This document shows, piece by piece, positions 1-29,259 of a stretch of 29,259 bases of DNA. The notes beneath the pieces are model-generated. The model was given only the letters and a program-made list of their open reading frames with translations, was not told where the DNA came from and ran no database searches. This DNA is from a virus: IMG/VR virus record IMGVR_UViG_3300043411_000159, positions 1 through 29,259 of that record, one strand, 5' to 3'. A program made the position numbers and the translations under genes. Position 1 is the stretch's first letter, and the number at the start of each line of letters is the position of its first letter.

Positions 1-271
1 CCTTCGTCCGCTACGCTCTTTAAGTAGCATCCCATGCAGAATTGCTCCACAGGTTCATAGGCTCGTCTATTACCGCCGAGTTCTGGTTCCCACTCCCATT
101 CTGCCGTACCGCACATCCCGCACTTTGCATTCTCTTCAATTAGGAACGCTAAAGCCTTAGATTGGTCTTCTGCGTCCCAAGATTTGAACTCAGAGTGCGG
201 GATACCAGCTTGTTTGCACCACGTCATCTCTAACCAGAAATGATGGTCATTTCTTAGTCGTTCACGTTGAA
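1..271 (-). CDS. Tail assembly chaperone, -1 frameshift extension (partial)
   Basis: This is the downstream part of the gpG-GT type chaperone, reached by -1 ribosomal slippage on CCCTTTC at 269..275. After the slip the frame reads QRERLRNDHHFWLEMTWC and stays open to the window edge. It matches the usual actinophage GT extension in style, with a charged start, an aromatic HFWLEM segment and a GIPHSEFKSW segment. Two Cys pairs, CGMC and CMGC, about 35 residues apart, look like a zinc-binding knuckle. The fusion product normally helps load the tail tube protein onto the tape measure, which should lie just beyond the left edge. An independent start at the ATG of MTWC is possible, but no Shine-Dalgarno sequence precedes it. 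The frameshift reading is well supported; the 3' end is not in the window. Confidence 0.8.
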
Positions 272-691
272 AGGGATATCAAGACCCCTCGTGCAGATAT
301 TTACTGCCTCTGCGAATAGCTGAGCGCACTCTCCACGGCTCCATGCCGGAGATGACCAGATCTCTTTCCACTCATCAACTGACATATCTGGCTCAGCAAC
401 TACACGCGAAAGAAGCGTAGGAGCAAATTCCTTGATGTTGAACGGCTCACCCTGAGCACGCTGCTCAGTGGTTGGAGGACACTTTGACTGCAAGCGGTCA
501 TACTCAACGTGGCTGATAGCAACAAACTTCAACTCAAGTTCTTGCTCAGAACCATCTTCGTCGTTAATTGTGATGGTTACTGACTTCGATGCAGGCTTCT
601 TGTTACGAAGAATGTTAAACATATTCTTCTTGGAAGCAGCGCTCTGTGCTTGACGAGCCTCTACAGTTTCAGCGTCTGACTTCGCAGTCAT
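254..691 (-). CDS. Tail assembly chaperone, frame-0 product
   Basis: The 145-residue protein has the layout of the short tail assembly chaperone of actinobacterial siphophages. A variable charged N-terminus is followed by a beta-rich segment with ISHVEYDRLQSKCPPTTEQR. Next comes a helical segment with FAPTLLSRVV, then a WSRGECAQLFAEAVN segment near the end. Chaperones of this family bind major tail protein and tape measure during tail assembly in the cytoplasm. The gene follows the second major tail protein gene and a strong hairpin, so the chaperone should be made in smaller amounts than the tail tube protein. The slippery CCCTTTC lies four codons before its stop. The upstream leader is short and carries AGAAGGG before the ATG. 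The identification rests on order, length and motif style. Confidence 0.85.
   Translation of the reverse strand: MTAKSDAETVEARQAQSAASKKNMFNILRNKKPASKSVTITINDEDGSEQELELKFVAISHVEYDRLQSKCPPTTEQRAQGEPFNIKEFAPTLLSRVVAEPDMSVDEWKEIWSSPAWSRGECAQLFAEAVNICTRGLDIPFNVND
269..275 (-). promoter_or_regulatory. Programmed -1 frameshift slippery site
   Basis: On the minus strand the heptamer is C CCT TTC in the frame of the chaperone gene, an exact X XXY YYZ pattern. Slipping back one base opens a frame that continues past the frame-0 stop at 254..256 to the window edge. Tail assembly chaperones of siphophages are known to use this type of slippage. No downstream pseudoknot was modelled. Confidence 0.85.
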
Positions 692-727
692 TTTTTACCC
701 TTCTGTCGGTGGTGTGCATAGCCTACA

Positions 728-764
728 ACAAAGCCCCCGTACTATTGCTAGTAGGGGGCTTTAC
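728..764 (-). terminator. Terminator hairpin after the major tail protein genes
   Basis: The arms 730..738 and 754..762 pair as AAAGCCCCC with GGGGGCTTT, and TAC/GTA pairs extend the stem inward. On the minus strand the stem is followed by GTTGTAGG, a short T-rich stretch. It lies between the second major tail protein and the chaperone gene, so partial read-through would set the ratio of tube protein to chaperone. Confidence 0.8.
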
Positions 765-774
765 TGTGTGTCGT

Positions 775-1257
775 TTATGGAGCAAGCACCGTAGCATTCT
801 CGTTCGGCTCCTGCGGAACTGAACAGGTGACTGAAAAAGTCATCACGGTATTGTTCGACATATTCTGCATTGTTCGTGATGTTACGACAACTGGCCAAGT
901 CTCAACAACATCGCCTGTTTCTGGAATTCCGTCAGTTCCTGTCCCGCCAAATCGCGAGATAACAAAGAATCCGTCAGTTCCACGAGGGAGGGTATCCCAA
1001 GCGTCATCGCCAACACTATCGCGGTAGAAGTCAGCAGTAAACGACGCCTGGTTCGTGCCACTGATGTTCGTCTCAAACAACGTGTCGAACGCTGGTGTCG
1101 GAACCGTGTTTCCCTGGCTAGCTGCATTCAGTGAAATCAAATATGGAGTAAGATTAACTCCTGCAGCAATTTCATCTTCAGCAGGGACCAAAGTTAGGTC
1201 AGCAAGGGTTGTAAGAAAACCAACCCAAGTATTCTCATTTGGAATCAAACGTGCCAT
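775..1257 (-). CDS. Major tail protein, second copy
   Basis: This 160-residue tail tube protein is a close paralogue of the gene just upstream of it. The two share the first 14 residues, a 41-residue block from LISLNAASQG to ADFYRD, and a 28-residue block beginning WPVVVTSRTMQ, all without change. They differ mainly at residues 15 to 40 and 80 to 118. Shine-Dalgarno AAGGGG lies seven bases before the ATG. Tail tube proteins polymerise as rings around the tape measure. This identification comes from length, position just before the chaperone, and a strong terminator directly after the gene. Two tube-like proteins may form a mixed tube, or one may be a terminal ring or a decorated variant. Confidence 0.8.
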   Translation of the reverse strand: MARLIPNENTWVGFLTTLADLTLVPAEDEIAAGVNLTPYLISLNAASQGNTVPTPAFDTLFETNISGTNQASFTADFYRDSVGDDAWDTLPRGTDGFFVISRFGGTGTDGIPETGDVVETWPVVVTSRTMQNMSNNTVMTFSVTCSVPQEPNENATVLAP

Positions 1258-1268
1258 GTCAGTTCCCC

Positions 1269-1754
1269 TTATGCCGCGACAGTAGCGTTTTCATTCGGCT
1301 CCTTGGGAACCGAACACGTAACGGAGAATGTCATAACGGTATTGTTCGACATATTCTGCATGGTGCGCGATGTGACAACAACTGGCCAAACCTCTACAAC
1401 ATCTGCAGCCTGTGGCTTATTAGCAGTACCGCCGCCGCCAAAGCGCGAGATGATAAAGAATCCGCTCGTTCCACGTGGCAACGTGGTCCATGCAGTATCA
1501 GCTGAATCATCACGGTAGAAGTCAGCGGTAAACGACGCTTGGTTAGTACCACTAATGTTCGTTTCGAACAACGTGTCAAATGCAGGAGTCGGCACAGTAT
1601 TACCCTGGCTCGCTGCGTTCAGAGAAATCAAGAACGACGTTAGGTTGGTAGCCGCAGTACATTCAGCTGCAGTAGGAACCAGCGTGGTAGCCCCGTTGGT
1701 AAGGGTAGTTTTAAACCCAACCCACGTATTCTCATTTGGAATAAGTCTCGCCAT
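1269..1754 (-). CDS. Major tail protein, first copy
   Basis: The 161-residue protein is the first of two tandem tail tube proteins. Its start ATG overlaps the stop of the upstream gene (TAATG), and GAGGAA lies five bases before it. Long stretches are identical in amino acids to the next gene, yet the DNA differs at many silent positions. The duplication is therefore not recent, or the two copies are held apart at the DNA level while the proteins are conserved. Family known role: polymerises into the hollow tail tube. Alternative reading: a tail tube protein plus a tail terminator-like or ornamental variant. Confidence 0.8.
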   Translation of the reverse strand: MARLIPNENTWVGFKTTLTNGATTLVPTAAECTAATNLTSFLISLNAASQGNTVPTPAFDTLFETNISGTNQASFTADFYRDDSADTAWTTLPRGTSGFFIISRFGGGGTANKPQAADVVEVWPVVVTSRTMQNMSNNTVMTFSVTCSVPKEPNENATVAA

Positions 1755-1945
1755 TACAGTTCCTCACTCGTGCTGGCTTCTGTCTCTTCAACAATAACTG
1801 GCTCCGCCACTATAGATTGAGAGACTTCTTCTTCAATTTGCTTGCCATTTTGTACCCAGCCACGACGCTCCCAGACTGACAGCGACTCAGGAAGAATCTG
1901 TGATTCTCCCAACTTTGGATGGGTAATGCTAATCTTACGTTCCAT
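1754..1945 (-). CDS. Small acidic protein before the major tail genes
   Basis: The 63-residue protein begins MERKISITHPKLGESQILPESLSVWERRGW, a small beta-like domain. It ends in an acidic tail rich in Glu, Val and Ser. Start and stop are both shared with neighbours through TAATG junctions, which strongly supports it as a real gene translated by coupling. Its N-terminal half resembles the small phage head or tail proteins with a GW turn, of the sort also seen in the gene at 12089..12325, which ends differently. No function can be named from the sequence; position between tail terminator and tube genes suggests a tail assembly role. Confidence 0.7.
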   Translation of the reverse strand: MERKISITHPKLGESQILPESLSVWERRGWVQNGKQIEEEVSQSIVAEPVIVEETEASTSEEL

Positions 1946-2403
1946 TACATAGGCTCCTTGCTAAGCCATACTGAGTAGCTATCCGTCTGACCAAAAAACG
2001 GTGGCTCTGTAGTATCGGCGCGTTGAATAGATCCAATCGACTCAATCTTAACCTGTTGAATCTTGTAATCGTACTCACCCAGAGTAATAACACTATTCCG
2101 CATACTAACGAACTTATAACGAATTGCATCAGCGATAAACTCTGTTTGTTCTGGAGCAACACCAAAGGCAGACACCATGTATGGCAGTTGCCAGTCCTGT
2201 AGATTTCCTCCAATTGGACCAGTATGTCCGCCAGAAGCTCCTGGATTAACAACTGCATATGGGCGAAAAGAAGATAGATCCTTGTTTGGCTGGTCACTCC
2301 ATCCCGCACTATGAGGAGCTTGCGCCAAGCCAACATCATCAATATGCTCTGTAGTCTTTAGAGTATCTACGATGTAGCCAGATAGTTCTCTGCGCGTTAT
2401 CAC
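1945..2403 (-). CDS. Tail terminator-like protein
   Basis: The 152-residue protein starts with GTG in a GTGA overlap with the upstream gene. A helical N-terminus (ITRRELSGYIVDTLK) is followed by a beta-rich core with WQLPYMVSAFGVAPEQTEFIADAIRYKF and a C-terminal strand YSVWLSKEPM. That pattern, together with the position directly after an HK97 gp10-like gene and before the tube proteins, fits the tail terminator or tail completion protein that caps the tube and joins it to the head. Sequence families for this role diverge strongly, so the assignment is mainly from synteny. Confidence 0.65.
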   Translation of the reverse strand: MITRRELSGYIVDTLKTTEHIDDVGLAQAPHSAGWSDQPNKDLSSFRPYAVVNPGASGGHTGPIGGNLQDWQLPYMVSAFGVAPEQTEFIADAIRYKFVSMRNSVITLGEYDYKIQQVKIESIGSIQRADTTEPPFFGQTDSYSVWLSKEPM

Positions 2404-2876
2404 GCTTTACCCACAATCTTCATGGCCCCTTGCTTAGCTAGCTCTGGAGCCATATTGCCAACAACTTGTCTTAGCGCTGGCCTCATGTAAGGCTGCGCTT
2501 TGATACCAGGATGAGTAACTTTCTTAGTGTATACGACTTTTCCACCTTGTGTGGTGAAGCGCAGGTACTTACCCTTCTTTGGTCTGATCTCGTATGTACC
2601 AGTAGGGAATTCGCCGCGAGATCCAGTACCGAACTCAAGAAACGGACCATAGAAGACGTTTGGTCCAATAACAGCTCTAGTTGAACTGGTATACCTAATT
2701 CCGATGCTATTACGCAACTTTCCAGTCTTTACAGGAGCAATAGACTGAGCTACTGACTGAATCTGCGTCGCTGCGTCTTTGATGATAATTTCAGCAGCAG
2801 TATTGATATCGCTATTAGCTGCCTTAGACAAACGCAATGCCAGCGATTTTAGGTCAGCCGACGCTGCATACGTCAT
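2400..2876 (-). CDS. HK97 gp10-like head-tail / tail component
   Basis: The 158-residue protein has the recognisable core of the HK97 gp10 family. A helix ending in AAEIIIKDAATQIQSVAQ is followed by SIAPVKTGKLRNSIGIRY, then VIGPNVFYGPFLEFGTG and a C-terminal HPGIKAQPYMRPALRQ. The APVKTGKLRNSI, YGPFLEFGTG and PGIKAQPYMRPA segments are the hallmark motifs of this family. These proteins act at the neck or the tail end near the head and are found between head closure and tail terminator genes, as here. The start overlaps the previous stop (TAATG). No anomalies. Confidence 0.9.
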   Translation of the reverse strand: MTYAASADLKSLALRLSKAANSDINTAAEIIIKDAATQIQSVAQSIAPVKTGKLRNSIGIRYTSSTRAVIGPNVFYGPFLEFGTGSRGEFPTGTYEIRPKKGKYLRFTTQGGKVVYTKKVTHPGIKAQPYMRPALRQVVGNMAPELAKQGAMKIVGKA

Positions 2877-3304
2877 TATTCTTCCCAGTTGGCGTTATTA
2901 GTAAATGCAGTGATCTGCATACGACGCACTGCCCTCATCAATCCGCCGCCATCTGTAGATAGCACTCGCCACACAGTAGTTTCATTTTCCAGATCAATAG
3001 GCATATCACTAATAACCACTACGCTATCTACTGGAATGTAAGCAGAGTCGTATGGAATAGAACAGTACGTGGTCTTTGTGGCGATAACATTGTCGCCAAC
3101 TATTAGCTGCCCGCTGCCCTCGATAGAGTAAATACGGGCTTTCCCGCTGTACAGTTCCTCAGAATAACTAGAGGTAACCGTTCCGGTAGTCTCATTAAAT
3201 GAAATTCCAGAGCTAGCGTAGATAGTCACGGTACATGACATATGGGCTTCCGCGCGAGCACGAACGTACTGCTTCGCTCTGTTAGAAATAGTCGGATAAC
3301 CCAT
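2876..3304 (-). CDS. Head closure / stopper-like protein
   Basis: The 142-residue protein begins with a short basic helix (ISNRAKQYVRARAEAHM) followed by a beta-rich domain (CTVTIYASSG, EELYSGKARIYSI, TTYCSIPYDSAYIPVDSVVVI). It ends with a strand around RRMQITAFTN. This arrangement is typical of the small head-tail stopper proteins of actinophages, often listed as DUF6093-like. Its place between connector and gp10-like genes agrees. No good Shine-Dalgarno is visible before the ATG, so translation may depend on coupling to the upstream gene. Function is inferred from fold style and order. Confidence 0.65.
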   Translation of the reverse strand: MGYPTISNRAKQYVRARAEAHMSCTVTIYASSGISFNETTGTVTSSYSEELYSGKARIYSIEGSGQLIVGDNVIATKTTYCSIPYDSAYIPVDSVVVISDMPIDLENETTVWRVLSTDGGGLMRAVRRMQITAFTNNANWEE

Positions 3305-3316
3305 ATCTATATAGTC

Positions 3317-3526
3317 TCAGACTGCGCTTTCCATCAATACCTCGTAACCAATACAGTCAAGGATCTCCTTAAGCGCATCTGCTGGAGACTCCTCATTTAC
3401 ACAATGAGAAGCGGCGTACATAACGGCGCTATGAATATCGTTCTTTGACAACTTTGGCACTTGGATATTCTCAAATGCCTGGTAGTCAATATCTGATGGA
3501 GATACCCTAGGTGGTCGCTTAGCCAT
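3317..3526 (-). CDS. Small protein between connector and stopper genes
   Basis: The 69-residue protein starts MAKRPPRVSPSDIDYQAF and has a helical C-terminal half (KNDIHSAVMYAASHC, ADALKEILDCIGYEV). It sits nine bases after the connector stop and twelve bases before the next start, and it has no overlapping rival gene. Small helical proteins are common at this point in actinophage genomes, but I do not recognise a named family. No strong ribosome binding site is present. A neck accessory role is only a guess from the neighbours. Confidence 0.6.
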   Translation of the reverse strand: MAKRPPRVSPSDIDYQAFENIQVPKLSKNDIHSAVMYAASHCVNEESPADALKEILDCIGYEVLMESAV

Positions 3527-3535
3527 GCGAGGAGA

Positions 3536-4006
3536 TTACCAGATTTCTGTCTCTGGATACTCTGGAGCCGTTCGTCCACCGAACTCTTGTTGTCCGCCTC
3601 TACGGTTATCGTTGAATCCCATTCCAAAGCTCAATGGCTTGATAGTGGTGTCGTACTCATCACCAACAAGAATTCCACCAGCATCAGGACCAACAGCTTC
3701 CCCTGAAGCCTTGTACATATCGCGCAATGACTGAGCGAGGTCGTTGTACTTTTGCTGAAGCTGCTCGCCCGATACAGATACCCCATCCGCAGAATACGAG
3801 ACTTCCCTAGCAAATCGCCCAGCAATGGTCTCTGCTGCAACAGATGCTACATAAATGGTAGACATGGTGTAGTCGTACCAAGTATCAAGTAGGAACGTAA
3901 TCTCTTCATCAGAGAGAAGCTGCTCGTCCTCGTTGGTGTCTTGGCAGTAAAAGCGAACAGCATCAATATTGCTATCACTAGGATTACCAGTATACGAAAA
4001 AGTCAC
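3536..4006 (-). CDS. Head-tail connector protein (gp6/gp15-like adaptor)
   Basis: The 156-residue protein begins MTFSYTGNPSDSNIDAVRFYCQDT. Several long helices follow, including LLSDEEITFLLDTWYD, the alanine-rich STIYVASVAAETIAGRFA and a QLQQKYNDLAQSLRDMYKA helix. Four or five helices with an N-terminal NPSDSNIDAVRFYCQD box are the signature of the adaptor that docks below the portal ring. It starts with GTG in a GTGA overlap with the holin-like gene, with GGAAAGAG just upstream. Its location after the lysis cassette rather than after the capsid gene is unusual. Confidence 0.8.
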   Translation of the reverse strand: MTFSYTGNPSDSNIDAVRFYCQDTNEDEQLLSDEEITFLLDTWYDYTMSTIYVASVAAETIAGRFAREVSYSADGVSVSGEQLQQKYNDLAQSLRDMYKASGEAVGPDAGGILVGDEYDTTIKPLSFGMGFNDNRRGGQQEFGGRTAPEYPETEIW

Positions 4007-4257
4007 TGCTCTTTCCCAACACCATACGCATTAGTCAGGGGAGTAGCGAACAGTAGCGAGACAGAACCGATTGCTGCTACAACAGCGCCATCAACCGAGT
4101 TAGTTAGCGTGTACTCCCAGTCAAGTCCGCTAATGCCGCTATTTACCAGAATTGCCTGGAAAACCAATCCAATAATCGTACCAAACAAAATGGCGATGAA
4201 GTGGCGCACAGGAGCGGGAACATTAGTGACGATCCAATTGCTGATTTGAGTAATCAT
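4003..4257 (-). CDS. Holin-like membrane protein
   Basis: The 84-residue protein has two predicted membrane segments, about residues 18 to 38 (RHFIAILFGTIIGLVFQAIL) and 55 to 73 (VDGAVVAAIGSVSLLFATP). A short polar turn with DWEY lies between them, and the protein ends in a short charged tail. A two-pass small protein next to an endolysin is the usual form of a phage holin, which opens the inner membrane at the end of infection. A strong Shine-Dalgarno AGGAGG lies five bases before the ATG. The partner gene 4287..4598 may be a second holin or an antiholin. Confidence 0.7.
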   Translation of the reverse strand: MITQISNWIVTNVPAPVRHFIAILFGTIIGLVFQAILVNSGISGLDWEYTLTNSVDGAVVAAIGSVSLLFATPLTNAYGVGKEQ

Positions 4258-4286
4258 GGCAACCTCCTATTACATAATACGAGAAG

Positions 4287-4598
4287 CTAGAAGTCACGCC
4301 CATGGTGGCGTTGACTGTTACGTTCGTACTCAGCACCCTCTAGCAGTGAAGTGCGGTGCTCTAGCTCACTCACTTCTTCTTCAATTTTGCTAAGCGGTGG
4401 GCCGATTTCATCTTTGATAATCGAAGTGATTACCTTTCTCTGTCGAGATTCAATCAGCGCATACACACCAACGATAGCTATGATTCCAGCAGCAAGCTTG
4501 CCCAAATCCTCATATACGCCAATCCACTCAGGGGTTGAATAAGCGATAAATTGCGAAGCAATCTGCGAGTTAACTGCGAAGAAAAGTAGGAAGGCCAC
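4287..4598 (-). CDS. Membrane protein with coiled-coil tail, lysis cassette
   Basis: The 103-residue protein starts with GTG overlapping the endolysin stop (TAGTGG), with GGTGAG upstream. It has a short hydrophobic start and a clear membrane segment at about residues 33 to 50 (LGKLAAGIIAIVGVYALI). A charged helical region then follows with SKIEEEVSELEHRTSLLEG, a likely coiled coil. Proteins of this form stand next to holins in many actinophages and are thought to modulate lysis timing. The sequence alone cannot tell holin from antiholin. Confidence 0.6.
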   Translation of the reverse strand: MAFLLFFAVNSQIASQFIAYSTPEWIGVYEDLGKLAAGIIAIVGVYALIESRQRKVITSIIKDEIGPPLSKIEEEVSELEHRTSLLEGAEYERNSQRHHGRDF

Positions 4599-5623
4599 TA
4601 TCTCACCACCCTGAACTTATTGGCCTTGCCGAGCTTCTTTAGGCTCCAGTAACCAGGAATACCGTCAGCTGCTCTACCTCTAAGACCAATACTACGCTGA
4701 TATTTAGCGTACCTCTTACGGAATACTGGCCCACAAGCATTTGTCTTGGAACTCAGACCAAGGGCTTTGCGCGCGTATCGCAAGTTAGCAGTAGAGCCAT
4801 TACGGCGACAAGCTGTAGCTGCCTTAGAAGCGTCAATGACTGGCTTCGGAGCAGGAGCAGGTTGAGGAGTAGGCGCAGTAAGCTTTGGAGCAGGATTTGG
4901 GTTACGACCAAACGCAGCAGGGAGATATGCATCTGTCCAGAATGAAGGACTCATTCCCCACTTTTGTTTGAACAGTGACAGCTTTACCCTGCTGATACGT
5001 CCGCGACTGATAATGTCATTGCTATATACAGTTCCGTCACCAGCACTGAGAACTACGTGTCCCCAAACACCAGTATCGGGTCCAATAAAGTATATGATTG
5101 CGCCAGCTGGGATAGAAGCCGCATTTTTCGCGGAATGACGAAGTTTCGCAGGAACAGCACGACCGCCTACCTTTGCGCTGGCGTATCCGTAGCCACCGAA
5201 ACCGTAGTACCAACTGATGCTGTGTGCACAGAGCGCGAAGTAGTTCTTGTCTGGGTGAGATACCTGACCCGCTGCATAGACTACTGCCTGCGCGGGACTC
5301 CAAGGAGTGTTGGTAATCTCTTTCGCGAATTGAATATTTGCCGCACCAAAGCCATCAATCGGAGCTTCATACTGCTGAGGATCTGGCGGTGGAGCTTCAG
5401 CATTAGGGGGAGCAATACCGTTATCTGGAATAGTACCTGGCTTAAGTGCAACTGCGTCTTTTGCTGGGGTAATAGGCACAGTAGCTGGGTCAACAGTAAC
5501 CGTTGGGATAGGAGTAGGCTCAGGCTCAGGATTGCTCCTGTTTCCTATAACAACTGCTATACCAGCAACTAAAGCAATACCAACAATAAGAGCGGTAAGC
5601 CAACGCCAATCAATCTTTTTCAC
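4598..5623 (-). CDS. Endolysin with N-terminal membrane anchor, NlpC/P60- or CHAP-like domain and peptidoglycan-binding domain
   Basis: The 341-residue enzyme cleaves cell wall peptidoglycan at the end of infection. Start chosen: GTG at 5623, with AAAGGAG five bases upstream, giving MKKIDWRWLT; a GTG six codons earlier has no such site. Residues 7 to 27 form one Ala/Gly/Val-rich membrane segment suited to a signal anchor, followed by a Pro-rich linker (31 to 83). A papain-like amidase or peptidase domain spans about 90 to 225, with likely catalytic Cys132 in LCAHSISWYYG, His189 in GHVVLS and Asn202 in YSND. A second Pro-rich linker leads to a C-terminal peptidoglycan-binding domain (about 270 to 341, with RYAKYQRSIGLRGRAADGIPGYWSLKKL). 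The cassette order is endolysin, then two holin-like genes. Confidence 0.85.
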   Translation of the reverse strand: MKKIDWRWLTALIVGIALVAGIAVVIGNRSNPEPEPTPIPTVTVDPATVPITPAKDAVALKPGTIPDNGIAPPNAEAPPPDPQQYEAPIDGFGAANIQFAKEITNTPWSPAQAVVYAAGQVSHPDKNYFALCAHSISWYYGFGGYGYASAKVGGRAVPAKLRHSAKNAASIPAGAIIYFIGPDTGVWGHVVLSAGDGTVYSNDIISRGRISRVKLSLFKQKWGMSPSFWTDAYLPAAFGRNPNPAPKLTAPTPQPAPAPKPVIDASKAATACRRNGSTANLRYARKALGLSSKTNACGPVFRKRYAKYQRSIGLRGRAADGIPGYWSLKKLGKANKFRVVR

Positions 5624-5666
5624 TTGATCTCCTTTAGTCACTGTTTCAGTGTAAGGGAGCCGTCGA

Positions 5667-6437
5667 TTAAGCGCCCTTTTTGATTCCAGTGGCTACATTG
5701 TTGTCGTCCCAGACGTTGCCTTGTTCCACAGCGAATGGCGTCTGGGTTGCATTCCTAATGATCGCACACCCAACATTTCGCTGATTCCGGCCAAATCGGT
5801 TATTTTGGACAACAATTCCGGTCTTAGGAGCACCATTAGACCCAAAGTTGATAGAGCATCCGCCATTATCAAGGTAGTTATCAGCGATAACCAAGTCCTT
5901 AACTACACCGGCATCCTGAGTAACCATAATTGCTGCGTTGTTGGCTCCAGTGAGTGAATTGCGCTCAATACGCACTCCAGTACCAGCTTGAAGCTGAATG
6001 CAGTCATTATGCGTAGGGCCACCATCTGAATGACCAGTTGGCCAAACTTTAAGGTCGTGAATGTAAGAATCTTGTACGTTTACTCCAGAACCATAGATCA
6101 TAATTCCGTCAACGGTTCCAGAGATATTCAAGCGACGCAGGATACCTGGCTGGTTGACGTTAATGGCGTTTTGCTTGGAGTTAGGAAACTCTGGCGAGAT
6201 CGTTACGTCTTCCACCAAGTAGTTAGTTCCTCCACCAACGATGGACAAACATGCGTTCCCGGTTGCTGCCGACCCACCACGAATAATAGAGCGGCGAATA
6301 ACGACATTCGCTGCCTTGATAACGACATAACCGTGGATATCAAGGCCATCAATCAGAGTATTTGGAGTGGTGATAGTAAGGTCACCGTAATGGCTAGTAA
6401 GAGCAATATAGCCAGTGTTATTGGAGTTTGGAGTCAT
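5667..6437 (-). CDS. Right-handed beta-helix protein, likely tail spike or host-recognition protein
   Basis: The 256-residue protein is built of short beta strands with regularly spaced hydrophobic and Asn/Gly positions. Examples are TLIDGLDIHGYVVIKAANVV, IRRSIIRGG, YLVEDVTISPEF, ILRRLNISGTVDGIMIYG, VRIERNSLTGANNAAIMV and LVIADNYLDNGG. This is the pattern of a right-handed parallel beta-helix, common in phage spikes and polysaccharide-degrading enzymes. A polar loop, GHSDGGPTHND, could be an active or metal site, but I cannot name catalytic residues. It lacks a secretion signal. No good ribosome site precedes the ATG. It sits between other fibre-type genes and the endolysin. Confidence 0.75.
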   Translation of the reverse strand: MTPNSNNTGYIALTSHYGDLTITTPNTLIDGLDIHGYVVIKAANVVIRRSIIRGGSAATGNACLSIVGGGTNYLVEDVTISPEFPNSKQNAINVNQPGILRRLNISGTVDGIMIYGSGVNVQDSYIHDLKVWPTGHSDGGPTHNDCIQLQAGTGVRIERNSLTGANNAAIMVTQDAGVVKDLVIADNYLDNGGCSINFGSNGAPKTGIVVQNNRFGRNQRNVGCAIIRNATQTPFAVEQGNVWDDNNVATGIKKGA

Positions 6438-6463
6438 ATCTGTATGCTACAGGAAATCCGTAG

Positions 6464-6661
6464 CTATTCCAGCCTCTTAGAGACCTTAGCAATTGCCGCC
6501 TCAATGTCAGAGACCTGCTTTTCAAGAGCAGAAACGTCCATGGAACTATTGATGGCTAGATTACCTTCAATCTGAACCTCAACTGTAAGTTTCTGGGCTT
6601 CCCATTCAGCAAGCTGCTTACGGATGATTACCTGCTTCTGTTCGTCACTTAGATAAGACAT
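6464..6661 (-). CDS. Small coiled-coil protein
   Basis: The 65-residue protein starts MSYLSDEQKQVIIRKQ and ends in DVSALEKQVSDIEAAIAKVSKRLE, a likely coiled coil with heptad spacing. Its centre (LTVEVQIEGNLAINSS) is beta-like. The reading frame also allows a GTG start at 6718, but those added residues look random, so the internal ATG is preferred; neither has a clear Shine-Dalgarno. Coiled-coil proteins of this size between tail fibre genes are often fibre chaperones or trimerisation aids. That role is only inferred. Confidence 0.55.
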   Translation of the reverse strand: MSYLSDEQKQVIIRKQLAEWEAQKLTVEVQIEGNLAINSSMDVSALEKQVSDIEAAIAKVSKRLE

Positions 6662-6747
6662 AGAAAGAAAATAGCATATTCCGTTGCTAATCGGAGGTCT
6701 GCAGATAGTGCGTTTCACTTGCTAGCCGCAGTTATTTGAAGACAACA

Positions 6748-7458
6748 TCATGGAGTCCCCCATTTGTTTCTTAGATAGTTTTCGGCCATATCAATTTGGG
6801 TAGAATTGAGTGCAGATGGGTACACAAGGATCTCGGCTATGTCGCCGTTCCACGGATTGCTAGGAGTTGTATTTACTGCTCCGATAGCAACATATGTCTC
6901 TAAACCATTTGATCCTGGTGATCCACTAATTACCTGCGTCTTATTCAGGCGGGCGTAGGATGCCGCGCCGTTAAGAACGGTCGTAGTCATCATTACACCT
7001 GCACCAGATGTGCCGCCAAATAGTTGCGATGATCCTCCGTAGATCGACCACGCATCTTGGTTAGTAGCGTGATACAGGGGTCGCGTGGCTGAGCTCTTTG
7101 AACCAAATACGTTGTAGCCCTGTGTCCGGTCATACCCAGACAGCACTGCGACATAGCAAATTGTTAATGGTTGAGCGACAGACGAAATACCAGTAGCTGC
7201 GAGGAACTGGCCGACAGTTCCAGACGTATGCACGAAACTCAACACGTTGAGTCCGTTAAGCGTGGCAGCGCCCGTGGTAGGTTTGTTTGCACCAGTCGCT
7301 TGCACGAACGCAGTGGAACTGATCTTGTCCGTCCACTGCGACACTGCGCCGCCAGACGAAGTGATCGTGGATGTGTCCGAGGCGTCCAACCAATACGTCA
7401 TAGGAGCAACATCGAGTGGCCCCCACTGATGCCCAGAAGCGACTACGCCAGGAATCAC
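6748..7458 (-). CDS. LamG/concanavalin-like jellyroll protein, likely tail adhesin
   Basis: The roughly 236-residue protein contains a LamG-type lectin-like jellyroll. The markers are MTYWLDASDTSTI near the start, then AVSQWTDKISSTAFVQATG, LNGLNVLSFVHT, PLTICYVAVLSG, and GDIAEILVYPSALNSTQIDMAENYLRNKWG at the end. Such domains bind sugars and are common in phage tail fibres and viral surface proteins. The start is uncertain. GTG at 7458 overlaps the previous stop as GTGA, the junction style used by several neighbours, while an ATG at 7488 would add ten residues and overlap the fibre gene by 34 bases. Neither has a clear ribosome site. Confidence 0.75.
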   Translation of the reverse strand: MIPGVVASGHQWGPLDVAPMTYWLDASDTSTITSSGGAVSQWTDKISSTAFVQATGANKPTTGAATLNGLNVLSFVHTSGTVGQFLAATGISSVAQPLTICYVAVLSGYDRTQGYNVFGSKSSATRPLYHATNQDAWSIYGGSSQLFGGTSGAGVMMTTTVLNGAASYARLNKTQVISGSPGSNGLETYVAIGAVNTTPSNPWNGDIAEILVYPSALNSTQIDMAENYLRNKWGTP

Positions 7459-8591
7459 GATGCAGCCAAGTCGCCAATAGCAAGCCATGTGTCAGTGGCT
7501 CGCTTGATAAGAGTGACCGAAGACCACTGCGCCCGAAGTTTCAATGTAGGTGTCCCGTTGATAGTGACTCCACCATCAGGAGTGATTGTCGTTTGACCTG
7601 CACCAGTTTGTACGAAGTTAATCTGTGTTCCTACCGGGAAGGCTTGCGAAGAATTCAATGGAATAGTCAATGTATTAGCTGAGCCGTTAGAGATCTCAAC
7701 AAGCTTTCCGGCGTCCGACAACACAAGAGAATACGAAGCAACTTGCTGGTTAAGAGTAAGAGTAAGCGGAGCCTTAGCAGCCAGATCAGTCGTAAGATTC
7801 GCGATCTTGCTCTGGCTTAGCGTAGACGAGATCATGGCGTCAACGATGGAAGAGGCACTAGGGTTACGAGTGTCCGTCAGTCGAGCATCATTACCCAAGA
7901 TCACGTTAGACGCCCCAGTGCCCGTGTTGGCAACTGCCGCCGTGCCTAGACCAGTAATGTCTGTGTTGGCGTGAGTGTGACTTGTCGGAGCAGCACCTAC
8001 ATCTGAATACCCAAGAACAACAACCCCCGTCTGACCATTAACTGAAGTAACAGCATCTGTAGGAGTAGAAAGTTCAATCCAGTTAGCAAGAGTTTCAGCC
8101 AAACCTGTCTGCAAAACAAAAGTTTTGCTTAGGTCAGATCGAATAGCAATGTCACCAATTTGAGCATCTAGAGCCAACATGGCTGCTTGATTCGCAGCTA
8201 CAAAAGTATTGTTAATGGCAAATGCGGGGATTTGTGAAGAGGGAACCGCACCATTGACTAGATCTGCTTTGAGACCCAGAGCGCTTGTTAAGTCAGTAAT
8301 ATCTGACTGAGCGTGTACGTGAGAAGTAGGTGTCCTAGAATCAGTCAGGCGAGAATCGTTACCAAGAATTACATTCGTAGATCCAGTACCAGTATCTGTT
8401 ACAGCTGCAGTCCCAAGACCCAGCGCATCACGCGCAGCAGCAAAGTCTGCGAGGTCAGTTAAGTTGCTGGCTTTAACTAGAAGAGACGATGTATCTGCCT
8501 CTGGTCCAGTTGGCCCTATTGGACCTATTTGGCCAGTAGTGATCTCAATAACAGTAACTGACTCGCCATCGACAATAATTTCATCGCTCAT
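7455..8591 (-). CDS. Tail fibre protein with duplicated repeat
   Basis: The 378-residue protein begins with a short domain followed by a collagen-like GPIGPTGP at residues 23 to 30. A repeat unit with the pattern LGTAAV.(D/N)TGTG.(S)NVILGND.RLTD occurs twice, at about 58 to 84 and 215 to 241. Between them is VNGQTGVVVLGYSDVGA, a motif widespread in phage tail fibres, and SHVHAQSDIT and SHTHANTDIT are further paired copies. The C-terminal part forms a small beta domain (TINGTPTLKLRAQWSSVTLIKRATDTWLAIG as separate strands). The start overlaps the upstream stop as ATGA. It probably forms the shaft of the receptor-binding fibre, with the LamG protein next to it. Confidence 0.85.
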   Translation of the reverse strand: MSDEIIVDGESVTVIEITTGQIGPIGPTGPEADTSSLLVKASNLTDLADFAAARDALGLGTAAVTDTGTGSTNVILGNDSRLTDSRTPTSHVHAQSDITDLTSALGLKADLVNGAVPSSQIPAFAINNTFVAANQAAMLALDAQIGDIAIRSDLSKTFVLQTGLAETLANWIELSTPTDAVTSVNGQTGVVVLGYSDVGAAPTSHTHANTDITGLGTAAVANTGTGASNVILGNDARLTDTRNPSASSIVDAMISSTLSQSKIANLTTDLAAKAPLTLTLNQQVASYSLVLSDAGKLVEISNGSANTLTIPLNSSQAFPVGTQINFVQTGAGQTTITPDGGVTINGTPTLKLRAQWSSVTLIKRATDTWLAIGDLAAS

Positions 8592-8938
8592 GGCGCTGCC
8601 CTAGTTACTTCCGGTGTAACCGTAATACGACCTTCTAGAAGCCTAAAAACGTAACCGCTGTCGTCAGTTAGCTCAAGGTCATACATGTAGTTACGAGGCT
8701 CTATATCTGTAGTAACAGAGCTATCAATTACGATGGTGATAGTTCCTTCTGTTCCACCTAAAGTAATCCCATTGCCATCGTCATCTAGCGACACAATAGC
8801 ATCGTCAGATGTATGTCTGATGCGAATCTGCATTGCTGCAGTGTAATCAGTAAGATCTACATTCTCATTATTTTCTTTCCAGCGTATGACATGGCGAAAC
8901 GTAGCACCTTGCCGCATTTCAAAATCCTGATTCGCCAT
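8588..8938 (-). CDS. BppU-like N-terminal domain protein (baseplate or fibre attachment)
   Basis: The 116-residue protein starts ANQDFEMRQGATFRHVIRWKE and continues with VDLTDYTAAMQIRIRHTSDD. Further on it has GTITIVIDSSVTTDIEP, YMYDLELTDDSGYVFRLLEG and RITVTPEVTR. The order of a RQGATF-type first strand, DLTDYTA turn, and Y.YDLELTD...V.RLLEGRI end is characteristic of the small domain that anchors fibres in baseplates, as in lactococcal BppU. GAGG lies eight bases before the ATG, and the stop is ATGA-coupled to the fibre gene, so the two proteins probably act together. Confidence 0.75.
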   Translation of the reverse strand: MANQDFEMRQGATFRHVIRWKENNENVDLTDYTAAMQIRIRHTSDDAIVSLDDDGNGITLGGTEGTITIVIDSSVTTDIEPRNYMYDLELTDDSGYVFRLLEGRITVTPEVTRAAP

Positions 8939-8948
8939 GATTTATCCT

Positions 8949-9137
8949 CTAGGGCATTTTCGGGAAGGTAGTTTTCGATGGGTACGAAGGAGAGAGAGTA
9001 GACGAGTTTCTGTCTGCCCATTGTTTAGTAGACAGAATGACCGCAGATAAACCAGATGCAGATGCGTACCCAGTCAGCAGACCAATGTACTTAGAGTTTT
9101 CGATGATAGTTGTAGTGTCTCCGGTATATGCAGCCAC
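8949..9137 (-). CDS. Small structural-block protein, unknown
   Basis: The 62-residue protein starts with GTG, five bases after AGGAG, which supports it as a real gene. It contains MAAYTGDTTTIIENSKYIG and a Ser/Thr-rich tail with PSYPSKTTFPKMP. The spacing to the genes on either side is eight to ten bases. I do not recognise a family. It is likely a small virion or fibre-accessory protein from its neighbours. Confidence 0.6.
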   Translation of the reverse strand: MAAYTGDTTTIIENSKYIGLLTGYASASGLSAVILSTKQWADRNSSTLSPSYPSKTTFPKMP

Positions 9138-9145
9138 TTCGACTC

Positions 9146-10351
9146 CTAGAACTTAGGAATGAACATTTTGTAGTAAGAAGTGCTTTGTGCAGCAGGAAGA
9201 ACTAGATCTCCTCCAGTAACGGATAGTGTGTCTCCTGCTGCACTGCCGGGCAGAGCAACATACACATCTCTTAGAATTCCACGCGGAGAACAGGAAGATG
9301 ACATTGTCCACGATCTGTTTGAAGCAAACCAGATCCTAGCAACTACGTTGGTCCTATAAACATCAGTAAGGCCCAGCGACGGACTCATTGTCGAAGCAGT
9401 GCTGTATTGATATGGATATAGCGCATGAGACATACCAGACGCGCCACCATATGTAGTGGCACCATCAACCGGAAATTGGATACACCAGTTTGCAGTGCTA
9501 CCAGAAGCCTGTCCAGGCTCTCTAGTAAATGCAGACTTTTTAGTAGAAACTGCTGTTAAGGCAAGTTCTGTCTGAATAAGCGGCATTGGATCTGCTGCAC
9601 TAGACAAGAACGAATCAAATACACCAACATAACCACTACAGTTAGCAAGTGCGCTGGTTGCCGATACGCCAAAAGCAATTCTATTAATATCTGCGTTGAT
9701 TCTAAAAACGAAACTAGTTGAAATTTCGCAATAAATCGGAACTGATCGTGGAAGAGAAGTGATGATAACGCCAGTAGCATCATTCGTTCGATATGAGCCA
9801 TCTGGGGCACTAGAGGACGATCCAGGGACGTAATAGATTGCCTTCTTGCCAGAAGCATCCCATTGTTCAAATACAGAAACATTTAGAGAGCTGTATGTTG
9901 AAGATCCGCCTGTTCCACCTTGGTACAGAGCAACATAAAAATCAGCAGAGATAACATTAGAAGCAGACGGGCTCTTGAAGATCAATGATTTGGCAACAAT
10001 GCTAAATACTGAAGTAGCGTCTGGAGTTACGTCCCAAGCAGTGTCCACAGTAATAACTGTAGTCGTATTCAATGAGATTGTACGGTACTGACCTGAACCA
10101 GTGCCGCTAGTAATTGAAACAGTAAGACCCCTAAGAGCACTGGCTGTCCAGTTCGTACCACCAGTGCGCGTAATGGTAGTAGAAGTTCCTGATGCGGCAG
10201 TTGCCCCTGCCTGCGTTCCAGTAATGGATGGAGCAGCGTACACAGTTTCAACGAGTGTCCAGCCAGCAGTAGTCATGGCCGATGACATTGCAGAGATAAC
10301 GCCATCGCTAGGAACGGAAGAGTTGATCGTAGTTTCAGAATAAGTACCCAT
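9146..10351 (-). CDS. Large Ser/Thr-rich virion protein of the host-recognition block
   Basis: The 401-residue protein starts MGTYSETTINSSVPSDGVISAMSSAMTTAGW, a common opening for phage fibre or baseplate proteins. It continues with repetitive Thr/Gly/Ser strands such as TSTTITRTGGTNWTASALRG and GSGQYRTISLNTTTVITVD. The middle has beta-rich stretches (YVGVFDSFLSS, NWCIQFPVDGATTY) and the protein ends in YYKMFIPKF. It has no Lys/Arg-rich or membrane segment. Start and stop are coupled to neighbours (TAATG). A distal tail or fibre protein is most likely, but I cannot name the fold. Confidence 0.65.
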   Translation of the reverse strand: MGTYSETTINSSVPSDGVISAMSSAMTTAGWTLVETVYAAPSITGTQAGATAASGTSTTITRTGGTNWTASALRGLTVSITSGTGSGQYRTISLNTTTVITVDTAWDVTPDATSVFSIVAKSLIFKSPSASNVISADFYVALYQGGTGGSSTYSSLNVSVFEQWDASGKKAIYYVPGSSSSAPDGSYRTNDATGVIITSLPRSVPIYCEISTSFVFRINADINRIAFGVSATSALANCSGYVGVFDSFLSSAADPMPLIQTELALTAVSTKKSAFTREPGQASGSTANWCIQFPVDGATTYGGASGMSHALYPYQYSTASTMSPSLGLTDVYRTNVVARIWFASNRSWTMSSSCSPRGILRDVYVALPGSAAGDTLSVTGGDLVLPAAQSTSYYKMFIPKF

Positions 10352-10929
10352 TATGCAAACTTCTCCACTGTTAGAGTTGTAAGAACAAATGACCTAGAAG
10401 ACGCGTACTTGTTCTTGATATAGATATAGAAACTATTGCCGCTAGCTGCCTTGTAAGAAAAAGGAAAAGACATATCAAGGGATGTAGTTGTCACGTCAAT
10501 AGCTTGATACAAAAGTGTGCCGTTAGAGGCGTCCGCTCGGACTTCACAGTCGAAGAGACCAGCGCCATCTGCAGTGATTGTCATGCGAGTAACGATCCCA
10601 CGAGCAGCGACAGTAGGTACTGTGTACACAGTAAAAGTAGATTGTGATGCGCTCTGCGATCCTAAAGACAAAGCAGAAACAGTTACTTCTGTTGCTACAG
10701 CGTCACTACCAGCCGGTCCTACGATGGAAGTGCCAGCAGGCCATACACCAGATGCCTTTGGACCATACAGCATGTTCGTAGTAGTGCGAATGTAGAAGTT
10801 TCCGTCAACGCCTTCTGTGGTTGGTGCAGCGGTTCCGTAAAGAATAGTATTTCCATCTACGCCAGGAGCACCAGCGGCACCGTCAGATCCAGATGCGGAT
10901 ACGTTTATTCCAGCGTTAGGCTTGCTCAT
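10351..10929 (-). CDS. Collagen-like/fibre-associated virion protein
   Basis: The 192-residue protein starts at the ATG that overlaps the upstream stop (ATGA), reading MSKPNAGINVSASGSDGAAG. A short collagen-like stretch (GSDGAAGAPGVDG) leads to an EGVDGNFYIRTTTNMLYGPKASGVWP segment, a motif frequent in phage fibres. A C-terminal beta domain carries YTVPTVAARGIVTRMTI and GNSFYIYIKNKYASSR. The last part resembles small receptor-binding heads. GGTTGGG just before the ATG is a weak ribosome site. Confidence 0.7.
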   Translation of the reverse strand: MSKPNAGINVSASGSDGAAGAPGVDGNTILYGTAAPTTEGVDGNFYIRTTTNMLYGPKASGVWPAGTSIVGPAGSDAVATEVTVSALSLGSQSASQSTFTVYTVPTVAARGIVTRMTITADGAGLFDCEVRADASNGTLLYQAIDVTTTSLDMSFPFSYKAASGNSFYIYIKNKYASSRSFVLTTLTVEKFA

Positions 10930-11186
10930 CGACCCAACCAAGTAACTCGCACATTTGAAGTGCCTGTGGCGACAATTCCGTACAAAGAGTCGTCAGTAAG
11001 CAAATCATAAGAAATTGACTGGCCATCAATGAGCTTAAAGCCAGTTGAGGTAGTAACTCCAGAATCTCCAAGGAATACATCTACTCCAGAAAGATTCTGA
11101 ATAAGAACGGTAAGGCCACCATGCGACGCGAAGCTAATCTCCGTCGCAGTATCGGCAATAGCCTTAAGGCCACTATCTAGTGCCAT
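10926..11186 (-). CDS. Small beta-rich virion protein
   Basis: The 86-residue protein (MALDSGLKAIADTATEISFASHGGLTVLIQNLSG and on to YGIVATGTSNVRVTWLGR) is a single beta-sandwich-like domain. It looks like the small accessory domains that cap fibres or capsids. An excellent AGGAG ribosome site lies six bases before the ATG, but both lie in the loop of a long inverted repeat (11164..11256), so its translation could be controlled by that hairpin. The stop is ATGA-coupled to the collagen-like gene. Exact role unknown. Confidence 0.65.
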   Translation of the reverse strand: MALDSGLKAIADTATEISFASHGGLTVLIQNLSGVDVFLGDSGVTTSTGFKLIDGQSISYDLLTDDSLYGIVATGTSNVRVTWLGR

Positions 11187-11256
11187 GACTTACTCCTTTG
11201 TGTCTCTTTAAATATACAACTAGCAGCAATGCACGACACTAGATAGTGGGCCTTAA
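11164..11256 (-). repeat. 19-base inverted repeat with a ribosome site in its loop
   Basis: Arms 11164..11182 and 11237..11256 are reverse complements over 19 bases apart from one extra G in the second arm. The 54-base loop contains the AGGAG and ATG context of the gene at 10926..11186, and the first arm covers codons 2 to 8 of that gene. The stop of the upstream gene lies just outside the other arm. There is no T-run, so it is less likely to be a simple terminator. Confidence 0.75.
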
Positions 11257-11712
11257 TTAAGCAGTGATGAGACCCAGATTAACGAGAGCAGCGTGAATAG
11301 CAGCGTCGCTAACAGCAACACCGGTTTGCTGAACTACAGGGGTAGCTCCATAAAAACCAAGCTTCTGCGTACCGCCAGTACCAATCTTCGTACCAGTCGT
11401 AGTACCAAGAACCAAATCAGATCCTTCGGCTACGGTCTGATCGACGCTAAAGATGATTGTTCCAACTTCAGCTGGAGTAAGAGCACCAATTGCGCCACCA
11501 GTCTTGCGACCAACAATGCGATCCTCTGCGATTGTACGAGCAGTAGGAGTATTATCTGACGTAGCAGCAAGAATGCTATTAGCGTCAAAAAGGTTAGTCG
11601 AGTTAGTATCAGCAGTCTCTAGAGCATTAATCGCTTCAGTAACCTGCGTGAAGAAAAGCGCATGTCCCTTAGCACCCTTATCGGACTTTGGGAGTCCAAA
11701 AGTAGTAGTCAT
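11257..11712 (-). CDS. Virion protein with phage-fibre C-terminal motif
   Basis: The 151-residue protein has an N-terminal helix-rich segment (KGHALFFTQVTEAINALETAD). Its end includes TQKLGFYGATPVVQQTGVAVSDAAIHAALVNLGLI, which is split here only for reference. The GFYGATPVVQ and AALVNLGLI pair is a very common C-terminal motif of phage structural proteins, including head fibres and tail fibres. AGGAGA lies five bases before the ATG. It is the first gene of the host-recognition block after the capsid region, so it could be a capsid fibre or a tail fibre. Confidence 0.7.
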   Translation of the reverse strand: MTTTFGLPKSDKGAKGHALFFTQVTEAINALETADTNSTNLFDANSILAATSDNTPTARTIAEDRIVGRKTGGAIGALTPAEVGTIIFSVDQTVAEGSDLVLGTTTGTKIGTGGTQKLGFYGATPVVQQTGVAVSDAAIHAALVNLGLITA

Positions 11713-11721
11713 TTCTATCTC

Positions 11722-12105
11722 CTATTTCTTTGCATTCTTATGAGCGATGTGAAGCGAACGGGCTGCAATTGCATCCCCTGTTAGTTCAGCAGTGTGTAGC
11801 GCAAGCATTCCGCCCACACCAATTGCAGCTGCTGTCTTTGGTCGCTGAGCGATTGGCTTCAGTACTTTAAAGCCCTTCTTCTCACTCAAGCGAGTCAACT
11901 TGCTATTAGGATTAACTGGAGCGCCCTTAGGCATCTTCTTGACTTCCTTGGCTTCCTTCATTGCCATGCGAACGGCATTAAGTCCGCCGGCTCCAGCTAC
12001 AACATTAAGAGCCTGCCCAGTACGAATCTCTTTACGTGACTGCCCCTTAGAAGCTCCACCACTCTTAGAGATCTCCTGAAATGGGTCACTAAATGGTGGA
12101 ATCAT
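11722..12105 (-). CDS. Basic Gly/Ala-rich protein with FQEISK start
   Basis: The 127-residue protein starts at an ATG four bases after GAAGGTG, giving MIPPFSDPFQEISKSGGASK. It is rich in Lys and has Gly/Ala stretches (LNVVAGAGGLNAVRM, AAAIGVGGMLALHTAELTGDAIAA) that could cross or lie on a membrane. The F..ISK near the start resembles the shorter tag seen in other virion-region proteins here. It overlaps the upstream gene by 17 bases in another frame. Function is unknown; a capsid-internal protein is possible from its class. Confidence 0.6.
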   Translation of the reverse strand: MIPPFSDPFQEISKSGGASKGQSRKEIRTGQALNVVAGAGGLNAVRMAMKEAKEVKKMPKGAPVNPNSKLTRLSEKKGFKVLKPIAQRPKTAAAIGVGGMLALHTAELTGDAIAARSLHIAHKNAKK

Positions 12106-12325
12106 CTTGCACCTTCTTTGGACGACCACGGCGCTTCTTAGGAAGCTCTACGACGTTATCGCCTACCGCTGTAGGCTCTTCTTCGATCTCTACAAGCCAT
12201 CCGCCACGGATCATTGATTCCGGGCGATGGAAGTGCTTAATAGACTCAATTACGTCACCTGGAAAGTAGCGCTGACCTTCATCAATGAAGGTCTTACGCA
12301 CCTTGTAGGCAGTTTCAGTTGTCAT
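12089..12325 (-). CDS. Small head-region protein with AT-hook-like tail
   Basis: The 78-residue protein has a small beta domain (TAYKVRKTFIDEGQRYFPGDVIES, MIRGGWLVEIEEE). It then has a basic tail with KKRRGRPKK, which matches the AT-hook core RGRP flanked by basic residues. AT-hooks bind the minor groove of AT-rich DNA. Genes of this size directly after the capsid gene often encode a small head or neck protein; the added hook might let it contact packaged DNA. AGGAT lies about eight bases before the ATG. The domain assignment is by eye only. Confidence 0.65.
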   Translation of the reverse strand: MTTETAYKVRKTFIDEGQRYFPGDVIESIKHFHRPESMIRGGWLVEIEEEPTAVGDNVVELPKKRRGRPKKVQDDSTI

Positions 12326-12362
12326 ACTTATATCCTAACTGAGTAATCGAGTCTAAGTCACA

Positions 12363-12400
12363 GAAAGAGGGGCCACACAGCTAGTGCATGACCCCTCTTG
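12363..12400 (-). terminator. Terminator hairpin after the major capsid gene
   Basis: Arms 12365..12372 and 12392..12399 pair as AAGAGGGG with CCCCTCTT. On the minus strand the stem is followed by TCTGTGACTT. It lies between the major capsid protein stop and the next gene, where many phages end an abundant capsid transcript. Read-through must still serve the downstream genes unless they have their own promoter. Confidence 0.75.
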
Positions 12401-12410
12401 TCTGTATTAC

Positions 12411-13409
12411 TTAAGCAATCGCACCACTGACGAAGATACCGCAGTCAGCAGCAACAAGCTTCTGATCGTAGGTCATCTCTGCCTCAATACGATCTGAGGC
12501 AATCTGTTCCTGGCGGAAGGACTTAACGCGCAGTCCCTGTGAATTTCCAGCTGCGTATCCGTTCCAAGTGAACGTGTACCCTGCCGAAGGCTGCATCAAA
12601 GATGGGCTCTTCGGAGCGTAAGCGAGAAGAGCATTCTTCCCACTGAACACGAACTCTGGATCAGCAGCGGCATCCTGATCAGCCACATCGTTGATCTTCG
12701 GACCCGTAACGGCGGTAGCCTTGGGAACGAGAACCTTATCGACACCCAAGAGGGAAGCAACGAGGTCTTCGGTGACAACCCCTCGCTGGGTGTACTTGAT
12801 GCGGTCAACCAGATCTGGGTGATTCTTGAGCGCACGCATGACGTGCGGGCCAAGCACCAAGACGTTTGCGTCGTAACCAGTCAGCTCACGGAATGAGATC
12901 TGCCAGGTTGCAACGTCGTTGATCGGATCAGACGAAGCTGAGTTCCATTGAGTAAACTGAGCGCTCGTGGGTGAGTTACCCGAGATGCCAGTGTACTTGG
13001 TGCCCCAGACATCAGCAAAGTACTTCGCAACCCAGTCCTGCTCACGCTTAAGCAGAAGCTGGTTCGTGATGAACTTCGTTGCATCCGATTCCAAATTGAA
13101 GTTGCTGTCCGCATTAGCGCGAATCTGGTCATCAATATCCTTGTGGATAGCGTAGACCTGCGCGTAGTACGTATCAGTGGTCAGATTCCACGATGCACCA
13201 GCAGATTCAGTGCCGGGGGCACGCTTCTGCACATCGGTACGTCGCCAATCAGACTTTCCGTACTTCCAGAAAATATCTGACTGCTTGCTGACAGGCACCC
13301 GTGGGAAAACCTTGTCGGCAATGTAATCTCCCGCATTCGGGATGTACGCGACCGAAACATTAGTCAACGGGACGTTGACATGCAGATCGCTCTGTGTGGG
13401 GTTAGGCAT
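12411..13409 (-). CDS. Major capsid protein
   Basis: The 332-residue protein is the main building unit of the head shell. It starts MPNPTQSDLHVNVPLTNVSV and has KVFPRVPVSKQSDIFWKYGKSDWRR, then WNLTTDTYYAQVYAIHKDIDDQIRAN. Further on are a long helix (FITNQLLLKREQDWVAKYFADVWG) and GYDANVLVLGPHVMRALKNHPDLVDRIKYTQRG. These fit the HK97-fold capsid proteins of the Major capsid protein E / P22-coat-like type found in actinophages. It follows scaffold and decoration genes in the normal order, and a strong terminator follows it. GAGAGGG lies about eight bases before the ATG. There is no obvious N-terminal delta domain, so the separate scaffold gene should supply that role. Confidence 0.9.
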   Translation of the reverse strand: MPNPTQSDLHVNVPLTNVSVAYIPNAGDYIADKVFPRVPVSKQSDIFWKYGKSDWRRTDVQKRAPGTESAGASWNLTTDTYYAQVYAIHKDIDDQIRANADSNFNLESDATKFITNQLLLKREQDWVAKYFADVWGTKYTGISGNSPTSAQFTQWNSASSDPINDVATWQISFRELTGYDANVLVLGPHVMRALKNHPDLVDRIKYTQRGVVTEDLVASLLGVDKVLVPKATAVTGPKINDVADQDAAADPEFVFSGKNALLAYAPKSPSLMQPSAGYTFTWNGYAAGNSQGLRVKSFRQEQIASDRIEAEMTYDQKLVAADCGIFVSGAIA

Positions 13410-13422
13410 TGTTCATTCCCTC

Positions 13423-13833
13423 TCAGTTAACCCGTAGCAGGACGGAGATAAGTTCGCCAGCATCGGACGCGGCTTCCAGAGCAACACCAAGTGCGACAGA
13501 CGAGCCGTCAACCATTGGGATTGCCTGACCATCACCATCGGTCGTCACGAGGACACCGGCAGTAATAGCAGCACCAGATTCAACCAACGACACTCCACGA
13601 ATACCAACGGTGGCGGCTGCGCCGGTCACCTGTGGCTTGTTCTGGAGAACTCCGATGTTGAGATTGCTCTCGTCGTCAACCGAAAGACCAACAGTCCCTG
13701 ACGACACAATCTTGACGAATCGGTATTGCTTTCCCTTGTTCGGGGAAGCTCCAATACCATCAACGCCAGTTGCGCTTGCAAGAGACGAGTCAACCTGTAG
13801 AGAGATAGACCGCAGACCCTCTTCGTATGCCAT
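13423..13833 (-). CDS. Capsid decoration protein
   Basis: The 136-residue protein is beta-rich, with YRFVKIVSSGTVGLSVDDESNLNIGVLQNKPQ (read as consecutive strands), GIRGVSLVESGAAITAGVLVTTDGDGQAIP and a C-terminal LISVLLRVN. The IGVLQNKP..G..A.VG.RGVS..E.GAAI..G pattern is typical of small capsid stabilisation proteins (DUF2190-like) that sit on the outside of the shell. It lies just before the capsid gene, as is usual. AGGAGG precedes the ATG by seven bases. Confidence 0.8.
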   Translation of the reverse strand: MAYEEGLRSISLQVDSSLASATGVDGIGASPNKGKQYRFVKIVSSGTVGLSVDDESNLNIGVLQNKPQVTGAAATVGIRGVSLVESGAAITAGVLVTTDGDGQAIPMVDGSSVALGVALEAASDAGELISVLLRVN

Positions 13834-13844
13834 TTCTTATCCTC

Positions 13845-14600
13845 CTAGAATCCGCGCCGAGTGGCGAGGTATTCGTCGTAAGCAGCAGGATTGGCAGCGA
13901 AGAATTCGCCCATCGCTTCTGCCTTGCTGATATTTGAATCCGACTTAGCGATTCCCGCTTCAAGTTCGGCCTCAACACGCGCGAGTGGATCAGCGTTATC
14001 GGCAGAACCGATAAAACCAACCTCATCGAACAGTGCTGCACCCGACGACGTAAGAGCCTTGTGGATAACTCCGCAGTCAGCGTCGCTCATGCTCTCAGCC
14101 ATGCGAAGAAGAACCGGACCAAGCTCAGTAGGATCAACAGGAACGTTGTATCCCTTCGCAACCTCAATGTACTCAGAGGTCAGACGAAGATCCCGCTCTG
14201 ACTTAGCAATGAGTTCAGCCTGGTTGAGTTGGTCGCGAAGAGCGTCAACTTCTTCCATGGCCTTGCTCAGAACCTCGTCGCGCTCTGCATCGCCGGCAGC
14301 CTTTGCAAGATCCTCACGGATCTCATCTGCAAGCGACTTACCAACAGGCTCAAGCTCTTCTTCGTACTCAGCTTCTTCTGGAACAACTTCGAAGGCATTA
14401 CCTTCTGAATCGAACACAACATCACCGAACTGGAGCGAATCCATTTCGATTGCGTTGCCTTCTTCGTTGAAAATCTCGGGCACGGTTTCCTCCTCGGTAG
14501 CCCGCTTAGCAATAGCAATCTCCGCGTGTTGATTTGCAGGCTTGTCTACCAATGAGACCTCATCAATCTCAATGTCGCTTACCTTCTTAACGCGGCGCAT
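13845..14600 (-). CDS. Scaffold-like capsid assembly protein
   Basis: The 251-residue protein starts at an ATG five bases after GAAGGAGG (MRRVKKVSDIEIDEVSLVDKPAN). A longer in-frame start at 14651 has no such site. The EVSLVDKPAN box also opens many phage prohead proteases and scaffold proteins. The rest is strongly acidic and helical (EEAEYEEELEPVGKSLADEI, DEVLSKAMEEVDALRDQLNQAELI), as in scaffolds that fill the prohead and are removed later. No protease catalytic pattern is visible, and the protease here is the XkdF-like gene. The gene precedes decoration and capsid genes. Confidence 0.75.
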   Translation of the reverse strand: MRRVKKVSDIEIDEVSLVDKPANQHAEIAIAKRATEEETVPEIFNEEGNAIEMDSLQFGDVVFDSEGNAFEVVPEEAEYEEELEPVGKSLADEIREDLAKAAGDAERDEVLSKAMEEVDALRDQLNQAELIAKSERDLRLTSEYIEVAKGYNVPVDPTELGPVLLRMAESMSDADCGVIHKALTSSGAALFDEVGFIGSADNADPLARVEAELEAGIAKSDSNISKAEAMGEFFAANPAAYDEYLATRRGF

Positions 14601-14639
14601 ATTGCCTCCTTCAAAACAAACAGTACTACATAATAAAAC

Positions 14640-14682
14640 AGAGTTTGACACAAACTTTTTCTATTAGATTTGTGTTAACCCT
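14640..14682 (-). terminator. Possible weak terminator or leader hairpin before the scaffold gene
   Basis: TTAACACAAA and TTTGTGTCAA pair with one mismatch around a 14-base loop, and the stop codon of the upstream gene is inside the stem. It is AT-rich and followed by TTTTATTATG, so it may be a weak terminator or part of an AT-rich leader for the scaffold-capsid genes. The evidence does not decide. Confidence 0.3.
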
Positions 14683-15535
14683 GCCACCAATCGTGACGAG
14701 GACGAGTAACGCCCTTTTTGTTATTACGATGAGCAACAGCACTAGTAGCTGCGAGTCCTGCAGAAGCTGCTCCTAGTGCAATACCTGCCTTTGGCTTAGT
14801 GAATGGCTTCAGTGCTTTTTGGCCCTTGATGGCAGCCTTAGCGCCAAACTTTCCCCTACGCTCTTGCTTAAGACCCTTAGCTTCGTTCTTAATGCCACGA
14901 AGCATACGATCTGCATTTGACTTACCAGCTATATCGTTAGGGCTTTTGACATTTTGTGAACTGGCAAAAGACTCGTTATACATGGTTCTTCCGGCTTCTT
15001 TAAGCCGCTTGCCCTGGTTTCTTTTGACATTCTGATTACGGGCGACCATTCGTAATTTATCTACACCTGCTTGCGAACCTAATGTTCCTACTGCAGCTAC
15101 TCCTGCTGCTGCCGACCCCGCTGCAGCAATCTTTGGGTAAGCCTGTGAGCGCTTTTGCCGATTCTGCTCTAGGTTCTTAGCTGCGCTCTTAGAGACAGCC
15201 TGCAATTGTCGCTTAACGCGGTAGATATCTTTCCTCTTACCGTCGCGACGCTTAAGTTCAGCCTGAGTAACTAGAGAGTTATTAACACCAGCGGATGCAC
15301 CGGCAACACCAGCAGTGGTAACTGAAGCACCAGATGCTCTGTTAATTACCTTTTCTGCCTTAGCGGCATTAGCAACAGCAGGTACGAATTTCTTAGCAGC
15401 CATTCCGCTGCCCTTGATACCAATACCTGCTGCTGTAGTGCCAGCTGCGATAAGACCAAGATCTGCGCCAAGACGCTTGCGGCGCTTAACGCGAGCTTCA
15501 AATTCAACGTCATTAGCTCTATCTAGTTTGGTCAT
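14675..15535 (-). CDS. Very basic Gly/Ala-rich protein, possible capsid-internal protein
   Basis: The 286-residue protein starts at ATG 15535, three bases after the stop of a 25-residue gene. It has a strong excess of Lys and Arg and several Gly/Ala segments resembling glycine-zipper membrane helices. These are near residues 25 to 44 (DLGLIAAGTTAAGIGIKGSG), 70 to 86, 134 to 157 (PKIAAAGSAAAGVAAVGTLG) and 248 to 268. It lacks the full AFG..ISK tag. It may bind packaged DNA or insert into membrane during DNA entry; neither role can be shown from the sequence alone. Confidence 0.6.
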   Translation of the reverse strand: MTKLDRANDVEFEARVKRRKRLGADLGLIAAGTTAAGIGIKGSGMAAKKFVPAVANAAKAEKVINRASGASVTTAGVAGASAGVNNSLVTQAELKRRDGKRKDIYRVKRQLQAVSKSAAKNLEQNRQKRSQAYPKIAAAGSAAAGVAAVGTLGSQAGVDKLRMVARNQNVKRNQGKRLKEAGRTMYNESFASSQNVKSPNDIAGKSNADRMLRGIKNEAKGLKQERRGKFGAKAAIKGQKALKPFTKPKAGIALGAASAGLAATSAVAHRNNKKGVTRPRHDWWQG

Positions 15536-15537
15536 AT

Positions 15538-15615
15538 CTACTCTCTATAGTCGCAGCGGGAACAAATGCCACCTGACATTTTCGCCCCACATTCATCGCA
15601 GTGCTTTGTGATCAT
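15538..15615 (-). CDS. 25-residue zinc-ribbon micro-protein
   Basis: The tiny gene reads MITKHCDECGAKMSGGIC and ends SRCDYRE. The four Cys form CxxC...CxxC with eleven residues between the pairs, a complete zinc-ribbon knuckle. It begins eight bases after one stop and ends two bases before the next ATG, filling exactly the gap between two basic proteins. Its own ribosome site is weak (GAGTAATTAG). The final GAGAG serves the next gene. It is below usual gene-finder limits but well supported by the Cys pattern and packing. The role is unknown. Confidence 0.6.
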   Translation of the reverse strand: MITKHCDECGAKMSGGICSRCDYRE

Positions 15616-15623
15616 TTTACTAA

Positions 15624-16772
15624 TTACTCAAACTTATGCGTAAGGTATCCGACACCAATTGCCTTTTTGCCGGTCTTCTTATCTGTAACTACAATGTCTT
15701 TATTTTTAATCTCACGATTTGCTGATCGCTTTGCTCCGCGAGCAGTCAGGCCATACGAAGCGCCGAGGGAAGTTGCTCCGACAGCTAACGCAGCCTTAGG
15801 GCTTTTACGCATCAGAGCTAGCTGTCCTCCAGTCCCCGCAGCACTTACTGCCACTGCGGGAACCTGATCTTTCAAGCGACCCTTAACGCGCTTTCCATAA
15901 GTTCCTCTGCGAACTTGAACGTTATTTTTACCAGCAGAAGCCAGTTTCGCTTTTTTATAACCCTCTTGCGTAGGAATATCAGCCTTTGAGATACCTTCGT
16001 GCGTAACGCCAAATGCGCTCACGAAGCCACCAGCGAAAGATTTTGACACCTTAATCTTGCCGTTATCTTTCTTGTAGTAGCCCTTACGATGCGCGATTTC
16101 TGTACCAATAGCACCGCCAACACCACCAGCAGTAGCACCAACTAGTTCATGTCCTACAGCCTTAAGCTTCTTGCCTTTTTTACCTGCAACGGCACCATGA
16201 ATTCCAGGGGCAAACGTTCCGGTAGCTAGCCTGCTGACGGACGCAGTAGGAGTAACTGTCCTTTTGATATTTTCTTTATCTTTATTACTCAAGAATCCCT
16301 TGGAAATACCAAATTCGTTTACATACACCTTAGACACCTTAAGGGCGCGCTGCTTACGCATCTGTGCGATCTTCTTCTCTGCGTGCTTTTCCTTACCAAG
16401 ACCAACACCGAACTTGGCTGCTCCACCAGCAGCAAGAGCAGCACCGCCAACAGTGGCTCCAGCAGCAATAGCGCTCTTTGGAGACAATTTGATAGACCTA
16501 CCAACAGTTCGCGCTGCATTCTGGAGATGCAGAGACTTAGGCGCATTTGGGCTAAACACCTGAGAAGTTTTGTAGCTGTTCTTTCCTCTGTCTGCGAACG
16601 CTTTAGCTGCGCTAACTCCACCAGCACCAGCACCCGCTCCAGCTACAGCAGCGCCAATGCCTACTGCCTGAGCGCCCTGGCGCTTACCCCTGCGGGCGTT
16701 ACGCGAGTCAATCTTTCGCTGCTCGATATTCTTCCAGTCGGCTTTAGAAATACCGAACGCATTCACAGGCAC
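15624..16772 (-). CDS. Large basic Gly/Ala-rich protein with three AFG-ISK motifs
   Basis: The 382-residue protein starts with GTG, five bases after GGAG. It begins MPVNAFGISKADW, has NEFGISKGF at about residues 152 to 160, and SAFGVTHEGISKAD at 253 to 264, so the tag occurs three times, roughly 100 to 150 residues apart. Each tag comes before a Lys-rich stretch and a Gly/Ala-rich segment, such as AVGIGAAVAGAGAGAGG at 36 to 52, AAGATVGGAALAAGGAA at 103 to 119 and VGATAGGVGGAIG at 211 to 223. The layout looks like a fusion or duplication of three tagged units. If the tag is a processing site, the protein would yield three basic glycine-rich pieces. Function is not known. Confidence 0.7.
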   Translation of the reverse strand: MPVNAFGISKADWKNIEQRKIDSRNARRGKRQGAQAVGIGAAVAGAGAGAGGVSAAKAFADRGKNSYKTSQVFSPNAPKSLHLQNAARTVGRSIKLSPKSAIAAGATVGGAALAAGGAAKFGVGLGKEKHAEKKIAQMRKQRALKVSKVYVNEFGISKGFLSNKDKENIKRTVTPTASVSRLATGTFAPGIHGAVAGKKGKKLKAVGHELVGATAGGVGGAIGTEIAHRKGYYKKDNGKIKVSKSFAGGFVSAFGVTHEGISKADIPTQEGYKKAKLASAGKNNVQVRRGTYGKRVKGRLKDQVPAVAVSAAGTGGQLALMRKSPKAALAVGATSLGASYGLTARGAKRSANREIKNKDIVVTDKKTGKKAIGVGYLTHKFE

Positions 16773-16930
16773 GTTGACTCCTTATAGTCATCTAGTTCTT
16801 CCTTAAGACTATCTTTCTCGTCAACATACTTCTTATAAGAATTGTGTGTACCTGCTGCGTTAGATCTCCTACGCTCTTCGACGGCTTTTTGATGCTCGTC
16901 TGAGCGCTTACTAGCGTAGTTCTTTTTCAT
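16763..16930 (-). CDS. 55-residue charged helical protein
   Basis: This short gene reads MKKNYASKRSDEHQKAVEER and later KKYVDEKDSLKEELDDYKEST, with almost entirely charged residues and a likely helical C-terminal half. It overlaps the upstream gene by 20 bases and the next start by 10, which is the packing style of the region. No ribosome site precedes the ATG, so it would be translated by coupling. The function is unknown. Confidence 0.5.
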   Translation of the reverse strand: MKKNYASKRSDEHQKAVEERRRSNAAGTHNSYKKYVDEKDSLKEELDDYKESTCL

Positions 16931-17105
16931 AGTAAGAACCGATAAAGAAACCGTCGATGGATACGTCCCATCCAGACATTTTAGTGAGAGAAGTCTGAAC
17001 AGTTACCTCGTGGTTGTAGCACCTAGTCGTGTATTCAGATCCGCCAGTTGCACGGTCAACCGCTCGTTGTACTGCACGCTTGAGTGGAACGCTCATAATC
17101 ATCAT
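16911..17105 (-). CDS. Small unknown protein
   Basis: The 64-residue protein could start at any of three ATG codons within its first four residues. It reads MSVPLKRAVQRAVDRATGG, then YTTRCYNHEVTVQTSL, MSGWDVSIDGFFIGSYYEKEL. The first part is a basic helix, the rest a small beta sheet. No strong ribosome site is visible. The gene lies between two tagged basic protein genes and is the best use of the space. I do not recognise it. Confidence 0.5.
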   Translation of the reverse strand: MMIMSVPLKRAVQRAVDRATGGSEYTTRCYNHEVTVQTSLTKMSGWDVSIDGFFIGSYYEKELR

Positions 17106-17141
17106 TATACGAGCTAACCCTAGATAGCTAGTTCAGTCAAG

Positions 17142-17963
17142 CTATTTGCTTGAGAACTTGCCACCCTGTCCTCGTGGGTGAAGGTTCTCTGTCCACTTGT
17201 TGTATTGTGAACGCTGCTGTTTCCCAGAGAAGTAATTAGCTGCTCCGAACGCTGCTCCGCCAGCGATAGCTCCGGCTACGATACCGCCTCTAGTGAACTT
17301 CTTTTCGCTACGCAAAATCTCGCTAGCTAGCTTGGCTCTCTTTGCTTCACTAGCTGCATGTCTTGGGTCACTATTTTTCAGAGGATCAAACTTGAATGGT
17401 GCTGATTTCTCTGGTTTCTTTTCCGCTTGAACAAACAAGTCGCTAAGTTTTTGCTCGCCGCCCTGCTTCTCAGCCATACGTCGGAAAGCCTGTTGTGCTG
17501 CCTGCTTCTCGCCAGGAGTACTGGCTTTTTGAGCAAGAGTGTAAGCCTTGTGAGCGCGAGCGTATTCTTTAGGAATACTACTCGGAGATTTGCTCTGGCT
17601 ACTCATCCACTCTCTATGTTGACGCTCGTACTCTAGATTCTCATCTCGACCATGCCTCAGACTCTCCATGCGCAAATTGTGAAGCTTGTCGTTTTTACTT
17701 TTGTTTTTGCCGTCAGCTGCAATTAATCCTAATTGTGCACCACTAGCTGCACCAACAGATGCACCCGCTACAGCGCCTGCAGCAGCATTTGTTTTACCAT
17801 TTTCTTTAGGATCGTAACGAAAGTTAGAACCCTTTTTGCTACGTATTTGCCTGTAAGTTTTACCAGGAAGTAGTCCACCGGCTGAAGAAACTCTAGCCGT
17901 AGAGCCATTAATCTTTTTGTCGGCCTTGGAAATTACGTGCTCTACACCAAACGCGTTAGGCAT
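17142..17963 (-). CDS. Basic Gly/Ala-rich protein with N-terminal AFG-ISK tag and HPRG motif
   Basis: The 273-residue protein starts at the ATG at 17963, where its ATG overlaps the XkdF-like stop by eight bases; the longer frame from 18044 covers the protease C-terminus and is rejected. It opens MPNAFGVEHVISKADKK. Gly/Ala-rich segments lie at about 59 to 83 (NAAAGAVAGASVGAASGAQ) and 233 to 256, around a charged helical centre. The C-terminus is WTENLHPRGQGGKFSSK, a second recurring motif of this phage. These features suggest a protein carried in the capsid; a DNA-binding or membrane role on ejection is speculative. Confidence 0.7.
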   Translation of the reverse strand: MPNAFGVEHVISKADKKINGSTARVSSAGGLLPGKTYRQIRSKKGSNFRYDPKENGKTNAAAGAVAGASVGAASGAQLGLIAADGKNKSKNDKLHNLRMESLRHGRDENLEYERQHREWMSSQSKSPSSIPKEYARAHKAYTLAQKASTPGEKQAAQQAFRRMAEKQGGEQKLSDLFVQAEKKPEKSAPFKFDPLKNSDPRHAASEAKRAKLASEILRSEKKFTRGGIVAGAIAGGAAFGAANYFSGKQQRSQYNKWTENLHPRGQGGKFSSK

Positions 17964-19020
17964 GATCCGTACGCTTTCCCTTACCGTGAATAGAGAACCC
18001 CTGGCGTTCTCCCTTTTTAACAAGCTCCCACTGCTCATCATCATTAATCTTCATGCCAAGCCACCAGCCATAGTTCTTGGCATCAGTCAGACCCATAGCC
18101 TCAGCCTTTTCGGGGGTTACGATGACAGATTCAATGAGGTCCGCAGTGTGCTTAGGAGCATCTCCATCCCTAGAGTGCATATCTCCACCAACGCGAGAAG
18201 TAAGGACATAGTTGTAAGCCGCCTTTTCAATCTCCTCAAGTGGGATGTAGTCACCCTGACGGTCAATAACTTCTTCTCCGTCTACGTGCGTAACTGTGGC
18301 CCACCCAAATACTTGACGTTTATCCTCGTCAATACCAGTGATCTCAGCATCCCAAGTCATCGACTTAATGACTGGTTCTGGCTCTACAAGGCTCTTAAAT
18401 TTCTTATTCTTGTGCTGAGCCATGCCATAAGCACCAGCAGCCGCACCAGCACCAGCAGATCCGGCCATTCCAAGCTTAACTAGGCTCTTGCGGCCCTTGG
18501 CAGCGCCTGCAGCAATAGTCCTGTTTGCGTAATTCTGGTCCATCTCCTGCTTGTATCGGCCCTTAGCGGTAGTACGACCAGCGGCTTTCTTAGCTCCACC
18601 CAGCAGAACTTCGCTACCTGACTTAACGTCCTTTAGGGTAAAACCCTTAGAGAGACCGCTTTTCTTTTCCTGCAAACGGCGCTGTAGTGCTTCACCTGGC
18701 TTATATGATCCAGGAGCCTTGAACGAACTAGGCTTCTTTAGGCTATTTAGCTTGGCAGCGAGCGGAACACCTGGCTTATGGGCGCTTGCACCTGCCATTC
18801 CAGTTGGCTTACCGCTATAGGGATTAATAAGCGCCTTGAGATTGATGCCCTTCTCAATCTTTTCTTTCTTCTTGCGCTTCTTGAGCTTAAAGGTACGTAG
18901 TGGTGCGTTGACATGACAGTCAGCGGCATCCGGCCCCATCTTTTCGATAATCTCTCGTGGGTCCACGATTCCATCAAGGAGCACATCGAGTGCTTCATAA
19001 AGCTCGTTCGGAGTTGCCAT
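17956..19020 (-). CDS. XkdF-like prohead protease (Peptidase_S78_2) with basic N-terminal region
   Basis: The 354-residue protein begins at ATG 19020, with GAGAGAA about nine bases upstream. A start 27 codons earlier lies inside a terminator hairpin and is rejected. Residues 1 to about 40 are acidic and helical. Residues 41 to 210 are strongly basic with Gly/Ala stretches, SKGF at 124 to 127 and SAGAGAAAGAYG at 188 to 199. The C-terminal 130 residues match the XkdF family, with SMTWDAEITGIDEDKRQVFGW, then GDMHSRDGD (His282) and GFSIHGKG (Ser343), the likely catalytic pair. Family role: maturation protease that trims head proteins before DNA packaging. The long basic N-terminal region is unusual and may be self-processed. 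Confidence 0.8.
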   Translation of the reverse strand: MATPNELYEALDVLLDGIVDPREIIEKMGPDAADCHVNAPLRTFKLKKRKKKEKIEKGINLKALINPYSGKPTGMAGASAHKPGVPLAAKLNSLKKPSSFKAPGSYKPGEALQRRLQEKKSGLSKGFTLKDVKSGSEVLLGGAKKAAGRTTAKGRYKQEMDQNYANRTIAAGAAKGRKSLVKLGMAGSAGAGAAAGAYGMAQHKNKKFKSLVEPEPVIKSMTWDAEITGIDEDKRQVFGWATVTHVDGEEVIDRQGDYIPLEEIEKAAYNYVLTSRVGGDMHSRDGDAPKHTADLIESVIVTPEKAEAMGLTDAKNYGWWLGMKINDDEQWELVKKGERQGFSIHGKGKRTDHA

Positions 19021-19080
19021 GTAGGTATTCTCTCGTATCGGTGAACTCACTGTGATATCGTCTCCATCATAACTGAATAG

Positions 19081-19124
19081 ACAAAGGCACTCCTTGACCA
19101 TGGGCGGCTAGGGAGTGCCTTTGT
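19081..19124 (-). terminator. Terminator hairpin after the minor head protein gene
   Basis: Arms 19081..19093 and 19112..19124 pair perfectly over 13 bases (ACAAAGGCACTCC with its complement). It is the longest perfect stem I found. It lies between the minor head protein gene and the XkdF-like gene. The bases after it on the minus strand (CTATTCAG) hold only a few T, while the plus strand has a T-rich tail, so it may work in both directions. A separate promoter for the protease gene would be expected in 19021..19080, but I see no convincing one. Confidence 0.7.
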
Positions 19125-19129
19125 TGTTT

Positions 19130-21238
19130 CTATACTTCTGGCGGATCAGTAGGCTGCGCGTAGACAACAGTTACCCATCTATCGTCAGACCAAGGGTTAC
19201 TGAAGAACAGTTCTGGAAACTCTTTGGCCACGTCAGGATCGTAGATAGCGTGCGCTGAGCTTCCTTCCCATCTAATTTTCGAATTAGACAGGTCGTCATA
19301 GATATTACGGAAATCCTTAACTGACAATCTAAACGTCAATTTGCGTTCGTCGGTATGCGTCAGATTATCGTTGTAGAATTCGCCTTCTTGACCAGATGGC
19401 TCTGCCATACGAATCTTATAAGTACCGGCAACGTTGTCGGAACCATTGCTATTAATGTTATCTAGCTCAGTATTAACTGAGTAGAAATCAGAGAAGCCGA
19501 CGACAGCAGGAGTGAAGTTATAGGTATTGTCAGTAGCGCCTAATGTGCTTCCTTCTTCTTCATCGTAATCTTCATTAGCCACTACATCTCGCTCGTAAGC
19601 CTTCTGCTCTTCGTTAAGCCAGTCGTTAGCCTGAGCAAGTGAATCCTTGATGGCAAGATGTAGCGACTCAGGCATATCTATCTCAGCTAGATTATCACCA
19701 GTCAGTTCAACCGGATCGCTTTCGATGTAAGCATTGCTAATGACTGGAATACTGCCCATTTCCAAGTCAGTAGAGTCAATATTAGCAATTTGCTCACCGG
19801 ATTCCCGGTTCCACGGGTTAACGATCTTGTTTTCTCTACCTTGGAATCTACTCTTGAACCCAAAATAGGGCACGAACGCAACTTTGCCATCCTGCTTAAT
19901 GTATGGTGGCTCTTCGGGATCTGGCGGATTAGGAGGATCGAACTCCCTGCGTTCATGCTTTCCGTTGACATAAATCCAAGTGACAACCTTACGCCGTCTT
20001 ACAGGAGGCTTTTTCTCTTGCTCAGTAAACGCGCTAAACGCATTCTTGCTTTCTGTAGCTTCAGAGAAAGCACTCTTCTTAGGAACCCCAAACGCACTCT
20101 TTCGCTCTCCAGAGAATGCACTCTGTTTGATTCCAAATGCATTGACCTTCTTTTCTGGCTCGCTAAACAGAGATTTCTTAGGTACTTCATCTAGCGACAC
20201 GTCAATCCAGTCAGAAAGCTTTGAGTAATCTGCAGCCTGCTCTTGCGTAGAAGCTTGTGGCTTAGGCTTCGACCTGAACTGACCCCTGTTACCCGGCTGC
20301 CCACGTAGGAACTTCTTCTCGTCCCAGTCTTTACGGAGACTCTCGCGGTCATCTGGAAGAATAATGCGGATATCACAGCGGCAATTGACGTGTACGCCTG
20401 GAGTCCAGAACTGCCCTGCAGTGGTTCCGAACTTCTCGTTGATAGGAACGGTCTTCTTATCCATAGGAGCACAGATAGGACATACTCGCTCATCTTCTGC
20501 GGTAATCCACATCTTCATGGCATCCTTTGGGAGAATGCCCATTTCTTGCTGATACAGCCAAACAACGTTCTTACCCATAGTCATAGAGGCCCAAGCCTCA
20601 TGGCGAGCAATACGATCTGCTCGCCCATGAAGCATGTTGGACACAACCTTCTTAAGACCAGAAGGAACTGCCTCTACTTGGTACTCAGCCTGATTAGCGC
20701 CAGTCTTGGTGATATACGAGCGCATCTGCTGTCTATCTAGCCCATAGCCCTCTACAGCACGTTCCCATGCGATAGAAGGATTAACATTCTTGTTTAGCTG
20801 AGCAGCAAATCCCTCAACGATTGCATTGTCAGAAGTGGCATTGATGTAATTACCTAGTGTCTGCGAGTACTCACTAGCAATGTCCGCCAATTGCCTGTCT
20901 GACATTTGCACTTGCTTACTAGCAACCTGATAAGCAGAAGCAACCGCTGGTGTAGCAATCTGTAGCCATACCGGAGCAGTCTTACCCCACACCATCTTGA
21001 GAGCGGCATATGCCTCATCGGTACTCTGCGGCTTCTGTTCACGTAGTTTCCGCCGTGAGATTGCCAGCCACACAAGAACAGAAACGCCAATACCAACGGC
21101 AATAGCGATTTCTGTCTTCAGATGTGAGTTCTCTTTAGTGGTCTCTTCAATGACCTGATTCTCTCCATCTAGGAAGTCCTCTGGGTTGTACTGAAGAAAG
21201 TCCTCTGGAGATTGGTTAAGGAAGTCGTTCTCTGGCAT
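19130..21238 (-). CDS. Minor head protein, Mu gpF / SPP1 gp7 family, with membrane segment and AFG repeats
   Basis: The 702-residue protein belongs to the head morphogenesis family (PF04233-like). The core at about 170 to 300 has MKMWITAEDERVCPICAPMD, then PGVHVNCRCDIRI, with Cys253, Cys256, His283, Cys286 and Cys288 as the usual zinc site. At the N-terminus are three DFL repeats (NDFLNQS, PEDFLQYN, PEDFLDGE), then a membrane-like segment at 43 to 61. After the core come RGQPGNRGQFRSK (312 to 324) and a cluster of five (N/S)AF(G/S) repeats at about 366 to 402. The C-terminal 300 residues are not recognised. Family role: internal head protein linked to portal and DNA; membrane segment and repeats are unusual additions. 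Confidence 0.85.
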   Translation of the reverse strand: MPENDFLNQSPEDFLQYNPEDFLDGENQVIEETTKENSHLKTEIAIAVGIGVSVLVWLAISRRKLREQKPQSTDEAYAALKMVWGKTAPVWLQIATPAVASAYQVASKQVQMSDRQLADIASEYSQTLGNYINATSDNAIVEGFAAQLNKNVNPSIAWERAVEGYGLDRQQMRSYITKTGANQAEYQVEAVPSGLKKVVSNMLHGRADRIARHEAWASMTMGKNVVWLYQQEMGILPKDAMKMWITAEDERVCPICAPMDKKTVPINEKFGTTAGQFWTPGVHVNCRCDIRIILPDDRESLRKDWDEKKFLRGQPGNRGQFRSKPKPQASTQEQAADYSKLSDWIDVSLDEVPKKSLFSEPEKKVNAFGIKQSAFSGERKSAFGVPKKSAFSEATESKNAFSAFTEQEKKPPVRRRKVVTWIYVNGKHERREFDPPNPPDPEEPPYIKQDGKVAFVPYFGFKSRFQGRENKIVNPWNRESGEQIANIDSTDLEMGSIPVISNAYIESDPVELTGDNLAEIDMPESLHLAIKDSLAQANDWLNEEQKAYERDVVANEDYDEEEGSTLGATDNTYNFTPAVVGFSDFYSVNTELDNINSNGSDNVAGTYKIRMAEPSGQEGEFYNDNLTHTDERKLTFRLSVKDFRNIYDDLSNSKIRWEGSSAHAIYDPDVAKEFPELFFSNPWSDDRWVTVVYAQPTDPPEV

Positions 21239-21250
21239 ACGACTACCTTA

Positions 21251-24200
21251 CTACTCGTTGTTTTTAAAGGCGTCTGGATACGCTTCTCGGATAATCGAAT
21301 TAACTTCACTTGCAGGAAGCTTACTGTGTAGGTTATCTGCCACTAGCGGATAATTATCCTTTAAGTGGCGCATAATTTGCTTGTCGTAGTACTCCTGTGT
21401 TGATTCAATCTCAGCAGACTGTGGAGCCATATTCTGAGCAGCATTGCGAGCAATTAGACCAACTACATCATCTTTTTGGTCTTCACTAGCGTTAATGAAA
21501 GCAAGGTTTGTCTGATACTCATTAACTACGCCTGGGCCTTCCTCTTTTGCGCCTGAAGCTTCGTTCTGTAGTTCTTGTTCCTTTCGGAACGTAACAAGTG
21601 CCTGCTTAGCCTTAAACAGATCCTCTACATTTCGATAGAAGTCTGGTGTTGGCTTCCCATCACGGCCAAGCACGTCAACATCTACGCCAGTCAAATTCGA
21701 CTTAATGTTGGTGTTGGGATCAAAGTTACGGTTCATAGAAGCTTGCGACTTAGCCGCCTTGTAATCCTTTGCAGCAGCATTTAGCGCTTCAGATACCGAA
21801 TCCTCTGGTGTTCCTGGGAACCTATCTCCAACTGCAGAGATTACAGGGGTAGAATCACTGATGTTCTTGTCTGCTGGCTGCCTGTCATAACCGCCACCAA
21901 ACTCCCAAGTAGCACCTGAGTTATGCGGATCGAAGAAATCATCCAATTGCTTGCGACGGTCCTTACGATCAACAATCTTAGGAGCGCCTAACTTGCCTAG
22001 CTTCGCAGCAGACAAGTCATCCCGAGCTTCCTGCTTAACGCTAAAGACATTAAGAGCCAGCGCTGCATCAATTGCCTTGATTACATCGTCTTTTCTATTC
22101 GGATCAGACAGCGCACTTTCTAGGTCATTAAGGTCACTAACTCCACTAAACAAAGGAAGAGTCGCCTTGAAATTAGTCTTTTCCAGATTCGGGTCGTTGA
22201 AGATTTCTTTAACTGATTGTCCATCTAGACTAATCTTCATTCCAGCGCCAGCATTAAATTCACCCTCAACTTCCGGGCGGATTACTGGTCCACCAAGCTC
22301 ATCTGTAGCGCTAAACTTGCCGTTCGCATACTGGTCGAGAAGCTGCTTGCCAATCTCGTAATACGCCTTTTGTTTCTGTTCATCCACAAACAGACCTGAA
22401 TTAGCCGAACGACGAGCGACAGAGGTTCCGCTTTCCTTGCCCTCATCTGTCTTCGCCTTCTCACTAGCACGCGCTGCCGTTACTTGATTACGTACCTTGA
22501 AGTTTTGGAATCCAGTTTGATCGGCACTCTTCTTACCTTGCCCATTGATACTGTCGTCCCAGTATCCAGCTTGAGCAGCAGCAGGACGGTTATAGCTAGG
22601 CTTAACGTAGCCAGAATCATCATTCCACGCACTACCGTCGTTCCACGGACGGAATGAAACCCTACTGAAGTAGTACGGGAACTGATTCTCTAGCGCCTCT
22701 TGTGCCTTCTTGTAGCCCTGTGCATTGAGGCGTAGTGGCTTATGAGACATTTTGTATTCTTCTTCAGCACGCTCAACTGCAATATCAGCCTGAGCCTGAG
22801 CACCCAAAGCGCGAATCACGCCGTTAGTGGTGGAAAGCTCAGAGATCTGACGCTCTGCTCCAGCCTTAATTGCACCAGCGTTGGCAGGGTCACGACGCAT
22901 CGCAGCAAGAGAATTCTGGTGGATTTCACTCATCTTTGTCTCTGCGAAATCTGAAGCGTTGTCATATCCAGCTTTAGACGCTGCGTTATCAGCCGTTTCG
23001 CGGCGAATCTTGTCCTTGTCGGCCTCTGCCAATTTAGGATCTAGCTCGTCACGTTCGCGAGCGCCCTTAAGAGCACTTTTGTAACCTGCTGGATCGTCTA
23101 CTTGATCTGCTTCGCGCGCTGCTTCTTGCTTCAGTTCTTCCTCACGCGCCTGTGAGCGCTGTGCGGTGTGAACCTTGTTAGACGCAAGCGAATCCAAAAG
23201 ATGCTCATAACGACCGACCATACGGGCAGCCTTGTCGTTGTAGCGCTTAGATCCACGGAAGTCGTCATCGAATTCAACTGTATACACACCAGAATGCGAG
23301 ACAACAGTAACTGCACGAGCGCCAGAAACTAGACCAGTGTAGATATCTTCTGCGGTCAATCCACCGTATGCGCGTGTGCGAACGTACTCTCCACCTTGAA
23401 GTTTAGAGAGATTCTTAAGGTTGAATGGAAGATACCAGTCGTCTCCGTACCCCATAGCCTCAGTAACTACCTGACCCTTACGGTCGATAATTACACCTTG
23501 TGATGGAGGGATGTTCCCGCTCTCCCGGTTAAGGACATAAAGTTCTTCATTAGGAAGCTTCTTACGGAAGTAATCAATGACCGCAGATTCCTTAGCTGGA
23601 GATTTCTTCATCCCCATTTGTGGATTCTTTGGATCAATTGGCTCAGTAGCGCCAGAAGTTCCATAAATTACCTTGTTACGAGCGATAGTGTCAGCCTTCT
23701 GCTGACTATCACCAGTGTATTGAGCCTTCTTGCGTTCCTGATTACGAGTTTCGTTAATCGTGTTCTGAAGTACCGCATTTGGAGTCTTTTCGACACCACG
23801 GTAACGGTAAGCAGACTTACGGGCCTTTGGCCCAATTACCTTCTCCGCTTCAGCAGCATGAGTAGATGCAAAGTTAGCAGCAAATAGCGCGGTATTGGCT
23901 TTAGGGCCAAGAGCCGGTCCAAGAACATCCTGAGCGAGCTTAGAACCTGCGTTTACTTGGTTGTAGAAGCGCTCTCCAGTACCCAATTCAGGAACTGGCT
24001 GCCCTGCTTCGTCTGTGTATGTCCCTAAAGCACCGCCGTTGATAGACGACAAGGCAGCTGCTCCAGCTGGACCAAATAGGTCGTAGCCGAGATCAGTTGG
24101 GTTATCTGCAGCACCAGTAGGAGACTCGATAACCTGAACGCTGTGCAGCTTCTTTCCGTCCTGGTACATAATCGAATTGACTAGACCATTAGCGGAGTTA

Positions 24201-24871
24201 ATGGAGTCAGCTTGGGCAGTACGAGCTTCACCCACAGTCATCAACGGAGTGCGTTCTTCTCCCTCGCCATCTCCCTTTTTACCGCTTTTTGCGCTATAAA
24301 CACCGTAAATGAGAGCGTCATTAGGCGTATTAGAGCGAAGAATCTCACTGACCTGAAGATAAGCCTGCTGGAACTCAGACTTCTTATTATTGCTCAGACC
24401 AGAATTAGGGATACCACGCTTGCCAGCGTCCTTATCTTTCAGATTCGGTACTTTTTCGTCAGTCTTAACTTTATGCGACGTAGTACGGAAGCGTCCTCCC
24501 TCACCGCGAGGGTGTAGGTCTTCTTTCCAGCGATAGCTATTATTCTCAGCCTTAGAAATAAGCTGAATAGCCTCATCAAGAACAACCAAATCATGAATAT
24601 CTCCACCATTAGCAGCCTTGGAGATAGCAGCCTTCTTGATTACTTCCCGTACTTGCTGTGTACGGTCTTGGACGTAGGACTGAAATGCCTTACTGACGAG
24701 TTCCCGATTTTGTTGTACGGATGCAGTGTGAAGGTCAAAAAGAGCTGCTCTGAGAACAAATGGAGCCTCTTCAGGATGTGATTCAACCCATTCATATGCA
24801 TCAACCGCCGCAACTAGACTGTCGTTCTTGGAAATGCCCAGGTATTCCCTCGTAGCTTGCTCACGCTTCAC
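21251..24871 (-). CDS. 1206-residue head-region protein of unknown function
   Basis: The protein starts with GTG in a GTGA overlap with portal, eight bases after GAAGGAG. Residues 1 to 110 are helical, with EYLGISKND at 10 to 17 and two more ISK triplets. The conserved WKEDLHPRGEGGRF lies at 115 to 128. A globular part follows, with SAVIDYFRKKLPNEELYVLN and SQGVIIDRKGQVVTEAMGYG. Long charged helices fill the middle (EEELKQEAAREADQVDD). The end has further helical repeats. I find no catalytic motif I would trust. Large size, position between portal and minor head protein, and the shared HPRG motif suggest a virion component, possibly injected with the DNA. Confidence 0.7.
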   Translation of the reverse strand: MKREQATREYLGISKNDSLVAAVDAYEWVESHPEEAPFVLRAALFDLHTASVQQNRELVSKAFQSYVQDRTQQVREVIKKAAISKAANGGDIHDLVVLDEAIQLISKAENNSYRWKEDLHPRGEGGRFRTTSHKVKTDEKVPNLKDKDAGKRGIPNSGLSNNKKSEFQQAYLQVSEILRSNTPNDALIYGVYSAKSGKKGDGEGEERTPLMTVGEARTAQADSINSANGLVNSIMYQDGKKLHSVQVIESPTGAADNPTDLGYDLFGPAGAAALSSINGGALGTYTDEAGQPVPELGTGERFYNQVNAGSKLAQDVLGPALGPKANTALFAANFASTHAAEAEKVIGPKARKSAYRYRGVEKTPNAVLQNTINETRNQERKKAQYTGDSQQKADTIARNKVIYGTSGATEPIDPKNPQMGMKKSPAKESAVIDYFRKKLPNEELYVLNRESGNIPPSQGVIIDRKGQVVTEAMGYGDDWYLPFNLKNLSKLQGGEYVRTRAYGGLTAEDIYTGLVSGARAVTVVSHSGVYTVEFDDDFRGSKRYNDKAARMVGRYEHLLDSLASNKVHTAQRSQAREEELKQEAAREADQVDDPAGYKSALKGARERDELDPKLAEADKDKIRRETADNAASKAGYDNASDFAETKMSEIHQNSLAAMRRDPANAGAIKAGAERQISELSTTNGVIRALGAQAQADIAVERAEEEYKMSHKPLRLNAQGYKKAQEALENQFPYYFSRVSFRPWNDGSAWNDDSGYVKPSYNRPAAAQAGYWDDSINGQGKKSADQTGFQNFKVRNQVTAARASEKAKTDEGKESGTSVARRSANSGLFVDEQKQKAYYEIGKQLLDQYANGKFSATDELGGPVIRPEVEGEFNAGAGMKISLDGQSVKEIFNDPNLEKTNFKATLPLFSGVSDLNDLESALSDPNRKDDVIKAIDAALALNVFSVKQEARDDLSAAKLGKLGAPKIVDRKDRRKQLDDFFDPHNSGATWEFGGGYDRQPADKNISDSTPVISAVGDRFPGTPEDSVSEALNAAAKDYKAAKSQASMNRNFDPNTNIKSNLTGVDVDVLGRDGKPTPDFYRNVEDLFKAKQALVTFRKEQELQNEASGAKEEGPGVVNEYQTNLAFINASEDQKDDVVGLIARNAAQNMAPQSAEIESTQEYYDKQIMRHLKDNYPLVADNLHSKLPASEVNSIIREAYPDAFKNNE

Positions 24872-26514
24872 TTCTTAGGCTCCTTCGGCTTACCCTTAAG
24901 CTGCTTCAGTTTATTCTGATGCAACTCGTCGTTGTGTTGAAGTTTCTGCTGTCCCTGTGCCAATTTTAGCTGATGCTGCTCGTCTGACTGCTGCATAGCT
25001 GGGTCTACCTCTTCTTGGCCTTCTTGTTGAGCAGCTTGGTCACTAGCTTGCTGCTCTAGCCCCATCTTTTGCTGCTCCATAGACATAGCACCCTGCTCTG
25101 CCTGCTGCTGCATCTGAATGATCTGCATCTTCTGCTGAGCGATAGAGATAATCTGTGCTTGCCGATCCTGCACTTCAAGAATCTCTTCGTCTTCCTTGGA
25201 AAGCTCTGGAAGACGCGCAATATCGCGAACAAACTTCTCAAGGCTAGGATCTGGGAACCATTCGACACCAGCAGAGGCCATCTGACCCATGAATGCGCCC
25301 AATTGCGTAATATCTGGCGGATCAACATCAGAAGGCTTGATTTGTGGCAGTTGATCCAGCTTCCATCCATTTACCTTGAATAGACGCGGGATAGCGTAAT
25401 TGTTGAACACATCCGCAATAGTCTGCGCGATAGAGTTCATGGACGCACGGAATAGACCAGTCTTGTCAGTATGTAGAGAGTAAGAACCAACACCTTGATG
25501 CCCCACTAGGATGAAGTCAGCAAGAACGCTCATCAACATACGTTCTTCATATCGCTGAATGATCTCGCCAATATTGAATTGGCGTCCTCCACCGCTACTT
25601 AGTAGCTCAAACTCAAATAGCGGCTGCTTGGTATCAGTGTCGTACTCAGTAGGAAGAATGAGACCCTCTTGTTCGTTCCTACGAACGGAACGCACCATCT
25701 TCTTAAATGCCTGTGTCATCTTGTAGCGATCAGAACCTACTGGTGCAGCCAAGTACTCACGAGGAATCTTAGCCACCGGAAGACCAGCTAGATCCCGCTC
25801 AGCGCCAATAGCTTCAATCTCTTCTAGGCGCTTCTTCATGTACCAAGGACGGTATGAATTTCGCAGGAAAGAACGTCCCTCTGGGTTGTTCTTCTCAGTA
25901 GAGGTACGGAATAGAAGTGACTTCTCAACAGGAAGAGTTACTGACTTGTAGTGAGGAGGGGACATTTGGACCATGGCCTGAATGCCACCTTGGTCATCAA
26001 ATACCCAACGTAGCCATGTCTCCTGCGAGCGAATTGGGATCTTACGCCATCCGATACGTCCATCATTGAACTTAGAACGACGTGAAGCGTTATCCTCGTG
26101 TGGACCCATACGGCGCTTATAGACAATCTCGTGCCAAGACCATCCGTAGGGAAGCATAGTAAGGATCTCAGTAATCATGTCGTCCCATGTGTGCGACATG
26201 TCTTCCATACACTGCTCTAGAAATTCAGCAGCTTCTTTATCTCCTGGTTTATCGCCTGACGGCTCGACCCGCCATTCCACTTGACGTAGCAGACGGTCCG
26301 TAGCGAAGAGTAAAGCACCAATAACAGGGTCATTATCCTTCATCTCCCTAAAGATTTGTACTGCTTTGCGCCCGCGAAGTTGTGGGAGAAATTCTTCGTC
26401 AATATAGCCAGATGTACGTCGAACACCAGTTAGGCCAAGTTCGACCATAGGACTAACATTCTTCGGTACTTCATCGAAGATGTTGTCGCCTTCTAGGTCT
26501 CGCTGATCTGGCAT
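24868..26514 (-). CDS. Portal protein
   Basis: The 548-residue protein forms the ring at the special vertex through which DNA enters and leaves. It has IFREMKDNDPVIGALLFATDR, then QVEWRVEPSG, MLPYGWSWHEIVYKRR and KSLLFRTSTEKNNPEGRSFLRN, and further on EAIGAERDLAGLPVAKIPREYL. The DP.I...L..(A/T)...LR.VEW.VEP and YGWSWHEIVY segments are typical of DUF935-type portals (Mu gp29-like). The last 110 residues are rich in Gln and Met, a likely helical tail reaching into the head. The ATG has only a weak AGAGAG before it. No anomaly. Confidence 0.9.
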   Translation of the reverse strand: MPDQRDLEGDNIFDEVPKNVSPMVELGLTGVRRTSGYIDEEFLPQLRGRKAVQIFREMKDNDPVIGALLFATDRLLRQVEWRVEPSGDKPGDKEAAEFLEQCMEDMSHTWDDMITEILTMLPYGWSWHEIVYKRRMGPHEDNASRRSKFNDGRIGWRKIPIRSQETWLRWVFDDQGGIQAMVQMSPPHYKSVTLPVEKSLLFRTSTEKNNPEGRSFLRNSYRPWYMKKRLEEIEAIGAERDLAGLPVAKIPREYLAAPVGSDRYKMTQAFKKMVRSVRRNEQEGLILPTEYDTDTKQPLFEFELLSSGGGRQFNIGEIIQRYEERMLMSVLADFILVGHQGVGSYSLHTDKTGLFRASMNSIAQTIADVFNNYAIPRLFKVNGWKLDQLPQIKPSDVDPPDITQLGAFMGQMASAGVEWFPDPSLEKFVRDIARLPELSKEDEEILEVQDRQAQIISIAQQKMQIIQMQQQAEQGAMSMEQQKMGLEQQASDQAAQQEGQEEVDPAMQQSDEQHQLKLAQGQQKLQHNDELHQNKLKQLKGKPKEPKK

Positions 26515-26566
26515 TTATCTACTCTCTGATCATATGTGTTGGTCGTTAACACCATATACGAAGAAA

Positions 26567-26920
26567 TTAAGCCTTGCTACGTTGACTCAGCTTGTGAGCA
26601 GCGATTCCTCCAGCTGCAGCACCGCCCGCAGCACCAGCCGCAATAACCTTAGGGCCACCTTTGGGTAGCTTATTAACTAGCTTTCCAGAACCAGCCAGTT
26701 TCTTAGTGGAATCTGCTCCGTTACTGCCACCATCCATGATGGAATTGGCTGCATTCATAATCTGCTTAGACTTCTTGCCCTTTACGACTCCGTTAATGGG
26801 CTTAAACGCAGCAGCAACACTGCCTCCAACAACTCCACCGGCAGCCGCACCGACAGCTTCGTTCTTGTACTTAATGTCGCGCTTAGAAATATGATTAACG
26901 CCAAATGCACTTGTATGCAC
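26567..26920 (-). CDS. Small basic Gly/Ala-rich protein with N-terminal AFG-ISK tag
   Basis: The 117-residue protein starts with GTG, five bases after AGGAGG. It opens MHTSAFGVNHISKRDIKYK. Gly/Ala-rich stretches at 22 to 40 (AVGAAAGGVVGGSVAAAFK) and near the end (AAGAAGGAAAGGIAAH) frame a Lys-rich centre with KGKKSK and KKLAGSGKLVNKLPKGG. It has no Cys or Trp and is strongly positive. The gene lies before portal. A virion-internal DNA-binding or membrane-active protein is plausible, but the sequence does not prove it. Confidence 0.7.
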   Translation of the reverse strand: MHTSAFGVNHISKRDIKYKNEAVGAAAGGVVGGSVAAAFKPINGVVKGKKSKQIMNAANSIMDGGSNGADSTKKLAGSGKLVNKLPKGGPKVIAAGAAGGAAAGGIAAHKLSQRSKA

Positions 26921-26968
26921 AAGAACCTCCTATATCAATGTCTCCATCGTATACGTGAGGTCTAGTAA

Positions 26969-27103
26969 TTACTTAATCTTGCCTTTAATGAGCTTGAGAG
27001 CAATGCGCTTCTTCTGAGCATTCATAGCAGCAGCGGTGATGGTGTTCTTGGGGTTCATTGGCATACCCTTGGAGATATGCACTACGCCAAATGCTGATTT
27101 CAT
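26969..27103 (-). CDS. 44-residue peptide made of the AFG-ISK tag and a basic tail
   Basis: This gene reads MKSAFGVVHISKGMPMNPKN, then an Ala/Met-rich helix, then KKRIALKLIKGKIK. It is mostly the tag followed by a short basic helix. It starts in the overlap with the previous gene region (AGCAGG about ten bases upstream of ATG) and ends before an AGGAGG of the next gene. It is too short for standard gene callers, but its match to the tag of the next, larger protein supports it. If the tag directs proteins into the head, this would be the smallest cargo. Confidence 0.65.
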   Translation of the reverse strand: MKSAFGVVHISKGMPMNPKNTITAAAMNAQKKRIALKLIKGKIK

Positions 27104-27106
27104 CTC

Positions 27107-27361
27107 TTATACCTGCTCTTCGCTAGTGAATGGCTCATCGAATTCCTCTAGAAGCATATCCTTTTTATATGCGTCATTCCACGTCATTCCCCTATTCAAC
27201 TGGTCTAGGAGTGTGTCGATATAGACCATTGCGCGCTCTTTCTGACTATCAGAGGCAGACAACCAGGCATCACGCGCCCACGTAAGGGCTTCAAGAACGC
27301 TGCTTTTGAGCATATCTAGATAATAATCTTGTCGTCTAGTTCCAGGTATAGATTTGGCCAT
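27107..27361 (-). CDS. Small helical acidic protein
   Basis: The 84-residue reading starts at the ATG of MAKSIPGTRRQDYYLDML and is helical, ending WNDAYKKDMLLEEFDEPFTSEEQV. It contains VLEALTWARDAWLSASDSQKERAMVYIDTLLDQLN. A GTG start at 27460 would add 33 residues that overlap the upstream gene and look unnatural. Neither has a strong ribosome site. The gene follows the terminase with no gap beyond small overlaps. I do not recognise it; small helical proteins near the terminase can be packaging accessory proteins. Confidence 0.5.
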   Translation of the reverse strand: MAKSIPGTRRQDYYLDMLKSSVLEALTWARDAWLSASDSQKERAMVYIDTLLDQLNRGMTWNDAYKKDMLLEEFDEPFTSEEQV

Positions 27362-27500
27362 CCACAGAGAACTTACGCCCAAGAATAGGCACTGGGATAG
27401 GAAATACGTGCCCTTTATGCACGCGCAAGATACCGAATCCCTGTTGCCAGTTAGCTCCACCAGTCTTTAGGTATTGCTCTGACGCGGCCTTAAGGTCCAT
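27336..27500 (-). CDS. 54-residue protein after the terminase
   Basis: The start chosen is ATG 27500, with GAGGTG nine bases upstream, giving MDLKAASEQYLKTGGANW. A TTG start at 27542 overlapping the terminase stop is possible but weaker. The rest is a small beta domain (QGFGILRVHKGHVFPIPVPIL, KFSVDGQIYTW) with hydrophobic strands. The next gene overlaps it by 26 bases. No family recognised; the strong ribosome site is the main support. Confidence 0.6.
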   Translation of the reverse strand: MDLKAASEQYLKTGGANWQQGFGILRVHKGHVFPIPVPILGRKFSVDGQIYTWN

Positions 27501-27534
27501 CAAATGACCCACCTCAAAGCCAAATAGCGTCTGT

Positions 27535-29259
27535 TTAGACAAGAAAACTCAGGTCTTCCTGCGGGTTCTTAACGTAGACAGATATCGAAGGATCACCCGT
27601 CTTTGTACCTTGTCTCTGGTCTTCTGGAAGGAAGTGTGCCTCAGTCCTCGTAGGAGCCAAATCTCTAGCGATAGTAATAGCTTCCCCACCAGCGAATCCA
27701 TGTTTCTTAATCAACCTCCATGCAAGTGCTAGGGAGCATACTTCATCGGGGAGGTGGAAGTCTTTTCCGCGCCCGTAAAGGTCGCCCACACGAGCGTATT
27801 TATGGGCAATGTAATTGGACTTGAATTGAGGGTAAGCAACTCTACCGTTCTCGACGGCTGAGACGTACTCGCTGAGCATGTTGTCACGGGATTGTCCTGA
27901 CATAATGAAGCTGTTAGCGCGGAGATCGACGTAATCGTTAACCACATTCCCAAGACCAGTACCGTCGTGAATAGCAGTGGCGTTATATGTGTTGATAGCT
28001 TCATTAAACCAACCAATCATCTGTGGGTATGGACGACGATTGACCCGCATCCAATACACCATGCGGGCAGGTTGAACGTCTGCTCGCATTACTGAAATTA
28101 CTGTGTAGTCCTGCTCTTTGCCCCAGTCAGCTGCTGCAACGTACACACCATGTCTTTCTGGTTCTTCGAACGTGTATTCTTCGAAGTCTTTTTGAATCTT
28201 CTCCCTGATTGGGGAGTGTGGGTATCCGAACACCTGTTCGATAGCGTCTGGATCGAACGCGCGGTTACCAATAGCAGGCTCACCAAGCTCATACTCAGTT
28301 CGCCACATCTCTGTGGGGATCTCTAGTTTCTTAGCGTCAATAGTCTCTTGACTTAGCCATCCATCAATAGGGTTCGCTGAACACTGATAGCACCACGTAA
28401 CGACAGGGAGATTACGTTCCTCAAACCTACGTCTAATAGCAGTGAATGTGTTATGTACAAGAATTCCATTAGCTACATATTCGTGCGTGTCTTCTACTGT
28501 TAAGTCCCACGTTGGCAGTATTATGCCACTATGAATAACATTAACAACTTCGTCTTGGGTAAAGACCATACCGTCAATCTCGATACCGACGAGTGCATCA
28601 TCTGGCCCTTCCGTATCGCTTCCAATGGATACGGGTACAAAACTGACAGGAATCTCATCGCCGGTAAGAGGGTTTTCCTGGCTCACAGGTGGGTCTACAT
28701 GAAGGTCATTGGTCCTATCCCCAACGATTTGCCCCTGGACCATACTTGTTGCAACAGATCCTGCATTAACCCCAGACACCTTGAACTCGTCACTACTTCT
28801 GAGAACAACATCAGAGCGCTCGCTGTTAAAACTCCTAAGACCGTCTGCAACAACGGTCATGACTTGACCATCGACGGCGCTGTTGTCTATATCAAGAGCG
28901 GAGTTGGAGACTCCAGAAAGCGCTCTTGCAGAGTCTGCAGAGACGACAGAAACGCTGCTTTTAAAGCCGCTAACCCCACCTATCACAGAGATTACATGCG
29001 TGCCTACCGTGAGTCTGGAAGCTTTGACCCAGCCAGCACTAGTCCAAACGGGGTGCCAGGGAGTGCAAGTGATAACTCGTCCTGACGCGAAACGTACAGT
29101 TACGCATTCCTGATTGCCAGTGTTAATCGAATTAGTAACGTCACGCCATCCATCTCGCGTCATTACTTGATCTCCAATCACTACTTTCTGGATAGGGATC
29201 TCTCCCCGCTTAGTAGTGATTGGAGTATTAAGTACCATACAGCCTTCTGGGTTCTGCCA
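27535..29259 (-). CDS. terL: Terminase large subunit, interrupted by an intein (5' end outside window)
   Basis: This is the packaging motor's ATPase and nuclease. Only WQNPEG of the N-terminal extein lies in the window; the frame then enters the intein at Cys and resumes after Asn at TFTAIRRRFEERNLPVV. Joined, the sequence reads WQNPEG-TF, a conserved part of the ATPase domain just after the coupling motif. The C-terminal extein (304 residues) has MWRTEYELGEP and the three acidic blocks of the RNase H-like nuclease: AADWGKEQDYTV, AIHDGTGLGN and LPDEVCSLALAW. Splicing must happen to make a working enzyme. The upstream ATPase half is beyond the window edge, so Walker A and B cannot be checked. 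Confidence 0.9.
   Translation of the reverse strand, partial: WQNPEGCMVLNTPITTKRGEIPIQKVVIGDQVMTRDGWRDVTNSINTGNQECVTVRFASGRVITCTPWHPVWTSAGWVKASRLTVGTHVISVIGGVSGFKSSVSVVSADSARALSGVSNSALDIDNSAVDGQVMTVVADGLRSFNSERSDVVLRSSDEFKVSGVNAGSVATSMVQGQIVGDRTNDLHVDPPVSQENPLTGDEIPVSFVPVSIGSDTEGPDDALVGIEIDGMVFTQDEVVNVIHSGIILPTWDLTVEDTHEYVANGILVHNTFTAIRRRFEERNLPVVTWCYQCSANPIDGWLSQETIDAKKLEIPTEMWRTEYELGEPAIGNRAFDPDAIEQVFGYPHSPIREKIQKDFEEYTFEEPERHGVYVAAADWGKEQDYTVISVMRADVQPARMVYWMRVNRRPYPQMIGWFNEAINTYNATAIHDGTGLGNVVNDYVDLRANSFIMSGQSRDNMLSEYVSAVENGRVAYPQFKSNYIAHKYARVGDLYGRGKDFHLPDEVCSLALAWRLIKKHGFAGGEAITIARDLAPTRTEAHFLPEDQRQGTKTGDPSISVYVKNPQEDLSFLV
28519..28524 (+). promoter_or_regulatory. Possible -10 box for a leaderless HNH transcript
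   Basis: TATTAT (5 of 6 matches to TATAAT, and a TANNNT fit) ends six bases before the HNH start ATG. Transcription would then begin at or next to the A of the ATG, giving a leaderless mRNA, a form common in Actinobacteria. There is no good -35 and no Shine-Dalgarno before this start. It is a motif match only. Confidence 0.4.
28531..29085 (+). CDS. HNH homing endonuclease encoded antisense inside the intein
   Basis: This 184-residue enzyme is the only plus-strand gene in the window. It has the HNH_3-type core: AHRWVYMKVIGPIP (His52), LDHTCCNRSCINPRHLELV (His71, Asn80, His83) and VTTSENNIRAL. A C-terminal knuckle follows with CNNGHDLT and SCRVCRDDR (Cys106, His110, Cys133, Cys136). A low-complexity tail (GSFDPASTSPNGVPGS) lies opposite splicing block B. 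The reading frame pairs codon-on-codon with the intein, and all 14 Ser and 10 Leu codons avoid TCA, TTA and CTA. Third-position C is far more frequent than in the terminase. Family role: cuts intein-free alleles to spread the element. Start ATG lacks a ribosome site; see the -10 box. Confidence 0.9.
   Translation: MNNINNFVLGKDHTVNLDTDECIIWPFRIASNGYGYKTDRNLIAGKRVFLAHRWVYMKVIGPIPNDLPLDHTCCNRSCINPRHLELVTTSENNIRALAVKTPKTVCNNGHDLTIDGAVVYIKSGVGDSRKRSCRVCRDDRNAAFKAANPTYHRDYMRAYRESGSFDPASTSPNGVPGSASDNSS

Follow-up and report, generated by a model that had tools for sequence, protein, structure and literature searches.

The large terminase gene of a phage contains a complete Hint-type intein on the minus strand (28450-29241), and the plus strand of the same DNA carries, at 28531-29085, an intact HNH endonuclease of the I-HmuI/I-PpoI (His-Me finger) type. 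The intein is established as such, its splicing activity being inferred; the endonuclease is established by family, motifs and predicted fold, its expression and cleavage being inferred. The layout is real and recurrent, not a one-off accident, as described below for a second phage terminase. The DNA analysed is the whole of IMG/VR virus record IMGVR_UViG_3300043411_000159 (29,259 bp), which I will refer to as the window. The features considered are:

27535..28449, minus strand: C-extein of the large terminase (TFTAIRRR...); Terminase_6C 0.004, PHROG_2 2e-4, 17 viral homologs
28450..29241, minus strand: intein, 264 aa, Cys1 to Asn264, then Thr +1; translation, PF14890, TIGR01445, TIGR01443, intein-free homologs
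28450..28584, minus strand: C-terminal Hint half, residues 220-264, blocks F and G; AlphaFold2 pLDDT >90, Hint-C profile 3e-14
28585..28974, minus strand: disordered intein linker, residues 90-219; AlphaFold2 pLDDT 40-65, no secondary structure
28975..29241, minus strand: N-terminal Hint half, residues 1-89, blocks A and B; AlphaFold2 pLDDT, Hint-N profile 5e-33
29242..29259, minus strand: end of the N-extein (WQNPEG), cut at the record end; translation, intein-free homologs
28501..28503, plus strand: TAA, in frame and upstream of the HNH ATG; sequence
28531..29085, plus strand: ORF of the HNH (putative homing) endonuclease, 184 aa, ATG to TGA, antisense to and codon-aligned with the intein; HNH_3, PHROG_826, AlphaFold2
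28678..28809, plus strand: HNH_3 motif AHR...DH..CCNRSCINPRHLE.VT..EN, residues 50-93; Pfam alignment
28846..28938, plus strand: second Cys/His (zinc-ribbon-like) motif C106..GH110..C133..C136; conserved columns of the HNH alignment

Two frames on the same base pairs

The terminase gene lies at the end of the minus strand, truncated by the end of the record, and its frame (27535-29259) is one uninterrupted ORF. Seventeen terminase homologs were retrieved, and in 16 of them TF[TS] directly follows WQNPEG or a near variant of it, the intein-free sequence reading STWQNPEG/TFTEVRRRF or a close variant (the slash marks the empty site). The insertion point is exact, since these 16 homologs are uninterrupted there. 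The sole near relative with the same intein site, L004 (terminase 85% identical, same intein end), is truncated inside the intein, its contig beginning 23 residues before the splice point. A DNA-pattern scan of IMG/VR found no other copies of the WQNPEGC site. Elsewhere on the minus strand of the window (21251-24871), between the portal and head-morphogenesis genes, a 1206-aa protein is encoded that has no PHROG match.

The translation of the intein, CMVLNTPITTKRGEIPIQ...TCTPWHPVW...PTWDLTVEDTHEYVANGILVHN followed by TFTAIRRR, presents the residues of splicing: Cys1, TPWH in block B, a penultimate His, a C-terminal Asn and Thr at +1. Within an alignment of 59 sequences, C1, H63 and N264 are invariant and T60 and H263 are at least 90% conserved. 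The frame matches Pfam Intein_splicing (PF14890, 9e-11) and the NCBIfam N- and C-terminal splicing regions (TIGR01445, 8e-7; TIGR01443, 9e-7), and searches of Pfam, NCBIfam and PHROG found no endonuclease or nuclease domain in it. The AlphaFold2 model built on that alignment consists of a confident Hint domain made from residues 1-89 and 220-264, disordered between; ten-residue blocks of the N-terminal half have pLDDT values mostly of 97-98, with 85 in the last. Its best matches in the PDB are the mini-inteins Ssp DnaB and Mtu RecA (TMt 0.7-0.8). The linker between the halves is what results from reading the HNH core antisense, and it shows no conservation in its own frame.

Two other descriptions of this region were considered and rejected. 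A split intein with a free-standing endonuclease is ruled out, as the halves are not separate genes and the minus-strand ORF runs unbroken from 27535 to 29259. A group I intron with an antisense endonuclease gene was also rejected, an Rfam scan of 27400-29259 having returned no intron family up to an E of 1.

The plus-strand ORF matches Pfam HNH_3 (4.3e-13) and, across residues 15-155, PHROG_826 (7.3e-36). The catalytic and zinc residues of its HNH motif are intact, and of the 29 alignment columns with 90% or higher conservation among free-standing relatives it retains 28. A home-built HNH profile scores it at 6e-46, its own sequence having been included in the profile. The AlphaFold2 model (68-sequence alignment) has a mean pLDDT of 83, and its best structural matches in the PDB, which are modest, are I-HmuI (E 0.0075) and I-PpoI (E 0.012); searching the PDB sequences with the HNH profile gave no match.

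The HNH gene is antisense to the intein frame and in register with its codons (positions 28531 and 27538 both equal 1 mod 3), so the intein would be interrupted only by TTA, CTA or TCA in the HNH gene. None of these occurs among the gene's 10 Leu and 14 Ser codons, which fits an intein frame that has to remain open; the probability that the antisense frame would be open along the entire HNH protein is about 0.005 under the phage's codon usage. The two predicted folds complement each other. The folded plus-strand segment coincides almost exactly with the disordered minus-strand segment (28585-28974), with 10-15 codons at each edge folded in both frames; in the HNH ORF, roughly 15 codons at the start and 25 at the end are antisense to folded Hint strands.

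The initial annotation, made without database searches, had claimed a complete splicing-type intein in the terminase at 28450-29241, no endonuclease motif in the intein's own frame, a full HNH endonuclease with its core residues on the plus strand at 28531..29085, and the two functions on the same base pairs of opposite strands. All four claims held, the first through the splice residues, the Pfam and NCBIfam matches and the empty sites, the second through the profile searches, and the third with the refinement that the conserved HNH core is narrower, approximately 28561-28974. In HMM searches both frames match the families it had proposed (Hint/intein and HNH_3).

Recurrence, and selection on each strand

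A survey of viral inteins led to a second record, IMGVR_UViG_3300010362_000102 (L174), whose terminase is homologous to that of the window and holds two inteins, both at sites other than the window's (slashes mark the splice junctions):

2440-3084 of L174: intein 1, FRW/C...N/CYKDTANP
3682-4422 of L174: intein 2, NHLY/C...N/CSVEQIYSRGKEFHL

Antisense to each of them runs an HNH gene belonging to the window's HNH family; it is codon-aligned as in the window and its frame is unbroken (profile E 5.5e-38 and 3.4e-42; HNH_3 8e-13 and 1e-8), with 25 and 27 of the 29 conserved columns retained. The second is preceded by AGGAGG, 15 nt upstream of its GTG start. The initial annotation had held that homologous inteins with a broken plus-strand frame and an intact minus frame would refute it; these two show the opposite.

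A scan of the terminase family for QKTVRGPHPP gave 86 stretches, which with the earlier homologs make 99 loci screened. The N-terminal Hint profile matched only the L174 contig among them (L004 is included in the 99, its contig lacking the N-terminal half of the intein). An antisense HNH is therefore present in all three of the complete inteins identified in the terminase family of the window, at three sites, and no HNH-free intein was found among the screened homologs.

An antisense ORF with spurious similarity might arise by chance, for codon-aligned antisense frames often lack stops, those beneath other genes of the window reaching 197 codons. This explanation is all but excluded: it is refuted by the profile matches (HNH_3 4e-13, PHROG_826 7e-36) and by the independent repeat in the two L174 inteins.

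Comparison of the three copies supports the view that each strand is under selection in its own segment, the HNH core in the HNH frame and the Hint parts in the intein frame. Identities within the core are 45, 40 and 38% in the HNH frame vs. 22, 24 and 26% in the intein frame, and outside the core the order is reversed (18-27% in the HNH frame vs. 34-52% in the intein frame). The alignment behind these figures was made in the HNH frame, a bias removed by BLASTP comparisons in which each frame was aligned separately. By this measure the HNH-frame cores match one another at 2e-28, 2e-18 and 7e-16, while the linker frame gives a single non-significant match (0.17), with identities near the level of shuffled sequences. 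Differences concentrate at the third codon position of the HNH frame within the core and at the third codon position of the intein frame outside it (pooled Fisher p 9e-5, the three pairs not being independent).

The same results bear on the possibility that the HNH gene is a relic, a recent arrival no longer expressed that is open only because the codon-aligned intein frame must be. In its favor, the HNH gene of the window has no Shine-Dalgarno sequence and no promoter above chance, and the minus frame must avoid stops regardless of the plus frame. Against it are the conserved columns kept by all three copies and the similarity between diverged copies, far higher in the HNH frame than in the linker frame. 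I consider this possibility very unlikely.

A probable mobile intein, or possibly a nested parasite

The reading I favor is a mobile intein whose DNA encodes splicing on one strand and homing on the other. From the minus strand would come a terminase precursor. In it the two ends of the intein would form the Hint domain, which would accommodate some 130 disordered residues at the position where an endonuclease is usually inserted and then excise itself. The plus-strand product would be a separate, independently expressed HNH endonuclease that cuts terminase alleles lacking the intein; intein and HNH would be copied in together when the break is repaired from the occupied allele. It is likely that the HNH mobilizes the intein in this way, with transcription and translation of the HNH, cutting of the empty site, homing and splicing of the precursor all inferred. 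The initial annotation's statement that the endonuclease needs its own transcription has the same standing: that the antisense gene is transcribed on its own, that its product cleaves and that it homes all rest on inference. The scarcity of inteins in this terminase family (only the L174 contig among 99 loci, and 16 empty homologs) is the sporadic distribution expected of a homing element.

Some observations count against this reading. The expression signals in the window are weak: no Shine-Dalgarno sequence was found between the TAA at 28501..28503 and the ATG at 28531, and a promoter scan gave nothing above chance, which speaks against an independently expressed HNH. Twelve of the 25 other genes of the window phage likewise have no clear Shine-Dalgarno sequence. 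The modest fold match (E 0.0075), the absence of a sequence match in the PDB and the truncation of L004 inside its intein also count against the reading.

The strongest competing reading is a nested parasite. On this view a mini-intein was invaded, in reverse orientation, by an HNH gene that had been free-standing and that targets the intein, or else something unconnected with the terminase; the HNH would move independently, with the intein a mere safe harbor. In its support, phages often carry free-standing members of this HNH family (matches in 857 phage records), L174 has two extra HNH genes remote from any Hint domain, and the three antisense copies are not united in the HNH tree, which is poorly resolved. 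Against it, the HNH lies at the normal endonuclease position of an intein in three of three cases, the pairing of intein with HNH is seen at three separate sites, and the screened homologs in the terminase family of the window include no HNH-free intein. I regard the nested parasite as unlikely. Trees of the Hint domain and of the HNH protein do not separate one origin from several.

As to the relatives of the HNH, viral scans with the HNH protein or the intein protein alone yielded no close relatives, and none of the nearest 80 HNH relatives lies inside an intein. The two L174 genes outside the inteins (15502-15867 and 20741-21103, of the same family and without a nearby Hint domain) are possible donors. 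Clavibacter phage CN1A has an unannotated HNH gene between CN1A_15 and CN1A_16 (L003 4001-4348).

Nucleases hidden in other inteins

In the textbook large intein, nuclease and splicing domains belong to one polypeptide. The intein of the window shares with the canonical large intein (in-frame LAGLIDADG or HNH) the Hint fold, the splice residues and an endonuclease between blocks B and F, but its endonuclease is a separate gene on the opposite strand and its in-frame linker is disordered. The initial annotation had supposed that the endonuclease is normally a domain of the intein or lies between split halves, and this requires correction, for out-of-frame nucleases on the same strand dominate this group of inteins.

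The census behind that statement comprised 106 viral inteins, redundancy removed, each having its two Hint blocks within a single open frame. It is biased towards inteins like that of the window, the searches having been seeded with the C-terminal blocks of this intein and its relatives, and the same-strand HNH profile was built from part of the census set. Of the 106, 93 have an HNH on the intein's strand but out of its frame, two (both in L174) have an antisense HNH, none has an HNH of this kind in the intein frame, and in 11 no HNH was detected. HNH_3 was matched by 60 of the 64 alternate-frame ORFs tested. The 89 inteins from bacterial and archaeal genomes gave 15 of the same-strand kind and 74 with none detected. 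With viral and cellular inteins taken together, 109 of 110 same-strand HNH matches share one frame offset, +2. Searching with the HNH profile found no antisense HNH in 12 close inteins from phage records, nor in three more. A Klebsiella sequence (OY978778) with an HNH antisense to an annotated terminase was rejected, as it has no intein and its terminase frame is full of stops.

The same-strand HNH inteins, for example that in terL of Tetrasphaera phage TJE1 (HNH_3, 5e-14), resemble the window's in having a related Hint domain and an overlapping endonuclease gene at the same position. They differ in strand, in their nearly constant offset of +2, and in being mostly of the HHxDG..NN subtype, the HNH of the window being of the DHxCxxRxCxNPxHLE type. 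Free-standing phage HNH proteins like I-HmuI have the fold and motifs in common with it but are not embedded in inteins.

Two published systems are comparable. The ShiLan domain (PMC11855218) is an out-of-frame, same-strand HNH in a phage methylase, in which its authors found neither an intein nor an intron splicing domain; it too is an HNH gene concealed within a host ORF that is kept open, but in the window the HNH is on the opposite strand and a clear Hint domain is present. Nuclear group I introns of Porphyra have antisense His-Cys box genes (PMC2585584), those of the haplotypes studied being judged degenerate, which bears out the initial annotation's remark that antisense homing-endonuclease genes are known in group I introns. 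They share an endonuclease ORF opposite the strand of a self-splicing element; however, the element is an RNA intron without protein splicing, on whose strand no protein reading frame has to be kept. The further remark that no antisense case was known for inteins also stands as far as it could be followed: the literature searched contained no report of one, Gorbalenya 1998 and a preprint (10.1101/2025.01.02.630785) not being covered. The latter, cited in the ShiLan paper, concerns actinobacteriophage inteins with non-canonical architecture and may perhaps cover same-strand HNH inteins, even antisense cases. What seems new, on the literature covered, is the antisense HNH in an intein; the same-strand hidden HNH (in a non-intein insert) and antisense genes in group I introns were already published.

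A bolder reading, which I lean towards without much assurance, is that these inteins form a class of mobile intein with homing and splicing on opposite strands and the endonuclease as an independent antisense gene, and that this class is one branch of a wider pattern in which phage inteins usually carry the nuclease as an overlapping gene rather than a fused domain. If nuclease and splicing functions are genetically superimposed and, as is inferred, separately expressed, the timing of homing could be uncoupled from expression of the terminase, and in such an arrangement neither protein constrains the fold of the other. The three inteins also constitute a natural experiment in antisense dual coding, in which the selection test on each strand already shows a signal. 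In practical terms, endonuclease searches limited to the intein frame miss most of the nucleases in this group of phage inteins and mis-call such inteins as nuclease-free.

Other nuclease families appear in alternate frames of the same strand: LAGLIDADG_2 (1e-21) in the helicase intein of Xanthomonas phage FoX3 (L123 1569-2366), Endonuclease_7 (5e-21) in the terminase intein of Gordonia phage Fosterous (L129 1311-1844), and DUF559 (8e-12) in the helicase intein of Vibrio phage 1.194.O (L130 1754-2542). The overlap of nuclease and intein is therefore not confined to HNH.
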